Shown: piece by piece, positions 1 through 64,000 of the stretch
Numbering within the stretch: position 1 is the stretch's first letter
Layout of the letters: each line of letters starts with the position of its first letter
Made by a program: the position numbers and the translations under genes
Assembly (NCBI GenBank): GCA_902780935.1
Contig: CACZHP010000007.1
Location: forward strand, 1 to 64,000
DNA length: 64,000 bases
Source: an uncultured Bacteroidia bacterium
GTDB taxonomy: Bacteria; Bacteroidota; Bacteroidia; Bacteroidales; UBA932
Direction: 5' to 3'
Notes under the pieces: model-generated
What the model saw: only the letters and a program-made list of their open reading frames with translations
Told to the model about the DNA's origin: nothing
Databases searched by the model: none

Positions 1-2
1 GG

Positions 3-413
3 ATGAAGTGCCTCAAAACCTTCATCCGGATGGCCGTCCTGGAGGAAACCAAGGTCTCCGGAAAGAACTATTCAGCTGTCCTACAACCCGGGCAATTCAG
101 GGCTTCCAAAGTCGACCTTGCCCGGTTGTGGGGCTGCGACCGTAAGACGGCAACCCGCATCGTCCAGGAGTTCAACCAGATTGGCATCCTTCGGTCGGAA
201 TCATCCAACCGGACCACCATCCACACGTTGATTTGCCTATCCGTTTGGTTCACCGGTTGGGGAATGAAAAAGAACAGTTTCTTTGACAGCAAACCCGTGG
301 TAAAGCCGATCGTGAAACCGTCCCGGGCCACGAAGAGTGTCCCACCTGGAACTGCTGCCGAAACCATTAAATCCGACTGCGCAAATCCGACGATTCCAGA
401 TGGGGCACAGTAG
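3..413 (+). CDS. Small helix-turn-helix protein of a mobilizable element, possibly 5'-truncated by the window edge
   Basis: About 136 residues can be read, and the true start may lie before the window. Residues 35-65 (KVDLARLWGCDRKTATRIVQ and following) look like a winged or simple helix-turn-helix that recognises DNA. The C-terminal third is rich in Lys, Pro, Thr and Ser and looks disordered. A structured non-coding stretch and a MobV relaxase lie downstream, so a role in replication or mobilization control of a mobile element is a reasonable inference. I do not recognise a named family. Confidence 0.5.
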   Translation: MKCLKTFIRMAVLEETKVSGKNYSAVLQPGQFRASKVDLARLWGCDRKTATRIVQEFNQIGILRSESSNRTTIHTLICLSVWFTGWGMKKNSFFDSKPVVKPIVKPSRATKSVPPGTAAETIKSDCANPTIPDGAQ

Positions 414-420
414 GTTTATC

Positions 421-475
421 CCCGCATCTTTTCTCTTTCCCTTTATTTCCTAACCGACAGGAAAGTTGATGCGGG
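421..475. repeat. Nested inverted repeats downstream of the HTH gene
   Basis: CCCGCATC (421-428) is complementary to GATGCGGG (468-475). Inside it TTTCCT (446-451) pairs with AGGAAA (459-464). No T-run follows, so a simple intrinsic terminator is not supported. It begins the structured 414-837 gap, which has no convincing gene and also holds the inverted repeat at 535-600 and the probable oriT. Confidence 0.45.
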
Positions 476-534
476 AGACTGTAACCCTTTCGGGCGCGCG
501 GATCCGGCAGCAAGAATAGCACCGGTTCACACAC

Positions 535-600
535 CTTCTTCTTCCCTTATATCCTAGATTGAACTCATAATGAAGCCTCAATCTAAGGGAAAGAAGAAAG
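535..600. repeat. Long imperfect inverted repeat between HTH gene and oriT
   Basis: TAGATTGA (555-562) pairs perfectly with TCAATCTA (578-585). The outer arms CTTCTTCCCT and AGGGAAAGAAG extend the stem with a short bulge. The loop is about 15 nt. It may be part of the transfer origin region or a regulatory hairpin; sequence alone does not decide. Confidence 0.45.
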
Positions 601-636
601 AAGCGAAGCCAGGCCGAAGGGTGGCAGTTTCAACAG

Positions 637-667
637 CAGGGCTTGCCCTGTTATAGCCCACTATAAC
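637..667 (-). other. Probable MobV-type origin of transfer (oriT) with nic hairpin
   Basis: Two adjacent perfect hairpins lie here. CAGGGC/GCCCTG sits at 637-650 with a 2-nt loop. GTTATAG/CTATAAC sits at 650-667 with a 4-nt loop. Read on the minus strand the second is GTTATAGTGGGCTATAAC. This closely resembles the pMV158-type nick region, in which TAGTGTG/TTA sits in a hairpin with the nick in the loop; here the equivalent is TAGTGGG/CTA. It lies about 170 bp upstream of the MobV relaxase start, the usual arrangement. The exact nick position is inferred from the family. Confidence 0.65.
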
Positions 668-837
668 TACTCGCTTTGCTTCTTAGTTGTGGGCTCTGCC
701 GAGGGCTTGGGCAAGGGACCTCCGCCCCTTGAATCCCCGGACAGGGAGTGACCCTCTCCCTGCACCCTCCGATCAGGGCACCGCCCGATACCCCGTCACC
801 GGTCTTTATACATTTCAAAGAACAAGAACACCAACCC

Positions 838-2553
838 ATGAGCAAAACATCCATCCATATCAAACCGTGCAACATCGCCCAGAGCGAAGCGCATAACAGG
901 AGGGACGAGAAATACCTCAAATCCCTGAATCCCGACCAGATTTACATAGACACTTACCTTACTCCTTTCAATAAGTCTTATGTCTCACCAGAACTGGAGT
1001 TCACCAGCCTTCAAGAATACTATGAAGACCTCAAGGCAATGGTTAAGGAAAAGACCGGCAGGGCTATGCAGGAGAAGGATGTAGAATATACGGACAAGAA
1101 TGGCAAAAAGCGTGTCCGTAAAGGAAGCAGTCCTATCCGAGAGGGGGTGGCAGTTATCGAGGAAGGAACCACATTGGAAAACCTCAAGAAATTCACCGCC
1201 GCCGTCCAGGAAAGGTGGGGCATAAGAGCCATCCAGATTCACATTCACCGTGACGAAGGGCACTATGAGGAAAACGAGCGAGGCCGGAGGATCCGGGTGC
1301 CGAATTATCACGCCCATATCGTATGGGACTGGATGGATCATACCACCGGAAAGTCTCATAAGTTGAGCGAGAAAGATATGTCGAAGATGCAGGATCTGCT
1401 GGCCGATATGTTAAAGATGGAGCGTGGACAGAAGAAATCCGAAACCGGGCTTGAACACCTGGAACGGGAGGAGTTTATTCTTAAGAAACTGAAGAATGAG
1501 CAGAAGGCTGTCAAGGAAAAGACTGAAGCTTTGGAGTCAGAGATCAAGGGACTCGATTTCGACGAGGAAGAGCTCAGTGTCCCTGAAATAGAGACGGACA
1601 GTATAGTCAAAAAAGCCAAGGAAGCCATACGGAAGGAACTCTCAATACCTGTTCCTGTTATGGGAAGGGAGAAGTGGAGAGAGGAACGGGAAGAAGCTCT
1701 AAAGACGATCATGGCGGATATGGAAGACGATCTTATTGCGGCGAAGGGGAGCCAGAAACGGAAGATTTTGAGTTATGGAAAAGCGCTCTACAAGCAGACC
1801 AAAAGGGAAATCTATAAAATCAGTGAAGAAAACAAGCGACTCAAAGGGGAAAACCAGAGGTTAACCAAAGAGAACGACAATCTGAGGGGAAAACTCGCGT
1901 CTGTGGATGAGAATGCCGTCCGGAAACTGCGATCGGATCTTGCTGCAGCAAACCAGCGCGCCGAAAACGCCGACCTTGCGGTTGCTCAAGAAAAAGAGAG
2001 GACCAAACAGGAATGGCGCCGGGCCGAGCAGGAACGCAACAGGGCCGAAAAAGCCGAAGACCAGGTCCGCGAGATACTCTCTGTTCCTGAGATAAAGCAG
2101 TTTTGGGAGATGCTTCTTCGTCAAAAGGCCTTCCTGGAGGTAATGAATCGAAGGATCTCAAAAGCCGTTACGGCCCTTTACGACTTCGCCAAGAATCGCG
2201 ACCTCATCTTCTCTAATGAGGCAGAGGACAGTATCGCCAATGGTATTATCGCAGAGGCGATCCTGAAAGACTTGGATCCGACGGAAGAAGGCCAGCGGAA
2301 GAAGGCAGCGAAAAACCTGCTTGACAAGGTTAACTGGAAAGGAACGTATCAATCCAGCTGTGATCTGGCCGAGACCCGCATCGAACAACTCTGCGAAGAG
2401 ATTACCGTCTCGAAGGAGATTGTGGCAACGTTATTACTCGCTGCCGGTGGAAAAGGAGGTGTAAGCGTCGGGGGTGGCGGAGGTGGCTCCAACAACGAAC
2501 TCACCAACTGGGACGGCACGAAGAAAAAATCCGGTTGGAGTAGAAGCAGATAA
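838..2553 (+). CDS. mobV: MobV-family relaxase (Pre/Mob plasmid mobilization protein)
   Basis: This DNA-nicking relaxase starts conjugative mobilization by cleaving oriT. I chose the ATG at 838 because the sequence from there (SKTSIHIKPCNIAQSEAHNR) matches the MobV N-terminus with its conserved H-x-R. The metal-binding/catalytic motif follows near residues 135-165 (IHIHRDEGH, then NYHAHIVWDWMD). From about residue 200 to 450 the protein is charged, with long coiled coil, and it ends in a glycine-rich, basic tail. At 571 residues it is longer than plasmid Pre/Mob proteins but usual for Bacteroidetes elements. The probable oriT lies just upstream. No integrase is visible, so the rest of the element is outside the window or lost. 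Confidence 0.9.
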   Translation: MSKTSIHIKPCNIAQSEAHNRRDEKYLKSLNPDQIYIDTYLTPFNKSYVSPELEFTSLQEYYEDLKAMVKEKTGRAMQEKDVEYTDKNGKKRVRKGSSPIREGVAVIEEGTTLENLKKFTAAVQERWGIRAIQIHIHRDEGHYEENERGRRIRVPNYHAHIVWDWMDHTTGKSHKLSEKDMSKMQDLLADMLKMERGQKKSETGLEHLEREEFILKKLKNEQKAVKEKTEALESEIKGLDFDEEELSVPEIETDSIVKKAKEAIRKELSIPVPVMGREKWREEREEALKTIMADMEDDLIAAKGSQKRKILSYGKALYKQTKREIYKISEENKRLKGENQRLTKENDNLRGKLASVDENAVRKLRSDLAAANQRAENADLAVAQEKERTKQEWRRAEQERNRAEKAEDQVREILSVPEIKQFWEMLLRQKAFLEVMNRRISKAVTALYDFAKNRDLIFSNEAEDSIANGIIAEAILKDLDPTEEGQRKKAAKNLLDKVNWKGTYQSSCDLAETRIEQLCEEITVSKEIVATLLLAAGGKGGVSVGGGGGGSNNELTNWDGTKKKSGWSRSR

Positions 2554-2576
2554 GAGAAAGCTCCCGGGAAAACAAG

Positions 2577-2612
2577 CTGCCGCCACCTCCTTTGAGATGA
2601 CGGCAGTTTTTT
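2577..2612 (+). terminator. Intrinsic terminator after mobV
   Basis: CTGCCG (2577-2582) pairs with CGGCAG (2601-2606), followed directly by six T residues. The 18-nt loop is rather long, so strength is uncertain. Confidence 0.5.
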
Positions 2613-2638
2613 CATTTTAAGGCTAAAAGCCGAAGAAT

Positions 2639-2803
2639 CTACTTGGTGAACAGCCCCATCCTCCGGAACGTCACATCGCCCTCGATTAGGTTCGGCCCGC
2701 CCATATTCACTTCTTCGCGCGAGAGCACCAGCTTGTCCTTGCTACACTCTTTCACATAGTACCGTGCTGCTGACGTATAGGCCGATTTCCGGTCCTCTTG
2801 CAT
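2639..2803 (-). CDS. Possible 54-residue protein or gene remnant downstream of the PiT gene
   Basis: An open frame from ATG (2803) to TAG (2639) encodes a well-balanced 54-residue sequence beginning MQEDRKSAYTSAARYYVK and ending RRMGLFTK. The frame is the same as the phosphate permease and is separated from it only by that gene's TGA and about eight codons. It could be a small real gene, a C-terminal piece left by a decayed gene at the edge of the mobile element, or chance. I do not recognise the family. Confidence 0.3.
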   Translation of the reverse strand: MQEDRKSAYTSAARYYVKECSKDKLVLSREEVNMGGPNLIEGDVTFRRMGLFTK

Positions 2804-2827
2804 AAAAGGCTTCTTCGATGGTATAAC

Positions 2828-5074
2828 TCAAAACGACGAAGACGGTTCGAAATGAATCATGCCCCGGAGCATCTGGCTCAGGAGACTGGTCAACTGCTCG
2901 GATTCCTGCAAGACTTGCACCGTAAGCATCAGCGTGTCGAGATTGATCCCGGGCTCCTGCGCGCTTTCCAAGGCGATCCGGCAGTCGTCGGAAATGTCGT
3001 TCTCAAGTTTCGTGCATTCTTTTCTCAAGCGGTCCATATCGTCGAAATCGCCTTCCCGGAGGTCTTTCAATGCTTTCAGATAGAGCGCGATGACACAGTC
3101 CCTTCTGGAAATGAATGCCTCATGGAATTCCTTCGGTATCGGAGAGAAGCTGTTGCCGACGTGTTCCATGACCGGATCGTTGATTCGCTTCATACAGTAG
3201 AGCATCTGCTTGCAGGAATTGATACCCAGGAAATACCAGGTGTTCAGCGGTAGGAAGCGTTTCGGATCGAGCCGACGCATACAGATGACTTCCCGCTTGC
3301 GCTGGCGCTTGAGGGCTTTCCGCTGCTCGTCTATCTGTCCGTCCAGTTTTCTCAAGAGGCTGTATTCCTCGTTCAGGAATCCTTCCGTGGATCTTTTCAA
3401 GGCATCCGCTACGAACGCGAGATGGCCGGCATTGCCCAGCAGGATGTGCTCACGGAGCAGGCTCCAGATTTGTTCGTCGTCATGGCTGCAAAGCATTCTG
3501 TCATACAGTTCATCCTCCTCCTGCTTCTTCTTTTCTGCGAAACGTTTCTGGTTGCTCCAGAGAAGATAGACGGAGAGTGCGATGAAAAGGAACATCACGA
3601 AGTACCTGCCGAAATACATCGCGTTCGTCACGCAGAAACAGATGATGAACGCGACTCCGGCCGTGATGAACCATCCGCCGATTACGGAGAGTACGCCGGT
3701 GATCCTGAAGACCGCGCTGTCCCGGGTCCAGGCCCTGTCGGCCAGGGAGGCGCCCATCGCTACCATAAAGGTTACATACGTGGTTGACAGCGGCAGCTTG
3801 TAGGAGGTACCCAATGCGACGAGAAGACCTGCGAGGACGAGATTGACGGAGGCTCGGACCATATCGAAGGCAGCTCCCTCTTCGAGGGCGGTCCCGTCCT
3901 GGTTGAAACGCTTCCCGATGGCAGCCTTCACTTTTGCGGGAACCAGGCTGTCCAGGAAAGCCGAGATGCGCAGGGAGGTGTGGACTAGTCTTCTGGCCAC
4001 CGAGGAGGAGCCGAACATTTCATCTCCCTCATCCTGCCGGGACAGGTCTACACTGGTCTTGACGACGTTCTGGGCTTTCTTAGAACGGATCAGGGTCAGG
4101 ACCATAACAGCCCCGGAGAGCAGTAGGAATACGACTGGGGTATGGGCGCTTTCCTGCAGGGAAGTCATCATAAAGGCATCGGGATCGCCGTTCCCGTTGG
4201 CCGAGAAATCGAGGAACGCGTCAAGCCCTGTGAGCGGGACACCCACGAAATTTACGAGGTCGTTTCCTGCAAAAGCCATTGCAAGCGCGAAGGTCCCCAT
4301 CAGGACAACCGTCTTGAGAATGTTGACTTTGAAAAAGGCCAGTATCGTCATCAGGGTGGTCATCGCCGCAAAGCCGATGGCCAGGAGGGTGCAGGTGTTC
4401 TCACTGATGAACTCCTTGATATCCGGCGTCATAAAGACAGAACCCTTGAGTCCGTTGATAAGCAGGAACCAAACGATGGCCGTGGCGCAGACTCCGCCGA
4501 ACAAGATGGTTTTCAGGGATCCGTTCCGTGGTTTGACGAAGGTGAATACAAGCCGGGATATCCACATCACCAGCATGCCCGTAATGAAGGCTACGGCGAC
4601 GGACAGGAAGATGGCGGCGATTACGCTCAGGGCCTTGTCCGTATTCAGAAGCTCTCCCAGGCCGGGGCCGTCTTCCCGGACCATCTTTACCAGTGATAGG
4701 GCGAGTGCGCCTCCCAGCATCTCGAACACCAAAGAAACGGTGGTGGACGTCGGCATCCCGAGGGAATTGAGAATGTCGAGAAGAATCACGTCTGTGACCA
4801 TCACGGCCAGGAAAATGCAGATAACTTCGTAGAAACTGAAATACTGTGGGGCGAATATGCCGTGGCGGGCTACATCCATCATTCCGTTGGACAGGGCGGC
4901 ACCGGCGAAAACGCCGGTGGCCGCGACCGCGATGATCGTTTTGAAACGTGCGGCTTTCGCACCGATGGCCGAGTTGATGAAATTGACGGCGTCGTTGCTC
5001 ACACCAACGACGAGATCGAATATGGCAAGTACGCATAGGAATACGATAATCCCGCCAAAAATAAACTGTGTCAT
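2828..5074 (-). CDS. pit: Inorganic phosphate transporter, PiT/Pho4 family, with PhoU-like C-terminal domain
   Basis: The protein imports inorganic phosphate across the inner membrane with a cation. It has two copies of the family signature: VGVSNDAVNFIN near residue 23 and FAGNDLVNFVG near residue 268. About ten hydrophobic segments are spread over residues 1-500. The last 230 residues are soluble and helix-rich, resembling the PhoU-like tail of long Bacteroidetes PiT proteins; 748 residues is normal for that group. It is divergent from a PhoB/PhoR-like pair. The shared intergenic region carries an 11-bp direct-repeat array, so phosphate-dependent control is likely. Confidence 0.93.
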   Translation of the reverse strand: MTQFIFGGIIVFLCVLAIFDLVVGVSNDAVNFINSAIGAKAARFKTIIAVAATGVFAGAALSNGMMDVARHGIFAPQYFSFYEVICIFLAVMVTDVILLDILNSLGMPTSTTVSLVFEMLGGALALSLVKMVREDGPGLGELLNTDKALSVIAAIFLSVAVAFITGMLVMWISRLVFTFVKPRNGSLKTILFGGVCATAIVWFLLINGLKGSVFMTPDIKEFISENTCTLLAIGFAAMTTLMTILAFFKVNILKTVVLMGTFALAMAFAGNDLVNFVGVPLTGLDAFLDFSANGNGDPDAFMMTSLQESAHTPVVFLLLSGAVMVLTLIRSKKAQNVVKTSVDLSRQDEGDEMFGSSSVARRLVHTSLRISAFLDSLVPAKVKAAIGKRFNQDGTALEEGAAFDMVRASVNLVLAGLLVALGTSYKLPLSTTYVTFMVAMGASLADRAWTRDSAVFRITGVLSVIGGWFITAGVAFIICFCVTNAMYFGRYFVMFLFIALSVYLLWSNQKRFAEKKKQEEDELYDRMLCSHDDEQIWSLLREHILLGNAGHLAFVADALKRSTEGFLNEEYSLLRKLDGQIDEQRKALKRQRKREVICMRRLDPKRFLPLNTWYFLGINSCKQMLYCMKRINDPVMEHVGNSFSPIPKEFHEAFISRRDCVIALYLKALKDLREGDFDDMDRLRKECTKLENDISDDCRIALESAQEPGINLDTLMLTVQVLQESEQLTSLLSQMLRGMIHFEPSSSF

Positions 5075-5095
5075 TCTGTTTCGATTGATATTAAA

Positions 5096-5227
5096 CTAAG
5101 ACGCCCTGTTCAATCCGATGACCAAGAACAGGATGAAGATTATGAACAAGATAAACCTTATCCAGTTATAGATTCGCCAGATTTTCTCCGCTTTAGTCAC
5201 CCTGTTTTCAGTCTTATTCATTTCCAT
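5096..5227 (-). CDS. Small single-span membrane protein upstream of the phosphate permease
   Basis: Reading the minus strand from ATG at 5227 (or the in-frame ATG at 5221) gives about 43 residues. A charged, basic N-terminus (EMNKTENRVTKAEKIWRI) is followed by a strongly hydrophobic helix (RFILFIIFILFLVIGL). It ends 21 nt before the permease start, so the two are probably co-transcribed. Bacteroidales genomes often carry such tiny membrane proteins. A structural or regulatory partner of the permease or sensor kinase is possible but unproven. Confidence 0.5.
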   Translation of the reverse strand: MEMNKTENRVTKAEKIWRIYNWIRFILFIIFILFLVIGLNRAS

Positions 5228-5264
5228 TGTTTCTGTATTTAACCGCTGCAAAGAAAAACAGACG

Positions 5265-5319
5265 CTGTTAAGCGTCTATTAAACGGCGGTTAAGTTTCTG
5301 TTAAGCCGTTGGTAACGGC
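5265..5319 (+). promoter_or_regulatory. Array of five 11-bp direct repeats resembling a Pho box
   Basis: Five units start at 5265, 5276, 5287, 5298 and 5309, exactly 11 bp apart: CTGTTAAGCGT, CTATTAAACGG, CGGTTAAGTTT, CTGTTAAGCCG and TTGGTAACGGC. The consensus CTGTTAA plus a 4-nt spacer has the geometry of the E. coli PhoB box (7-bp CTGTCAT units with 4-bp spacers). The last unit ends 12 bp before the -7 box of the response-regulator gene, where PhoB-type activators bind. It sits between a PiT permease and a PhoB/PhoR-like pair. Confidence 0.75.
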
Positions 5320-5331
5320 CTCATAAAAATG

Positions 5332-5339
5332 TAACTTTG
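5332..5339 (+). promoter_or_regulatory. -7 promoter box of the phoBR-like operon
   Basis: TAACTTTG fits the Bacteroidetes -7 consensus TAnnTTTG. No -33 TTTG box lies at the usual spacing; the direct-repeat array occupies that position, as expected for an activator-dependent promoter. Transcription would begin only a few bases before the ATG at 5345. Confidence 0.6.
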
Positions 5340-5344
5340 CCATT

Positions 5345-6013
5345 ATGGAAGAAATCATGATTATAGAAGATGACGCCGACCTTCGGGAGATCCTGAAGTT
5401 CAGTCTCGAACGGGCCGGCTACAAGACCTATGAAGCGGAGAGTGCCGAGAATGGGTTGGAAATGATGAACGACAGGATCCGGCTTATCCTGCTGGACGTA
5501 ATGCTCCCGGGGATGTCCGGATATGAACTGGCCGGGGTCCTCCGGGAAAAAGGATGTAAGATACCCATTATCTTCTTGACCGCCCGGTCTTCGGAGGAAG
5601 ACCTCCTTTCCGGCTTCGCTTCCGGGGGTGACGATTACGTTGCGAAACCGTTCTCGACGGCGGAACTGTTAGCGCGCATCGGAGCGGTCCTGAAACGCTC
5701 CGCGTCAAGTTGCACTGGATTGGTCCATTGCGGCCTCCTGTCGGTCGATCTGGATGCGGAGAAAGTCTTCCTCGAAGGCAATGAGGTCCTGTTTTCAAGA
5801 AAGGAATATGAGATCCTGGCGTTCCTGATCCAGAATCAGGGGATATTTTTCACTCGCAGCCAGATCATCAAGGCGCTTTGGCTGGACGCACCATTTGTTA
5901 TTAACCGGACCGTAGATGTCCACATCGCGCATATCCGATCGAAACTGGCCGACCACAAAGGCTTGCTGGTCAGCCGCGTAGGTTTTGGATATAGTTTAAA
6001 ATATGAGCAGTAA
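5345..6013 (+). CDS. phoB: OmpR/PhoB-family response regulator
   Basis: This two-component transcription factor has a receiver domain at residues 1-115. It shows the acidic pair ED-D near residues 8-10, phospho-acceptor Asp51 in LLDVMLPGMSG, Thr79 and Lys101 in AKPF. A winged-helix DNA-binding domain follows at about 125-220, ending in the typical RTVDVHIAHIRSKL helix and VGFGYSL wing. ATG 5345 lies very close to the predicted transcription start. ATG 5357 (MIIEDDADL) is an alternative start preceded by a purine-rich stretch. The gene overlaps the downstream kinase by 11 bp. The adjacent phosphate permease and Pho-box-like array point to phosphate response. Confidence 0.85.
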   Translation: MEEIMIIEDDADLREILKFSLERAGYKTYEAESAENGLEMMNDRIRLILLDVMLPGMSGYELAGVLREKGCKIPIIFLTARSSEEDLLSGFASGGDDYVAKPFSTAELLARIGAVLKRSASSCTGLVHCGLLSVDLDAEKVFLEGNEVLFSRKEYEILAFLIQNQGIFFTRSQIIKALWLDAPFVINRTVDVHIAHIRSKLADHKGLLVSRVGFGYSLKYEQ

Positions 6014-7256
6014 CAAATCTTACCTGCAGCAGCTGCTGCTGTATATGGCGGTCGTAGTCGGCGTTTTCTCATTGGCCGCCTCCGTCTATACAATGCACAG
6101 CGAGCGGAATTACAAGAAACTGGTCCTTCAATCGCGTCTGGAAGGATACGCGGACCGGATTGCCATCTTCGGTCCCGAAGTCTCGTTCAACGAAGAGGTC
6201 CGCGTCACGCTCCTGTCAAAAGAGGGGGGTGTCCTGTATGATTCCGATGAACCCGATCTGTCGACCGACCACAGCAAACGGCCTGAATTCCTCGAGTGCC
6301 GGGAAGACCGTCCGGGCTGGGCCATCCGGCATTCTGAGACGGAAGGTCGCGACTATTGCTATCTGACCAAGATGGATGGAGACCGGATCATCCGCGTGGC
6401 GGTCCCGTATGAGGTTGACCTGAAGCATTTTTTGAGGTCGGATACCATATTCGTCGTTGTAGGGGTTATTCTGCTTCTGATATTCCTGGCCCTGATCGGA
6501 CATTCGATGCTGCGGGGCTACAAATCTCTGGAGGACGCGCTGAATGCCGTTGAAAGCGAACGCCGCAACAATCAGCGCCTGAAACGGGAAATGACGCACA
6601 ACATTGCCCACGAACTGCGGACCCCCGTCAGCAGCCTGCGCGGTTATCTGGAAGCGCTCACCGACTTCCACGATATGGATGATGAGCGGCGCGAGCTGTT
6701 TACCCAGCGGGCTTATCTGCAGACGCTCCGTCTGTCGGATCTGCTGCGGGACATCGGACTGGTCACCAAGATCGAGGAATCCCCGGAGATGATCAAGGTC
6801 GAACGGTTCGCCCTGAAGGAAATCGTCGACAGCGTCCTGGATGAATTCGCCGAAAAGATCTCTTCGCGCGGGATGACGGTTGAGAATAGCGTCCCGGAGA
6901 ATTTGCATATGAACGGCAGTCCGAGTCTGATGTATGCTGTATTCAGGAATCTGGTGGAGAACAGTTACAAATACGCGGGCGAGGGAACGGAGATCCACGT
7001 CGAAGCGAAGCCTGGCAGATGCTTCTACTACGATACCGGCGTGGGCGTTCCTCCGGAAATGCTGGACAAGATATTCGAGCGTTTTTTCCGGATTCCGGGG
7101 ATGACCGGCACGGATTGGAATGTGGATACCGGCAGCGGACTCGGCCTTTCCGTCGTCAGGAATGCAGTCGGTTTCCACGGTGGGGAGATCAAGGCCAGCC
7201 TACGCCCGGAAGGGGGACTCTCATTTGAAATGACCTTGCCGCTTTCTTATCGTTAG
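6003..7256 (+). CDS. phoR: Membrane sensor histidine kinase, PhoR-like
   Basis: The protein senses a signal and phosphorylates the regulator encoded just upstream (overlap 11 bp). TM1 is at about residues 9-30 and TM2 at about 148-170, enclosing a periplasmic domain of about 115 residues. The H-box MTHNIAHELRTPVSSLRGYL carries His203. The ATPase domain has N320 in the N-box (RNLVENSYKYAG), DTGVGV near 344 and GSGLGL near 378. No clear HAMP domain separates TM2 from the dimerization helix. The PhoR assignment rests on the gene neighbourhood, not on the sensor domain. Confidence 0.85.
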   Translation: MSSNKSYLQQLLLYMAVVVGVFSLAASVYTMHSERNYKKLVLQSRLEGYADRIAIFGPEVSFNEEVRVTLLSKEGGVLYDSDEPDLSTDHSKRPEFLECREDRPGWAIRHSETEGRDYCYLTKMDGDRIIRVAVPYEVDLKHFLRSDTIFVVVGVILLLIFLALIGHSMLRGYKSLEDALNAVESERRNNQRLKREMTHNIAHELRTPVSSLRGYLEALTDFHDMDDERRELFTQRAYLQTLRLSDLLRDIGLVTKIEESPEMIKVERFALKEIVDSVLDEFAEKISSRGMTVENSVPENLHMNGSPSLMYAVFRNLVENSYKYAGEGTEIHVEAKPGRCFYYDTGVGVPPEMLDKIFERFFRIPGMTGTDWNVDTGSGLGLSVVRNAVGFHGGEIKASLRPEGGLSFEMTLPLSYR

Positions 7257-7306
7257 GCCTGTCCGGGCTGTTATTTCCAGTTCTTTTGCTAATGACGGGA
7301 CAGGCC
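7256..7306 (+). other. Inverted repeat after phoR
   Basis: GGCCTGTCC (7256-7264) is complementary to GGACAGGCC (7298-7306), with a 33-nt loop and no T-run. It may mark transcript ends or RNA processing. I see no gene in the rest of 7257-7400. Confidence 0.3.
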
Positions 7307-7400
7307 GAGGAAATTCTTCTAGAAACTATGCCTGACTGCGAGTATCGTTTTTCGCTGGATACTATGTAAAAATGGGATATTATTTGGGATATAAAATACG

Positions 7401-7436
7401 AAAAATCCCCCTCAGACCATTCTGAGAGGGATTTTT
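7401..7436 (-). terminator. Strong bidirectional-looking terminator after tRNA-Ala
   Basis: ATCCCCCTCAGA and TCTGAGAGGGAT form a 12-bp stem with one wobble pair and a 4-nt loop. It is flanked by A5 on one side and T5 on the other, so it can act for the minus-strand tRNA and for plus-strand transcripts from phoR. Confidence 0.75.
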
Positions 7437-7437
7437 G

Positions 7438-7510
7438 TGGAGCATAGGAGAATCGAACTCCTGACCTTTTGAATGCCATTCAAACGCTCTACCAACTGAG
7501 CTAATACCCC
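7438..7510 (-). tRNA. tRNA-Ala (anticodon GGC)
   Basis: On the minus strand a 73-nt cloverleaf begins GGGGTATTAGCTCAGTTGG and ends ATGCTCCA. The acceptor stem has one G-T wobble. The anticodon loop is ATGGCAT with anticodon GGC, and the T-loop is TTCGATT. CCA is not encoded after the discriminator A. Confidence 0.95.
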
Positions 7511-7521
7511 GTTTCGGACTG

Positions 7522-7552
7522 CAAATATAGAAACATTCCCTGAAACCACAAA
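7522..7552 (-). promoter_or_regulatory. Promoter of tRNA-Ala
   Basis: On the minus strand TTTG (7549-7552) is followed after exactly 19 nt by TATATTTG (7522-7529). This is the textbook Bacteroidetes -33/-7 pair, 11 nt before the tRNA 5' end. Confidence 0.8.
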
Positions 7553-7620
7553 ATTTTTGGCGAAAAAATAGCTCCGCAAGAAGTGTTTTATGCAAATACC
7601 TGACAATGAGCAACATACAG

Positions 7621-7651
7621 AAATCGCGTAGCTTATTTGACTACGCGATTT
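7621..7651 (-). terminator. Hairpin terminator after gcvPB
   Basis: AAATCGCGTAG and CTACGCGATTT form a perfect 11-bp stem with a 9-nt loop about 50 bp past the gcvPB stop. The T-tract is short, so termination is likely but not certain. Confidence 0.6.
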
Positions 7652-7698
7652 CCATAACAAATTAATCTTCAATGATTTCCGCAGAGCAATCCCCACTT

Positions 7699-9207
7699 CT
7701 ACGAGACTGCCTCGTCCTGGAACTTGAGGACAGGCTGCCTTGCGGCTGTCGTCTCGTCCGGACGGGTGATCGGAGCGTTGTGAGGAGCGCTCTTGAGGAT
7801 GACGGGATCTTCCGCAGCCTCCGCGGCTATCTTCCTCATAACCTCGATGAAAGCGTCCAGCGTCTCGATAGACTCCGTCTCGGTGGGCTCAATCATGATT
7901 GCCTGATGGAAGAGCAACGGGAAGTAGATTGTCGGGGCATGGAAGCCGAAGTCCAGCAATCTCTTGGCCACATCAAGGGTCGTGGCCCCTTCCCTCTCCA
8001 CTGAGCCGTCAGCGGCCTTCCTGGAACCGTCATTGACAAGTCCGTCAAAGACGAACTCATGCTTGCAGACCGTAGGGATCGGAAGCTTATAACAATCCTT
8101 GAGGCTTTCCTTGATGTAGTTAGCCCCGAGGGTAGCATATTTGCCGACCAGTTTGACGTTCTGCTTGCCGAGCATGAGGATGTAGGCGTAAGCCCTCAGG
8201 ATCACTCCGAAGTTGCCAAGGAAACCGGAAACCTGGCCGGCGGACTTTTCATCAGAGCGGACCACATCGAACGAGCCATCCTCTTTCTTAACCACCTTGG
8301 GAACAGGCAGATAAGGCAGAAGCCTTTCACAGACACCGACAGGTCCTGATCCGGGACCACCACCGCCATGAGGCGTCGAGAAAGACTTGTGGAGATTCAG
8401 GTGGAGAACATCGAAGCCCATGTCACCAGGGCGAACCATTCCGATCAGAGGATTCATGTTGGCTCCGTCATAGTACAGCAAGCCACCGCACTCATGGACC
8501 AGGGCGGCGATCTCTTTGATCTCCTTCTCGAATAAGCCGAGGGTATTGGGGTTAGTCATCATGATTCCGGCGATGTCATCTCCCAGAAGCGGCTTAAGAT
8601 CAGCCACATCCACAAGACCGTCAGCGTTGGATTTCACGACCACGACCTCCAGTCCGCAGACTGCGGCACTAGCGGGATTGGTTCCGTGGGCACTGTCCGG
8701 GACAATGATCTTAGTCCTTTTCAAGTCACCACGCAGGAGGTGGTACTGACGAATGATCATCAGTCCGGTCAACTCGCCATGAGCACCTGCGCACGGATTG
8801 AAAGTGAATCCGGCCATGCCTGTGATCGCTCCGAGAGCCTTCTCCATGTTGTAGTAAACCTCAAGGGCACCTTGGACGGAGCAAGCCGGCTGCAGAGGGT
8901 GAAGTCCCTGGAATCCGGGCATGTTTGCTATCTCCTCATTGATCTTGGGGTTATACTTCATGGTGCAGCTGCCCAGGGGATAGAAACCGGTGTCAACACC
9001 GAAGTTCATCTGGGAGAGATTGGTGTAGTGGCGGACAACATCCACCTCACTTACCTGCGGCAGCGCCGGAGCCTCAGCCCGAAGCAGATCCGCGGGAATA
9101 GTGGCGGACACCGACCCTTCGACTTCGCTCAAAGACCGGCAAGGAAGTGAATACCCCGTACGTCCCTCTTTGGAGAGCTCGAATATAAGTTTATCGTAAT
9201 ATTTCAT
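7699..9207 (-). CDS. gcvPB: Glycine dehydrogenase (decarboxylating) subunit 2
   Basis: This is the PLP-binding half of the split P-protein of the glycine cleavage system, which decarboxylates glycine and passes aminomethyl to the H-protein lipoyl arm. The PLP lysine is Lys274 in [20 protein letters not shown], preceded by [10 protein letters not shown] and YYDGANMN. The 502 residues match the family. Residues about 23-33 ([11 protein letters not shown]) are an extra stretch encoded by a dispersed GAGCGAAGTCGAAGGG repeat, inserted in frame just after the conserved GRTGYSLP. It is the last gene of the gcv operon, 4 nt after gcvPA. Confidence 0.95.
9111..9139. repeat. Dispersed GAGCGAAGTCGAAGGG-type repeat inside gcvPB
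   Basis: The minus strand reads CTTTGAGCGAAGTCGAAGGG, a core repeated at 56573-56600 inside mnmA (CCTGAGCGGAGTCGAAGGGC). It is translated in frame as RSLSEVEGS near residue 24 of gcvPB. Confidence 0.6.
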
Positions 9208-9211
9208 ATTC

Positions 9212-10540
9212 CTAGGCCTCCTTCACCAACGCGACGAGAGCATCGATCTCAGCTTTCGTCCTTTTTTCAGTTGCACAGAAAGTGACATAACCCTCCTCAG
9301 TGGGAAGAGCGCCGAAGAAGCCTCCTTCAAGAAGTTTTCCCTGCAACGTCTCAACAGACACCAAAGGCTTAAGGGCGAACTCCTTCAGGAAAGGCTGGCC
9401 AGGGAATGCCTCCTCGAACTTTCCGGTCTTGAGAAGCTCATCGTGGAGGTAATGGGCGGCGGCGAAAGAACGGTCATTCACCTCTTTCAGCCCCTCAGGA
9501 CCCATAAGCGACATATAGACAGTCACAAAGAGGGCCATAAGGCTCTCGTTCGAGCAGATGTTGGAAGTCGCCTTCTCGCGGCGGATGTGCTGCTCGCGGG
9601 CCTGGAGCGTCAGGCAGAAGCACCTGCGTCCCTCGGTGTCGCGGGTCTCACCCACAATCCTGCCGGGGAGTTTACGGAGATATTCCTTCTTGCAAGCCAT
9701 GAAGCCGACATAAGGACCACCGAAGGTCATCGGGATGCCAAGGCTCTGGCCGTCTCCGACAGCGATGTCAGCACCCCACTCGGCGGGAGTCTTCAAGACG
9801 CCAAGGGCTGAAGGGTCGCAATACTCAATGAATATTCCCCCTTCCTCATGGATGGCGTCGGCGAAGCCGGTAAGATCCTCAACGATACCGAACCTATTGA
9901 CTGAAGGGACAATAACGCCTGCGACATCGCCCTTGGAAAGCTCCGCCTTCATGTGATGAGGACAGGTGTGCCCGTCCATCACGGGGAGATAATCCAGAGG
10001 AATCCCGTGGTATTTGGCGTAAGTCTCGATAGTCTTGATGACATTGGGAAGCAAAGTCTTGGAGACCAGCACCCTTGTCTTCTTCTTGGTGCACGAGGGA
10101 GCCATCTTGACAGCCTCCGCGGCGGCTGTAGGACCATCGTACATGGAAGCGTTGCTCACGTCCATGCCTGTCAAGGCGCAAATCATGCTCTGATACTCGA
10201 ATATATACCTGAGCGTACCCTGGGAGATCTCTGCCTGATAAGGCGTGTAAGCGGTGAGAAACTCGGACCTGGAGATAATGTAAGGAACGACGGCCGGAGT
10301 GTAATGGTCATACGCTCCCTGCCCGGCGAACACCTTGAGCTTCACGTCCTTAGCGTCGAGACTCTGGAAAAAGTCCCGGACCTCCTGCTCCGACATGGCG
10401 TCAGGAAGGTCGTACTCACCCTTGTAGATGTAATCCTTGGGCACATCGGAGTAGAGGTCGTCCATCGAACTGACCCCGATCCTCTCCAACATGGCCCGGA
10501 TGTCATCCTGGGTGTGAGGGAAATACTGGAATGTTGCCAT
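9212..10540 (-). CDS. gcvPA: Glycine dehydrogenase (decarboxylating) subunit 1
   Basis: This is the N-terminal half of the split glycine decarboxylase, which forms an alpha2beta2 enzyme with gcvPB. It starts with the typical [17 protein letters not shown] and carries [20 protein letters not shown], the conserved DGPTAAAEA stretch and [11 protein letters not shown]. Its 442 residues are family length. It lies 8 nt after gcvH and 4 nt before gcvPB in the same minus-strand operon. Confidence 0.95.
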
Positions 10541-10548
10541 CGCAGCTC

Positions 10549-10929
10549 TTACTTCTCGGAAAAAGCCTGATAAGCGGCGGCGTCCATAAGGGCCTCAACC
10601 TCGGCAGGATCGCTCATCTCGATCTTGATGATCCAAGCCTCGTACGCATCCTCGTTGATCTTCTCGGGAGCGTCCTCGAGATCAGGATTGACCTCAACGA
10701 CCTTTCCACCGACGGGGCAGAGAAGCTCGCTGGAAGCCTTGACACTCTCCAGAGCTCCGAACTCCTCGCCAGCCTCGAACTCGTCATCGACCTCAGGGAG
10801 ATCGGCATACGTGATGTCACCAAGCTCCTTCTGGGCAAAATCGGAGATGCCGATAACGGCCACATTACCTTCAACTTTCACCCACTCGTGATCCTCGCTA
10901 TAACGGAGGCCTTCAATAACCTTGCTCAT
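10549..10929 (-). CDS. gcvH: Glycine cleavage system H protein
   Basis: This small lipoyl carrier shuttles the aminomethyl group between the P- and T-proteins. The lipoylation site is Lys64 in [18 protein letters not shown]. The N-terminal [20 protein letters not shown] is characteristic. Its 126 residues are normal. It follows gcvT by 28 nt. Confidence 0.96.
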
Positions 10930-10957
10930 AATGATTTATTAATTTATTGATTATTAA

Positions 10958-12064
10958 TTATTTCTTATAATTTGTCTGATAGAATCTCTTCTTTACGACC
11001 TTCCCGGGGAAGACCTTCTTGCGAATACGCACATACAACGGAGTGTCAAGGGCACCATATTCCTTCTTGACAAGGGCGAAGCAGATGCTCTTCTCAAGGG
11101 AGATGCTGTGGTAGCCGGTGGTCACGACTCCGACTTCGGTTCCATCCTCGAGCTCCACAGGATAGCCGGAGCGGGGAATGGCCTTGTCCTGAAGCTCGAT
11201 TCCGACAAGCTTCTTGGTGATAGCCCCAGCTTTCTGGGCGACAATGGCATCTTTACCGACAAACTCATCCTTATCCAGCTTGCAGAACATGCTGAAACCT
11301 GCCATGACCGGGGATATCTCCGGAGTCAACTCATCCCCGTAAAGAGGAAGACCGGCCTCGAAACGAAGGGTGTCGCGGCAACCGAGTCCGCAGGGGACAA
11401 CGCCGGCAGCCAGGAAGGCCTCCCAGTATTTGACGATAAGACCAGGAGCGGCATAGATCTCGAAACCGTCCTCGCCGGTGTAACCGGTACGGCTGACTAT
11501 CACTCTCGAGCTCCCATCCTTGAAATCCTTGAATGTATAGAAGGAGAGGGAGGCCGCCTCAGCGGCGAAAGGAAGGACTTTGACGAGGGTCTCCTCGGCC
11601 AAAGGCCCCTGGAGGGCTATCTGGCCCCAATTATCGGACTGGTTTACGATCTTCACATCGTAACCTTCGCGGTGGTCCTTGATCCATAGGTAATCTTTCT
11701 CGATGTTGGCGGCATTCACGACCAGCAGGAAATGATCTGCCTCGAACTCCTTGTAAACCAGAAGGTCATCGACAGTTCCACCGTCGGGATAAAGCATCAT
11801 CCCGTAAAGGATCTGGCCGGGAGCCATGGGGCGCACATCATTGGTGAACACGTGGTTCACGAACTTCTCAGCGTCAGGGCCGCAGACGAAGATCTCGCCC
11901 ATATGGGAGACATCGAACATTCCGACCTTGTGACGTACCGCCAGATGTTCCTCGGTGATGGAGGAATACTGGATCGGCATGTTGAAGCCCGCGAAGGGGC
12001 TCATCTTGGCTCCGAGAGCCAAATGGCTGTCATGAAGACAGGTAAGATTAAGAGTTGGTTCCAT
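10958..12064 (-). CDS. gcvT: Aminomethyltransferase (glycine cleavage T protein)
   Basis: The enzyme transfers the methylene group from the H-protein to tetrahydrofolate and releases ammonia. Diagnostic stretches include GFNMPIQYSSITEEHLAVR, FDVSHMGEI, SRTGYTGEDGFEI and the C-terminal GVVTTGYHSISLEKSI. At 368 residues it is family length. It starts 10 nt after the nuclease stop, so all the gcv genes probably share the transcript that begins near 14390. Confidence 0.95.
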   Translation of the reverse strand: MEPTLNLTCLHDSHLALGAKMSPFAGFNMPIQYSSITEEHLAVRHKVGMFDVSHMGEIFVCGPDAEKFVNHVFTNDVRPMAPGQILYGMMLYPDGGTVDDLLVYKEFEADHFLLVVNAANIEKDYLWIKDHREGYDVKIVNQSDNWGQIALQGPLAEETLVKVLPFAAEAASLSFYTFKDFKDGSSRVIVSRTGYTGEDGFEIYAAPGLIVKYWEAFLAAGVVPCGLGCRDTLRFEAGLPLYGDELTPEISPVMAGFSMFCKLDKDEFVGKDAIVAQKAGAITKKLVGIELQDKAIPRSGYPVELEDGTEVGVVTTGYHSISLEKSICFALVKKEYGALDTPLYVRIRKKVFPGKVVKKRFYQTNYKK

Positions 12065-12074
12065 GATAAAGTAT

Positions 12075-12938
12075 CTAATTTCTTAATATCTCGTCTCTTA
12101 TCCTCCAATCCCCATACGGGTCCATCTCCGCCTCTGCCCTGTCCTGCGCCCTATCGTCGAGATTGTAGAAAAGGTCCATCCCGAGTTTGCTCTCCAATTC
12201 GTCCACAGTCATGGCGTAGTGCGTGAGATTCCTCTCGCAGGCTTTGTTCGGGAATATGAACCCGATGGAAGCGTAGCTGCCATCCTTCCTCCTGGCCAGC
12301 AGGGCCTTGAAGAAAGAATCCGGGACAGCCACATGGTTCTTCCCTATATGCTTGGGACTGTTGTATTCGAATATAGGCCCGCAAACCACCCAGACGGACT
12401 TATAATACCGAGCCTCGTAGCGGACCTGCTTCTCGAGATCGTTCCAGGCCCCGGAATTGAGATTATGGTTTTGAGGACAAACATTGCTCAGGTAGAAGCA
12501 CTCTTTCATCGTCTGCGAGCTCCAGCGCATGTCAGCGGCCGGAGCCATGTGGCCCCGGTCATATCCGGAACCGACATAATCCCTGTCATAGGCCTGGCGG
12601 CCTTTGACGAGAGGATCGGGGGTAAACTCGTCCTCGCGGCTGCGATATGCCGTTATCACCTCTGACTCAAGCAGTTCGTAAGCGACCCAGTTCGGCACCC
12701 TGAGATCATTGTTGTACGACAGCGTGTAACCCATGTGCTCGATGATCTCCGACTCGCTGTCTTCCAGCCTGTAGGGAATCTCGAGCCGTGACATGGCATC
12801 CACTCCACCGGCAGGATCCGGCTCCACCAAGCCCTGTGGCTCAGCCTCCGGCCCATCATTCCCGGACCAGAGGAAGTGATAAGCGGTCCCGAGAGCCGCC
12901 AGGATGACCAATATGATTATCGAAGTCTTCTTATCCAT
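12075..12938 (-). CDS. DNA/RNA non-specific endonuclease, membrane-anchored or secreted
   Basis: This His-Me-finger nuclease degrades extracellular or periplasmic nucleic acids. A hydrophobic segment at residues 5-24 acts as signal or anchor. The catalytic motif YDRGHMAPAADM places the general-base His at about 130. The metal-binding Asn follows in NVCPQNHNLNSGAWNDLE near 162. A Gly/Pro/Glu-rich linker separates anchor and domain. Its 287 residues are typical. It lies 4 nt after the FGE-domain gene and 10 nt before gcvT; the link with glycine cleavage is unexplained. Confidence 0.9.
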   Translation of the reverse strand: MDKKTSIIILVILAALGTAYHFLWSGNDGPEAEPQGLVEPDPAGGVDAMSRLEIPYRLEDSESEIIEHMGYTLSYNNDLRVPNWVAYELLESEVITAYRSREDEFTPDPLVKGRQAYDRDYVGSGYDRGHMAPAADMRWSSQTMKECFYLSNVCPQNHNLNSGAWNDLEKQVRYEARYYKSVWVVCGPIFEYNSPKHIGKNHVAVPDSFFKALLARRKDGSYASIGFIFPNKACERNLTHYAMTVDELESKLGMDLFYNLDDRAQDRAEAEMDPYGDWRIRDEILRN

Positions 12939-12942
12939 CTCG

Positions 12943-14367
12943 CTACAACGCCAGTCTTAATCCGAAAGTGCTTCTGAAATTTTTCCCAGGCATGTATAAC
13001 CGGTTGCTTATGCGGCAAGCATCCCAGCGACTGGCGCAACTGCCGCCCCGTAGGATCCTTTGGCCGCCTTCCGTAGCGCCCGAAGGATTGACAGCCGGGT
13101 CGGCGGTGTACTCCGCAGCCCTGTCATAACACCATTCCCAGACGTTCCCGCACATGTCGTAAAGGCCAAGCTCATTGGGTTTTCTGGTTTTCACCACGCG
13201 GGTTTTTGAGTCGGCGTTGTCAAGGAACCACATCACTGATTTCATGTCATTCCCACCGCTGAAACCATATCTTCTGGAGCGCTGCCCTCCCCTTGCCGCA
13301 TATTCCCACTCGGCCTCTGTCGGAAGACGGAAGGTTCTACCTGTCAATCCGTTAAGCTTGCGCAGGAACACCTGGCAATCATACCAAGAGACATTCCCGA
13401 CGGGCTTGTCCGGCTCTTTGATGTCATTAAGGTAAGGGACGGCCCCCATCACAGCGTACCACAGCCCGACTGTCACCTCGGACTCCCCAATCGCGAAATC
13501 ATCCAATGTCACCTGATGAGGTTCGATCTCATTATCCGGGACAGTGAAATCCAGATACGGATTGTCGCGATTGATATCGAAACCCATCACGAAGTTTCCA
13601 CCCTGAACCTTAACCATCTCGAAGCTGGCTCCGCCGACAGTGAAGACCTCCGGTTTCCCATCCGAAGCATCTACCTTTTCCCTGACAATCCTGGTTCCGT
13701 CGAGGGTCTCCAACATAGCCTCAGTCAACACATCGTCAGTGGGCTGGACAAGCCTGAACCCGACCTTTACCTTGCGGGTATGTGGCTCCACAGGCATCCT
13801 CTCAAGTGTCGTCCGGACGACCTTGGCAGTTCCTTTCTCAGGACCTTTCGGGTTGACCATCAGGCTCATAGGCACAAAATAATCATCCCTCGTCTTATCC
13901 TCGGGAACTTCATCATAATTATCCCGGCACCATTCCGCCACAGAGGTGAAGCCCTTGTCGCCATTGAGGTGATGGGCATATTCCCACTGCGCTTCAGTTG
14001 GGAGGAGATAGGACTCGCCCGTCATCTTTCCAAGTCTCTTGAGAAACTTTTGGACATCCACCCAAGAAACCATATCGACCGGGGCATTAAGGTCTTCCAC
14101 CTGGCTGGGATTCTTCCCCATTACCTTCACCCAGAGAGCCTGGGACACAGGAGCGCTGCTGATCCGGAAGCCGTCCAGGGCAACCGGTTGGGCGATCCCC
14201 CTCGTTACTTTCCGCCGGTTGTCAGCCGATACGCCCATAGTGAAATTGCCGGCATGAACCTCAACCATATCGAGATCAGATGCCGAAACCCGCTCTGAAG
14301 AACTTGAGCAGGAATAGAATAAAACCGCTAAACAAGCGAAAAGGAAATAGGGTTTGAATATGTTCAT
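12943..14367 (-). CDS. Lipoprotein with two formylglycine-generating-enzyme/sulfatase-modifying (SUMF1) domains
   Basis: The signal peptide ends in a lipobox (FYSCSS, Cys about residue 20), so this is a surface or periplasmic lipoprotein. Two tandem SUMF1-type domains follow. The first covers about 30-210 (VHAGNFTMGV, LPTEAQWEYAHH). The second covers about 245-474 (VQGGNFVMGF, RLPTEAEWEYAARGGQRSR, MCGNVWEWCYD, ILRGGSCASR). The first copy is shorter and looks degenerate. The catalytic cysteine pair of true FGE is not evident, so a structural or gliding/secretion-type role like GldJ/GldK-related proteins is as likely as sulfatase activation. It is first gene of the operon leading to gcv. Confidence 0.82.
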   Translation of the reverse strand: MNIFKPYFLFACLAVLFYSCSSSSERVSASDLDMVEVHAGNFTMGVSADNRRKVTRGIAQPVALDGFRISSAPVSQALWVKVMGKNPSQVEDLNAPVDMVSWVDVQKFLKRLGKMTGESYLLPTEAQWEYAHHLNGDKGFTSVAEWCRDNYDEVPEDKTRDDYFVPMSLMVNPKGPEKGTAKVVRTTLERMPVEPHTRKVKVGFRLVQPTDDVLTEAMLETLDGTRIVREKVDASDGKPEVFTVGGASFEMVKVQGGNFVMGFDINRDNPYLDFTVPDNEIEPHQVTLDDFAIGESEVTVGLWYAVMGAVPYLNDIKEPDKPVGNVSWYDCQVFLRKLNGLTGRTFRLPTEAEWEYAARGGQRSRRYGFSGGNDMKSVMWFLDNADSKTRVVKTRKPNELGLYDMCGNVWEWCYDRAAEYTADPAVNPSGATEGGQRILRGGSCASRWDACRISNRLYMPGKNFRSTFGLRLAL

Positions 14368-14390
14368 TACAGCTTCCGAGCTACAACCTA

Positions 14391-14398
14391 CAAATATA
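14391..14398 (-). promoter_or_regulatory. -7 box of the SUMF1-nuclease-gcv operon
   Basis: The minus strand reads TATATTTG, 24 nt before the start codon at 14367. No good -33 box is seen because a terminator hairpin occupies that space. Confidence 0.55.
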
Positions 14399-14400
14399 TG

Positions 14401-14429
14401 AAAAAAGTCGGGACTATAAAGTCCCGACT
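14401..14429 (-). terminator. Terminator of the helix-hairpin-helix gene
   Basis: AGTCGGGACT and AGTCCCGACT form a perfect 10-bp stem with a 4-nt loop. On the minus strand it is followed by six T residues, 28 nt past the stop codon. Confidence 0.85.
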
Positions 14430-14456
14430 AAAACAAAATGCTCTTTCTTATAGCCG

Positions 14457-14864
14457 TTAATACTCTACCATGGGAGGAAGGACCTTGGCCTGGTCGATCA
14501 TCTTCTGGACCATAACCTCGGTGGGTACTACCCTGGTGAGATTCTTCTCAGCGTTGACCTCTGTCATCTTGGCGACGAGGTTGGCGGCGACCCTATGCTG
14601 AAGTTCCTTCACGGTGTCAACACCGGAGGCCTCGAGAAGCTCGGAGAACTGGGGGCCTATACCCTTGATGCGGAAAAGGTCGGCATGGTTGACCCATGTG
14701 AGAATAAGCTTGCCGTTGATGCCGGTAGCCTCCTCGAGCTCTTTACGACCCTTGGGAGTCTTGCCTTTCTCAAGAAGCTGGTCAACAGTCTCAATGCCGG
14801 CGGCGATAAGCTTTTCAGCGTAAACAGGACCGACGCCCTGAATGTCGATAATTTTGTAAGTCAT
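14457..14864 (-). CDS. Helix-hairpin-helix (DUF4332-type) protein
   Basis: This 135-residue soluble protein has two helix-hairpin-helix units of the DNA- or nucleotide-binding kind: DIQGVGPVYAEKLIAAGIET at residues 8-27 and RIKGIGPQFSELLEASGVDT near 65-84. The layout matches DUF4332-type proteins of Bacteroidetes, whose function is unknown. It has its own promoter and terminator, so it is a single-gene unit. Confidence 0.8.
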   Translation of the reverse strand: MTYKIIDIQGVGPVYAEKLIAAGIETVDQLLEKGKTPKGRKELEEATGINGKLILTWVNHADLFRIKGIGPQFSELLEASGVDTVKELQHRVAANLVAKMTEVNAEKNLTRVVPTEVMVQKMIDQAKVLPPMVEY

Positions 14865-14905
14865 TGCAATGAAAATTAAGGTGTTGTTAACTAAGTGTCA
14901 CTAGC

Positions 14906-14936
14906 CAAAATTAAACAAAAACTTTGACTTGACAAA
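14906..14936 (-). promoter_or_regulatory. Promoter of the helix-hairpin-helix gene
   Basis: On the minus strand TTTG (14933-14936), 19 nt, then TAATTTTG (14906-14913): a full match to the -33/-7 pattern. The leader is about 35 nt. Confidence 0.75.
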
Positions 14937-14969
14937 AAAATAGAGGAAAAAACCGAATGCGGGGAAATA

Positions 14970-15443
14970 CTAGAACGACTGGAAGAAAAGGATGTCCTTC
15001 TTCAACATGACCTTGGGCTCCATCAGATACACTTTCTGGAACAGTCTGAACTGGTTGACCTTCGAGAGGTAAACCTTATCCTCATGCTTCCCTTTTCTCC
15101 ACCATTTATAGAATCCGATAGGATCGTTCTCAAAAGGTATTTTCGCGAGAATATCGGAAGAGAAACCGGGAAAATCGATCGTGACATTGAGCCCCATAAA
15201 TTGCTTATAGTATTGAGGATCAGCCCTTCTGAGCTTGCTCATAAGGGGGTTGTACAGCTCAATCTGATCGACATGGAGAGTCTTCTCCCGGACTATCATC
15301 TTGTGGATCTTGACAGGATCGAAATTCAGCCACGCGCCAAGCCTCAAAGTCTTAGGACCCTCGGGATAATCAAGGGTCAACTCATCCATCGAGTAGTAGA
15401 CTTTCTCGGGATCAAGTGGGTAAAAAACTTCAGGGTCCGCCAT
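14970..15443 (-). CDS. Hypothetical protein, 157 residues
   Basis: I do not recognise this protein. It begins MADPEVFYPLDPEKVYYSMD, is rich in aromatic and basic residues, and has no obvious motif or membrane segment. The frame stays open to a TTG at 15494, which would add a possible signal-like stretch (CKTIFLLIFVRCNHF). That extension runs into the htpG terminator hairpin, so I prefer ATG 15443. It follows htpG by about 75 nt on the same strand and could receive read-through from it. Confidence 0.55.
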   Translation of the reverse strand: MADPEVFYPLDPEKVYYSMDELTLDYPEGPKTLRLGAWLNFDPVKIHKMIVREKTLHVDQIELYNPLMSKLRRADPQYYKQFMGLNVTIDFPGFSSDILAKIPFENDPIGFYKWWRKGKHEDKVYLSKVNQFRLFQKVYLMEPKVMLKKDILFFQSF

Positions 15444-15473
15444 GACGAAATGGTTACAGCGGACAAAGATAAG

Positions 15474-15513
15474 CAAAAAAATGGTCTTGCACAAGCGTGC
15501 AAGGCCATTTTTT
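15474..15513 (-). terminator. Terminator of htpG
   Basis: AATGGTCTTGCAC and GTGCAAGGCCATT form a 13-bp stem with one wobble pair and an AAGC loop, bracketed by A- and T-runs. It starts only a few bases past the htpG stop. Confidence 0.85.
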
Positions 15514-15516
15514 AAA

Positions 15517-17424
15517 TTATTTATCGGAGTAATAATCTGTAAGAGTTTTCCCCGTTCGGGTGATAAATTCAGACAGAGCCTTACCCTTCAACATGCCATT
15601 TGAAAGCAAAGCGAGATCCGTGAGCTGCCTCAGAAGGTCACTCCCCTTGGCAAAATCCTCAACTTTTTCAGAATTCTCTTTCAGCTCACCAACCAGCTTG
15701 GCCATCAACGGGTTCTGAAGATTGGCGGTAATGTTGAAAGACTCCGGCATCTCCCCGTAGAAGTTCATCCCTCCGCCCAGGGCGCTCATCTCGCGGTACC
15801 TTCTCATGAACTCGTTCCGGGTGATCAGGATAGGAGCGGCGTTCTCTCCAAGGTTGTCCGCATCGACGAAATACTCATTTTCAGCAGGAAGGACGGCTTT
15901 GAACATCGCCTCCAGGTTTTTCTTGTCTTCTTCGGCCATCTCCGGCTTCACCTTCTCCTCCTTGGGGATAAGATTCTCCACGGAATCGGAATCCACCCGG
16001 GCGAATCTCGTATCGCCGATCTTCTGCTCCAGATAGTTCACGAAGTGGGCGTCCAACTCGCAATCCATAAGAAGGACATCATACCCCTTGTTCTTCGCCG
16101 CCTCGATGTACGGGTACTGCGCCTCGGCATCAGTGGCGTAGAGATATACGACTTTCTTGTCCTTGTCGGTCTGGGTGTCGGCGATAGCCTTGCGGTAATC
16201 CTCCAGGGCAAAGAACTTCCCGTCGGTGTTCTTCAGCAAGGCGAACTTCATGGCGCGCTCGCCGAATTTCTCGTCTGAGAGCATCCCGTACTCGATGAAG
16301 AGTTTCAGGTTGTCCCACTTGCTTTCCCATGCGGCACGGTCATTCTTGAATATCTCCTCGAGCCTGTCCGCGACCTTCTTGGTGATATATGTCGAGATCT
16401 TCTTGACGTTCTCATCCGCCTGGAGATAACTCCTGGAGACATTCAGCGGGATGTCCGGAGAGTCGATGACTCCGTGGAGCAGCGTCAGGAAATCAGGGAC
16501 AATATTCTCGACATGGTCGGTCACGAACATCTGGTTGCAATAGAGCTGGATGTTGTTCTTCTCGATGGCCATCCGCTCTTTGATCTTCGGGAAATAGAGG
16601 ATTCCGGTAAGATTGAATGGATAATCCACGTTAAGGTGGATGTGGAACAACGGTTCCTCTTTCATCGGATAAAGATCCTTGTAGAACTTCACATAGTCCT
16701 CATCCTTGAGGTCGGAAGGCTTGCGGGTCCAGAGCGGCTCTATCGAATTGATGACGTGGTCTTTGTCCGTGTCCACATATTTATTGTCCTTCCATTCCTG
16801 CTCCTTTCCGAAAACGATCGGGACAGGCATGAACTTGCAGTACTTTCCGAGGAGCTGGCTGATCTTGCCCTTGTTGCCGTAGTCTTTCGCCGACTCTTCG
16901 TCGAGGAACAACGTGACGACTGTTCCACGATCCTCCTTCCCACATGCCTTCATCTCGAACTCGGGATCTCCCTTACAGGTCCACTGCACGGCTTCGGAGC
17001 CTTCTTTCCACGAAAGTGACTCGATCGTCACCTTTTCCGCCACCATGAAAGCGGAGTAGAATCCCAGGCCGAAATGACCTATTATATTCTGGTCCTTGTA
17101 CTTCTCGAGGAACTCTCCGGCGGAGGAGAAAGCGATCTGGTTGATGTACTTGTCAACCTCTTCGGCAGTCATGCCGATTCCGTTGTCTATGATCTTGAGT
17201 GTTTTTCCCTTCTCATCCAGTTCGACGGTGACTTTCAAGTCGCCAAGCTCTCCCTTGAACTCGCCGTTCGAGGCGAGGGTCTTCATCTTCTGGGTAGCGT
17301 CCACCGCATTGGCCACAAGTTCCCTCAGAAATATTTCGTGGTCCGAATACAAAAACTGCTTGATGACCGGGAATATGTTCTCTGTCGTCACCCCGATCTG
17401 TCCTGTCTGTGCTTTATTTGCCAT
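15517..17424 (-). CDS. htpG: Molecular chaperone HtpG (Hsp90)
   Basis: This cytosolic ATP-driven chaperone has a GHKL ATPase domain at residues 1-215 with LRELVANAVDATQK, IDNGIGMTAEEVDKYI and HFGLGFYSAFMVAEKV. The middle domain (about 225-490) contains the conserved LNVSRSYLQ, and a C-terminal dimerization domain follows. Bacteroidetes HtpG typically has a mid-region like this one; 635 residues is normal. A large inverted repeat lies just upstream of the start. Confidence 0.96.
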   Translation of the reverse strand: MANKAQTGQIGVTTENIFPVIKQFLYSDHEIFLRELVANAVDATQKMKTLASNGEFKGELGDLKVTVELDEKGKTLKIIDNGIGMTAEEVDKYINQIAFSSAGEFLEKYKDQNIIGHFGLGFYSAFMVAEKVTIESLSWKEGSEAVQWTCKGDPEFEMKACGKEDRGTVVTLFLDEESAKDYGNKGKISQLLGKYCKFMPVPIVFGKEQEWKDNKYVDTDKDHVINSIEPLWTRKPSDLKDEDYVKFYKDLYPMKEEPLFHIHLNVDYPFNLTGILYFPKIKERMAIEKNNIQLYCNQMFVTDHVENIVPDFLTLLHGVIDSPDIPLNVSRSYLQADENVKKISTYITKKVADRLEEIFKNDRAAWESKWDNLKLFIEYGMLSDEKFGERAMKFALLKNTDGKFFALEDYRKAIADTQTDKDKKVVYLYATDAEAQYPYIEAAKNKGYDVLLMDCELDAHFVNYLEQKIGDTRFARVDSDSVENLIPKEEKVKPEMAEEDKKNLEAMFKAVLPAENEYFVDADNLGENAAPILITRNEFMRRYREMSALGGGMNFYGEMPESFNITANLQNPLMAKLVGELKENSEKVEDFAKGSDLLRQLTDLALLSNGMLKGKALSEFITRTGKTLTDYYSDK

Positions 17425-17451
17425 ATCTCTTAACCTTTAAAACTTCTTCCC

Positions 17452-17586
17452 AGAAGGAAGACCCTTCCCCTCCGAACCGTCTCGCTCCGCTCGACCCCAC
17501 CGCTCGCTTCGCTACGCTCAGCTCCGGTCCCCCCTCTTAACGTGCCGAGGGTGGCAGTGGTTCTTGAGGGGAAGGGTCTTCCTTCT
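17452..17586. repeat. Large inverted-repeat element upstream of htpG
   Basis: A perfect 21-bp arm at 17452-17472 (AGAAGGAAGACCCTTCCCCT and one more base) is repeated inverted at 17566-17586. Imperfect pairing continues outward through CTTCCC and GTTGGGAG. The 93-bp centre is made of GAGCG/CGCTC-type words (CGCTCCGCTCGACC, TTCGCTACGCTCAG), the same kind of dispersed repeat found inside mnmA and gcvPB. No protein gene is visible in 17425-17641. It could be a miniature mobile repeat or a very long RNA hairpin in the htpG leader. Confidence 0.7.
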
Positions 17587-17641
17587 GTTGGGAGAACGAG
17601 GTCAAATAACGTTCCAGAGGGCTGTGACTGACAATTTGTCA

Positions 17642-19285
17642 CTATTTGTACAGGAAGCGCTTGATGGACATCTTCGGCGTCTTTTCGAATGGCGCCTCCT
17701 GGATCTCCACCTTGGTGAGCTGGCTGTAATTCGGGAGTTTCTTGTTGGAATTGATCCTGATTCTCTCGGGGAGGTCTGCTACCGCCTCGGCATCCAGGCC
17801 ATCACGCTTGATCGCATCCGGATCAAGATAGACAAGCGCCACAAGCCTTGAGGAGCGGTCCACGACCACGGACTCACCCACATAGGGCTGGTCGTTAATA
17901 ATCGCCTCGACCTCCTCTGGATAAATGTTCTGCCCGTTGGCGGACAGGATCATCGACTTGCTGCGTCCTTTTATGAATATATTCCCGTCTTTATCCATGA
18001 TTCCCAGGTCGCCGGTACGAAGATACCCATCCTCCGTGAAAGCGTTGGCCGAGGCCTCCGGGTTCTTGTAGTAGCCGATGCAGATGTTGGCTCCCTTGGC
18101 CTGGATCTCCCCGGCGATGTGCTCCGGATCCTCGGAGTCTATCCTGACATCTGCGCACGTGACAGGCTTCCCGCACGATCCGGCAACATAATCCTTGTAA
18201 CCGATATAGGCCAGAAGAGGGGTCGCCTCTGTCATGCCATAGCCGACCATGTAAGGCAACTTTATGAGTTTGAACCACTTCTCAACCTCAGGACTTACCG
18301 GGGCGCCGCCCAGGATGAACTCCTGCACCTCGCCCCCGAAAGCGTCGATCATCTTGTCATGGATCTTCTTGAAGATGATCTTGTTGATTCCGGGCACCTT
18401 GCAAAGGAATTTCACGGGCTGCTTGTCAACTATAGGTTTGATCTTTGACTTGAATATTTTTTCCATGACAAGCGGGACGGTGATCAGCTGGTAGGGCTTG
18501 ACCTGCTGGAAGGCCTTCATGAGTGTGGAAGGGGTCGGGGTCTTGCCCAGCCAGTAAATCGAGGTGCCATAGCATAGAGGGTAGATGAACTCGGTGACAA
18601 GACCGTACATGTGCGCCATCGGGAGCATGGAGATCATCCTCTGGTGCTCGTTGGTAGGGCGGTTGACCTGGCTGAACTCGATCGTGGCGCAGAAGTTCCT
18701 GTAAGTCAGCATCACGCCCTTGGGATTGCCGGTTGATCCCGAAGTGTAATTGATCACGGCGAGGTCGTCCCAGTTATGGGTAGGATAAACCACGTCTTCC
18801 GGGCCGAACCCCTTTGGATACTTTTCGGCGAAAAGGTTGTCGATGTTGTTCCATATCCCTTTGATCCCGGGATCGGCGCAATACAGCACCTTGAGGTTGT
18901 CCACGTCCATGACAAACTTGATCGCCGGGTTTTTCTCGACATGGAGTTTGTTGAACTTGTCGGCGTTGGTCATCAGGGCCACGCTGTCAGAATGGTCAAG
19001 CAGGAACTCGACATTCTCGGGAGTGAAATCAGCGAGGATGGGAACCACGACGGCCTCATATGTGTTTATTGCCAGATAGGACATCCCCCAACGTGCGCTG
19101 TTCCTTGCCCAAAGGGCGACATGCTCGCCTTTATCAAGGCCTATGGTCTTGAAGAAAAGGTGGAACTTGGCGATGAGGGTGGCCATCTGAGAGTAAGTGA
19201 AAGACTCGCCATCGATGGTGTTGAGCGCGGACTTGTCCCAGAACTTCCGGGTAGCCTGCTGGAGAAGGTATAAGTAATGGTCCAT
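17642..19285 (-). CDS. AMP-dependent long-chain fatty acid-CoA ligase
   Basis: The enzyme activates fatty acids through an acyl-AMP intermediate to acyl-CoA. The ATP-binding P-loop-like motif is INYTSGSTGNPKGVMLTYRN near residue 185. GYGMTEATPL near 345, YLRTGDLGIMDKDGNIFIKG near 430 and the C-terminal Lys motif (KTPKMSIKRFLY) are all present. Its 547 residues are slightly short for FadD, as in many Bacteroidetes homologues. It is a single gene with its own promoter on the minus strand. Confidence 0.9.
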   Translation of the reverse strand: MDHYLYLLQQATRKFWDKSALNTIDGESFTYSQMATLIAKFHLFFKTIGLDKGEHVALWARNSARWGMSYLAINTYEAVVVPILADFTPENVEFLLDHSDSVALMTNADKFNKLHVEKNPAIKFVMDVDNLKVLYCADPGIKGIWNNIDNLFAEKYPKGFGPEDVVYPTHNWDDLAVINYTSGSTGNPKGVMLTYRNFCATIEFSQVNRPTNEHQRMISMLPMAHMYGLVTEFIYPLCYGTSIYWLGKTPTPSTLMKAFQQVKPYQLITVPLVMEKIFKSKIKPIVDKQPVKFLCKVPGINKIIFKKIHDKMIDAFGGEVQEFILGGAPVSPEVEKWFKLIKLPYMVGYGMTEATPLLAYIGYKDYVAGSCGKPVTCADVRIDSEDPEHIAGEIQAKGANICIGYYKNPEASANAFTEDGYLRTGDLGIMDKDGNIFIKGRSKSMILSANGQNIYPEEVEAIINDQPYVGESVVVDRSSRLVALVYLDPDAIKRDGLDAEAVADLPERIRINSNKKLPNYSQLTKVEIQEAPFEKTPKMSIKRFLYK

Positions 19286-19305
19286 AAGTCAGAACGTAGA
19301 TTAAA

Positions 19306-19313
19306 CAAAAATA
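19306..19313 (-). promoter_or_regulatory. -7 box of the acyl-CoA ligase gene
   Basis: The minus strand reads TATTTTTG, 20 nt before the ATG at 19285. No clear -33 element is seen. Confidence 0.45.
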
Positions 19314-19349
19314 GTCATCCGGAATGAAAATTCAAATCCATTAATGTGT

Positions 19350-19357
19350 TATCTTTG
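19350..19357 (+). promoter_or_regulatory. -7 box of the HAD phosphatase gene
   Basis: TATCTTTG matches TAnnTTTG. The predicted transcript start near 19363 leaves room for the ATG at 19417 and just permits the one at 19378. Confidence 0.55.
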
Positions 19358-19416
19358 CCGCTGGAAGGCCCAAATCCGTGAAAACGGCTTATTTGTGGCG
19401 AAATGACAGACCGGAA

Positions 19417-20244
19417 ATGAGAAAAAAACCTATTGTAGCCCTTATTTACGATTTTGACGGGACGCTCTCTCCCGGCAACATGCAGGAGTTCGGCTTCATC
19501 CAGGCGGTCGGAAAGACCCCGCAGGAGTTCTGGACGATGAGCGATGGCCTGGCCGCCGGGCAGGACGCCAGCAATGTGCTGTCCTATATGAAAATGATGA
19601 AGGACGAGGCCGGGAAGCACAGCATACCTCTCCGGAAAGAGAACCTGCGGAAATTCGGAAAGGACATCGAACTGTTCGAGGGGGTCAGGGAGTGGTTCTC
19701 CCTTGTCAACGAATATGGCAGGAGCAAAGGGGTGCGGATCGAGCACTACATCAACTCGTCCGGATTGAAAGAGATAATAGAGGGCTCCCCCATCGCCTCT
19801 GAGTTCAAGTACATCTTCGCCTGCAGTTATATCTACAACGAAGAAGGAGAGGCGGTTTGGCCGGGAATCGCTGTGGATTACACGGCAAAGACCCAATTCC
19901 TCTTCAAGATCAGCAAAGGAATATTCAGCGCGCATGACAACAAGAAGGTCAACGAGAGCGTGGCGGACGACAAGAAGAGGATCCCCTACCCGCACATGAT
20001 CTACTTCGGGGACGGGGAGACCGACATCCCCAGCATGAAGGTAGTCTCGATGTTCGGAGGAAACTCGATAGCCGTTTACAACCCCAAAATCCAGAAAAAG
20101 AAGGCGTTCGCCCACAAGTTGTTACGCCAGGGAAGGGTGGGGTTCGCCGTTCCGGCGGACTACCGGGAGGAGAGCCGGACTTTCAAGGTCGTCTGCGCCA
20201 TCATCGACAAAATCAAGGCCGACTACGACCTCCGTCAGCTTTGA
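19417..20244 (+). CDS. HAD-superfamily phosphatase
   Basis: This soluble phosphohydrolase has motif I in LIYDFDGTLSPGNM near residue 7, with the nucleophile and general-acid Asp in DFDGT. Motif II is at NSSG (HYINSSGLKE) and motif IV is GDGETDIPSM near 205. ATG 19417 (MRKKPIVALIYDF) puts the motif at the usual distance from the N-terminus; ATG 19378 would add 13 residues and cannot be ruled out. The substrate is unknown. Its 275 residues fit the family. Confidence 0.82.
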   Translation: MRKKPIVALIYDFDGTLSPGNMQEFGFIQAVGKTPQEFWTMSDGLAAGQDASNVLSYMKMMKDEAGKHSIPLRKENLRKFGKDIELFEGVREWFSLVNEYGRSKGVRIEHYINSSGLKEIIEGSPIASEFKYIFACSYIYNEEGEAVWPGIAVDYTAKTQFLFKISKGIFSAHDNKKVNESVADDKKRIPYPHMIYFGDGETDIPSMKVVSMFGGNSIAVYNPKIQKKKAFAHKLLRQGRVGFAVPADYREESRTFKVVCAIIDKIKADYDLRQL

Positions 20245-20268
20245 TGAGATCTTTTTTTGATCGGAACG

Positions 20269-20299
20269 CTTGAATATTCCGGGAAAAGAATTATCTTTG
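20269..20299 (+). promoter_or_regulatory. Promoter of rpmE2
   Basis: CTTG (20269-20272), 19 nt, then TATCTTTG (20292-20299). The leader is about 40 nt. Confidence 0.65.
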
Positions 20300-20344
20300 C
20301 GGGCTTTTTACAGCGAAAGATTGTACAATTAATATCGTAAAGCA

Positions 20345-20596
20345 ATGAAAAAAGGACTTCATCCCGAAACCTACCGCCTTGTAGCTTTCAAGGATATGTC
20401 AAACGAGACCGTGTTCATCACCCGTTCCTGCGCTGAGACCAAAGAGACTCTCATGGTGGATGGTGTTGAGTACCCGGTCGTGAAGGTTGAGATCTCCAAC
20501 ACCTCTCACCCCTTCTACACTGGCAAAGTCAAGCTCGTTGACACCGCCGGCCGCGTCGACAAATTCTACCAGAGATACAAGGACCGCAAGAAATAG
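20345..20596 (+). CDS. rpmE2: 50S ribosomal protein L31 type B
   Basis: This 83-residue ribosomal protein has the hallmark SNTSHPFYTGKVKLVDTAGR and ends FYQRYKDRKK. The zinc-binding CxxC pairs of type A L31 are absent, so this is the zinc-independent type B form usual in Bacteroidales. It is a single-gene unit between its own promoter and a strong terminator. Confidence 0.96.
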   Translation: MKKGLHPETYRLVAFKDMSNETVFITRSCAETKETLMVDGVEYPVVKVEISNTSHPFYTGKVKLVDTAGRVDKFYQRYKDRKK

Positions 20597-20614
20597 TCTT
20601 GACGGCTACGGTTC

Positions 20615-20646
20615 AAAAAGTCGCGCTAATGCGCGACTTTTTTTTT
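20615..20646 (+). terminator. Terminator of rpmE2
   Basis: AAAGTCGCGC and GCGCGACTTT form a perfect 10-bp stem with a TAAT loop, followed by a T-run. Confidence 0.9.
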
Positions 20647-20674
20647 GGAACATAAAGATTTTTGTCTATCTTTG
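20644..20674 (+). promoter_or_regulatory. Promoter of tRNA-Glu
   Basis: TTTG (20644-20647), exactly 19 nt, then TATCTTTG (20667-20674). The -33 box overlaps the T-run of the rpmE2 terminator. The tRNA begins 14 nt downstream. Confidence 0.8.
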
Positions 20675-20688
20675 CAATCCCAAACAAC

Positions 20689-20760
20689 GCTGGGTTCGTA
20701 TAACGGTTAGTACTCAAGATTCTCAATCTTGCAATAGGAGTTCGATTCTCCTACCCAGTA
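20689..20760 (+). tRNA. tRNA-Glu (anticodon CTC)
   Basis: A 72-nt cloverleaf begins GCTGGGTTCGTATAACGG. The anticodon loop is TTCTCAA with anticodon CTC. The T-arm is AGGAG/CTCCT with loop TTCGATT, and the acceptor 3' strand is ACCCAGT plus A. The first acceptor pair is a G-T wobble. CCA is not encoded. Confidence 0.9.
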
Positions 20761-20764
20761 CAAG

Positions 20765-20797
20765 AAGGCGCCAGATTGCGGCGCCTTTTTCTTTTTT
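20765..20797 (+). terminator. Terminator of tRNA-Glu
   Basis: AAGGCGCC and GGCGCCTT form an 8-bp stem with a 7-nt loop, followed by T5-C-T6. Confidence 0.9.
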
Positions 20798-20857
20798 ATA
20801 GGTTTTCTCGCCTTTTTTCACTATTATAGCGGAGATATTTCTAAAGTCGAGAGAATT

Positions 20858-21883
20858 ATGGAATTAGTAATCGGGCTTCTCATCATCGCCATCGGGGCTT
20901 TCTGCCAGTCTTCAAGTTACGTACCTATTAATAAGATAAAGGATTGGAGCTGGGAAAGCTACTGGATCATCCAGGGCATTTTCGCATGGCTGCTTTTCCC
21001 GCTGATAGGTTCCCTGCTGTCGGTTTCGGGTACCGGTGGATCTTTTGGCGACCTCCTCACCCTGATCAATTCCGACCCTAAAGCCGCTTGGCTGACAATC
21101 CTGTTCGGCGTTCTCTGGGGAGTCGGAGGCCTGACCTTCGGCCTCTCGATGCGGTATCTGGGAGTCGCCCTCGGGCAATCAATCGCCCTTGGAACTTGCT
21201 CAGGGTTAGGCGCCATTCTCGGACCAGTGTTCACGGGACATGCCAGTGACCTGACCACAGCCGTGATTGTCGGTGTGGTCGTCACCCTGATCGGCATCGC
21301 CATCATCGGAGTCGCCGGAGCGATGAAAGCCGCCGCCCTGCCGGAGGAAGAGAAGAAGAAGGCTGTCAAGGACTTCAACTTCGGTAAAGGAATATTCGTC
21401 GCCCTGCTGGCCGGTTTCATGAGCGCCTGCTTCAACATCGGCCTAAGCTTCGGCAAGGACCTTTTCCTGCCCGGCACCAAACCCATATTCCAGACCCTTC
21501 CGGCCACGATGCTCGTCACATTCGGAGGCTTCCTGACCAACGCCGCCTACTGCTTCTTCCAGAACAGCAAGAACAAGACATGGGGAGACTACAGGAAAGG
21601 CAACCTTTGGGTCAACAACCTTTTGTTCTGCTGCCTCGCCGGTCTGCTCTGGTACAGCCAGTTCTTCGGGCTTAGCCTCGGCAAGGGATTCCTGACCAAC
21701 TACCCGGTGCTCATCACCTTCAGCTGGTGCATCCTCATGGCGCTCAACGTCACCTTCTCCAATGTCTGGGGCATTATCCTCAAAGAATGGAAGGGTGTCT
21801 CGAAGAAGACTATCGCCGTGCTCGTGATAGGCCTTATAGTACTGGTGTTCAGCACCTTCCTCCCGCAGTTGATGGCGAACTAA
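20858..21883 (+). CDS. L-rhamnose/H+ symporter family (RhaT-like) membrane transporter
   Basis: This inner-membrane carrier of the drug/metabolite transporter superfamily resembles RhaT along its whole length. It has about ten hydrophobic helices and an N-terminal stretch SSYVPINKIKDWSWESYW with the internal WGVGGLTFGLSMRYLGVALG. Its 341 residues match RhaT (about 344). No rhamnose catabolic genes are nearby. It ends 16 nt before the radical SAM gene, so it may be first gene of that operon and move a sugar or sugar-like compound for it. The true substrate is not known from sequence. Confidence 0.85.
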   Translation: MELVIGLLIIAIGAFCQSSSYVPINKIKDWSWESYWIIQGIFAWLLFPLIGSLLSVSGTGGSFGDLLTLINSDPKAAWLTILFGVLWGVGGLTFGLSMRYLGVALGQSIALGTCSGLGAILGPVFTGHASDLTTAVIVGVVVTLIGIAIIGVAGAMKAAALPEEEKKKAVKDFNFGKGIFVALLAGFMSACFNIGLSFGKDLFLPGTKPIFQTLPATMLVTFGGFLTNAAYCFFQNSKNKTWGDYRKGNLWVNNLLFCCLAGLLWYSQFFGLSLGKGFLTNYPVLITFSWCILMALNVTFSNVWGIILKEWKGVSKKTIAVLVIGLIVLVFSTFLPQLMAN

Positions 21884-21899
21884 AAGGAAGTATAGCGGG

Positions 21900-23120
21900 A
21901 TGGTCGACTATACCCCGATATATTCCCACCAAACGAATGTCTATAACCTGGAGGGGTTTTCCCCTCCAGTTGTGGATTATGACTATCTGAAGTCCCTGGG
22001 AGCGAATGTGAATCCCGATCCGGAGACCCTTGCTGGCCTGGCTCGGGGAAGTGCCATATTCAGGGAGAGGCTGGCAAAGGGGATCCTGATCCCAAGACCC
22101 AGATTCTCCACTTTCGAAGGTGATCCGGACAGAATCCAGGAAGAGATTCACAACTACACAGGCCGCTGCCCAACCCTGACCTACGAAATCAACCCGGTGG
22201 GTGGATGCGGGGTCGGCTGCCAATACTGCCTTGTGACCGACGGAGCCCACGAACGGGAACTTGCCGTGGATCTCAATTATCCCCTATATGTCCGACAACT
22301 GCTCGAGCGGAAGAACGGTCCCCTCTCCGAGAACAAAAACCATTATTATTACTTCTCGCCAAAGACCGAAGCCTTCCAGGAAGCCACGCTGCTCACCAGC
22401 GTCGCGCATAGGATCCTGCGGGAATTCATAGCCCATTTCGAGAGGTGCCCCAGCTCCAGGGCAAGGCTTTTCATCGCCTCAAAGGCTGGAGCGAAACATC
22501 TTCTGATTGAGCATGATGGAGAAAGCGTGCTGGATCTTTTCGGACAGCTGAAGGACAGGATGCAGTTCAACACTAGCGTCTCAGTCATGCCCTCACCCTT
22601 CAGGGACATCATCGAGCCATACGCGGCCCCGCTTGAAGAAAGGATGAGAGCGGTACGGCTCTGCCAGGAGCGAGGCATACCGGCCAATTCGGCATTGGTC
22701 CAGCCAATCTTCACTCCGTGCCTGACTGATGAGGGAATAAAGGATTTCTTCGACACCCTGCGCTCAGAAGGCATCATCAACTACAAGCCGGAGTTCCTTA
22801 CAGTGTGCATGGAAAACCTCGCCATCCTTGGACCTTGGCTTGGAATGTTCGACAAGGGGATGGAGAGACAGCTTTACGAGGACTACCTGAAGCCTTCGAA
22901 CGCCGACCACAGGAAGCAGCGGGGACGGACCGCTCCCGACAGGGATGTGAGCATAGGGAACATCAGAAAGATGATGGCATACACGGATTCGATCGGGATG
23001 AGCGTCTCGATCTGCTATTGGGTACGGAAACAACTGGGAATCAGCGAGGAAACTATTCCCTTTATTAACCGCAACGGATTCCAGTGCCTCGGATACCAAA
23101 GTCGCCTGTTCCAGAGATGA
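21900..23120 (+). CDS. Radical SAM protein of the spore-photoproduct-lyase-like (SPL) family
   Basis: The 4Fe-4S site is GGCGVGCQYCLVTD near residues 101-114, giving the radical SAM C-x3-C-x2-C spacing. Downstream are SPL-like stretches: YYFSPKTEAFQ, RLFIASKAG, and FNTSVSVMPSPFRDIIEPYAA with the following RMRAVRLCQERGIP. Repair of spore DNA is unlikely in this non-sporing lineage, so the substrate is open. The stop overlaps the next gene's start (ATGA at 23117-23120). That strict coupling with an ATP-grasp-like, a WbqC-like and a glycosyltransferase gene suggests a biosynthetic role. Confidence 0.85.
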   Translation: MVDYTPIYSHQTNVYNLEGFSPPVVDYDYLKSLGANVNPDPETLAGLARGSAIFRERLAKGILIPRPRFSTFEGDPDRIQEEIHNYTGRCPTLTYEINPVGGCGVGCQYCLVTDGAHERELAVDLNYPLYVRQLLERKNGPLSENKNHYYYFSPKTEAFQEATLLTSVAHRILREFIAHFERCPSSRARLFIASKAGAKHLLIEHDGESVLDLFGQLKDRMQFNTSVSVMPSPFRDIIEPYAAPLEERMRAVRLCQERGIPANSALVQPIFTPCLTDEGIKDFFDTLRSEGIINYKPEFLTVCMENLAILGPWLGMFDKGMERQLYEDYLKPSNADHRKQRGRTAPDRDVSIGNIRKMMAYTDSIGMSVSICYWVRKQLGISEETIPFINRNGFQCLGYQSRLFQR

Positions 23121-24292
23121 TAACCGACCTTTCAGACTATTACCTGCGATGGTATCACGACAAACCTGTCGCCATCACAACTGGGAGGCGGGATGAACTC
23201 CGGGAAGTCCACCGGGTGCTTTATAAATGTGCGGAGCACCTGGCTCTCCATTTCAAGGAATATGTGCCCAAATGGATGCCTTTAGGAGAAAAAGAGCTGG
23301 AAATACTTGAGTATCAGGAACAATTTCCATTCAAGGCAGGCACCTGGAGGCCGGACTACATTATTGGCGTGGACGGGGACCTGAGAATCTGCGAGATCAC
23401 CTCCCGCTTTTTCGCTCACGGGATATTCATGTCAAGGTTCGCTGAGGAAGCCGCCGACCGTTTCATCGCCCGTTTCCCCGGATCCACAAGGGAATCTGAA
23501 TACCCTGCCTTAATGGACTATATGGCCTCAATCGCCAAGGATCGAGGGGACATATTCGTACTCAAAAGTTCCGACAGGACGAATGAGATCCGTCTCTATA
23601 AGGAGTTTTACGAAAGCCATGGACACCGGATGACTATCCTCGAGACTTGGGAAGTTGAAAGCCGGCTTAAGGAATGGGCAAAAGATGGGAGTCTTCTCAT
23701 CAGCGCCCTGAACCAGAATGACATCCTCTCTTTCGGAATGGACACGATAAAGGCGATGGCTGACCTTGGAATGTACAGTGATTTCAGGAATATTTTCCTT
23801 ATCCACGACAAACGCTTCATGAGGCTTTGGTTCGAGGACAGTTTCACTGAAGAGTGCCTGACCGCCGGAGAAACGGCTTTCCTCCGCTCCCACGCGATTC
23901 CGACCTGGGATTGCTCAAGTCCGCAGGCCGTCGACATTGTGGCGGACGCGCTTGAGAACAAAGACAAATACATCCTGAAGCCCTACCGGCTCGGGAAAAG
24001 CGAAGGTGTCAAGGCTGGAATCCTGGTGCGCGAAGATGAGTGGCGGGGACTCAATCAGGAGGGGATGGTGATCCAGCCGTTCATACGCCAGAGGACCTTC
24101 CCAACCGTATGGGAAGGCCAACCGTTCAATGATTATCTTTGCGGAATGATGCTCTGCGTGGATGACAAGTATTTCGGTTCCGGACTGTTCAGGACATCAA
24201 GCCTGCCCGTGACCAATGTTGGGGACGACCGTAAGGCCTGTCCTCTTCTTACCAACGACCCCACCCTCCTTGAATATTGCGACATACTATGA
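23117..24292 (+). CDS. Putative ATP-grasp ligase (circularly permuted type)
   Basis: I start this at ATG 23117 because it overlaps the radical SAM stop as ATGA; an upstream ATG at 23084 is less likely. The last 130 residues read like an ATP-grasp core: KYILKPYRLGKSEGVKAGIL, then EGMVIQPFI and a final acidic/Asn stretch. The N-terminal half contains PDYIIGVDGDLRICEITSRF, similar to acidic substrate-binding stretches of glutathionylspermidine-synthase-like or permuted ATP-grasp enzymes. Such ligases join a carboxylate to an amine or thiol. The family call is tentative; the position inside the four-gene overlapping block is firm. Confidence 0.55.
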   Translation: MITDLSDYYLRWYHDKPVAITTGRRDELREVHRVLYKCAEHLALHFKEYVPKWMPLGEKELEILEYQEQFPFKAGTWRPDYIIGVDGDLRICEITSRFFAHGIFMSRFAEEAADRFIARFPGSTRESEYPALMDYMASIAKDRGDIFVLKSSDRTNEIRLYKEFYESHGHRMTILETWEVESRLKEWAKDGSLLISALNQNDILSFGMDTIKAMADLGMYSDFRNIFLIHDKRFMRLWFEDSFTEECLTAGETAFLRSHAIPTWDCSSPQAVDIVADALENKDKYILKPYRLGKSEGVKAGILVREDEWRGLNQEGMVIQPFIRQRTFPTVWEGQPFNDYLCGMMLCVDDKYFGSGLFRTSSLPVTNVGDDRKACPLLTNDPTLLEYCDIL

Positions 24293-24996
24293 TCCTGGCC
24301 GGGAACCAACCATATTTCCTCCCCTACCTTGGCTGGTGGCAACTCATAAAAGCCGCCGACCTGTTCCTCATAAGCGATGATTACAACTTCATCAAGAACG
24401 GGTGGATCTGCCGGAACCGGATCCTGGTCGATGGAACGCCAATGTATTTCAGGATAGAAGTCAGGAAGAGAAGCAATTTCAGGCATATAAAAGACACCAG
24501 GTTGATGCCCATCCAGGTCGGGAAAAAACTCAAGACATTGGAATTCGCTTACAGTAGGGCGCCTTTTTTCAGCGACGGGATCGCCCTGGCTGAAAGGATA
24601 TTAAGATACCCTGAGACCAACCTGGCCTGTTTCCTCGAGCACTCGATAAGGGAGGTATGCTCATTCCTGTCAATCACTACGCCTTTGAAAAGGACGTCGG
24701 AAATGGAAGGAAACTCTTTATTCAAAAGGGAGGAACGGATCTATGATGCCTGCCGGAGGACCGGTGCGGACACCTACATCAATGCGATAGGAGGCACCAA
24801 GCTATATGACCGGGACGAGTTCGCCAGCCATGGGATAACCCTTAAGTTCCTCAAATCAGGGTTTCCTGAATATTCCCAATTCAGGAAACCGTTCGTGGAC
24901 AGACTCTCAATCCTCGACGCGATCATGTTCAACTCCAAGGAGGATCTTCAGAAGATGCTCGAAGACTACACTTTGATTGACGGTGATGGGGAATGA
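24289..24996 (+). CDS. WbqC-like family protein
   Basis: The N-terminus MILAGNQPYFLPYLGWWQLI, with the following DLFLISDDYNFIKNGWICRN, is the recognisable WbqC signature (QP-YFPY-GY/W). WbqC-type proteins occur in O-antigen and capsule loci and are thought to act in amino-acid or acyl decoration of sugars, although the reaction is poorly known. ATG 24289 overlaps the ATP-grasp stop (ATGA). Later conserved pieces include INAIGGTKLYDRDEF and SILDAIMFNS. About 235 residues is family length. It overlaps the glycosyltransferase gene by 11 bp. Confidence 0.85.
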   Translation: MILAGNQPYFLPYLGWWQLIKAADLFLISDDYNFIKNGWICRNRILVDGTPMYFRIEVRKRSNFRHIKDTRLMPIQVGKKLKTLEFAYSRAPFFSDGIALAERILRYPETNLACFLEHSIREVCSFLSITTPLKRTSEMEGNSLFKREERIYDACRRTGADTYINAIGGTKLYDRDEFASHGITLKFLKSGFPEYSQFRKPFVDRLSILDAIMFNSKEDLQKMLEDYTLIDGDGE

Positions 24997-25900
24997 GGTG
25001 AAAGTCACGGTCTTATGCCTGGCGTACAATCACGCCAAGTACATCAGGGACGCCCTGGAGGGGTTCGTGTCCCAGAAAACCTCCTTCCCTTTCGAGGTGA
25101 TCGTCCACGATGACGCCTCCACCGACGGGACGGATGCCATAATCCGGGAGTATCAAGCCAAATACCCGGATATCATCAAACCCATATTCCAAGAAGAGAA
25201 CCAGTACTCCAAGGGAGTATTGATCACAAAGGAGTTTCTTTTCCCCCTTATAAAAGGCGAATTCGTCGCCTTCTGCGAGGGAGATGACTATTGGATTGAT
25301 TCTCAAAAACTTCAACGCCAGGTCGAGGCTCTTGAGGCCCACCCCGAAGCGGACATCTGCTCGCACCGGACCCTTCGGTTGAAAGATGGCGGATTCGATG
25401 GTTGGATCGCTCCCAAACTCAGAAGCCAGGTTGTCTCCGCCGAGGATGTGATCCTCGGAGGCGGAGGTTGGTACTGCGCCACGTCTTCCCTGATGTGCAG
25501 GAGAGAGGCCTACCTGGAGTGGACGCCCATGAGGGATGTGGTCATGATAGACTATGTGCTGGCAATTCAAGGTTCCCTTCGAGGAGGCATGGTTTATTCG
25601 CGGAAGTGCATGTCGGCCTACAGGGTAGGCACCGAAGGGTCTTGGACCAAACGTAACGACAGGAAGGCCAGGATAAAGAACCGGCTGAGGATGATAGAGA
25701 TGCTCAATGCCCTCGATGAATACACCGGGGGCAGGTTCCGCCATACTATCAGGAGGCGGCAGGAGTTATTCCGGTCGGATATCCTTCTTCTGACCCGGAA
25801 CTACTCCGGACTTTACTCCCTATCCCGGCTGGGAGTAAACCTATTCAAGTTAAAGGAGCACCTCCTAAGGATAATCAGGAGATGGCTCAGCTTTCTTTGA
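24986..25900 (+). CDS. Family 2 glycosyltransferase
   Basis: This GT-A fold transferase uses a nucleotide sugar. It begins VKVTVLCLAYNHAKYIRDAL, followed by FEVIVHDDASTDGTDAIIRE (nucleotide-binding DD) and FCEGDDYWIDSQKLQRQV, which carries the metal/donor-binding acidic cluster. The last 60 residues are basic with amphipathic segments, suggesting membrane association. ATG 24986 overlaps the WbqC stop. It closes the compact block and makes a surface-glycan role the leading hypothesis. Confidence 0.9.
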   Translation: MGNEVKVTVLCLAYNHAKYIRDALEGFVSQKTSFPFEVIVHDDASTDGTDAIIREYQAKYPDIIKPIFQEENQYSKGVLITKEFLFPLIKGEFVAFCEGDDYWIDSQKLQRQVEALEAHPEADICSHRTLRLKDGGFDGWIAPKLRSQVVSAEDVILGGGGWYCATSSLMCRREAYLEWTPMRDVVMIDYVLAIQGSLRGGMVYSRKCMSAYRVGTEGSWTKRNDRKARIKNRLRMIEMLNALDEYTGGRFRHTIRRRQELFRSDILLLTRNYSGLYSLSRLGVNLFKLKEHLLRIIRRWLSFL

Positions 25901-25963
25901 TCCTACCGGTTTTGGGATTAAGAAAAAACTTGTTTAACTTTATATGCTAACTTTTAAAGGGGC

Positions 25964-27088
25964 ATGATTAAGAGATTACTATCCTTGCTGGCCGTCCTTG
26001 CGGCATTCTGTGACCAGGGCTGGTGCGAAAGCGTCAAAGGCTCCGACGGGAGGATCACATACATCGGCCGCGTCCTGGAGTCCGACGGGAGCGTCTCTTT
26101 TGATTGGACCGGAGTTTACGTCAAGGTCAGGTTTCAGGGGAACAATCTGAGTCTCAATGTTTCCGACTCACATAAAAGTTATTTCAACGTCTGGCTGGAC
26201 AAGGACATGTCAGAACTTCCGGACAAGGTCATATCAACCTTCGGCAACGACTCCACCATCGTCCTATTCAGTCCGGAAGAGATAAGATCGCTCCGGGGGA
26301 AGGATAAGAAAGCGCTGAAGTCTCCCCACCAGGTGATTCTCCAGAAACGGACGGAAGGATCACAGGGCAAAACCACTGTCAAGGGATTCTCGACCGACGG
26401 GGTATTCCTCCAGGCCGACAAGCCTTCCGGGAGGGTCATTGAATTCATCGGTGATTCCTATACCTGCGGTTACGGGACAGAAGCCTCAAATACGGAGCGT
26501 TTCTCCCCCGAGACCGAGAACCAGAATCTCACCTACGCATGCATGACGGCCAGGTATTTCGGTGCCGAGCAGATAGTGCTGGCCCATTCCGGGATGGGAA
26601 TATCCCGGAATTACAACGGGAAGAACACAGACGACAACATGGTAAGCCGCTACCTGCGCGCGTTCGACAGTGAGGAGGAGCCGCTTTGGGATGCCGGGAA
26701 GGCGTCGCTGAAACCAGCCATGAGTGTCATCTATTTGGGGACCAACGACTTCTCCACAGGCATGCAGCCTGCCCAAAGGGTTTTCGTAAAGAACTACATT
26801 CTGTTGCTCAAGGAGATCAAGGACAATTACGGGGAGGGTCATCCCATCCTTTGCATTGCCCCGAAACACGATCCTTTGCAGGAGACCTATATCAGGAGCG
26901 CTATCGAGTCCAGCGGCTTAAGCGGCATACATTTCCTGGCCCTTTCCAACTCTGTCCACAACAGCGTCAGCGACATGGGAGCGGATGGGCATCCGAACGG
27001 GTCAGGGCACCGGAAAATAGCTTATTCCGTCATTCCTGTCGTGTCAACGATAATGGGATGGGAGATGAAAAACGAGATAATACCATAA
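25964..27088 (+). CDS. Secreted SGNH/GDSL esterase, carbohydrate esterase family 2-like
   Basis: An N-terminal signal peptide (residues 1-20, ending GWC or ES) precedes a jelly-roll-like domain (about 25-145; GRITYIGRVLESDGSVSFDW). The SGNH esterase domain follows with the nucleophile Ser in GDSYTCGYGTEA near 165, Asn in YLGTNDFSTG near 260, and Asp/His in DGHPNGSGH near 340. This two-domain plan is that of CE2 acetyl-xylan/glucomannan esterases. It lies 63 nt after the glycosyltransferase gene and starts a group of envelope genes. Confidence 0.88.
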   Translation: MIKRLLSLLAVLAAFCDQGWCESVKGSDGRITYIGRVLESDGSVSFDWTGVYVKVRFQGNNLSLNVSDSHKSYFNVWLDKDMSELPDKVISTFGNDSTIVLFSPEEIRSLRGKDKKALKSPHQVILQKRTEGSQGKTTVKGFSTDGVFLQADKPSGRVIEFIGDSYTCGYGTEASNTERFSPETENQNLTYACMTARYFGAEQIVLAHSGMGISRNYNGKNTDDNMVSRYLRAFDSEEEPLWDAGKASLKPAMSVIYLGTNDFSTGMQPAQRVFVKNYILLLKEIKDNYGEGHPILCIAPKHDPLQETYIRSAIESSGLSGIHFLALSNSVHNSVSDMGADGHPNGSGHRKIAYSVIPVVSTIMGWEMKNEIIP

Positions 27089-27101
27089 AAGTTCATAAAC
27101 T

Positions 27102-27503
27102 ATGACTACATTCAAGAAAGTTCTGTTGTGGATCATTCTGGGGCTCATACTGGCCGTCGGAATCTTCGTTTATATCCGGTTTTTCTTTGTGTTCGGAGAC
27201 GGCGTCAAAGCCGGAGAACTGAACCAGATCACCTACAAGGGCTATGTCTGGAAGACCTATGAAGGCAGGCTGATCCAGGCCGGATTCAAAGGCAGCGTCC
27301 CCAAAACAGGGGGTACCGCCACTATCCAGTCTTACATCTTCGATTTCTCTGTCGCCGACGAGGAAATCGCCAACGAGCTTATGAAATGCAGCGGCAAAGT
27401 CGTCGAGGTCCATTACAAAGAGTACCTCGGTGCGTTGCCCTGGAGAGGTATGCAGAAGCACATCGTGGATAAGATCATTTCCGTCACAACACCTGAAGAG
27501 TGA
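27102..27503 (+). CDS. Small membrane-anchored protein of unknown function
   Basis: 133 residues with a basic start (MTTFKKV) and one membrane helix at about 7-29 (LLWIILGLILAVGIFVYIRF). The rest is predicted to lie outside, with KTGGTATIQSYIFDFSV and a C-terminal IVDKIISVT. Similar proteins are common in Bacteroidales and are sometimes mislabelled as 6-phosphogluconate dehydrogenase. Its stop overlaps the start of the peptidase gene (TGATG at 27501-27505), so they are translationally coupled. Confidence 0.65.
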   Translation: MTTFKKVLLWIILGLILAVGIFVYIRFFFVFGDGVKAGELNQITYKGYVWKTYEGRLIQAGFKGSVPKTGGTATIQSYIFDFSVADEEIANELMKCSGKVVEVHYKEYLGALPWRGMQKHIVDKIISVTTPEE

Positions 27504-29554
27504 TGAGGAAGCTGGTTTTAACATTGGCTTTGGCGCTGCCGGTGGCAGCGTGGAGCCAGACAGGGGTTGTGGCCGTTCATCCAGAGAATAACTCCGGAAA
27601 GCTTCTGACCATGGAGGAAGCCGTTATGGGAATTGGCACAAGACCGGCGGCGGTCAGGGCATTCTGGCTTGACAATGATACCTACGCCACCATGGAAGGC
27701 CGCGAGCTGAAGGCTTTCAAAGCCTCAACCGGAGAAGCGGTCGAGTACAAGGCGGAGAACAGTGGTCCCGCCCGGGGCATGGCCGCCACACGAGGCTCGG
27801 TTGTCAGCTCCAAAGGTGTCGCCGCATACACGAAGGGCCAGAGCCTTTATATAAACGACGGCAGCGAGACCTGTGTGGCCGAGAGCGAGAATAACCAGAT
27901 CACATACGGCCAGAGCGTCAGCCGCAACGAGTTCGGCATAAACGGAGGCATATTCTGGTCCCCGTCTGGCGGCAAGCTGGCGTTCTACAGGAAGGATGAG
28001 AGTAGAGTGACGGACTTTCCCCTCCTTGACATCAGCACCCGCACAGGTACTCTGATGAGCATCAAGTACCCCATGAACGGGATGGAGAGCGAGGAGATAA
28101 AGCTCGGAATATACGACCTCGCGTCAAAGAGTACCGTATGGTGCGATGTGGACGATTTCGGCTACGACAGGTATCTGTGCGACATCAGCTGGTCCCCCGA
28201 TGACAAATATGTACTCATCCAAGTCCTCGATCGCTCGCAGAAACACATGAGGCTCAACATGTACCGGGCTTCTGACGGGTCATTCGTCCGCACTGTCCTC
28301 ACGGAAGATGATCCCCGATATGTGGAGCCTTCGGATCCTGTCCGCTTCCTGAAAGGATCATATTCATTCATCTATAGGACCGACGTCAGGGACGGTTACC
28401 GCAACCTCTATCTATGCGATACCCTCGGCACGGTCAGGCGTCTGACGTCAGTCGATGCGGATGTGGAGTACGTCGGCAACGACGGAACCAATGTCTTCTA
28501 CACCTCCGCCGAGGTCTCGCCCGTAGAGAACCACCTGTTCAAGATCAGCGTCACCGGATTGAAGTCGCGCAAAGGAATTGAGTCGGTAGCCAAGGCGAAG
28601 TTCGGCAAACCTGTCCGCCTGACTTCGGACGAGGGATGGCACAACGTGTCCCTGAATGAGGACTTCAGCAGGTTTATCGATATTTTCAGCAGCTTCAACG
28701 TCCCTTCCGTCACTCAGGTCAGGACAACGGACGGCAAACTTCTCAGGGAGATCGGCCGGGCTTCGGATCCTCTCACCTCATTCAAGACCGGGAAGGTAAT
28801 GCTCGGGACTGTGAAAAGCGCGGACGGGCAGTACGACAACTGGTACAGGCTACTTCTTCCTCCCGATTTCGACTCGTCCAAGAAATATCCCGTCATCCTC
28901 TACGTCTATGGCGGCCCGCATTCCCAGCTTGTCAAGGACAGCTGGCTCGGAAGCATCAGCATGTGGGAACTCCTTATGGCTCAAAGAGGGCATATAGTCT
29001 ATATCCAGGACGGCAGAGGTACTTCCAACAGGGGTGCCGAGTTCGAGAAAGCCATTCACAAGCATTGCGGGCAGAACGAGATGGCGGATCAGATGGTAGG
29101 AATAAATATGCTCAAATCACTTCCGTTCGTAGACTCGGAGAGGATCGGTGTCCACGGATGGAGCTACGGAGGATTCATGACAATATCGCTGATGACCCAT
29201 TATCCGGAGACATTCAAGGTCGGCGTGGCAGGCGGACCTGTCATCGACTGGAAATGGTATGAAATCATGTACGGCGAGCGCTACATGGAGACTCAGGAAA
29301 CCAATCCGGAAGGGTTCAAGGAGACCAGCCTCATCGAGAACGCCTCGAACCTCAAGGGAAAGCTTCTTATCTGCCAGGGCGCTATCGACAACACGGTGGT
29401 GTGGGAGCACAGCCTCAGTTTCGTCCAGAAGTGTATAGAGAACGGCACGCAGCTCGACTACTTCCCTTACCCCCGTTCCGAGCATAACGTCTTCGGAAGG
29501 TGGAGGATCCACCTCATGGACAAAGTCACAGATTATTTCGATCTATATCTATAG
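27503..29554 (+). CDS. Secreted dipeptidyl peptidase IV-like serine peptidase (family S9B)
   Basis: A signal peptide (LVLTLALALPVAAWSQ) is followed by an eight-bladed propeller domain (to about 430) with the DPP-IV-like NGMESEEIKLGIYDL. The alpha/beta hydrolase domain follows. The nucleophile is in VHGWSYGGFMT near 550, the Asp in GAIDNTVVW near 630, and the His in RSEHNVFG near 665. It releases X-Pro dipeptides from peptides. I start at ATG 27503, since the base before gives GTG. A paralogue lies at 60304-62454 with a somewhat different Asp motif (GDDNVHF). Confidence 0.92.
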   Translation: MRKLVLTLALALPVAAWSQTGVVAVHPENNSGKLLTMEEAVMGIGTRPAAVRAFWLDNDTYATMEGRELKAFKASTGEAVEYKAENSGPARGMAATRGSVVSSKGVAAYTKGQSLYINDGSETCVAESENNQITYGQSVSRNEFGINGGIFWSPSGGKLAFYRKDESRVTDFPLLDISTRTGTLMSIKYPMNGMESEEIKLGIYDLASKSTVWCDVDDFGYDRYLCDISWSPDDKYVLIQVLDRSQKHMRLNMYRASDGSFVRTVLTEDDPRYVEPSDPVRFLKGSYSFIYRTDVRDGYRNLYLCDTLGTVRRLTSVDADVEYVGNDGTNVFYTSAEVSPVENHLFKISVTGLKSRKGIESVAKAKFGKPVRLTSDEGWHNVSLNEDFSRFIDIFSSFNVPSVTQVRTTDGKLLREIGRASDPLTSFKTGKVMLGTVKSADGQYDNWYRLLLPPDFDSSKKYPVILYVYGGPHSQLVKDSWLGSISMWELLMAQRGHIVYIQDGRGTSNRGAEFEKAIHKHCGQNEMADQMVGINMLKSLPFVDSERIGVHGWSYGGFMTISLMTHYPETFKVGVAGGPVIDWKWYEIMYGERYMETQETNPEGFKETSLIENASNLKGKLLICQGAIDNTVVWEHSLSFVQKCIENGTQLDYFPYPRSEHNVFGRWRIHLMDKVTDYFDLYL

Positions 29555-29586
29555 TTTTTTTTATTAACCCTTTAATACACACCATT

Positions 29587-30039
29587 ATGGCATTCTCAAT
29601 CGCAGACATCATCAAGCAGCAGGTCAATTCCGCCGCCGGCGGAGTTCAGATTCCCTCAGATCTTCAGAGCAAGGTTCTCGGAGGTCTCTCCGATTCCATC
29701 CTCGGCAGCCTCACCCAGACAGCGACCAGCAGGGGCGGAGTGAACGTCATCACCGACCTCCTCAACGGGAAGACATCAGTTGCCAAGAGCCCTGTCACCT
29801 CTCTCGCCGGCAACATCTTCACCAACAGCGTGCTGAAGAACCTGAATCTCGGCAAGGCCGCCAACGCCTCCCTCCTGGCGTTGATCCCCACTGTCCTCGG
29901 TGGAGTCACAAAGCTCTTCAAGGATCAGAACGGAGACGGCAAGGTTGATATCAATGACGTCATTATCTCCCTCGGTGGCAAGATCGGAGGAGGCGGACTC
30001 TTCGGAAGCATCCTCGGAGGTCTATTCAAGAGGAAATAA
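29587..30039 (+). CDS. Small protein with EF-hand-like loop, function unknown
   Basis: I take ATG 29587 (MAFSIADIIKQQVN), which lies after the DPP gene; an earlier ATG would overlap it. The 150-residue protein is rich in Gly, Ser and Leu. A calcium-loop-like DQNGDGKVDIND sits near 117-128, and a glycine-rich tail (GGGGLFGSILGGLF) ends the chain. There is no signal peptide. It resembles DUF937-type helical proteins loosely; no function is assigned. Confidence 0.7.
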   Translation: MAFSIADIIKQQVNSAAGGVQIPSDLQSKVLGGLSDSILGSLTQTATSRGGVNVITDLLNGKTSVAKSPVTSLAGNIFTNSVLKNLNLGKAANASLLALIPTVLGGVTKLFKDQNGDGKVDINDVIISLGGKIGGGGLFGSILGGLFKRK

Positions 30040-30043
30040 TTCT

Positions 30044-30946
30044 TTATAAGGGCCTTACGACCTTTATGCCGGAAAGGTTGGAACGCCGGGACACGTATTC
30101 TTCTATAGTACGCCCGTCGATTTCAACCTTTCCGTCGCTTTGCGACGCATGGATGAAACCGACTCGCCCATTCTCTACATAAGCGATCGCTACATGGGCT
30201 ATGTCAAGGCCATCTACCGTTGAGACAAAGCAGATTATGTCTCCCGAGCGAATTCCGCCAGCGGCGGATGAGATTCGGGCCTTGGGTATTTGGGTCATAG
30301 GAATCTTGTTCAGTTCCTGTTCCACTTCTTCTATCGACTTCAAGTCCAGCGCGGCACGTGGAATATTGTCAGCGTCCTCGAGCTGTTTGTAGCTTTTGGG
30401 ATGCGCGGACATGAAACTGATCGGATGGTCATTAATCTCCCCTCCGAGTTCCATGGTCATGTCATTAAGAGTACCCTCCTGCCTGCGGATCCATTCAGTG
30501 GTATAATGGATCCTGTCGGAATAAGAATAAGGTGGATCTTTCCGGTAGCGTGTCCGAGCCATGTTGGCGGCGAAGCTCCCGAAAGACGGGGATTCCTCTC
30601 CAGTCTCGATGACGGTCCTGGCCAGGTTCAGGCAGGTCTCCACGAAAATTATACAGTCGGTCTTGGTCAGGTAGATCCTCATCTTCTCAGTTGAGGCATC
30701 CTCGTCGAGAGTGCCGGCGATATAAGGAACCCCTATGAGTTCTTTGGCCGCAATCACCATCAGATCAGCTGTTTCCATCGGCTCACCAGATATCCTGGCG
30801 GAGAGATACTTCTCATGCAATTCGTTTAGCAGCCTCTGAGCCAACGCCTTGTCCTGAGACGTAGTTATATAATCCTGGGCGCTGGTGAACCATGGATGTA
30901 TGAGAATGGCAAAAAGCGCCATGAAAAGAGCGACTGTCCGTTTCAT
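30044..30946 (-). CDS. Secreted DUF1460-family NlpC/P60-like amidase
   Basis: A signal peptide (residues 1-23, ending TSAQ) leads to a DUF1460 domain, the family that includes Bacteroidetes N-acetylmuramoyl-L-alanine amidase-like enzymes with a papain-like fold. The likely catalytic Cys is in TKTDCIIFVETCLNLA near 97. The His/Asp partners lie in SGDIICFVSTVDGLDIAHVAIA near 245-260. Cell-wall peptide processing is the probable role. It converges on the EF-hand-like gene with a 4-nt gap. Confidence 0.85.
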   Translation of the reverse strand: MKRTVALFMALFAILIHPWFTSAQDYITTSQDKALAQRLLNELHEKYLSARISGEPMETADLMVIAAKELIGVPYIAGTLDEDASTEKMRIYLTKTDCIIFVETCLNLARTVIETGEESPSFGSFAANMARTRYRKDPPYSYSDRIHYTTEWIRRQEGTLNDMTMELGGEINDHPISFMSAHPKSYKQLEDADNIPRAALDLKSIEEVEQELNKIPMTQIPKARISSAAGGIRSGDIICFVSTVDGLDIAHVAIAYVENGRVGFIHASQSDGKVEIDGRTIEEYVSRRSNLSGIKVVRPL

Positions 30947-30970
30947 GGCGCCAATATAGTCATTTTCCTT

Positions 30971-33637
30971 CTAATCTGTCACATTACGTTCTTCAGCGTC
31001 AATCTCGTGGCCGAAGGCATAAGCTTTGTCCGCCCCTCTTGTGTATGCGAACTTGCCGGAGAATCCGGCCAACATTATCGACCCATCGACAAAATCAGAG
31101 ACCGACATGCGGAATCCATCGTACACATCCGTCAAATCCAGCGACTTGTACAGATTGAAATTAACCGTACTGTTTACATTTGAGCCATTATATTTGCCGC
31201 TGACGGTGAAAGAGGTAATCGGAGACCTGAATTCTGCCCGCATCGTGGAAGCGGGGAATGAGAACCTTCTCTTGTCAGAGTCCCACTTTCCGGATTCGTT
31301 ATAAACCGGCGTGTCCTCCAACGCTGACAGAGCCGCCGAGGAGAACTCGAGACTGAGTCTGGTATGCCCCGAATCCCATACAAAAGATCCCGTCACGTCA
31401 TTAGGCATTGAGAAATATGGCGGATTCATTACTTCCCGGTCTGTGTCGGATAGTTTCAGACCATAATCCGGCAAAACTTTCCCCGCACCAGGATATGCCT
31501 TTCCACTAATACGCTCGAACAACAGGTCGTAAACCCCCACTTTTGATGGAGAGGCTCCGTCGCCGAATCCCGCGGCGAACCATGTCTCTTTCCCGCCTTT
31601 AACCCTGGACCGTGAGACCATCGCGCGGTGCAAGGTGTACTCGTAATTCCTCTCTCCACAGATATGGTTGATGTCAGAGAGCCAGTCATTCTTCTGATCA
31701 TCTTTCAACGAGGCCAGGTCACCCGCAAGACCGCTCACCCTGGACAAGAGTATCTCAACACCCTTGTTCCGGTAGTACCTGAAAACAGATGAATTGACGG
31801 AAGGCCAGAATCCCATGTCGCTCTGCGTATATGATCCGCCACTGATCTTTTCCCTGCATGAGATGAAATGGACACCCTCAGTAACGCCCTCGACAATCCT
31901 GTAGACCAGATAATCCGTACAGGTAGAATAGTATCGCAGGGTAGCTCCTTTCGTGACGACTATAAGCCCCACCTGATACGGTACCTTGCACGTCGATGCG
32001 ATCTTGGACTGGTCTGTCACGGTTGTCGACCCGTAGCTGAAGGAGATGGGCTTCACCCCGGAACCAATATTGTCAGGATCGTCCTTGGCGCTCGGAAGCC
32101 CTGCCTGCCACTCCGGGAGCTCCTCCCTGGATAGATACACATACCCTTGGGAATCAGACGTTTTGGTGTATGTCCTTGACCCGGACATATCGGTGAATGT
32201 AACCTCACAGTTCGGGATGATCACCGGGCCGGGGCCTGTCACGATGAAAGCCGCTCCGCCGGAGATGGGATTGACATACTCGTATTCCGTCTTTCCACCC
32301 GTTATCTTGCTCAAGGCTATGACAGAGGCGACATTGTACATCTTGGAGTCCACCCGGTCAAGATAGGCGGTGTCAGAAAGCGCCAGGCCACCGGCGACTC
32401 CAACGGCGTTCTCTCCATCGACACCATCCTTTCCCTTGAGATACTTCCAGAAATCAGCCTGATTCACAGCGGTGGCGGGCCATGTGGGATACTCCTCCAC
32501 ATCGTAAACCCCGTTGCCTGGATTGGCCAGTCCTGATTCGGACAGGACATCCCGCTTCCAGAGCTCATAGGCGGATAGGCCGTCCACACCATCGGCGCCT
32601 GTCAGGTAATAATAGAAATCGGCTTCAGAATCCTTGTTCTTATCCCACTTCTTGCCAGGATTCTTGGGATCATCGACATTCCCATCGGAGATATATTCTT
32701 TCCAAAGTTCATAAGCGGACAATCCGTCAGCGCCATCCTTTCCTCCGAGATACAGGAAAAAATCCTCGAGATCAACGGCATCCTTGGGCCAGAGGGGGTA
32801 ATCATCCTGGTCATAAACCCCATTTCCTGGGTTCTCAAGTCCCTCTTTCGAAAGCACTTCCTTCTTCCAGAGCTCATAGGCGGACATCCCGTCCTCACCC
32901 GAAGGCCCGGTCGCGGGCACACCTGTGTCAGTGTCTCCTACATGCCAGTTTCCGTCATCCCCCACATAAGGTGTATTACCGTTGTCACCATCATCTCCCT
33001 TGTCACCTTTATCTCCTTTCTCGCCTTTAAGATACAAGAAGAAATAGCACATCGAAGTGTCTGACACCGACCATTCCGGATCCCCGTCGCCTTTGATGAA
33101 CTCAAGCCAGACCCGATAAGCGGACAATCCGTCCGCACCATCAGCCCCCGCCGGGCCGGTGGCTGGCACTCCCGTGTCACTGTCTCCTATGAACCAGTCA
33201 CCATTGTCCCCAATGAACGGGATAAGCCCGTCATCACCCTTTGGGCCTGTCAGGTACTTGAAGAAATCCTTCTGGGTGTCAGCCTCCGGATCCCATTTTC
33301 CTCCTCCCTGGGGAGCGTCGGCATCTCCCGTAGAGATATACTCTTTCCAAACCTCGTATGCGGTTTTCCCATCATCCCCTTTGTCGCCTTTCTCGCCTTT
33401 AAGATATATAAAGTAGTCCGATAAGCCAGTCCTGGACTGATCCCAGTCCTGGATTGTCCCGTCGGCTACAGCTTTCACCCAGACCTCATACGACGTGAGG
33501 CCGTCCCGGCCAGTTATTCCCTGGATTCCCTGCTCACCCTGCGGACCTTTCGGCAAAGTGACTTCAAGTCTGGTACAGGACAACAGAGCGGCTGCTCCAA
33601 CGCAGGCAGCGGCCATGATTTTGATAAGGTTTCTCAT
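30971..33637 (-). CDS. Collagen-like modular surface lipoprotein
   Basis: The lipoprotein signal ends AALLSCTR (Cys near 20). Residues 30-420 alternate collagen-type G-x-y runs (GEKGDKGDDG, GPQGEQGIQG, GPAGADGADG) with six copies of a module of 40-60 residues. These modules start with a recurring SAYELWKEYIS-type phrase and end in a YYYLTGADG-type phrase. Copies differ, for example YEVWVKAVADG, YRVWLEFIKG and YELWKRDVLSE. The C-terminal half (about 440-888) is non-repetitive, beta-rich and Ser/Thr-rich and may be the binding part. It lies 12 nt after the OmpA-like gene, so the operon builds an outer-membrane/surface assembly. The partner is unknown. Confidence 0.8.
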   Translation of the reverse strand: MRNLIKIMAAACVGAAALLSCTRLEVTLPKGPQGEQGIQGITGRDGLTSYEVWVKAVADGTIQDWDQSRTGLSDYFIYLKGEKGDKGDDGKTAYEVWKEYISTGDADAPQGGGKWDPEADTQKDFFKYLTGPKGDDGLIPFIGDNGDWFIGDSDTGVPATGPAGADGADGLSAYRVWLEFIKGDGDPEWSVSDTSMCYFFLYLKGEKGDKGDKGDDGDNGNTPYVGDDGNWHVGDTDTGVPATGPSGEDGMSAYELWKKEVLSKEGLENPGNGVYDQDDYPLWPKDAVDLEDFFLYLGGKDGADGLSAYELWKEYISDGNVDDPKNPGKKWDKNKDSEADFYYYLTGADGVDGLSAYELWKRDVLSESGLANPGNGVYDVEEYPTWPATAVNQADFWKYLKGKDGVDGENAVGVAGGLALSDTAYLDRVDSKMYNVASVIALSKITGGKTEYEYVNPISGGAAFIVTGPGPVIIPNCEVTFTDMSGSRTYTKTSDSQGYVYLSREELPEWQAGLPSAKDDPDNIGSGVKPISFSYGSTTVTDQSKIASTCKVPYQVGLIVVTKGATLRYYSTCTDYLVYRIVEGVTEGVHFISCREKISGGSYTQSDMGFWPSVNSSVFRYYRNKGVEILLSRVSGLAGDLASLKDDQKNDWLSDINHICGERNYEYTLHRAMVSRSRVKGGKETWFAAGFGDGASPSKVGVYDLLFERISGKAYPGAGKVLPDYGLKLSDTDREVMNPPYFSMPNDVTGSFVWDSGHTRLSLEFSSAALSALEDTPVYNESGKWDSDKRRFSFPASTMRAEFRSPITSFTVSGKYNGSNVNSTVNFNLYKSLDLTDVYDGFRMSVSDFVDGSIMLAGFSGKFAYTRGADKAYAFGHEIDAEERNVTD

Positions 33638-33649
33638 TAGTTTATTGTT

Positions 33650-34828
33650 TTAATTGTTGTTTTTCAAGTATTTCCAAAGCGGTTCCCATGTCACCTGCTC
33701 AATGACGACCTTCCGGTCGCCCCGACGGGTGTTGTCATCAGCCCCAGCGGGCACCAGGGCTGTCCTCTTTCCGAAACCTTTGTGACAAAGCATCGACTCG
33801 GGTACCCCCCTCTTCACCAAGGCTTCAAAGACGGCCTTCGCCCTGGCAGCCGAAAGGCGCTCGTTATAAGAGTCACTACCCTTGGCATCCGTATGGCCGC
33901 AGATCATGAACTTCCTGTCCGTAAACTTCTTGAGGACAGAAGCGACCTCGTCGAGAACAGTCTCGCTTTCTTTTGTGATATCAGCCTTGTCGAAGTCAAA
34001 CGTGACATTATCCATAAGTTCCGCAAGGGTTTTCTCGAAAGGAACTTCCTTGTACACTTCCCTGATGGTCTCCACAGGAACTTCTTTCACTACCTCTTTC
34101 TCCACTATCTTCTCCACGATCCTCTCCTGGGGCATGACCTCTTGAGGCTTCTTGCTTTTGCCTCCCAGCCGGAACACAAGGCCGGTGGTTCCAACCGCGA
34201 AATTTGCGCCCTTTGAGCCAAGGGAACGCATGTAATCAGCGCCCACGCGGATTCCCACCCTGTCACCGAGCCATCCCACCAGACCAATTCCGGCAGTTAG
34301 GGGGATATAGGATTTCGAATCGACTGTCACGCCCTTGTTCCATGCGTCTTCCGCCTTCCATACAGCCTCCTTGGTGATGTCTCCGTCAAAACGCCCGAAA
34401 TAGAATGTCGGGAAATTCTTCCGGTAATAGCTCACCCCAAGCCGCAGATAAGGTTGAAGCCATTCGCTCTTCACGAAAGGACGGATCTGGAGCCCGGGAC
34501 CCGCAAGGATAGATAGGCCATTCTTCAACGCGCCGGAGTCATAGTACCTCGCCAGTCCAAGTGTCCCCTGCACATCGGCGTAAAGCCACTTCTTGATCTC
34601 ATAAGCGGAATACAAGCTCACCCCGCCATAGAGCTGTTTCTCTTCGAGGGTGAACACATAGTCGCCTCCCGGTGTCTGGTGGAAGTCCGTCACCATCGTC
34701 CTTGTGTGATTGATCGCGGAACCTCCGATCCCGACCTCAACGGAACGGGTCGTTTTTTGGGAATATGCCCGAAGAGGGCATAACAGGATGATGGCCAATG
34801 CCATCGGAATCAGATTGTTTTTCATCAT
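33650..34828 (-). CDS. Outer membrane beta-barrel protein with OmpA-like peptidoglycan-binding domain
   Basis: Signal peptide (to AYSQ, residue 24), then an eight-strand-like barrel (25-220; GGVSLYSAYEIKKWLYADVQ). Next is a Pro/Glu/Val-rich linker with EVVKEVPVETIREVYKEVP repeats. The C-terminal OmpA domain contains VTFDFDKADITKES, CGHTDAKGSDSYNERLSAAR and KGFGKR, which bind peptidoglycan. Its 392 residues are normal. It is the middle gene of a three-gene operon, between the DUF4493 lipoprotein and the collagen-like lipoprotein. Confidence 0.9.
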   Translation of the reverse strand: MMKNNLIPMALAIILLCPLRAYSQKTTRSVEVGIGGSAINHTRTMVTDFHQTPGGDYVFTLEEKQLYGGVSLYSAYEIKKWLYADVQGTLGLARYYDSGALKNGLSILAGPGLQIRPFVKSEWLQPYLRLGVSYYRKNFPTFYFGRFDGDITKEAVWKAEDAWNKGVTVDSKSYIPLTAGIGLVGWLGDRVGIRVGADYMRSLGSKGANFAVGTTGLVFRLGGKSKKPQEVMPQERIVEKIVEKEVVKEVPVETIREVYKEVPFEKTLAELMDNVTFDFDKADITKESETVLDEVASVLKKFTDRKFMICGHTDAKGSDSYNERLSAARAKAVFEALVKRGVPESMLCHKGFGKRTALVPAGADDNTRRGDRKVVIEQVTWEPLWKYLKNNN

Positions 34829-34850
34829 TCAGGTATTTTGATAATGATAG

Positions 34851-35951
34851 TCAATCAAATGAGTAGTCCTTGAGATTCTTTATGGCAGGGATGCCGTAAT
34901 ATGCGGTTTCCAAGTCGCCTTTCAGATAGACCTTTTTCCCAAGCAACTCAGGATGTTCCACCAGGTTGAGCGCATCCCGCATCGGGCCCTTCGCCAACTG
35001 GACGGAGACACAGGCGGACTTCTCCGAGACAGAGGACCTCGGAGCGATGGCTATGTTGGTATAGGAATCGAAAGGAGGCTCGAACTTGATACCGTTCTTG
35101 CTGGAAGACAGGTCACCTCCTACGATGTACCCGCAGACCCAGACTTCTTTCTCCCCCGCGTGATCCTTAACTTGCGCCGCACCGTAGGCGTTGGACTTAA
35201 TGGTACCCGCCTCCCCCTGACCGGCGGATCCTATCTCGATATTCTCTTCAGCCCATCTCCTTAGGGTGTCAACCTTGATCGACAGCTCTCCGCCTTGATC
35301 TGACGGCTGCCCCGGAAGTGAAGGGCAAGTGAGGCCTATCGTGAGAATATCCCTCGCTTCCAGTCTCTTTGTCACCAACAGTGTGGACTTCTCTTTCTCC
35401 TTGAGCGTTACCGAAAGGGACCCGGGTTTGAAAAAACCGGTTCTCCCCTCTGAAGGTCTGTAGGCGAGACTCTCTCCGCCTGACGAGACTTCAATGTACC
35501 CGCCAGGATAAGTCTCTTCGAATTCAGGATCGATTCGCAGCCGGAGGCCGCAGTTTAGTTGGGAGCAATCCAAGAGAACCCGAGTCAAGGCGCCGGCTTT
35601 GACGACGACGACCTGCTCGTCCCCGAACTGCGGAGCGTCAAACTCGGGTTTCACGAACTTCCGGGAAACCGCGGTGATCGTGTAAGATCCGGGATTGACG
35701 AGCATCCTTTCCGGGGAGTCACCATAATGACCGTCATAAAGGGTCTCACCGGCCGAGTTGACTACCTTGAGATAGAAAGCGTCCGTGTCAGGGAAATCCA
35801 TTGCCCTGGTGATGGTTCCTGGAGAGAAGTTCCAGGACAAGGATCCCTGGCCCGTGTCTGAAGGCATCTTGTTGCATGAAGATGCGAGCGCTCCGAGAGA
35901 GATGATTCCCAAAAGAATGGAACGCGTGAAGTAATGAGTCAAAGTCTTCAT
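34851..35951 (-). CDS. DUF4493-type lipoprotein with C-terminal OB-fold-like (DUF6359) domain
   Basis: The signal peptide ends with a lipobox (ALASSCNK, Cys near 27). The N-terminal domain (about 35-230) has the DUF4493 pattern: GQGSLSWNFSPGTITRA, FYLKVVNSAGETLYDGHYGD and NPGSYTITAVS. These domains are typical of Bacteroidetes surface lipoproteins related to fimbrial or mucin-facing proteins. Residues about 250-366 (EVWVCGYIVGGDLSSSKNG, GKKVYLKGDLETAYYG) resemble the DUF6359 OB-fold. It is first in the operon with the OmpA-like and collagen-like genes. Confidence 0.78.
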   Translation of the reverse strand: MKTLTHYFTRSILLGIISLGALASSCNKMPSDTGQGSLSWNFSPGTITRAMDFPDTDAFYLKVVNSAGETLYDGHYGDSPERMLVNPGSYTITAVSRKFVKPEFDAPQFGDEQVVVVKAGALTRVLLDCSQLNCGLRLRIDPEFEETYPGGYIEVSSGGESLAYRPSEGRTGFFKPGSLSVTLKEKEKSTLLVTKRLEARDILTIGLTCPSLPGQPSDQGGELSIKVDTLRRWAEENIEIGSAGQGEAGTIKSNAYGAAQVKDHAGEKEVWVCGYIVGGDLSSSKNGIKFEPPFDSYTNIAIAPRSSVSEKSACVSVQLAKGPMRDALNLVEHPELLGKKVYLKGDLETAYYGIPAIKNLKDYSFD

Positions 35952-36100
35952 AGTTCAGTCAATTTTCTGAAAACATCCGCAACATTGGCGAACTTGACGC
36001 GAAACTATTCAGACTAAACGGAAATATTGAAAAGAAAGGGAAAAAGATAGACTAAAAAAGATGAATTTCCGTTTTCGATGGTTCCTAAGGGCATAAAACA

Positions 36101-36131
36101 CGGAGCAATCGCAGTCACTGCGATCGCTCCG
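36101..36131. repeat. Long perfect-like hairpin in the gap before the his relic
   Basis: CGGAGCAATCGCAG and CTGCGATCGCTCCG form a 14-bp stem with one mismatch and a 3-nt loop. It lies in the 35952-36239 gap, which otherwise shows no convincing gene (only a 25-codon AT-rich frame at 36154-36231). No long T-run follows on either strand, so it may be a transcript end, a processing site or a repeat. Confidence 0.5.
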
Positions 36132-36239
36132 CTACTTAACCTAAACTTAAACTATGAAAAACTTCACGTCAAATATACAAATTCTTTTGATAGAAACAAT
36201 TATTTGGCGCTTTTTTGGGGCTTTTGGATAAAAAAAATA

Positions 36240-36524
36240 TCATTTATGCCTCGAAAGGAGCTCTTTTTCCAAGTCTTCCAACCCGATTCCCATCTGCTCA
36301 TTCAGCACCAGAAGGTGGTAAAGTAGGTCGGACGCCTCATAGATATATCGTCCCCTGTCTCCCTGGGGCATCTCCTTATGACGCTTCCTGACGACCTTCT
36401 CAAGCTTTCCCAGGAAACCCTGCTCCGGTGCGATGTCGAAGCAAGACTCTGTCCCACGGTGGCATGCGGGACTGTCGCTCTCCTCGTTTAGTCTTCCTTT
36501 AGACTGAATGGCCAATCTTATCAT
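36240..36524 (-). pseudogene. Fused relic of a histidine operon: start of hisG joined to end of hisIE
   Basis: This 94-residue frame is a chimera. Residues 1-16 (MIRLAIQSKGRLNEES) match the beginning of ATP phosphoribosyltransferase HisG. From DSPACHRGTESCF onward it matches the end of HisI, whose zinc motif is normally CHTGxxSCF. RKRHKEMPQG then matches the start of the HisE domain, and RYIYEASDLLYHLLVLNEQM matches its end. About 35-40 residues of HisE, including its catalytic acidic cluster, are missing between MPQG and RYIYEAS. Nothing suggests an active enzyme. It follows a His-codon attenuator, the expected position of hisG. It is best explained by large internal deletions of a his operon. 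Confidence 0.75.
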
Positions 36525-36532
36525 CTCAAAAC

Positions 36533-36627
36533 AAAAAAAAGGCTTGCCAAATTCCTGGCAAGCCGATGTTACACTTCAAATATGGGTACACCATCACTCA
36601 CCAGACTTATTAAGCCGGGTGATGGTG
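36533..36627 (-). promoter_or_regulatory. Histidine-operon attenuator (leader with His codons, terminator hairpin)
   Basis: On the minus strand the short frame after the uvrD stop contains CAT CAC CAT CAC (four His codons) followed by CCG GCT TAA, ending at 36610. A 9-bp perfect stem pairs CACCATCAC (the His codons, 36619-36627) with GTGATGGTG (36589-36597). Then comes an intrinsic terminator: GGCTTGCCA/TGGCAAGCC (36541-36564) followed by eight T (36533-36540), just 9 nt before the hisG-relic ATG. This is the architecture of classical his attenuation. The leader start codon is unclear; TTG at 36666 is the only in-frame candidate I see. Confidence 0.7.
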
Positions 36628-36666
36628 ATGGGAATAAGAGGCAACTGTTTTTCTACCAAAATACAA

Positions 36667-39117
36667 CTATTCGAAACGAATTTTCGCATATTTAAGCAGC
36701 AAAATCTTCTCGCCGTAGTCGTCGAACTCGATTTTAGCCTTCAAATCCGGGACTGTCCCTGTTATCTCTTTGATCCGGCCGAAGCCAAACCTGTTGTGCT
36801 CAATACGTTGCCCCGCCTTGAGATCAGTCATAGGTACCGGAGTGAACTCGGAGTCCGGGATCTTTGGAGGGAGCGGCCTGTTACGGAGGGCCTCCCGGGA
36901 GATGGAGCTGGTGACCGTTGGCTGAGGTTTGGGCTGAGGTTTAGGAATATACCGGACACCTCCGTCTGACATGCCGTATCTGGTCTTGGCAGGGCGGGAT
37001 CCACCGGAGCCAAATCCCCTGAATGAGCGTTTGAATCCAAATCCGAAATCGTCGCCATCATCCTCAAATGCTCCGGAATCTTCCCTGAGAGGGTTTGAGA
37101 TGTACTCGGGATCTATCTCCTTGATGAAACGGCTCGGAGAATTCGACTCATGCTTCCCGTTTCTCATCCGTGTGGCGGCGAAAGACAGGTACAAGGCTGT
37201 CTTCGCCCTAGTCATCGCGACATACATAAGACGCCTTTCTTCCTCTATGTCATTGAGGGAGGCCAGCATTCCTCCGGAGGGGAAAAGATTCTCCTCAAGG
37301 CCGGCCACAAAGACATACGGGAACTCAAGCCCCTTGGCCGAGTGGGCTGTCATCAGGGCGATCTTGTTCATCGAGTCCTCATCCTGCTCGATGTCGACAT
37401 TAGCCAGCAGGGAGATATTCTCCAGGAACTCTCCGAGAGTCACCACGGGATACTGGACCTGCGCCTCGTCATCCACCTCACTGTCAGCGAGAAGCTCCTG
37501 GAGATACTCGTTCTGCCGGTCCTCGACGAACTGGGCGGCGCTGTTTATGAGTTCCTCGACATTCGAGGCCCTGGACTGCCCCTCAATAGAAGAATCGGAT
37601 TTGAAATGGGCGTACAGCTCGCTGGCATCGGAGATTGCCTTCGCGAGATCGTGGGCGTCCGTCGTGGCCGCCTTGGCAGCGAATGCGTTTATCATCTCGC
37701 AGAAAACCCTAATCCTGGCCACGGCTGGAGCCTTGAGGCCATATTCGGCGAAATCGGTCAGAAATGCGGCCTTAAACATGGAAGTATCTTTGGCTGAGGC
37801 CATTGAAGCCAATGCTCCAACCGATGTGTCCCCGATCCCACGGGTCGGCATATTCACGACTCTCTTGAAAGACTCGTCGTCATTGACATTGACAACCAGT
37901 TTCAGGTAGGCCATCATGTCCTTGACCTCGGCCCTCTCGAAGAAAGAGTTTCCGGAAAATATGACATACGGCAGGTTCCTTTTCCTTAGAGCCTCCTCAA
38001 GCGCCCTGGACTGGGAATTGGTACGGTAGAGAATTGCGAAATCCTGGTATCGGGCGTGATCAGTACGCATCCTTGAGATGATCTCGGAGCAGATCATCAG
38101 CGCCTCCTCTTGCTCGGAGAAGCTGTTCATCAGTTTGATTTTCTCCCCGGCCCCGGCGACCGAGACACATGTCTTGGGGATGCGTCCCTGATTCTTGGAT
38201 ATCAAGGAATTGGCGGCATCCACGATGCTTGCTGTGGAGCGATAATTCTTCTCCAGGCGGAAGACTTCGCAATCCGGGTAATCCTTCTTGAAATTCAGGA
38301 TATTCTCAATCTTCGCTCCTCGGAAAGCGTAGATGGACTGGGAATCATCCCCAACCACGCAGATATTCCGGTGACGCTCACTGAGTTTTTTCAGAATCAC
38401 GTACTGGGCATAATTGGTGTCCTGGTACTCGTCCACGAGGATATAGTCGAACCTCGACGAGATCGTGGCCAAAGCCTCCGGATTATCCCGAAGCAAGATA
38501 TTCATGTTGAGCAGGATGTCATCGAAATCCATGACCCCGCTCCGGCGGCACTTCTCAGCATAAAGCGAGAAAATGTCGCAGATCCTACCCTTGCGGGAGG
38601 CCATGTCCTTCTCCACAGCCTGACGGTTGTTCCGGTAGGCCGCAGCGGTCACGAGGTTGTTCTTCGCGAGGGATATCCTGGCCAGCACGTCCCTGGGCTT
38701 ATACACCTTGTCGTCCAGTCCGAGTTCCTTGATACAGGCCTTCACCGCACTTGTTGAGTCGCTCTGGTCGTAAATTGTAAAAGACTCAGGATACCCGAGC
38801 GAGCCGGCATATTCCCTGAGGAACCTGATGAAAACGGAATGGAAAGTGCCCATCCGCAGCAGCCAGGCCCGCCTGCCACCGACCATCCTGGCTATCCTCT
38901 CCTTCATCTCGGACGCCGCCTTCTTGGTGAAGGTCAACGCGAGAATCCTGGACGGGTCGCCGCCGTTCGCGAGGATATACGCGATCCTGCTGGTCAGCAC
39001 CCTTGTCTTTCCCGATCCGGCACCGGCGACGATCAGCACCGGCCCGTCTATCTTGCTGACCGCCTTTCTCTGCTCCGCGTTCAGCCCCTCTAATACAGCG
39101 TTCCCAATGTTTTCCAT
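36667..39117 (-). CDS. uvrD: UvrD/PcrA-type superfamily 1 DNA helicase
   Basis: This 3'-5' helicase of DNA repair and replication restart has motif I VAGAGSGKTRVLTSRIA near 31-47 and motif II ILVDEYQDTNYAQY near 220. Motif III is VGDDSQSIYAFRGA, motif IV is LEKNYRST, and motifs V/VI are MTAHSAKGLEFPYVFV and EERRLMYVAMTRAK. The Gly/Pro-rich C-terminal tail ends in a Tudor-like domain (HNRFGFGRIKEITG), as in PcrA. Its 816 residues are slightly longer than PcrA. It is divergent from nqrA; the his relic lies downstream on the same strand. Confidence 0.94.
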   Translation of the reverse strand: MENIGNAVLEGLNAEQRKAVSKIDGPVLIVAGAGSGKTRVLTSRIAYILANGGDPSRILALTFTKKAASEMKERIARMVGGRRAWLLRMGTFHSVFIRFLREYAGSLGYPESFTIYDQSDSTSAVKACIKELGLDDKVYKPRDVLARISLAKNNLVTAAAYRNNRQAVEKDMASRKGRICDIFSLYAEKCRRSGVMDFDDILLNMNILLRDNPEALATISSRFDYILVDEYQDTNYAQYVILKKLSERHRNICVVGDDSQSIYAFRGAKIENILNFKKDYPDCEVFRLEKNYRSTASIVDAANSLISKNQGRIPKTCVSVAGAGEKIKLMNSFSEQEEALMICSEIISRMRTDHARYQDFAILYRTNSQSRALEEALRKRNLPYVIFSGNSFFERAEVKDMMAYLKLVVNVNDDESFKRVVNMPTRGIGDTSVGALASMASAKDTSMFKAAFLTDFAEYGLKAPAVARIRVFCEMINAFAAKAATTDAHDLAKAISDASELYAHFKSDSSIEGQSRASNVEELINSAAQFVEDRQNEYLQELLADSEVDDEAQVQYPVVTLGEFLENISLLANVDIEQDEDSMNKIALMTAHSAKGLEFPYVFVAGLEENLFPSGGMLASLNDIEEERRLMYVAMTRAKTALYLSFAATRMRNGKHESNSPSRFIKEIDPEYISNPLREDSGAFEDDGDDFGFGFKRSFRGFGSGGSRPAKTRYGMSDGGVRYIPKPQPKPQPTVTSSISREALRNRPLPPKIPDSEFTPVPMTDLKAGQRIEHNRFGFGRIKEITGTVPDLKAKIEFDDYGEKILLLKYAKIRFE

Positions 39118-39156
39118 AATGGTACGAAAATACGGAATTTTTCCCGAAAAAATGAG

Positions 39157-39164
39157 TACATTTG
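39157..39164 (+). promoter_or_regulatory. -7 box of the nqr operon
   Basis: TACATTTG matches TAnnTTTG, giving a leader of about 42 nt to nqrA at 39213. A T-rich stretch lies upstream at 39138-39143, without an exact -33 box. Confidence 0.55.
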
Positions 39165-39212
39165 CAGATTGTTAGCTGAAATTACTATCAACTTAATATT
39201 AATTAACAAATA

Positions 39213-40553
39213 ATGTCAAACAACATCGTGTTGAAGAAAGGGCTGAACATCCCGATCAGCGGGGAGGCCGCCCTTGAGGCAATGAGAACGATCGCGCCTG
39301 ACGTTGTCGCCGTTAAACCCACTGACTTCAAGGGGTTCTCCCCAAGGCTCATGGTGAAAGAAGGTGACAAGGTCCTCGCGGGATCCCCTGTTTTGGCAGA
39401 CAAACAGAACCCCGACATCCTGCTGACGTCTCCGGTGAGCGGAAACGTGCAGGAGATAGTAAGGGGCGAGAAGAGGAAACTCCTGGCGGTCCTTATCAAG
39501 GCCGAGGGTAGCGAGGCCGTCGATTTCGGCGCCAAGGATCCCAAGGCCCTCAAAGCAGAGGATGTCAGGGAGAGCCTTCTCAAGAGTGGTTTGTGGCCAA
39601 GTATCATCCAGAGGCCTTACGGTGTCATCGCCGATCCGGCGCTCACCCCGAAGGCCATTTTCGTATCCGCTTTCTCCACCGCCCCCCTGGCAGCCGACTC
39701 CGAGTTCGCTTTCAAAGAGGATCTTGGCGCTATCCAGGCCGGTGTGACCGCAGTCTCCAAGATCGCGAAAGTGCATGTCTGCGTCAACAGCGAGAGCTCC
39801 GCTTTCGCCTCCCTGAAGGACGCCACGCTCCACACCGTGGTTGCCAAGAAGCATCCCGCGGGTAACGTCGGAGTGCAGATCAGCCACATCTCCCCGATAA
39901 AGAAGGGCGAGACAGTGTGGACATTGAGCCTGCTCAGCCTGGCCGCCATCGGCAAGCTTTTCCTGAGCGGCAAGCTTGACCTTTGCCGCAAAGTCGCCGT
40001 CACCGGCCCCGCCGCTTTGAAGACGGGCTATGTCGTCGCTCTTCCCGGCACCCCTATGAGCGCCCTCGATGGCTGCTTCGACTCTTCGGTCGAGACCAGG
40101 TTCATCAGCGGAGACGTCCTCTCCGGCGAGAATGTCGGCAAGGACGGCTACCTCGGCTTCTTCGACAACCAGGTCACCATGGTCAAGGAAGGCCGCGAGA
40201 GGGAACTGCTCGGTTGGGCGAATCCTCTGAGGTTCAACCAGTTCAGCTCTTCCATGGCTTACTTCTCATGGCTTCTTCCCAAGAAGAAGTACAACATGGA
40301 CACCAACACCCACGGCGGAGTCAGGGCTTTCGTCTGCTCCGACGTGTACGGCAAGGTGCTGCCCATGGACATATTCCCTGTCTATCTGATCAAGGCCTGC
40401 CTCGCCGGCGACATTGACAAGATGGAGCAGTTCGGTATTTACGAGGTTCTTCCCGAGGACCTGGCCCTCTGCGAGTTCGTGGATCCTTCCAAGAACGACA
40501 TCCAGGCCATGATCCAGAGCGGTATCGACCTCATGTTGAAGGAAATGGCATAA
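39213..40553 (+). CDS. nqrA: Na+-translocating NADH:quinone reductase subunit A
   Basis: Peripheral subunit of the sodium-pumping NADH dehydrogenase, which is the main respiratory entry in Bacteroidales. Typical stretches are KKGLNIPISG, GDKVLAGSPVLADK and SPVSGNVQEIVRGEKRKLL in the biotinyl-lipoyl-like domain, and later FCSDVYGKVLPMDIFP-type sequence. 446 residues is normal. First gene of nqrABCDEF; gaps in the operon range from 2 to 15 nt. Confidence 0.96.
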   Translation: MSNNIVLKKGLNIPISGEAALEAMRTIAPDVVAVKPTDFKGFSPRLMVKEGDKVLAGSPVLADKQNPDILLTSPVSGNVQEIVRGEKRKLLAVLIKAEGSEAVDFGAKDPKALKAEDVRESLLKSGLWPSIIQRPYGVIADPALTPKAIFVSAFSTAPLAADSEFAFKEDLGAIQAGVTAVSKIAKVHVCVNSESSAFASLKDATLHTVVAKKHPAGNVGVQISHISPIKKGETVWTLSLLSLAAIGKLFLSGKLDLCRKVAVTGPAALKTGYVVALPGTPMSALDGCFDSSVETRFISGDVLSGENVGKDGYLGFFDNQVTMVKEGRERELLGWANPLRFNQFSSSMAYFSWLLPKKKYNMDTNTHGGVRAFVCSDVYGKVLPMDIFPVYLIKACLAGDIDKMEQFGIYEVLPEDLALCEFVDPSKNDIQAMIQSGIDLMLKEMA

Positions 40554-40560
40554 AAAGGCA

Positions 40561-41700
40561 ATGACTATGGAAGAAAATACAGTAAAACCCGGCCTTTTCG
40601 AAAAAGGCGGCAAACTTGGGTGGCTGCATTCCACATGGGATGCCTTTGACACCTTCCTCCGCGTTCCCGCGACAGTGACCTCCAAGGGAGCTCACGTCAG
40701 GGATGCCATCGACATCAAAAGGGTCATGATCATCGTGGTGATCGCCCTCGTCCCTGCCGCCCTGTTCGGCATGTGGAACGTCGGCTACCAGCACCACCTT
40801 GCCATGAACGACCTTCCCGGATTCTGGAACCAGTTCTTCTGGGGACTCTGGAAGGTTATTCCTCTTTATCTCGTGTCCTACATCGTAGGTCTCGGTATCG
40901 AGTTCACCAGCGCGCAGATCAAGGGCGAGGAGGTCAACGAGGGTTACCTCGTCTCCGGATTCCTCATTCCGCTGATCGTCCCCGTGGACGTTCCCCTCTG
41001 GATGCTCGCCGTCGCCGTGGCCTTCGCGGTCATATTCGGCAAAGAGGTTTTCGGAGGCACCGGAATGAACTTCCTGAACCCGGCCCTGCTTTGCCGCGCC
41101 TTCCTGTTCTTCTCGTATCCGAGCGCCATGTCCGGATCACAGGTATGGATCGCCCGCCGCTGCGGAGCCGACGCCATCACCGGAGCCACTCCCCTTTCTT
41201 ATATGGGCGAGGGAATGGATGCGGTCTCGAACGCCGGCTACACCTTCTGGAACATGTTCGCCGGAACAGTCCCCGGATCTGTCGGTGAGACTTCCGTGAT
41301 CGCCATCCTGATCGGCGCCTTCATCATCCTTTGGACTGGAGTCGCCAGCTGGAAGATCATGGTCTCCTCCGTAGCCGGAGCTCTCTTCGTTGGCTGGCTC
41401 GGAACAGCTTTCGGTGCCACTGACGTGCCCGCTTACACTCAGCTCGTCATGGGTGGCTTCGCTTTCGGTACCGTATTCATGGCCACCGACCCTGTCACCT
41501 CGGCCCAGACCGAGTGCGGCAAATGGATCTACGGATTCCTTGTCGGCGCGCTCTGCATCACTGTGAGGCTCTTCAACCCCGGCTATGCCGAGGGAATGAT
41601 GCTCGCCATCCTCCTTATGAACACATTCGCTCCGCTCATCGACCATTGCGTCGTGTCAAGCGCTACCAAGAAAAGAGCGAAGAAAGTCTCGATCGCTTAA
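40561..41700 (+). CDS. nqrB: Na+-translocating NADH:quinone reductase subunit B
   Basis: This membrane subunit carries FMN covalently bound to threonine and forms part of the sodium channel. The flavinylation motif is DAITGATPLSYMGEG near residue 205. About nine membrane helices are present, with GTGMNFLNPALLCRAFLFFS conserved. 379 residues is slightly shorter than the Vibrio subunit. Start ATG 40561 follows nqrA by 7 nt. Confidence 0.96.
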   Translation: MTMEENTVKPGLFEKGGKLGWLHSTWDAFDTFLRVPATVTSKGAHVRDAIDIKRVMIIVVIALVPAALFGMWNVGYQHHLAMNDLPGFWNQFFWGLWKVIPLYLVSYIVGLGIEFTSAQIKGEEVNEGYLVSGFLIPLIVPVDVPLWMLAVAVAFAVIFGKEVFGGTGMNFLNPALLCRAFLFFSYPSAMSGSQVWIARRCGADAITGATPLSYMGEGMDAVSNAGYTFWNMFAGTVPGSVGETSVIAILIGAFIILWTGVASWKIMVSSVAGALFVGWLGTAFGATDVPAYTQLVMGGFAFGTVFMATDPVTSAQTECGKWIYGFLVGALCITVRLFNPGYAEGMMLAILLMNTFAPLIDHCVVSSATKKRAKKVSIA

Positions 41701-41712
41701 TTGTATAAGGAT

Positions 41713-42477
41713 ATGAATACCAACAGTAACATATACACAGTTATTTACACGACCGTCATAGTGACGCTCGTGGCAGCGGTCCTGGCTATCGTCTCCCAGT
41801 CCCTCAAATCAAGGCAGGAGGCCAACGAGAAGGCTGACACCATCTCCCAGATGATGACCGCCGCCAAGTTCGCCACCAAGGCCGAGCTCCAGAAGATGGG
41901 CAATACAGCCGTCCTGGCCAAATATGCCGAGGAGATCGGACAGGCTTTCATCGTCGGTCCCGACGGAAAGAAGGTCTCCGACCTGGCTCTCGACAAAGTC
42001 TATTCTCCCAAGGAGCTCAAAAAGCAGAACTACAACATCAAGGGCGCAGGTACGGCCGAGATACCCGTTTTCATTTTCAAGAACGGGACAACGGTCGTTC
42101 CCGTCTATGGTGCGGGTCTGTGGGGTCCGGTCTGGGGCTACATCGCATTCGAGCCGAACTCCAACACTATCAAAGGCGCTTATTTCGACCATGAGAGTGA
42201 GACCGCCGGTCTTGGAGCGAAGATCAAGGACGATCCTGAATTCCAGAATGAATTTGTCGGTGAGAAAGCTGATTTCTCAAACGCCAACATCTTTGACATC
42301 GTCAAGGGTGGCGCTCCCAAAGAGGCTGACGGTTCTTCCGTGATCGACAATAAGATTGACGCCATCACCGGTGCCACAATGACTTCCAACGGTCTTGACG
42401 CCGCCATCGACACCTGGCTCGGAGCCTATTCCGCCTATTTCAAAGGCGCCGTCACCACTAAAACCGAGGAGGAATAA
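41713..42477 (+). CDS. nqrC: Na+-translocating NADH:quinone reductase subunit C
   Basis: Subunit with one N-terminal membrane helix (about 6-28) and a periplasmic flavin domain. FMN attaches to Thr in IDAITGATMTSNGLDAAI near residue 222. Start ATG 41713 is preferred over the TTG at 41701, since AAGGAT precedes it and the membrane helix then sits at the usual place. The length is 254 residues. Confidence 0.95.
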   Translation: MNTNSNIYTVIYTTVIVTLVAAVLAIVSQSLKSRQEANEKADTISQMMTAAKFATKAELQKMGNTAVLAKYAEEIGQAFIVGPDGKKVSDLALDKVYSPKELKKQNYNIKGAGTAEIPVFIFKNGTTVVPVYGAGLWGPVWGYIAFEPNSNTIKGAYFDHESETAGLGAKIKDDPEFQNEFVGEKADFSNANIFDIVKGGAPKEADGSSVIDNKIDAITGATMTSNGLDAAIDTWLGAYSAYFKGAVTTKTEEE

Positions 42478-42479
42478 TC

Positions 42480-43094
42480 ATGGACGCTAAATTGAAAGAA
42501 ACAATACTCAATCCGATCTTCAAGGGCAACCCTATTACCGTCCTTGTCCTCGGTATCTGCTCTTCCCTGGCCGTCACGGTCACTATGAAGGGCGCGCTCG
42601 TGATGGCTCTCTCCGTGATCGCCGTCACAGGAATATCCAGTCTGATCCTTTCCCTGCTGAGGAACACGATTCCCAGCCGTGTAAGGATTATCGTCCAGCT
42701 CGTCGTCGTCGCCATGATGGTGATCCTTGTGGACCAGATCCTGAAGTCGTTCGAGGCGACCTACGCCATCGACAAGCAGCTGTCCGTCTACATCGGCCTC
42801 ATCATCACCAACTGTATCGTCATGGGCCGCATCGAGGCTTTCGCCCTCGGCAACAAGCCCTGGCCCAGTTTCCTTGACGGAGTCGCCAACGGAGCCGGCT
42901 ATGGCATGATCCTCATCATTGTGGCCTTCTTCCGCGAGCTTCTCGGCAGCGGCACCCTCTTCGGTGTCGACATCCTGAACTGGCTCGGCTACGTACCTAA
43001 CAACCTGGTGATCCTCCCGCCCTTCGCGCTCATCCTTCTGGGATGCATCGTCTGGGTCCAGAGGAGCATCCAGAAAGACTTGCAGGAGAAATAG
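42480..43094 (+). CDS. nqrD: Na+-translocating NADH:quinone reductase subunit D
   Basis: This integral membrane subunit (six helices) is homologous to NqrE/RnfA. Together with NqrE it holds an intramembrane iron centre. Diagnostic stretches: LVLGICSSLAVTVTMKGALV, YIGLIITNCIVMGRIEAFAL and FFRELLGSGTLFG. 204 residues, starting 2 nt after nqrC. Confidence 0.96.
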   Translation: MDAKLKETILNPIFKGNPITVLVLGICSSLAVTVTMKGALVMALSVIAVTGISSLILSLLRNTIPSRVRIIVQLVVVAMMVILVDQILKSFEATYAIDKQLSVYIGLIITNCIVMGRIEAFALGNKPWPSFLDGVANGAGYGMILIIVAFFRELLGSGTLFGVDILNWLGYVPNNLVILPPFALILLGCIVWVQRSIQKDLQEK

Positions 43095-43109
43095 TTAAAC
43101 ATCAAGGTT

Positions 43110-43706
43110 ATGGAATATCTCAGCTTATTCGTAAAGTCAATATTTGTTGACAACATGATCTTCGCATACTTCCTGGGTATGTGCTCATACCTGGCGGTGT
43201 CGAAGAATGTGAAGACGGCTGCCGGCCTTGGTGTCGCTGTCATCTTCGTCCTGCTCGTGACCCTCCCGATCAACTATCTGCTCAACAAATATGTCCTGGC
43301 GCCCGATGCCCTGATCAAAGGTGTTGACCTGAGTTTCCTCAGCTTCATCATCTTCATCGCCGTGATCGCCGCCATCGTGCAGATCGTCGAGATGGTCGTC
43401 GAGAAATTCAGTCCGTCCCTTTATTCCGCCCTGGGAATCTTCCTCCCGCTGATCGCCGTCAACTGCGCGATCCTCGGAGGCTCGCTGTTCATGCAGCAGA
43501 AGGATTTCGCCAATGTCGGTGAGTCGGCTGTCTATGCCCTCGGCTCCGGTATCGGCTGGTTCCTCGCTATCGTATCCCTCGCCGCTATCCGCGAGAAGAT
43601 GGCCTACAGCAAGGTTCCCGCTCCGCTGAAGGGACTCGGTATAACTTTCATCACCGTCGGCCTCATGGCCATAGCGATGATGACATTCATGGGTATATCA
43701 CTTTAA
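43110..43706 (+). CDS. nqrE: Na+-translocating NADH:quinone reductase subunit E
   Basis: Integral membrane partner of NqrD with inverted topology. Conserved stretches: [20 protein letters not shown], with the Cys that ligates the intramembrane iron centre, and [17 protein letters not shown] with a second Cys. 198 residues and six helices, as in the family. Confidence 0.96.
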
Positions 43707-43721
43707 AAAGGAGGTAAGGCA

Positions 43722-44990
43722 ATGTTCAACACTATCATCGGAGCGATCGCGACAATAGTTGTCGTCACGCTCATCCTTGTGGCCCTCCTCCTTGTGATCA
43801 AGGCCAAACTCACCCCTTCCGGCTCTGTCTCCATCGACATCAACGGTGGCAAGAAGACCATGGAAGTTCCGATTGGAGGCGACCTTATGCACACCCTCGC
43901 AGACCAGGGGATATTCCTCCCCTCCGCTTGCGGCGGTAAGGCCAACTGCGGCCAATGCAAGGTCCAGGTCCTTGAAGGCGGCGGAAGCATCCTTCCCACT
44001 GAGAAGGGCTTCTTCAACCGCAAGCAGATCAAGGACGGCTACCGTCTGGGCTGCCAGGTCAAGATCAAGGACAACATTAAGATCCAGGTTCCTGACTCGA
44101 CTCTCAGCGTCAAGAAACTTGAGTGCGAGGTGATCAGCAACGACAACGTGGCCACCTTCATCAAGGAGTTCACAGTCAAGCTCCCTGAGGGCGAGAACAT
44201 CGAGTTCAAGTCCGGAGAGTACATCCAGATTGACATTCCCGAGTACGATATCGACTTCGCCGACATCGACGTGGCTCCCGAGTACAGGGGCGATTGGGAG
44301 AAGTACGGTTTCTTCGGCATCAAGGCCAAGAACACCGTCCCGACCATCCGCGCCTACTCCATGGCCTCGTATCCCGCCGAGAAGAACGTCATCAAGCTCA
44401 ACGTACGTATCGCCACTCCTCCTTTCGACAGGAGCCAGCCTAAGGGCGTATTCAAGATGCTGCCCGTTCCTCCGGGTGTCGCCTCATCCTACGTGTTCAC
44501 CCGCAAGCCGGGCGACAAGGTCTGGATCAGCGGTCCGTTCGGAGAGTTCCTTCTCCCGAAGGACGATCCCGAGGAGCAGGAATATATCTTCGTTGGTGGT
44601 GGTGCCGGTATGGCCCCTCTGAGAAGCCACATCATGCACCTCTTCAAGACTTTGAAGACCGGCCGCAAGGTAAGCTTCTTCTATGGAGCCCGCGCCCTTG
44701 TCGAGGCCTTCTATCTCGAGGACTTCGCCGAGATCGAGAGGGAGTTCCCGAACTTCAAGTTCTACCTCGCCCTCGACCGCCCCGATCCCGCCGCGGATGC
44801 CGCCGGAGTCAAGTACACCCCTGGCTTTGTCCACAACGTGATGTACGAGACCTACCTGAAGAACCACGAGACTCCCGAGGACATCAAGTACTTCATGTGC
44901 GGCCCGCCTATGATGGTGGCCTCCGTCAACAAGCTGCTTGACAGCCTTGGGGTTCCGCCCGAGAGCATCCTCTACGATAACTTCAGCTAA
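43722..44990 (+). CDS. nqrF: Na+-translocating NADH:quinone reductase subunit F
   Basis: This is the NADH-oxidising subunit, which passes electrons from NADH through FAD and a 2Fe-2S centre. One membrane helix at residues 5-27. The ferredoxin domain has PSACGGKANCGQCKVQV near 67-83 and a fourth Cys in RLGCQVKIKD near 109. The FAD-binding RAYSMASYP and NAD-binding VGGGAGMAPLRSH stretches follow, with FMCGPPMM near the end. 422 residues. Last gene of the operon. Confidence 0.96.
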   Translation: MFNTIIGAIATIVVVTLILVALLLVIKAKLTPSGSVSIDINGGKKTMEVPIGGDLMHTLADQGIFLPSACGGKANCGQCKVQVLEGGGSILPTEKGFFNRKQIKDGYRLGCQVKIKDNIKIQVPDSTLSVKKLECEVISNDNVATFIKEFTVKLPEGENIEFKSGEYIQIDIPEYDIDFADIDVAPEYRGDWEKYGFFGIKAKNTVPTIRAYSMASYPAEKNVIKLNVRIATPPFDRSQPKGVFKMLPVPPGVASSYVFTRKPGDKVWISGPFGEFLLPKDDPEEQEYIFVGGGAGMAPLRSHIMHLFKTLKTGRKVSFFYGARALVEAFYLEDFAEIEREFPNFKFYLALDRPDPAADAAGVKYTPGFVHNVMYETYLKNHETPEDIKYFMCGPPMMVASVNKLLDSLGVPPESILYDNFS

Positions 44991-45014
44991 TCTCACTGAA
45001 TATCTCTAAACATT

Positions 45015-45043
45015 CCCCTCGCCCCGATTTTTAGGACGAGGGG
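45015..45043 (+). terminator. Hairpin after nqrF
   Basis: CCCCTCG (45015-45021) and CGAGGGG (45037-45043) form a perfect 7-bp stem with a 15-nt loop, 25 nt past nqrF. The following sequence is AAAATTTATT rather than a T-run, so the call is moderate. Confidence 0.45.
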
Positions 45044-45052
45044 AAAATTTAT

Positions 45053-45060
45053 TATATTTG
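45053..45060 (+). promoter_or_regulatory. -7 box of the metallo-beta-lactamase-fold gene
   Basis: TATATTTG matches the consensus. It overlaps the first possible start at 45058, which excludes that start and favours ATG 45085. Confidence 0.6.
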
Positions 45061-45084
45061 TATAATCAACAATTCCGGCAGATC

Positions 45085-46053
45085 ATGGACAGACGGAAAT
45101 TCTTGAATATCAGTACCGGTGCGGCTGTGGCGACGGGGGTCGCAGGAATGCTGCCGAGCTGTGCGGCCGCAGCGGGCGCGAAGCATACAGTTTCGGAGGC
45201 CTCGACAAGGTCCGGCGACCCGGTTCATATAAAACTTGGCAACGAGGCCGGAACTCCACTAAAGATGCGCTTTCTTGGGACAGGTGCCGCTGACTGGAAC
45301 GGCCGGGACGACCGCGGAGAACTGCGCAGGCTCTCCAGCGTACTGCTCGACGACAAGGTTCTTATTGATTTCACACCCTCTGACGAGGATATGATCCCTG
45401 CCGGAGTCAAGCCGGAAGTCATATTCTACACCCATTCCCATGGAGATCACTACAATCCTAAGGCTGCCCTTAAACTAGGAATAAAGAATGTCTTCCTCGG
45501 ATCCACATGGGTGGAAAGGGCAAAAGACGACTTCGCGAAAGCGGTCAAGGAGACCGGGGGCAAGGTACCAGAGATCACTCCCCTTTCCCTTGGCGACAAA
45601 GTCACGATCAACGGGATGACCATAACAGCCCTCCCCGCCAATCACGCTACCGGAGACATGAAGGAGCAGACACTTATCTATCTCATTGAGAAACAAGACG
45701 TGAGGGTCATGTACGCGACGGACACAGGTGGCATTCCGGCAATCGCGGCCAGAATAGTCGGCATCGATCCCCACGCTAAAGGCAAGGCGATCACAGGACT
45801 CGTCATGGAGGCTACGATGGGAATTGACGGCGACGAGGACTTCAGGATATTCACCCACTCAAGTGTCGGGACTGTCCTCAGGACCACACACATGCTCCTG
45901 GACAAAGGCCGGTACATTCCCAAAGAAGGCCAGCCGGTTTATCTGACACACCTCGCGCGCACCTTGCACGGAACCCAGGCTGAGCTTGACGCCTCGTTGC
46001 CCAAGCCCTTGAAAGCCGCTTACGACGGCCTGGAAGTCACCTTCACCGCCTGA
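45085..46053 (+). CDS. Exported metallo-beta-lactamase-fold hydrolase
   Basis: The N-terminus MDRRKFLNISTGAAVATGVA has a twin-arginine-like motif, followed by a lipobox-like LPSCA. The metal-binding motif is FYTHSHGDHYNPKAA near 118, with later His/Asp in ALPANHATGDMKEQ and MYATDTGGIP. The fold is sure; the substrate is not. Its 3' end overlaps the 3' end of the opposing acyl-CoA synthetase gene by 34 bp. Confidence 0.85.
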   Translation: MDRRKFLNISTGAAVATGVAGMLPSCAAAAGAKHTVSEASTRSGDPVHIKLGNEAGTPLKMRFLGTGAADWNGRDDRGELRRLSSVLLDDKVLIDFTPSDEDMIPAGVKPEVIFYTHSHGDHYNPKAALKLGIKNVFLGSTWVERAKDDFAKAVKETGGKVPEITPLSLGDKVTINGMTITALPANHATGDMKEQTLIYLIEKQDVRVMYATDTGGIPAIAARIVGIDPHAKGKAITGLVMEATMGIDGDEDFRIFTHSSVGTVLRTTHMLLDKGRYIPKEGQPVYLTHLARTLHGTQAELDASLPKPLKAAYDGLEVTFTA

Positions 46054-47714
46054 CAATCCTTGTCACGGATCTCGATCCGGCGGATCTTGCCGCTGATGGT
46101 TTTAGGGAGCTCTTCCACGAACTCTATCACACGGGGATATTTGTAAGGAGCCGTTGTTTTCTTGACAAAGGTCTGGATTTCTTTTACCAGATCCGGCCCG
46201 GCCTTGGCCTTATATTCATTCGCCAAGACGACAGTAGCTTTGACAACGAAACCCCTCAAAGGGTCTGGGACACCCGTGACAGCGCACTCTACCACGGCCG
46301 GATGCATCATCAATACGCTTTCGACCTCGAAAGGACTCACCCTGTAACCTGAGGTCTTTATTATATCGTCATTCCTACCCACAAACCAGTAATAACCGTC
46401 CTCATCCCTCCAGGCGAGATCACAGGTGTGGTACCAGCCGTCGTGCCAAACCTTAGCGGTCCTCTCCGGATCGCCAAGATATCCCTTGAACAACCCGCAT
46501 GGCTTCCCGGAACGGACATTCACGCATATCTCGCCTATCTCCAAGGTCCCGGCCGGAGAACCGTCCGGCTTCAAAAGGCGGATGTCATATTGCGGAGAGG
46601 GCACACCCATGCTTCCAGGCTTGGGCTCCATCCAAGGGAAGGTTCCCATCAAGAGGGTTGACTCAGTCTGGCCGTAGCCTTCGTGAATTTTAAGGCCCGT
46701 TTTCTCAAACATCGTGTCATAGACCACAGAGTTGAGAGCCTCTCCTGCGGTACAAAGATACTCCAGAGACGAAAGGTCGTAGCGCTCCAAATCCTCCTGT
46801 ATAAGGAAGCGGAACACGGTAGGTGGAGCGCAAAGCGATGTGACCCTGTACTTTCCAATCAATTCGAGAATGTCCTCGGCCCTGAACTTCACATGGTCAT
46901 AGACGAATAGGGCGGCTCCGGCGAGCCACTGCCCGTAGAGTTTTCCCCACGCGGCTTTCGCCCATCCGGTGTCAGCGACAGTCAAATGGAGACTGCCAGG
47001 ATGCAGGTTATGCCAGAAAGCCCCTGTAGCCAGATGCCCTAATGGGTATGTCATGTCATGAGCCACCATTTTGGGATCACCGGAAGTCCCGCTGGTAAAA
47101 TACATTAGCATGATGTCATCATTTGTCCCTATATCCAAAGGACGCTCAAAAGCAGGTGCGGAAGTCCACTCGCGATGCAGGTCATGGAATCCTTCCGGAA
47201 TCTCCGGTCCCACAGAGACAAGGGCTTTGACAGGTCCCGAAGCTCCGCCGCACATTCTCGCGGCTTCCGACACGTTTCCAAGAATATAAGGATCCCCAGC
47301 GCACACGATTGCCTTGATCCGGGCTTTTTCTATCCTATAAACGATATCATGACAGGTCAAAAGATGTGTCGCAGGGATAGCTACAGCTCCTATCTTATTA
47401 AGAGCCAGCATGGTAACCCAAAATTCCCAACGTCTTCCCAAAATGAGCATCACCATGTCGCCTTTCCCTATACCAAGGGTCTGGTAATATGAGGCGGCTC
47501 TGTCTGAAAGGGTTCTCATGTCAGAGAAAGTAAACCTGAGGCACTCCCCTTTATCGTTAGTCCAGAGCAAGGCGAGACTCTCCGGAGCCTCCGCGGCCCA
47601 GGAATCCATCACATCATAGGCGAAATTGAATTTTTCGGGGACATGAAGCCTGTAATTGTCCTGAAAATCCTTCATACTCCCGAAGGTTGCCTTTTCCAAA
47701 TACTTCTCGATCAT
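46020..47714 (-). CDS. AMP-forming acyl-CoA synthetase (acetyl/medium-chain type)
   Basis: The enzyme activates a short or medium carboxylic acid to its CoA thioester. ATP-binding motif YFTSGTSGDPKMVAHD near 190, then EGYGQTESTLLMGTFP near 350, WYHTCDLAWRDEDGYYWFVG near 440 and the C-terminal lysine in LPKTISGKIRRIEIRD. I start at ATG 47714 (MIEKYLEKATFGSMKD), the usual N-terminus; a -7-like TACCTTCG at 47741-47748 lies just upstream. 564 residues. It is divergent from an AraC regulator and may be its target. Confidence 0.88.
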   Translation of the reverse strand: MIEKYLEKATFGSMKDFQDNYRLHVPEKFNFAYDVMDSWAAEAPESLALLWTNDKGECLRFTFSDMRTLSDRAASYYQTLGIGKGDMVMLILGRRWEFWVTMLALNKIGAVAIPATHLLTCHDIVYRIEKARIKAIVCAGDPYILGNVSEAARMCGGASGPVKALVSVGPEIPEGFHDLHREWTSAPAFERPLDIGTNDDIMLMYFTSGTSGDPKMVAHDMTYPLGHLATGAFWHNLHPGSLHLTVADTGWAKAAWGKLYGQWLAGAALFVYDHVKFRAEDILELIGKYRVTSLCAPPTVFRFLIQEDLERYDLSSLEYLCTAGEALNSVVYDTMFEKTGLKIHEGYGQTESTLLMGTFPWMEPKPGSMGVPSPQYDIRLLKPDGSPAGTLEIGEICVNVRSGKPCGLFKGYLGDPERTAKVWHDGWYHTCDLAWRDEDGYYWFVGRNDDIIKTSGYRVSPFEVESVLMMHPAVVECAVTGVPDPLRGFVVKATVVLANEYKAKAGPDLVKEIQTFVKKTTAPYKYPRVIEFVEELPKTISGKIRRIEIRDKDCQAVKVTSRPS

Positions 47715-47850
47715 AAGTCCGTTTTTAACAACGGCGGCGAAGGTAAGTGATTTCAACAATTGACGGAAAAAAGCGAGGAAAAAGGGTTCTAAAAGGGAGA
47801 AATATGGACATTTTTACACCAAATCAACGACCATAATATTCATTTTTCCT

Positions 47851-47858
47851 TATCTTTG
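47851..47858 (+). promoter_or_regulatory. -7 box of the AraC-family gene
   Basis: TATCTTTG ends 4 nt before ATG 47863. Transcription would start at or inside the codon, so either the mRNA is leaderless or the real start is a later ATG, such as 47896. Confidence 0.5.
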
Positions 47859-47862
47859 TCAT

Positions 47863-48798
47863 ATGAAAGAGGTAGTCAGCACTTTGAGGCTCGACATGGT
47901 TCCTCCCATGGCGAGGACCTTGTCCCTGAAAGACGAGGTGGTCATATCGGACAACCTCGATAGTAAAATCCCCCCTGGAATCGCGTCAAGGCTGGCAAGA
48001 AGGCTACCGACCCGCACCCTCACGCCAGAGGGCATGTCTTTTCCCTACCGGGTGGCTTTCAACACGATCCTTTTTGTCGAGTCCGGAAGAGTCGATATCA
48101 AAATAAACCTGAAAGACTACAGGATCGAGGGATGCGCCATCTTTCTCGCCGCCAAAGGGATTGTCCTGGATTCCCTTTCATATCAAGCCGGAACCCGCTT
48201 TCTGATAATCGCTTACAGTGATGCCGGGGGTATCCTGCCGGCCACTTCCCGCTCATCCAGGATTATCCGCGCGGCCACCTATGCTCCCCTTCTCCTTCCG
48301 GTGGATCCTGGCCGGATGGACAGACATCTTCAATTACTGAGAGTAGTCCAGCATGTGGCCGAGGGCGGTCCTGACTATTCGTTCAAGGAAGATATAGTCG
48401 AGGGATTCGCCAAGGTCATAGCCGGAGGTATCGCCCGGATTATTCTGGAACGTAGCGACAGCAGAAGGCCCTCTGGAAGGAGACCGACTCTCCTACGGCA
48501 GTTCATCTCGTCCGTACAGAAGAATTGCGACCGGCACAGGGACTTGGAATTCTACGCCAAAGAGCTCTGCGTCACCCCCAAATACCTTTCCAGGGTCATC
48601 AGCGAGCAATCCGGAAGGGTGGCGACAGAGATAATACGGGAATATGTCATAGCGCAGGCGAGACTTCTCTTGAGTTCCGGAGAATACAACGTGCAGCAGG
48701 TCGCCAACATGATGAATTTCCCGAATGCCTCGTATTTCGGCAGATACTTTCTCAAAGCCTCTGGCACAACCCCGAAACAGTTCCAACTTTTTATGTAA
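47863..48798 (+). CDS. AraC-family transcriptional regulator
   Basis: The N-terminal 190 residues form a cupin-like sensor region (FPYRVAFNTILFVESGRVDI, EGCAIFLAAKGIVLDSL). The C-terminal 100 residues form the double helix-turn-helix: DLEFYAKELCVTPKYLSRVI, then YNVQQVANMMNFPNASYFGR with the ending FLKASGTTPKQF. 311 residues. The start could be at 47896 given the close promoter. Divergent from the acyl-CoA synthetase gene, which it may control; the ligand is unknown. Confidence 0.88.
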   Translation: MKEVVSTLRLDMVPPMARTLSLKDEVVISDNLDSKIPPGIASRLARRLPTRTLTPEGMSFPYRVAFNTILFVESGRVDIKINLKDYRIEGCAIFLAAKGIVLDSLSYQAGTRFLIIAYSDAGGILPATSRSSRIIRAATYAPLLLPVDPGRMDRHLQLLRVVQHVAEGGPDYSFKEDIVEGFAKVIAGGIARIILERSDSRRPSGRRPTLLRQFISSVQKNCDRHRDLEFYAKELCVTPKYLSRVISEQSGRVATEIIREYVIAQARLLLSSGEYNVQQVANMMNFPNASYFGRYFLKASGTTPKQFQLFM

Positions 48799-48820
48799 CT
48801 TTATAGCCAAACAAAGACTC

Positions 48821-49333
48821 ATGATTGACAAGAGGGTACAGATGATGGACGCCGGAATGAGGCTTTTCGAGACAGAAAAGCCGTTCGGCACAGTGATAGG
48901 TGGGATCAAAACCGAGATGTCAAAATACGGTAAGGTACTGAAACCCAATGAGATTGTCGAGTCAGATCTTCCTGAGGCATCGACCGGTTGCGATCTATTT
49001 CTCGACAGATCGACAAAATACAAGACAAAGTATATTTCCTGCTCCCTGGAGGACGCCGGCTTAGTCGGCAAAACCCCGGAAGGAGAAGATATCCACCGCT
49101 ATGCGGCCACTCTGAAGGAAGGCAACAAAAACACAACGGTGGGAATATATGTCTCCGCGGCCCTTGTGATTATCTGGGCCATGCTCGGCTGGTTCGTCTC
49201 CAATGGCTGCGGCTGGATAACGCTATTATTCTCGGTTATCGGGATATATGGCGCATGGCGTTCCTTACGCCCCGGCAAGGACAACACCAAGGTGGCTGAA
49301 CAACTCCTGGACGCTTTCGAAAACGCCAAATAA
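48821..49333 (+). CDS. Hypothetical protein with two C-terminal membrane helices
   Basis: I start at ATG 48821 (MIDKRVQMMDAGMRLFETEK), because longer frames overlap the AraC gene. 170 residues: a charged cytosolic part, then two hydrophobic segments near 105-125 (GIYVSAALVIIWAMLGWFVS) and 128-147 (GWITLLFSVIGIYGAW). No family recognised. It follows the AraC gene by 22 nt and could share its transcript. Confidence 0.6.
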   Translation: MIDKRVQMMDAGMRLFETEKPFGTVIGGIKTEMSKYGKVLKPNEIVESDLPEASTGCDLFLDRSTKYKTKYISCSLEDAGLVGKTPEGEDIHRYAATLKEGNKNTTVGIYVSAALVIIWAMLGWFVSNGCGWITLLFSVIGIYGAWRSLRPGKDNTKVAEQLLDAFENAK

Positions 49334-49356
49334 AAAAGGGACACCGATGGTGTCCC
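49332..49356 (-). terminator. Terminator of tRNA-Thr, also usable by the upstream gene
   Basis: GGGACACC and GGTGTCCC form a perfect 8-bp stem with a GAT loop. The minus strand continues with six T residues. Confidence 0.8.
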
Positions 49357-49361
49357 GATTG

Positions 49362-49433
49362 AGCCACTTGGCAGATTTGAACTCCCGACCTGCGCGTTAC
49401 GAATGCGCTGCTCTACCGCTGAGCTAAAGTGGC
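49362..49433 (-). tRNA. tRNA-Thr (anticodon CGT) with two stem mismatches
   Basis: Minus-strand 72-nt cloverleaf: acceptor GCCACTT/AAGTGGC, D-arm GCTC/GAGC, anticodon loop TTCGTAA (CGT), T-loop TTCAAAT. The anticodon stem GCGCA/CGCGC has an A-C mismatch next to the loop. The T-stem GGGAG/CTGCC has a central G-G mismatch. A possible -7 box (TATATTTG on minus, 49463-49470) lies 30 nt upstream. It may be functional but weakened, or contain sequence errors. Confidence 0.85.
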
Positions 49434-49519
49434 TTGGCTGCATTTCTCGTGGAAATGGATTGCAAATATAATGATTTTTTCGAAAGATAAGACTAAATTC
49501 GCGTAGGTATCTTAAAAAG

Positions 49520-50899
49520 ATGAAATCAGACATCATAATCATAGGAGGAGGAGCCGCCGGACTGATGGCGGCTTATGGAGCGGCCAAAGCCAATTTCGGA
49601 GCCAAGATCATTATCCTGGAGAAGATGCCTCGGCCAGGCCGCAAGATCCTTTTCACAGGGAAAGGACGGTGCAATTTCACAAATGCGAAGCCTTGGAACG
49701 AGTTCAGCAAGCACATCCGCACCAATCCGAATTTCGTCAAGCCTTCTTTCTACAATTTCACTCCGGACGACATGATTAACTTCCTCGAGACAAACGGTCT
49801 CGAAACTGTCGTAGAGAGAGGAGATAGGGCATTCCCCTACTCCCACAGAGCTTCTGACGTACTTGACACTATAGTGGAAACCGTTCTCAGACAAGGCGTT
49901 ACTCTACTGACAGAACGAGAGGTAGAGGAAATCCGTCCTGGTTATGAGGTCCGTTGCTCCAATGGGGAGACGTTCTCCGCGCCGAAGCTCATCATCGCCA
50001 CCGGAGGTCTGTCCTACCCGATGACTGGATCAAGCGGTGATGGCTACAAGTGGGCAGGCTTTCTCGGCCATAAGATAATCTCTTGCTTCCCTTCCCTGAC
50101 AGCCCTCGTTCCGAGGGGATACAAGGTTTCCGATGGCAGGGAGCCGGAAATGAAAGGTCACATCAATCGGGAAACTCCGATGACTGGAGCCGGAGAGGCC
50201 CTCAAAGGCGCCAAACTCAAGAATATAAACCTGACCGTAACTTACGACGGCGGAGTCACCGAGACAGAGTTCGGGGATATTGACTTCACCGACGGAGGCA
50301 TCGAGGGTCCGATCGGGTTTCAGGTGAGCAGGAAATGCGTGAAGACCCTTCTCAATGGCGGAAAGGTGGCGTTTTCCTTGGACCTGAAGCCAGGAGTACC
50401 TCTCGAGGAACTCTCCGACCGGGTCAAGACCCTCTGGAATGAGATCAGGAACGATCCCAGGACACGTCAGGCGAAAGACGGACGGGGAATAAACGGGAAG
50501 GAGATGTACAGGATCCTTCTGGGCAAACTGATGCCATGGGACCTGATCCCTGGCTTTCAGACATGGAATCCTGACATTCTCAAGATAAGTGCCAAGAAGA
50601 ATTCTCAAAGACGCTTCTATGACGTCAATCTTGACCTTCTGGCCAAAACGCTGAAAGACTGGAAGTTCGACATCGCCGGATTCGTCGGTTACGAGAGATG
50701 CGTGATCACTGCCGGTGGAGTCTCCACCGATGAGGTCGTGGCCAAGACAATGGAGTCCAAACTCCGCGAAGGCCTTTATTTCTGCGGCGAGATCCTCGAC
50801 ATGGACTGCGACACCGGCGGTTACAACCTTCAGTGCGCTTTCTCGACCGGCTTTCTCGCCGGACAGTCAGCGGCCAAGAGCCTGAGCCAAAATGACTAG
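49520..50899 (+). CDS. BaiN/HI0933-family FAD-dependent oxidoreductase
   Basis: A flavoprotein of unknown substrate (the family includes BaiN, linked to bile-acid metabolism in clostridia, but is broadly distributed). N-terminal dinucleotide-binding motif IIIIGGGAAGLMAAYGAA at 5-22, then KILFTGKGRCNFTN near 49. The ATGGLSYPMTGSSGDGY motif is near 158, and the C-terminal CVITAGGVSTDEV and GLYFCGEILDMDCDTGGYNL bind FAD. 459 residues, longer than typical (about 400). First gene of a four-gene operon; overlaps the next by 8 bp. Confidence 0.92.
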   Translation: MKSDIIIIGGGAAGLMAAYGAAKANFGAKIIILEKMPRPGRKILFTGKGRCNFTNAKPWNEFSKHIRTNPNFVKPSFYNFTPDDMINFLETNGLETVVERGDRAFPYSHRASDVLDTIVETVLRQGVTLLTEREVEEIRPGYEVRCSNGETFSAPKLIIATGGLSYPMTGSSGDGYKWAGFLGHKIISCFPSLTALVPRGYKVSDGREPEMKGHINRETPMTGAGEALKGAKLKNINLTVTYDGGVTETEFGDIDFTDGGIEGPIGFQVSRKCVKTLLNGGKVAFSLDLKPGVPLEELSDRVKTLWNEIRNDPRTRQAKDGRGINGKEMYRILLGKLMPWDLIPGFQTWNPDILKISAKKNSQRRFYDVNLDLLAKTLKDWKFDIAGFVGYERCVITAGGVSTDEVVAKTMESKLREGLYFCGEILDMDCDTGGYNLQCAFSTGFLAGQSAAKSLSQND

Positions 50900-51755
50900 T
50901 ATCATTAGAATGATAATGAATATGTTCCGTTTTCATATCCTGGCCATTTCCGCTATAGCGGCCCTGACCCTGGTTTCCTGTTCGGGGAAGTTCACGCCTT
51001 TCACTTTCGTCCATTGCACGGACACCCAGATAGGCTTCGGCGACCGGTCCGAGGGCTTTGTCCATTCCGATTCCCTGCTCAACGCCGCTGTTGATGCTAT
51101 CAACGCACTGAAGCCGAAGTTCACTGTCGTCACCGGCGACTTGGTGGACAATGTGAGTGACCCTCTGCAGAACGATCTGTTCCAGAAAGGAATAACGAGG
51201 CTGCAAGACCCGTATTACCTTCTCCCCGGCAACCACGACTACAGTAACAAATGGACCCGCGAGATCCGGGATAACTATGTGGCTCTGAGGGGATATGACA
51301 GGTTCTCTTTCGTCCAAAACGGCTGCGCCTTCATCGGCATTGACTCGAACTGTATTAAGGCCGCTGCCGGGGAAGCTGAGGCTGAACAGTTTACCTGGCT
51401 TGAAGGGGAACTGAGAAAAGCCCGCAAGGCCAGATACACTTTTCTGTTCCTCCACTGCCCGATATTCAAGAAAGACATCGGGGAGCCGGAGGATTACGAG
51501 AACTTCCCTATGGAAAGCCGCCGGAAATACATAGACCTACTCAAGGAATATGGGGTTGACGCTGTCCTAGCTGGCCACACCCACAAGGACTATGACACAG
51601 TATTTGAGGGAATCCGGCTGGTCGCGGCGAACCCTGTCTGCAACGGCATAGGCCACGGCCAGCCCGGATTCAATACCGTCAGCGTCAACAAAGACGGATT
51701 TGAGATAGAATTTCACCCGACACCTGGCTTTGACCCCGCCAAGTGCCGCCTTTAG
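50892..51755 (+). CDS. Metallophosphoesterase lipoprotein
   Basis: Signal peptide with lipobox LTLVSCSG (Cys near 30); ATGs at 50919 and 50925 are alternative starts giving a tidier signal. The calcineurin-like motifs are HCTDTQIGFGD (D-x-Q here rather than the usual D-x-H), VTGDLVDNVSD, LLPGNHDYSN and LAGHTHKDYD, which bind the two metals. Probably a periplasmic phosphodiesterase or phosphatase. Overlaps the flavoprotein gene by 8 bp. Confidence 0.88.
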   Translation: MTSIIRMIMNMFRFHILAISAIAALTLVSCSGKFTPFTFVHCTDTQIGFGDRSEGFVHSDSLLNAAVDAINALKPKFTVVTGDLVDNVSDPLQNDLFQKGITRLQDPYYLLPGNHDYSNKWTREIRDNYVALRGYDRFSFVQNGCAFIGIDSNCIKAAAGEAEAEQFTWLEGELRKARKARYTFLFLHCPIFKKDIGEPEDYENFPMESRRKYIDLLKEYGVDAVLAGHTHKDYDTVFEGIRLVAANPVCNGIGHGQPGFNTVSVNKDGFEIEFHPTPGFDPAKCRL

Positions 51756-51770
51756 AAAACCACATAATTG

Positions 51771-52883
51771 ATGAATATGAAAAGACTAGCGTTTATCCTG
51801 GCTCTATTGCAGCTGACTTTCCCTTCGGCTGGCCAGACAATTCAAAAAGGGAACAAGTTTTTCAACGGAGAGACGCTCTACACCGTCAAGGAGATCCGGA
51901 TGGGGACGATTGTGTATATGACCGGTGAGAATTCCGCCGGTGACTACCTTGAGCTAACCCTGGAGAAAGTACCTGACAAAGCCGGAGAATACACCCTCCA
52001 GCCCAGCGTGCAGGCCGATGACTCCCCTTTCCCTGGAGCCGGGTTCGGTGACAAAGTCCAGTACATCCGTCAGCAGGGAATGAACTTCCTCGCTATCAGC
52101 AGTTACCTGGAAGGTCTCGCAGAGATACTCGTCCTGACCCCCGACAATCTGAAAAACTGTCTGGGACAACAAGAATTCGCTGAAAGTCAGAATCTTACCG
52201 AACTTGCCGGCATGATGCTCCTGAACCGTCCCCTTCTCGACGCGTACGACACATCAGACCTCGTGGATCTCCTTGGCGGCCCCCTTAAAAAGGATAACCC
52301 GACCGTGATCGAGCGTTACAACCGCCAGCTGGTCGAGGGAGTGATCGCCTTCAGGAACGCCCAAGTCATGTTTGGAAATCCTGACGGATTGGGAGCCGAC
52401 GGACGGGGAGAAGACGAGATAGTGGCTGAAGAGGCTGTCAAAGACCGCGTGAACCAGATATTCAAGGACCTGGCGCGTCGCAATGCCGGCGGAGAGGGGA
52501 ATCCTACCCCTGAGGAATTCGAGCGCAAGTACACATCAGCCCTTTGGCTTTGGACCGTGAAAGAGGTCATGCGGAAGGATGAGAAACAGGACGGGATCAA
52601 TTTCTACGACCATGACTACTGGACATTCAGCCAGGATCCTTCCCCGGACATCAAGGTCCAGAAAATAGACGTGGATGAGATTGATGAGGGCAGGGCGACC
52701 GTCTTTGTGCGATTCGTCAACTGGCCTGGGGACGAGCCGCAGACCATGTGGCTGGAGTTGGTAATGGAGGATGGTGAACTGAAAGTCAACAACATCAGGG
52801 ACTACGACGAGGCCTTCTATCCAGGGCATTTCGACTATATGAAAGAGATGATGGATTATCTAGACCCCGAAAATGATGAGTAG
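51771..52883 (+). CDS. Secreted protein of unknown function
   Basis: Starts MNMKRLAFILALLQLTFPSA with a signal peptide ending SAGQ. 370 residues, acidic, with a beta-rich N-terminal part (KGNKFFNGETLYTVKEIRMG) and a helical middle. The C-terminal domain (FVRFVNWPGDEPQTMWLEL, DGELKVNNIRDYDE) resembles small NTF2/DUF3828-like folds of Bacteroidetes secreted proteins. TTG 51768 precedes the ATG, but ATG 51771 is preferred. 15 nt after the phosphoesterase gene. Confidence 0.7.
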   Translation: MNMKRLAFILALLQLTFPSAGQTIQKGNKFFNGETLYTVKEIRMGTIVYMTGENSAGDYLELTLEKVPDKAGEYTLQPSVQADDSPFPGAGFGDKVQYIRQQGMNFLAISSYLEGLAEILVLTPDNLKNCLGQQEFAESQNLTELAGMMLLNRPLLDAYDTSDLVDLLGGPLKKDNPTVIERYNRQLVEGVIAFRNAQVMFGNPDGLGADGRGEDEIVAEEAVKDRVNQIFKDLARRNAGGEGNPTPEEFERKYTSALWLWTVKEVMRKDEKQDGINFYDHDYWTFSQDPSPDIKVQKIDVDEIDEGRATVFVRFVNWPGDEPQTMWLELVMEDGELKVNNIRDYDEAFYPGHFDYMKEMMDYLDPENDE

Positions 52884-52889
52884 AGTTAT

Positions 52890-53654
52890 ATGAACGCCGT
52901 TTTGACAGCCTTGCTGATCCCGTTCCTGGGCACCGCACTGGGATCCGCCTTCGTATTCTTCATGCGCAGGGAGATGCCGAAGCGGCTGCAGAAAACCCTG
53001 CTGGGTTTCGCCTCCGGAGTCATGGTCGCGGCATCAGTCTGGTCCCTGATCATTCCCGCCCTGGAGATGGGGTCCGGCAAATCAGCCGTGATACCCGTCA
53101 CTGTGGGGCTGCTGGCCGGATTCGCCTTCCTCCTCCTTATCGACCAAGTGACCCCGCATATCCACCCTGTCGGTGGCCCAGAAGGCCCTAAGAGCAAACT
53201 TTCCCGCACAACGATGCTCGCCCTGGCTGTCACTATCCATAATTTCCCCGAGGGAATGGCAGTAGGAGTAGCTGTGGCAGGAGCCCTGACATCGGACTTC
53301 AGCATGGCCGGAGCCATAGCTCTCTCATTGGGAATAGCGATCCAGAATGTCCCGGAGGGCGCGATAATATCCATGCCACTGCGTGCCGCCGGCAACAGCC
53401 GGTGGAAGTCATTCATGATAGGCTCTTTAAGCGGAATCGTGGAGCCCCTGGGCGGAGCGCTTGTACTGCTCCTGGCCTCGGTAGCCACCTCCACCATGCC
53501 TTATCTGCTGCCCTTCGCCGCTGGTGCTATGCTCTATGTCGTTATAGAAGAGCTGGTTCCCGAGGCTTCACAGGGAGAGCATTCCAATTTGTCCACCATC
53601 GGTTTCGCGATCGGATTCGCGTTGATGATGGTTCTCGACGTGGTCATGGGATAG
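52890..53654 (+). CDS. ZIP-family divalent metal transporter
   Basis: A zinc/iron permease with about eight helices. The two metal-binding helices read HNFPEGMAVGVAVAG near 123 and QNVPEGAIISMPL near 153. A cytosolic His-poor loop lies at 85-105 (HIHPVGGPEGPKSK). 254 residues, family length. Last gene of the flavoprotein operon; its 3' end faces the beta-helix gene 3 nt away. Confidence 0.93.
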   Translation: MNAVLTALLIPFLGTALGSAFVFFMRREMPKRLQKTLLGFASGVMVAASVWSLIIPALEMGSGKSAVIPVTVGLLAGFAFLLLIDQVTPHIHPVGGPEGPKSKLSRTTMLALAVTIHNFPEGMAVGVAVAGALTSDFSMAGAIALSLGIAIQNVPEGAIISMPLRAAGNSRWKSFMIGSLSGIVEPLGGALVLLLASVATSTMPYLLPFAAGAMLYVVIEELVPEASQGEHSNLSTIGFAIGFALMMVLDVVMG

Positions 53655-53657
53655 AGG

Positions 53658-54902
53658 CTATTCGCTCCATCCATCCCTGGTGCGATAGACCATTCGACCA
53701 AGATCGGTATCGAAATATGGATATCCAAGGTCGACCAGATGGGTCGGCCTTGACTTTGTGGGCCCAGTCTTGGGAGCGATGAGATTCTCTGAGCGGAACC
53801 ACTCCCCGGCTCCCTCACTGAGGTCTCCCCAGATATTCCCTTCGTACGTCTTCCACGTCACGGAATCTATAAGGTAATATGAGATATATCCCCGGAACCG
53901 GCCGCCGCCGACATCCTTCGCGATCCAGTCGCAGTACCACACGTCCTCGTCGCCCTCCTCGCAATTGAAGTCTATGATGCTCACCGTATTAAGCTGCCCT
54001 CCTCCGAAGGTCAAGGCCCTCCTGACATGCTCGGCGCAGCAATTGACAAGAGTCAAGTTGTGGATGCCGGTCGTGTTCCGGGAACCCTCACCGATGCTGT
54101 CAAGGTCGTCAATCTCTCCGAAAGCGAAACCGTACAGGCAACGTTGGGCAGTGCACTGCTCCATGATCAGATGCTCACCCGCGATGTGGAAAGCCGTACC
54201 GAGACCGATCAGTTTACAATGGGATATGAAATAATTGAACCCGTTGTTGCCCCCATTGCACGCCCTGATCCCGACGCAGCGGGGATTAAGCCCCTCGGTG
54301 CTATCGAAGTTGCCGCCGGAGACCATGAATATATTCCTCACACTCATCTCGGAAGCGTACTTTCCGTCAATCACTACCAGCCTTTTGGTGTAGCCCGGGA
54401 TAATGAAGGACAAGTCGAAAATGTTGTAATTGGCCAGGGAATATATCCAAGAAGGCTCGCTGCCGATGATGGAGATGTCGTCATCCTCCGTGAAAGTGTC
54501 GTAAAGTTCCTTGGTGAGCACGATCTCCGCCCCGTCATGGTTTGAGTTGAACGACAGGTTCGTGGCTTTACGGGCGCCTCCCACTCCCTCGAGTGTGACA
54601 AGGCCAGGCTTATGCGGAAAGAAAAGGCCGTATTTGTAGGTTTTCCCGTTCCGCTGGATCTCAGTGAGCGAATTGACGTAATATGTCCCGGGCAACAGGG
54701 TTATCTTCCCTCCCCTGGCCGAGGCCAGACCGTCTATCAGGCTGTTGAGCAAGGCGCAATCAGTTTTTCCGTCACAAACATAATCAGCGGCTCCCTTGTC
54801 AGCGGCAGAAGAGTTTGATGCGGCGACGAGGATCAGAGACCCTTTGGCGCTCAATGTCAGGGCCGCAAAGGACAGCGCCAATAGAAATATAAAACGTTTC
54901 AT
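53658..54902 (-). CDS. Secreted right-handed beta-helix protein
   Basis: I start at ATG 54902 (MKRFIFLLALSFAALTLSA), which gives a clean signal peptide; a longer frame would run toward the SRP RNA gene. It opens with the pectate-lyase-superfamily repeat start (DGKTDCALLNSLIDGLASAR and GGKITLLPGTYYV). About 250 residues of beta-helix-like repeats follow (FHIAGEHLIMEQCTAQRCLY). A polysaccharide-degrading or binding role is likely, but the catalytic residues are not identifiable. Confidence 0.75.
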   Translation of the reverse strand: MKRFIFLLALSFAALTLSAKGSLILVAASNSSAADKGAADYVCDGKTDCALLNSLIDGLASARGGKITLLPGTYYVNSLTEIQRNGKTYKYGLFFPHKPGLVTLEGVGGARKATNLSFNSNHDGAEIVLTKELYDTFTEDDDISIIGSEPSWIYSLANYNIFDLSFIIPGYTKRLVVIDGKYASEMSVRNIFMVSGGNFDSTEGLNPRCVGIRACNGGNNGFNYFISHCKLIGLGTAFHIAGEHLIMEQCTAQRCLYGFAFGEIDDLDSIGEGSRNTTGIHNLTLVNCCAEHVRRALTFGGGQLNTVSIIDFNCEEGDEDVWYCDWIAKDVGGGRFRGYISYYLIDSVTWKTYEGNIWGDLSEGAGEWFRSENLIAPKTGPTKSRPTHLVDLGYPYFDTDLGRMVYRTRDGWSE

Positions 54903-54920
54903 ATTCCAAAAACAAAAAAA

Positions 54921-55018
54921 GGGAAAGCTACGCACGTCGCACCGCTACAACCTCCTACCCTTGCTGCCTTCCGACCCTGGGGGGATTCAGAGGGAGCTGG
55001 TCGCGTACGACTTTCCCC
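54921..55018 (-). ncRNA. ffs: Signal recognition particle RNA (small bacterial SRP RNA)
   Basis: Minus-strand transcript of about 98 nt. It begins GGGGAAAGTCGTACGCGACC and ends GTGCGTAGCTTTCCC, so the ends pair. It contains the SRP domain IV core GGGTCGGAAGGCAGCAAGGG, the signature loop that binds Ffh. A T7 run and further T's follow at 54908-54920. A -7-like TATATTCG lies at 55024-55031, just before the cdd stop. Confidence 0.9.
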
Positions 55019-55031
55019 AAGCGCGAATATA

Positions 55032-55514
55032 CTATTTTTCATTGAAACTGTCAAAAATGAACGGAAGGATGTCATCCACCCTGGAGAATTTCCAGGCCTT
55101 ATCCGTACCGAACATTATGACACTCATCGGCTTCCCGCTAAGGGTCTGGTATTCCGCCATAACCTGGCGGCAGGCCCCGCAAGGGGAACATGGTGTCGGA
55201 GAGACCGAATGGCCGAAGCCTCCGACAATCGCCAGGGAGACCATCGCCTTCCCAGGATGGTTGGCTCCGGCCGCGAACATTGCGGTCCTCTCGGCGCATA
55301 GTCCGGATGGATAGGCGGCGTTTTCCTGGTTGGCTCCCCTCACGACTGTCCCGTCCTCCAGCAGGACTGCCGCTCCCACATTGAATCTGGAATATGGAGC
55401 GTAAGATCCTTTCTGTGCCTCGATGGCCTCACGGACCAAAGCCTGGTCCTTTGGGTCCATTTCTTCTATTGAAGAATATTCCTCGTAATTGATCGCAAGT
55501 CTGACTGTCTTCAT
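55032..55514 (-). CDS. cdd: Cytidine deaminase
   Basis: This zinc enzyme deaminates cytidine and deoxycytidine to uridine forms (pyrimidine salvage). Motifs: APYSRFNVGAAVLLEDG, zinc/catalytic CAERTAMFAAG near 73 and PCSPCGACRQVM near 106. 160 residues, homotetrameric CDD type with a slightly extended N-terminus. The SRP RNA promoter lies between its stop and the RNA. Confidence 0.95.
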   Translation of the reverse strand: MKTVRLAINYEEYSSIEEMDPKDQALVREAIEAQKGSYAPYSRFNVGAAVLLEDGTVVRGANQENAAYPSGLCAERTAMFAAGANHPGKAMVSLAIVGGFGHSVSPTPCSPCGACRQVMAEYQTLSGKPMSVIMFGTDKAWKFSRVDDILPFIFDSFNEK

Positions 55515-55577
55515 GACTGGCCTATAGTTCTGGTGTTCTCAAAGATAACAATAATTGTCCAAAATCCAGCGATTAAG

Positions 55578-55585
55578 TATCTTTG
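55578..55585 (+). promoter_or_regulatory. -7 box of mnmA
   Basis: TATCTTTG matches the consensus. It lies 8 nt before ATG 55594, so the leader is very short and the earlier start at 55555 is excluded. Confidence 0.55.
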
Positions 55586-55593
55586 CAGGGATT

Positions 55594-57186
55594 ATGAAAG
55601 TTTGCGTTGGTCTTTCAGGAGGAGTTGACTCCAGTGTGGCCGCCCTGCTGCTGAAGCGGGAGGGCTACGATGTGTTCGGGATGTTCATGCAGAACTGGCA
55701 TGACGCTGACGCCACACTCCATGGCGACTGCGAGTGGGAGGAAGACCGTTTCGTGGCCGAGTTGGTGGCCCGCAAGATCGGAATCCCCTTTTATTTCGTT
55801 GATCTGTCAAAGGAGTACCGCCAGCGGGTCGTGGACTACATGTTCAATGAATATTCCGCGGGTCGCACCCCGAATCCGGACGTGCTCTGCAACCGTGAGA
55901 TAAAGTTCGACGCATTTTTCGAGGCAGCCCGAAGACTGGGCGCCGACATGGTGGCGACAGGCCATTATTGCCGTAGGGCTCCGCTGCTGGACAGCGAGGG
56001 GAAACAAGTCATTATCAACGGGTTGCCCCAGTGGAGAATCCTTGAGGGAACGGACCCTAACAAAGACCAGAGCTATTTCCTTTGCCAGCTCACCCAAGAG
56101 CAGCTTGGTAACGCTCTCTTTCCTATCGGCCACCTCACGAAACCCGAAGTCAGGCAGATAGCCCATATCGCCGACCTACCGTCCGCCGACAAGAAGGACT
56201 CCCAGGGAATATGTTTCGTCGGGAAGGTTGATCTTCCGACTTTCCTTAAGCAGAAGCTGGAGCCGAAAGAGGGCGAAGTGGTCGAGGTTTTCGACGCTTT
56301 TTTCGAGGAAAATCAGCACTACAAGTTCGTCCATGACACTTTGGCCTCATTGCTTGCCGAACCTGGCGAGCCGCTGATGACCGCAGTCTTCGCTTCCGAG
56401 GACTCCGGCGGCGCCTCTTTCAATAACCGCCCGGTCGCTCCGGCGACAAAAGATGTCCCCGCATCCTGTGCTCCGGCGGCAAAAGGCGCCTGGGCTCCCT
56501 ACGCTTCGCGCCCTAGCCGGGTAAACGTCCGCCCAGGCGCATTGCCGCCGGAGCAACAAGAGATTTCCGAACCGGTCCCTGAGCGGAGTCGAAGGGCCAT
56601 TGCCGCCATCTCCCCAAGGAACGTGTTTGATGCGGGGAAAATGGCAGCCCTGAGCGACGAAGATTGGATAAAGCTGTCGGAACCCGTTGATTATTCGGCG
56701 ATAAAGTTCGAGACGGAAGTCTATCGCAGCGGCAAAAAACACATCAAGAAGACCCGCTACAAGGACAACCCCTGGGGCAAGGTTGTTGGCCAGCATGACG
56801 GAGCGCAGTTCTACACCATCGGCCAGCGCAAAGGCCTCAACATCGGCGGCCACAAGGATTCAATATTCGTGATAGCGACTGATGTCAACTCCAACACCAT
56901 CTACGTCGGGGAAGGTCACAGTCATAAAGGCCTCTCCCGCAGCTGCATCAGAATCGCTTCCGAAGACATCCACTGGATCCGCCAAGACCTTGAAATGGAA
57001 GATGGTGACGTGCGACGCTACCGCGTAAGGGTCCGCTACCGCCAGCCTCTTCAGGACGCCTGGCTTGTCAAGCGCCCTTCAGGAATATTCATACTCTTCG
57101 ATACGCCCCAGCGAGGAATATCCGCAGGCCAGTTTGCCGCCTGGTACTCCGACGACGACGAAATGCTCGGCTCCGGAGTTTATTGA
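55594..57186 (+). CDS. mnmA: tRNA-specific 2-thiouridylase MnmA with a large central insertion
   Basis: MnmA thiolates U34 of tRNA-Glu, -Gln and -Lys using ATP and a persulfide carrier. P-loop GLSGGVDSSVAALL at 7-20. Catalytic Cys99 in NPDVLCNREIKF and Cys207 in SQGICFVGKV. The C-terminal barrel starts at KVVGQHDGAQFYTIGQRKG near 397. Length is 530 against about 360 normally. Between the usual EGEVV (about 230) and KVVG (397) lie some 165 extra residues. These include an 85-bp palindromic repeat translated as APAAKGAWAPYASRPSR and NVRPGALPPE, and a second dispersed repeat (PVPERSRRAI). The catalytic residues are intact, so the enzyme may still work. Confidence 0.92.
   Translation: MKVCVGLSGGVDSSVAALLLKREGYDVFGMFMQNWHDADATLHGDCEWEEDRFVAELVARKIGIPFYFVDLSKEYRQRVVDYMFNEYSAGRTPNPDVLCNREIKFDAFFEAARRLGADMVATGHYCRRAPLLDSEGKQVIINGLPQWRILEGTDPNKDQSYFLCQLTQEQLGNALFPIGHLTKPEVRQIAHIADLPSADKKDSQGICFVGKVDLPTFLKQKLEPKEGEVVEVFDAFFEENQHYKFVHDTLASLLAEPGEPLMTAVFASEDSGGASFNNRPVAPATKDVPASCAPAAKGAWAPYASRPSRVNVRPGALPPEQQEISEPVPERSRRAIAAISPRNVFDAGKMAALSDEDWIKLSEPVDYSAIKFETEVYRSGKKHIKKTRYKDNPWGKVVGQHDGAQFYTIGQRKGLNIGGHKDSIFVIATDVNSNTIYVGEGHSHKGLSRSCIRIASEDIHWIRQDLEMEDGDVRRYRVRVRYRQPLQDAWLVKRPSGIFILFDTPQRGISAGQFAAWYSDDDEMLGSGVY
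56470..56554 (+). repeat. 85-bp palindromic-ended coding repeat, copy 1 (inside mnmA)
   Basis: The ends are inverted copies: GCTCCGGCGGCA at the left and TGCCGCCGGAGC at the right, then GCGCCTGGGC paired with GCCCAGGCGC. By eye 81 of 85 positions agree with copy 2 at 59198-59282 on the opposite strand. In mnmA it is read as APAAKGAWAPYASRP and on to NVRPGALPPE. Confidence 0.85.
56573..56600. repeat. Dispersed GAGCGGAGTCGAAGGG-type repeat inside mnmA
   Basis: CCTGAGCGGAGTCGAAGGGC, translated in frame as PERSRRA. The core is shared with the repeat in gcvPB (9111-9139) and resembles the centre of the inverted repeat at 17452-17586. Confidence 0.6.
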
Positions 57187-58860
57187 TTACCCCAGGAACT
57201 GCTTCTTGAAGGCTTCGAGTTTGGCCTCGACGGCAGGAGCGTCGGGTGCGGTGGCGCCGAAATAGAACTTGATCTTGGGCTCAGTGCCAGAAGGACGGAC
57301 GGTCACGACATCTCCCTGGGCGTCAAAGTATTGCAGAACATTGGATTTAGGGAGACCGGTCTTCTCGGGTTCGTTGTAGTCGATAACCTTGACGACCGGA
57401 GAACCGGCCAGCTCTGTGGCGGGCTTGCAGCGCATGTCCTCCATGATCTTGGCGATCTCCTCAGCGCCGGACTTGCCCTTGCGGACCAGATAGACCATGC
57501 TTTCCTTGCGGTAGCCGAACTCAGCGTAGATCTTGTCCATAAGCTGGTAGAGAGTCAGGCCCTGATCCGCTGCCCAGGTGGCGCACTCGGCCACCATAGC
57601 GCAGGCCACGGGAGCGTCCTTGTCACGGACAAACTCGCCCACATTGAACCCGTAGCTTTCCTCGCCGCCGCAGATGAACTCTTTTTTGCCCTCGTTCTTC
57701 TTCACAACCTCGCCGATCCACTTGAATCCGGTCAGCACATCGTAGCACTCCACGCCGAACTTCTTGCAGATGTCGGCGATAAGCTGAGTCGTAACTATGG
57801 TCTTAACGCAATATTTGGTTCCGTCCAGTTTCCCAAGCTCCTTCCAGCGTGTGAGGATATAATATGTCAGCATCGATGCCGTCTGGTTGCCGTTAAACTG
57901 GACCATCTTTCCATCGTTGTCACGAACGGCGATCCCAAGACGGTCAGCGTCAGGATCGGAGGCCATCACGATGTCGGCTCCGACCTCGTCAGCCCTCTCG
58001 AGAGCCATCTTCATAGCGGCCGGCTCCTCCGGATTGGGAGATACGACTGTCGGGAAATCCCCGTCAGAAACATCTTGAGCAGGGACATTGTACACATTCT
58101 TGAACCCAAGCCTCTTAAGGCACTCCGGAATAATCCTGACTCCGCAGCCATGGAGAGGGGTATAGACAATCTTGATGTCATTGTGGCGCTCGCGTGATTC
58201 CGGGCTGAGGGTGAGGGAAAGAATATCGGTCATATATGCCTCATCAACCTTCTTGCCCATAAGCTGGACCTCTCCACAACGCTCCCCACGCTCGAACTTG
58301 ACCTGGGAAGGCTCCGAGACCTTGCCGACCTCGGCAATGATATCCTTATCGACTGGCGGTACTATCTGCGCTCCATCAGACCAGTACACCTTGTAGCCAT
58401 TATACTCCTTGGGATTATGCGAGGCTGTCACCATGATACCTGCGACGGCTCCCATGTAACGGATAGCGTAGCTGAGCTCCGGAGTGGGGCGGATATTGTC
58501 AAACAGGAACACATTGATACCGTTGGCGCTGAGGATGTCCGAGGATATCTTGGCGAAAAGCTTGGAATTATTACGGCTGTCATAAGATATGCAGACCCTG
58601 ATGTCATCGCCTTGAACATGCTTCAGGATATAATTGGCGAGTCCCTGGGTGGCCATCCCGACGGTGTATTTGTTCATCCTGTTGGTTCCCACGCCCATAA
58701 TCCCGCGGAGACCTCCGGTGCCAAATTCAAGATTCTTGTAGAACGCATCCTCAAAACCTACCGGGTCGGTATTCCTGAGTTCGAGGACTTTCATCTTGGT
58801 TTCGGGATCGAAATCCCCGTCGAGCCACTTCTGGGCCGCTGCCTTATAATCCTGTGACAT
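57187..58860 (-). CDS. Phosphoglucomutase/phosphomannomutase
   Basis: It interconverts hexose 1- and 6-phosphates for glycan and glycogen metabolism. The catalytic phosphoserine is in GIMVTASHNPKEYNGYKVYW near 143, the Mg site in ASDPDADRLGIAV near 300, the sugar site in GGEESYGFNVGEFVRDKDAP near 400, and the phosphate-binding RPSGTEPKIKFYF near the end. 557 residues, the long PgcA-like type. Its stop abuts the mnmA stop. It follows the methyltransferase gene by 41 nt on the same strand. Confidence 0.94.
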   Translation of the reverse strand: MSQDYKAAAQKWLDGDFDPETKMKVLELRNTDPVGFEDAFYKNLEFGTGGLRGIMGVGTNRMNKYTVGMATQGLANYILKHVQGDDIRVCISYDSRNNSKLFAKISSDILSANGINVFLFDNIRPTPELSYAIRYMGAVAGIMVTASHNPKEYNGYKVYWSDGAQIVPPVDKDIIAEVGKVSEPSQVKFERGERCGEVQLMGKKVDEAYMTDILSLTLSPESRERHNDIKIVYTPLHGCGVRIIPECLKRLGFKNVYNVPAQDVSDGDFPTVVSPNPEEPAAMKMALERADEVGADIVMASDPDADRLGIAVRDNDGKMVQFNGNQTASMLTYYILTRWKELGKLDGTKYCVKTIVTTQLIADICKKFGVECYDVLTGFKWIGEVVKKNEGKKEFICGGEESYGFNVGEFVRDKDAPVACAMVAECATWAADQGLTLYQLMDKIYAEFGYRKESMVYLVRKGKSGAEEIAKIMEDMRCKPATELAGSPVVKVIDYNEPEKTGLPKSNVLQYFDAQGDVVTVRPSGTEPKIKFYFGATAPDAPAVEAKLEAFKKQFLG

Positions 58861-58901
58861 ATATAAGAAATCAGTTATTTTTCAAATTTACAGAAAAAAG
58901 T

Positions 58902-60314
58902 TCAAATTCGGTGGCATACGATGAGGAAATTGTCGGCCTGGAACGGAGTCTCGATCCTGACCCCGAAGATATGGGCGTCATCTCCAGAACGGACTCCCAG
59001 CCTGGCACGTAATTCCGCGCTTGTAAGGGGAATATTCCTCGCGGACACCTCAGACTTCGGGTAACGCTTCCCCACGTCACGCATCCCCGCCTTGTTCATC
59101 CGGACGATCTCCTTTACCTCAAAGATCTTCCCGAAATTGAACAGATCCTTCGCTTCGCTCAGGATGACAGAGGGTGCGCCAGGAATAACTGAGGGAGGCT
59201 CCGGCGGCAATGCGCCTGGGCGGACATTATCCCGGATAGGGCGCGAAGCGTAGGGAGCCCAGGCGCCTTTTGCCGCCGGAGCAGGGGAAAAGAGGTTCGT
59301 GGAGCGGGCGAGCTTAACAAGGCCGAAACGGGAGCAAAGGGCGTTGAAAACCCCAGCCTTGGCAAGAGACTTGCCAGGCTCGAAAACATACTTTAAATCA
59401 ACGGCTTCCGGAAGAACCGCCTTTGAGGAACGGATCTCCTCGGAAGAAAAAGACAAAGATCCTCCATCCTCCCGGCAAGTTACGCTATACTCCCCTTTCC
59501 AGTCCCGATCCATCCACACCAGCAACTCCTTACACTCTCCCCCGCTCGCCACGACATGGACCTCCCGGACCCAGTTGCCATTCCACCCTTCAGAACAATC
59601 CTCCATAAGCGACGTCTCATAAGACCGGTTCAATCTCTCAACCACCATGGTCACGTCAGCCATCGGAGACAACTTCAAGAGAATATTCCGGGAATATCGG
59701 AAGAGTTCAGGGATAAGGTCGAGCACATTAGGCGAGCAGTCTTCCAGAAGGAAGACCTTTCCCCCGGAATTGTCCCTGCGGGCGGGATCCAGGAATATGA
59801 GATCGGGTGCGAAACCAGCCAGAAGACTCCCTAAAGATCCCTTGCCAACCTCACTGTTTTCAACCCGGATATTCCTTACCTCGAGCTCCGCAAAATTATA
59901 CTTCGCCGCAGAAGCTAAAGAGCTATCCCTCTCATTGTAAAGGACTTCCGAAGCGACCGACGAGAAGGCCCAGCTGTCAATCCCCAGTCCTCCGGTGAGA
60001 TCGGCGATCCTGCCAGGGACATTTCCAAGAATCCGGCCGGCAAGCGCCGTCTTGTAACGGGCGGTTACTGATGAGCTGCACTGCTCGGCGCATAGGGCCG
60101 AGGGATATACCAAAGAAGTGAGAGAATACCACTCAGGAACCTTGCCCCGAAGCTTCCGACGGGCCTCTATTGTACTGATGGCCAATTCCTTCCCATCAAA
60201 AGACGATAAGACGGGATTCGCTGGAGGCAACGGCCATTCAACACGGGAAAGCAGAAGCCGGGATATCTCGGCTTCCGCATTCCCGACAATGAATCGCTCA
60301 AAACTACTCGGCAC
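58902..60314 (-). CDS. THUMP-like class I SAM-dependent methyltransferase
   Basis: The SAM-binding motif I is IADLTGGLGIDSWAFSSVAS near 103-121, followed by YNERDSSLASAAKYNF. The catalytic-type FLDPARRDNSGGKVFLLEDC is near 174. The family (THUMP-like domain at the C-terminus) probably methylates RNA. Between NLF (341) and FGKIFEVKEI (394) lie about 50 extra residues made of the 85-bp repeat (APAAKGAWAPYASRPIRDN) and a second repeat (SVILSEAKDL). 470 residues against roughly 400 expected. It overlaps the peptidase gene by 11 bp. Confidence 0.85.
   Translation of the reverse strand: MPSSFERFIVGNAEAEISRLLLSRVEWPLPPANPVLSSFDGKELAISTIEARRKLRGKVPEWYSLTSLVYPSALCAEQCSSSVTARYKTALAGRILGNVPGRIADLTGGLGIDSWAFSSVASEVLYNERDSSLASAAKYNFAELEVRNIRVENSEVGKGSLGSLLAGFAPDLIFLDPARRDNSGGKVFLLEDCSPNVLDLIPELFRYSRNILLKLSPMADVTMVVERLNRSYETSLMEDCSEGWNGNWVREVHVVASGGECKELLVWMDRDWKGEYSVTCREDGGSLSFSSEEIRSSKAVLPEAVDLKYVFEPGKSLAKAGVFNALCSRFGLVKLARSTNLFSPAPAAKGAWAPYASRPIRDNVRPGALPPEPPSVIPGAPSVILSEAKDLFNFGKIFEVKEIVRMNKAGMRDVGKRYPKSEVSARNIPLTSAELRARLGVRSGDDAHIFGVRIETPFQADNFLIVCHRI
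59142..59169. repeat. Dispersed TGAGCGAAGCGAAGGATCT-type repeat inside the methyltransferase gene
   Basis: The minus strand reads TGTCATCCTGAGCGAAGCGA and continues AGGATCTG, a repeat word I recognise from many Bacteroidetes genomes. It is translated in frame as VILSEAKDL, a peptide typical of such insertions. Confidence 0.65.
59198..59282 (-). repeat. 85-bp palindromic-ended coding repeat, copy 2 (inside the methyltransferase gene)
   Basis: Same element as 56470-56554 with four differences by eye, all in the central non-palindromic part. Translated on the minus strand as APAAKGAWAPYASRPIRDN and on to VRPGALPPE, the same frame as in mnmA. Confidence 0.85.
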
Positions 60315-62454
60315 CTTCTCCCTTCAGATACTTAAGCCAGAAAGCCCTGTTGGCGGCGTTGAAATGGCGGCCCTGGTAGCCCCTGTAGCCGTGCATCCCG
60401 TCCGGGTAGATCATCAGCTCAAACTTCTTGCCTCCCGCCTGAAGGGCATCTACCAGCTTTAACGTATTCTGGAAATGGACGTTGTCGTCACCGGTGCCGT
60501 GGGTGAGTTTCAGCATGACCGAACCGTCATAATTATCATCCGTGACAGGGTATTCCTTGGCCGCATTCGTGACCTTAGTCCTCTCATATCCCTCGGGATT
60601 GTCCTGCGGGGTGGACATGAAACGCTCGGTGTAATGGGTGTCGTACAGCGCCCACTCATATACACCGCCGCCGGCGATCCCGTAGTGGTAGGCCTCAGGA
60701 TGCTTCATGACGAGTAGAGCTGTCATCGTGCCTCCGAAAGAGAATCCCTCAACACCGATCTTGTCGCCGTTGACATAAGGGAGTTTCTTGAGATATTCAG
60801 CCCACTCCACAAAGTCTTTGACCTCTATCTCATCAAGATGCTTATAGATCATGTCAAGACCTTTACGGCCATTGTAACCGGAAGCCCGGCAGTCAAGGAC
60901 GCACTCGATGATCCCGTTGTCGGAATACCATTGATAAGGATTATAAGGTCTGAAAGCGTCTGAGACCTGGGGGGTGTCCGGACCTCCATAAATATCCACA
61001 TGGACAGGATACTTCTTTGAAGGATCGAAATCCTTGGGATACACCATGAGGCCAGGAAGCTCGAGACCGTCACTCGTGGTCATGGTGATGATCCTCGGGA
61101 GGGTCGGATCCTCGGGGTTGAAATCAGGACCAGCCATGTCAGCTACCTTGAAAGACTTCGAAGGGTTCGCAAGGTTGAAAACCCATAGCTGGTTCGGAGT
61201 GTTCGAGTTGCTCTGAATCGCCTTCACAAACTTCTTGTCAGGGGAAACCAACATCATGGAAGCGCTGAGAGCGGGATTGGAAATAGTTCTGACTGAACCT
61301 TTTGTGGCAAGATATATTCCTGTCCTGACATGGGAGTCCCTCTGGGCGGAATACACGACCTCCGAGGTGGTGCCGTCAAAACCCTTCGCCGGTTTCCCTT
61401 CTTTTACGGAGAAGATCTGCAACCTCCAGTTTTTCCCGTCAGTCAGGCGCTTGAGAGTCTTTCCATCATAAGAGAGATAATAAATCTGCTCCCAACCTGT
61501 CTCAAATGAGCGGACCATATAGAGTCCGTCGCGGCCAAAGTACATTCCCTGGATCCAGTCAAGCCAGGTCTTATATGTCTCGTGATAGATATGGGTCTTG
61601 GAACCGTTCTCAGGAGAGACAGCGTAAAGGTCCAAAGTGTTCTGGATCCTTGGCTCCCTCTGGATGAAGAAAGCCTTGCTGTCGGCGCCCCAGAACGGGG
61701 TACCGAAATACTGGTCATCATTCTCGTTGAAATCGGCCCAAGCGGTCTGGCCATTCTCGAGATTCACTATACCGATGCGTACCTTAGGGTTAGGATCGCC
61801 GCATTTGGGATAGCGGGTCATCCTGACGGAACCTCCTGTCGGAGACATGTCCTCAAGATCCACGGCGCCGCCGGCATTCTGGCCATAACCGAGCTGCAGG
61901 CCAGAGCGGTCAGCATCGACGGCCACAGCGGAATAAATCGGGAAGAAAGGCACTTCGGCATTGTCGAAACGGTAGAAACCAATCTTCTTGGAGTCAGGAG
62001 ACCACCAGAAAGCCTTGTAACGCGTAGAGCGTCCGAGGATTTCCTCGTAATAAACCCAAGAGGAGTAACCATTCAGTATGACATCCGATCCATCCGAAGT
62101 CAGACGAGTCTCTTTCTTTGTAGCCGTATCCATCACCCAAAGATCGTTATCCCTGGTGAAGGCTATCTTGGTAGAGTCAGGAGAATACGTCAGGTTCTCG
62201 GCTCTTTCCACCTTGAAAGGAAGGGCAGCCCTGCGTGGCATACGGTTCTCGACAGCGGATGGAACCGAGATTCCCTTTGTCCTTTTGCCAGTCGCGGCAT
62301 CGACAACGAATTCGTTATCCGGGTCAGAACCCATGCTAGGGTGGACAGCCAGCTGATGCTCGCCGATCCATACGCCCGTGGGAAACATGTTGTATTTCTG
62401 GGCGCTCGCGAATGTGGCGACGCAAATGGTAAGGGATAATAAGAGTTTTTTCAT
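60304..62454 (-). CDS. Secreted dipeptidyl peptidase IV (family S9B)
   Basis: Signal peptide ending FASAQ (about residue 18). The propeller domain (20-470) shows the DPP-IV signature INGYSSWVYYEEILGR-like stretch and SPDSKKIGFYRFDNAEVP. The hydrolase domain has the nucleophile in GVEGFSFGGTMTALL near 575, Asp in THGTGDDNVHFQNT near 650 and His in YPDGMHGYRG near 685. 716 residues, family length. Cleaves X-Pro dipeptides. 9 nt after the helicase gene. Paralogue at 27503-29554. Confidence 0.94.
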   Translation of the reverse strand: MKKLLLSLTICVATFASAQKYNMFPTGVWIGEHQLAVHPSMGSDPDNEFVVDAATGKRTKGISVPSAVENRMPRRAALPFKVERAENLTYSPDSTKIAFTRDNDLWVMDTATKKETRLTSDGSDVILNGYSSWVYYEEILGRSTRYKAFWWSPDSKKIGFYRFDNAEVPFFPIYSAVAVDADRSGLQLGYGQNAGGAVDLEDMSPTGGSVRMTRYPKCGDPNPKVRIGIVNLENGQTAWADFNENDDQYFGTPFWGADSKAFFIQREPRIQNTLDLYAVSPENGSKTHIYHETYKTWLDWIQGMYFGRDGLYMVRSFETGWEQIYYLSYDGKTLKRLTDGKNWRLQIFSVKEGKPAKGFDGTTSEVVYSAQRDSHVRTGIYLATKGSVRTISNPALSASMMLVSPDKKFVKAIQSNSNTPNQLWVFNLANPSKSFKVADMAGPDFNPEDPTLPRIITMTTSDGLELPGLMVYPKDFDPSKKYPVHVDIYGGPDTPQVSDAFRPYNPYQWYSDNGIIECVLDCRASGYNGRKGLDMIYKHLDEIEVKDFVEWAEYLKKLPYVNGDKIGVEGFSFGGTMTALLVMKHPEAYHYGIAGGGVYEWALYDTHYTERFMSTPQDNPEGYERTKVTNAAKEYPVTDDNYDGSVMLKLTHGTGDDNVHFQNTLKLVDALQAGGKKFELMIYPDGMHGYRGYQGRHFNAANRAFWLKYLKGEGAE

Positions 62455-62463
62455 GACAATATC

Positions 62464-63936
62464 TTAGTTTTTGAAATATTCATCCTTGAAGTTGACGAGA
62501 TATACTTTCTCCACCGCCCTGGTCAAGGCTGTATAGAGCCATTTCAAGTCATCCACAGTCAACTCATCCTGCCAGAAAGGATTATCAATGAATACACAGC
62601 TCCATTGCCCGCCCTGACTCTTATGGCAAGTGATGGCGTTGGCGTATTTCAGTTGCAGGGCATTGAAATAGGGATCTTCCCGGACCGCCTCATAGCGCTT
62701 TTTCTTGGTTGTGATGTGGGAATAGTCCTCGTTGACCCCATTGTAGAGCTGGTTCTGCTGCTCGTAAGTTAGGGAAGCGGCCTCCGACTCGAGGGTGTCG
62801 AGACAAACTTTGGCTTTTATCTCAGCGTCATCATAATCCGGGAAGCAAAGGCGAGCGTCAGCGAAGGTCAAGCCGTATCTCTCCTCAAAATTCCTGATAG
62901 AGACCAACTTGGCTATATCCCCGTTAGCTATGTAATCCATCCCTTTCGCATCTCCAGTGAACTGGTAGCAGTTCTTCACGATCATCAGCTTCTCTCCCCT
63001 GACCAACCTTTCCTCATCATAAAACACTTGAGAGCGAATCCCGGCGTTGTAACGGTTAGCCCTCTTGTTGGAGCGGCACAGCACAACCGCGTCGTCTTTC
63101 GAGAAATCCGTGAAATACGCCTGGTTGAGCGAGTCCAGCAACTCCCCTCCCGCGATTCTTATCACATCATCAAACCCATTAGTCCGAAGGCCCAGATCAT
63201 CAGGAGTCCAAGAACCGCCACCATAAAGGTCGGAGGTTATCAATTCCCTGATCTTGGTAGCGTTCCAAAGGATCCCGGACTCTTTCTGCTGCCGGACCAC
63301 CTCTGTAAGGGAGCAATATGCCACACCCCCGAAACCATCCATATAATCCCGTGAAAGGGCGGGAGACGCGTCCAGACCGACAGGCGGCAACTGGGCTGAA
63401 TCCCCTATCATAATGAGCCGGCAGTCATTTCCGGCTCGGACGAAATCTATCAGATCCTTAAGGAGATCCCCAGTTCCGAACATGGCCTGGCTATTCCCGG
63501 ACTGTCCTTCGATTCCGATAAGCGAGACCTCATCAACGATAAAGAGCTTGTGGGAACGCTTGTTAGGAGCGAGGGAAAACTGTCCAAAACCGTCGGAACC
63601 AATTGATTTTTGGCGATATATGCATTTATGGATAGTGCTCGCCGGCTTGTGGGCATATTGCGACAGCACCTTTGCCGCCCGGCCTGTCGGGGCGAGAAGA
63701 ACGCATATTTCCTCAGGAACGTCCTCAATGACCGGACGCAGGTCGTCCATAGCCTCTATGACAGCGGCCAGAGCCGTGGTCTTGCCGGTCCCGGCGTAGC
63801 CGTCCACGACAAGAATGTCATGGTCGTCACCCACCAGGAAAGAAGCAATCTCTGAGAAAAGCCGATCCTGGCCGGGAGTCAGGTCGTATGGGAAATGATC
63901 CCTGAACCGCTTGTAGAAAAAACCGCTCCTGTCCAT
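62464..63936 (-). CDS. RecD-like superfamily 1 ATP-dependent DNA helicase
   Basis: Walker A VDGYAGTGKTTALAAVIEAM near 44-63. Walker B-like LFIVDEVSLIGIEGQSGN near 133. Motif III MIGDSAQLPPVG near 178, and the C-terminal UvrD-C2-type ANAITCHKSQGGQWSCVFID and YTALTRAVEKVYLVN. Such short (about 490 residues) RecD2-like helicases are common in Bacteroidetes. ATG 63936 shares its first base with the TGA of trkH (TGATG); a GTG at 63939 is less likely. Confidence 0.9.
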   Translation of the reverse strand: MDRSGFFYKRFRDHFPYDLTPGQDRLFSEIASFLVGDDHDILVVDGYAGTGKTTALAAVIEAMDDLRPVIEDVPEEICVLLAPTGRAAKVLSQYAHKPASTIHKCIYRQKSIGSDGFGQFSLAPNKRSHKLFIVDEVSLIGIEGQSGNSQAMFGTGDLLKDLIDFVRAGNDCRLIMIGDSAQLPPVGLDASPALSRDYMDGFGGVAYCSLTEVVRQQKESGILWNATKIRELITSDLYGGGSWTPDDLGLRTNGFDDVIRIAGGELLDSLNQAYFTDFSKDDAVVLCRSNKRANRYNAGIRSQVFYDEERLVRGEKLMIVKNCYQFTGDAKGMDYIANGDIAKLVSIRNFEERYGLTFADARLCFPDYDDAEIKAKVCLDTLESEAASLTYEQQNQLYNGVNEDYSHITTKKKRYEAVREDPYFNALQLKYANAITCHKSQGGQWSCVFIDNPFWQDELTVDDLKWLYTALTRAVEKVYLVNFKDEYFKN

Positions 63937-64000
63937 CACTTGGCGCTCTTGCCGAACAACATCATCATGACGGCCAGGACAGGATAGATCTCGACACGGC
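63936..64000 (-). CDS. trkH: C-terminus of a TrkH-type potassium transporter (cut by window end)
   Basis: Only the last 21 codons are inside. They read RVEIYPVLAVMMMLFGKSAK then stop. The RxEIxxVL phrase followed by a hydrophobic tail is how TrkH/KtrB-family potassium uptake subunits end in Bacteroidetes. It heads the helicase-peptidase-methyltransferase-mutase run. Confidence 0.6.
   Translation of the reverse strand, partial: RVEIYPVLAVMMMLFGKSAK

Follow-up and report, generated by a model that had tools for sequence, protein, structure and literature searches.

An inverted repeat of about 85 bp that occurs twice inside unrelated protein-coding genes raises the question of what kind of element it is, whether it is translated with its hosts and what is passed on when it is copied. 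The window, a 64,000-nucleotide stretch from an uncultured Bacteroidia bacterium, holds one copy in mnmA and another, on the opposite strand, in a methyltransferase gene (Table 1). A first-pass annotation of this DNA had described two closely similar 85-bp copies with inverted-repeat ends, each translated within its host without breaking the frame, and its coordinates, sequence likeness and frame are confirmed. The copies share 81 of 85 bases (4 differences), with the likeness fading just beyond 85 bp (an inverted pair of 91 nt, 93%); the 85-mer has a folding energy of -56.5 kcal/mol compared with -36.6 (sd 3.2) for shuffled sequences (z -6.25); and both copies translate to APAAKGAWAPYASRP...NVRPGALPPE within long open reading frames (ORFs), that of mnmA running from 55555 to 57186 (+) with its ATG at 55594.

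Table 1. Positions in the window of the two element copies, their parts, their host genes and neighbouring short repeats.
Feature	Position	Strand	Remarks
Element copy 1	56470..56554	+	in mnmA, MnmA residues about 293-320
Copy 1 conserved core	56493..56533	+	about 41 nt; 26-nt centre 56502-56527; two predicted mini-hairpins
Copy 1 5' arm	56470..56492	+	partner 56534-56554; GGCGCCTGGGC arm subfamily
Copy 1 3' arm	56534..56554	+	
Host gene mnmA	55594..57186	+	PF03054, PF20259, PF20258; no internal stop
Element copy 2	59198..59282	-	in PG_1098-type methyltransferase gene
Copy 2 conserved core	59219..59259	-	26-nt centre 59225-59250
Copy 2 host gene	58902..60314	-	PF22013 ferredoxin-like before element, PF18096 THUMP-like after
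Short repeat distinct from the element, same MnmA loop	56579..56594	+	peptide VPERSRRA
Short repeat distinct from the element, past copy 2	59148..59162	-	peptide VILSEAKDL

Copy 1 is flanked on each side by Pfam matches to MnmA domains, and copy 2 lies between the matches to the PG_1098 ferredoxin-like and THUMP-like domains. In a structural model of MnmA the element residues fall inside a stretch of very low confidence (residues 269-339, pLDDT <50), the rest of the protein being modelled confidently (mean 80), and this copy probably occupies a flexible loop. An assembly artefact is unlikely, since the mnmA copy recurs in another assembly (L046) and the methyltransferase copy in a locus of a further genome (L178).

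The notion of a uniform 85-bp unit did not survive a wider search, as only about 41 central nucleotides repeat across the genome and the arms are mostly unshared. BLAST with the 85-mer found 13 places in the genome of origin, nine of which match over only 31-48 nt, and six of these nine cover one and the same stretch of 39-41 nt. The 26-nt centre, allowing up to 3 mismatches, occurs at 15 places in that genome (reversed control, 0). Inverted arms adjoin the core at these places, one of which is a half copy (L011), and the arm sequences are unrelated to one another except in the window pair, L003 and L004. The alignment of 84 copies from five genomes, taken from 108 counted there (15/15, 17/24, 36/43, 14/24 and 2/2; the other 24 were not fetched, lay near the end of a stretch or were duplicates), is near-invariant at most positions from -9 to +31, the exceptions being mainly -8, -4, +26 and +30, and shows only a weak consensus in the arms. 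Within a genome, cores are 90-95% identical and 5' arms 35-41%. Tandem partial copies of the form core-arm-core are present in L194 (folC-like) and L165, an arrangement that suggests local duplication or slippage.

The arms nevertheless pair, each with its own partner. The two arms of one copy are complementary at 18.2 of 22 bases compared with 12.2 for arms of different copies, and their pairing energy is -37.4 kcal/mol as opposed to -18.2 across copies, although three copies pair weakly; in the GGCGCC arm subfamily even the outer tips vary between copies yet pair. Covariation was measured on 52 of the 84 copies, after removal of copies whose arms resemble those of a retained copy by 75% or more and of three copies whose arms are unpaired (the second of L165, the first of L169, and L186), the latter omission raising the pairing figure. 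In this set 247 cells are compensated, where shuffles give 97.1 (sd 8.2), and the share of paired cells is 76% compared with 51.6%, neither value being reached in any of 500 shuffles; a control with slid partners gave, in its best version, 144 compensated cells and 52.5% paired. All 17 of 17 stem pairs have changes on both sides, a count that shuffles also attain (mean 16.0, with 17 in 76 of 500). Constraint on the element acts on the core and on the pairing of the stem, and not on the stem's sequence. For the core itself two mini-hairpins are predicted, so that the complete element would be T-shaped; this prediction comes from folding energy, as the core pairs hardly vary.

With up to 3 mismatches the 26-nt centre was found in 19 of 400 same-genus genomes, that of the window included (reversed control 0 in every row), at 43, 30, 28, 25, 24, 24, 15, 14, 10, 4, 3, 3, 2, 2, 2, 1, 1, 1 and 1 places. 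A family sample of 199 genomes, searched with up to 2 mismatches, yielded 2 carriers, each from this genus, and in an order-wide sample of 393 genomes, all but six from other families, the centre occurred in the genome of origin only. Relatives of the window's mnmA come mostly from metagenome-assembled genomes of rumen and gut Bacteroidales; given that two of 80 bear the name Candidatus Cryptobacteroides (71% and 61% identity), we infer that the genus is probably Cryptobacteroides. The exact 26-mer had 0 matches in viral contigs, and a phage origin was rejected on that basis.

Most copies lie in genes. Rather than falling mostly between genes, 75 of the 84 are inside ORFs of at least 120 aa, some of which may not be genes (L032, L034, L165), and 9 were not counted so, among them L035, which borders a stretch of N and occupies the same site as L013, a copy inside a gene. 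Random positions, drawn from the window only, fall in such ORFs at about the same share (532 of 600), which indicates that genes are not avoided. The single reading frame proposed in the first-pass annotation is true of the window pair and fails as a rule: in-gene copies use five of the six frames (22/22/15/12/4/0) in both orientations, so that a fixed frame can be rejected for the 84 copies, and even within mnmA the copies of L049 and L050 are in a different frame. The frames vary, yet only stop-free ones are used. The unused sixth frame is closed by TAA in the consensus, and in the frame closed by TAG all 4 of 4 copies carry a change that removes the stop, compared with 1 of the 71 other in-gene copies (Fisher p 4e-6). 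This restriction to open frames, together with the stop-removing changes, makes it very probable, on sequence grounds, that the element is translated together with its host, whose protein it lengthens by about 28 amino acids while leaving the reading frame open.

The hosts are diverse, and include MnmA, UppP, DsbD, CitX, MetH, GH106, NAD synthase, LpxB, a TilS-like PP-loop protein, IspF, WbqC, an aminotransferase and methionyl-tRNA synthetase (L201), with two copies inside one gene in the case of the DsbD gene and of the TilS-like PP-loop gene. Pfam still recognises 25 of the 30 host proteins scanned, all but L019, L028, L032, L034 and L165, a proportion that argues against the hosts being pseudogenes. 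At L177:309-2504 a single ORF holds citrate lyase ligase and CitG domains with the element between them; the long ORF of L229 is related to it and lacks the element.

Comparison between genomes points to turnover at these sites. Element-free orthologues of mnmA, uppP, the radical SAM gene, ispF, wbqC and metG have shorter loops, and outgroups of the radical SAM gene imply an 84-nt insert that includes both arms. In the mnmA loop, L046 has the same element and L047 half of it; L048, L051 and L052 have only other short repeats there, and L053 has none of these. Of 24 sites common to more than one of five genomes, 12 include at least one flipped pair, and arms at least 80% alike are found in 17 of 28 same-orientation pairs compared with 5 of 21 flipped pairs; in dsbD of G000 and G342 (L007/L161) the flanks are 90-92% identical and the elements are different and flipped. 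Re-insertion, rewriting and inversion of the core cannot be told apart at most shared sites. Direct repeats at the ends score 4.27 within a copy and 4.18 across copies, the ends not being sharply defined, and give no sign of a target-site duplication. No insertion differing within one species was seen, for which reason we do not claim mobility at the present day.

Other repeats share this ground. Short repeats in the mnmA loops of L048, L051, L052 and L058, together with the two of the window listed in Table 1, are found in the protein loops that the element also occupies; they have peptides VPERSRRA, SEAKDL and HPERSEG and a centre of GAGCGNAGYCGAAG or GAGCGNAGCGAAG, and look like small hairpins with differing arms. 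A peptide like GGSTASLRSAPPFASQSEAPVPP occurs at about 45 places in three genomes (query residues about 890-958 from L195), one of them at window positions 17476-17568, where it coincides with a perfect 22-nt inverted repeat (17451-17587), and apparently represents another coding repeat family. Short direct repeats at 32567-33413 may, as a guess, belong to a collagen-like or fibre protein.

Taken together, we consider it likely that the element is a mobile protein-coding palindrome, resembling the Rickettsia palindromic elements (RPE) and constrained in its core and its pairing rather than in the sequence of its stem. In this model a hairpin of about 80-85 nt, which would be too small to encode an enzyme of its own, carries a core of about 41 nt with two predicted mini-hairpins on a stem of about 20 bp. 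Recognition of the core and of the shape by the copying machinery is suggested by the constraint on core and pairing and its absence from the stem sequence, and copying may perhaps involve folded single-stranded DNA and an enzyme supplied in trans. In-gene copies that survive keep the host frame and use one of the element's open frames, as the frame usage above documents, and probably sit in flexible loops, to judge from the MnmA model only. Later, the core may be inverted between the arms, another version may fill the same loop, or the copy may decay to an in-frame remnant; the differences between species are observed, and their direction is what we infer from them. Recognition of this kind has a parallel in integron attC sites, which are recognised as folded single strands, by shape more than by stem sequence. 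Those sites serve cassette recombination and have conserved boxes in the stem, whereas the element described here is conserved at its apex.

A search of Y1 (RAYT-like) genes tied no transposase to the element and yielded no mobilising enzyme. Such genes are present in 9 of 9 genomes tested, including G215, which has no core match, and the core is absent from all 12 Y1 loci read (of 28 Y1 matches), several of which have other hairpins. Y1/RAYT is not supported as the mobiliser on either count. Perfect short hairpins holding GTAG or CTAC lie near the Y1/RAYT-like loci of L296, L287, L289 and L290, on both sides of the locus in the case of L296 (GTAG type), and are probably a separate REP-like system.

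The stems may differ because they belong to old lineages under structural selection, or because the arms are made anew. That stems are copied faithfully in old lineages, with selection for pairing at each move producing the covariation, is a serious contender that we place somewhat short of even. It is consistent with the weak consensus that the arms show at set distances from the core, with a recurrent shift of 1 nt, seen by eye, between the inner and outer parts of the stem, and with 15 vertical pairs that differ by 5.1% in the arms and 2.8% in the core, the flanks differing by 23.8% with indels included. These pairs were, however, picked for similar arms, which biases the rate towards slowness, and the conservation of cores alongside near-random arms within a genome would demand very strong constraint on the core. 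Only in one subfamily, which includes both window copies, and in a small cluster can arms be traced to another copy (nearest-copy similarity 27.0 compared with 26.0 under the null), so that no simple donor-copy history is visible; the grouping used in this test gave 33 groups and is coarse, other repeats in the flanks probably having merged sites.

The more radical possibility, which we hold to be rather improbable, is that the apex is the only transmitted sequence of a T-shaped hairpin and that the arms are newly made as a complementary pair at each move through fold-back synthesis from some template. On this view one half of the element would be rebuilt from the other, and shape would define a new class of mobile element. 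A related and doubtful proposal is that the core lands and the arms arise by inverted copying of the target flank, again by fold-back synthesis. Evidence of this kind comes from wbqC of G129 (L043), where native sequence of L285, an empty site, is matched by the right arm and the left arm, which is inserted, is its inverse complement over about 14-18 nt (p 0.037 in the formal arm test), and from ispF (L196), where about 9 nt of native codons have their mirror image in the opposite arm; both cases are suggestive, and the differing but paired outer tips of the GGCGCC subfamily would fit as well. The formal comparison of arms with empty-site sequence, which took other copies' arms as its null and could be applied to 43 of the 75 in-gene copies (69 with flanks, 51 with empty sites), gave p <=0.05 for 6 of 43 where about 2 are expected, no fewer than three of these (L001, L030, L179) having been compared with empty sites that include remnants or doubtful stretches (L047, L206, L029). 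L196 returned p 0.11 and L198 p 0.66, and outgroups of L157 show that both arms arrived with the insert. Target-derived arms as a general rule, suggested by eye, were rejected on this test.

A cis-acting functional RNA structure, with no mobile parasite involved, would account for the strong covariation and the conserved apex, but is very improbable given that the element occurs in either orientation, in many unrelated hosts and in amplified form in some species only. No Rfam family was found at the window copy or at six further loci; a known RNA family was discarded after Rfam returned sub-threshold matches only, plus an ordinary tRNA in L183. Skipping by the ribosome or removal by mRNA splicing, which by reasoning only would render hairpins in conserved genes tolerable and leave the host protein unchanged, is scarcely credible, as open frames and the stop-removing change in the TAG frame would then be unnecessary.

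Among known systems, the mobile, translated palindrome that we favour most closely recalls the palindromic elements of Rickettsia and Wolbachia. RPE are described as palindromic, occur in frame within genes and also between genes, have many conserved hosts, and fill one gene site in several species (PMC3767692, PMC2229807, PMC10969869). The likeness drawn in the first-pass annotation stands for a dispersed in-frame palindrome, in genes and between them and with many conserved hosts, but not for a single fixed frame and peptide. RPE are given as 105-146 bp (PMC2229807), compared with about 80-85 nt here, and each RPE family, according to PMC10969869, encodes one conserved peptide in one compatible frame, as opposed to the five frames and both orientations found here. 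The arms here are, moreover, copy-specific and covarying, and the likeness is one of architecture, not of compared sequence. REP/BIME sequences with RAYT (Y1) share short hairpins and high copy number, but are described (PMC3733652) as extragenic, 20-40 bp long and tagged with GTAG or CGTC, in contrast to the 75 of 84 copies in ORFs here, with the core not beside the Y1 genes read. Bacterial MITEs such as Correia and ERIC are likewise small and non-autonomous and, according to PMC2229807, can fuse in frame with ORFs; unlike them, the present element lacks constant terminal inverted repeats of a parent transposon, as the 5' arm identities above attest, a parent having been sought among Y1 genes. 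Target-site duplications were looked for and not detected, at ends that are not sharply defined. The design of a constant core on copy-specific stems is unusual, and the first-pass annotation's remark that no Bacteroidales equivalent had been described is uncontradicted by our literature search of open-licence PubMed Central papers, which found no such counterpart.

In the open-licence literature covered, palindromic elements common within genes have been described for Rickettsia and Wolbachia, both of which live obligately inside cells. For comparative work, a gut and rumen lineage with 19 carriers in a sample of 400 genomes and as many as 43 copies in one of them is much better suited, and offers the chance to follow selfish DNA as it lengthens the loops of conserved proteins, is lost and leaves remnants. 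The combination of a constant core with a copy-specific stem presents, in addition, a puzzle of recognition and copying.
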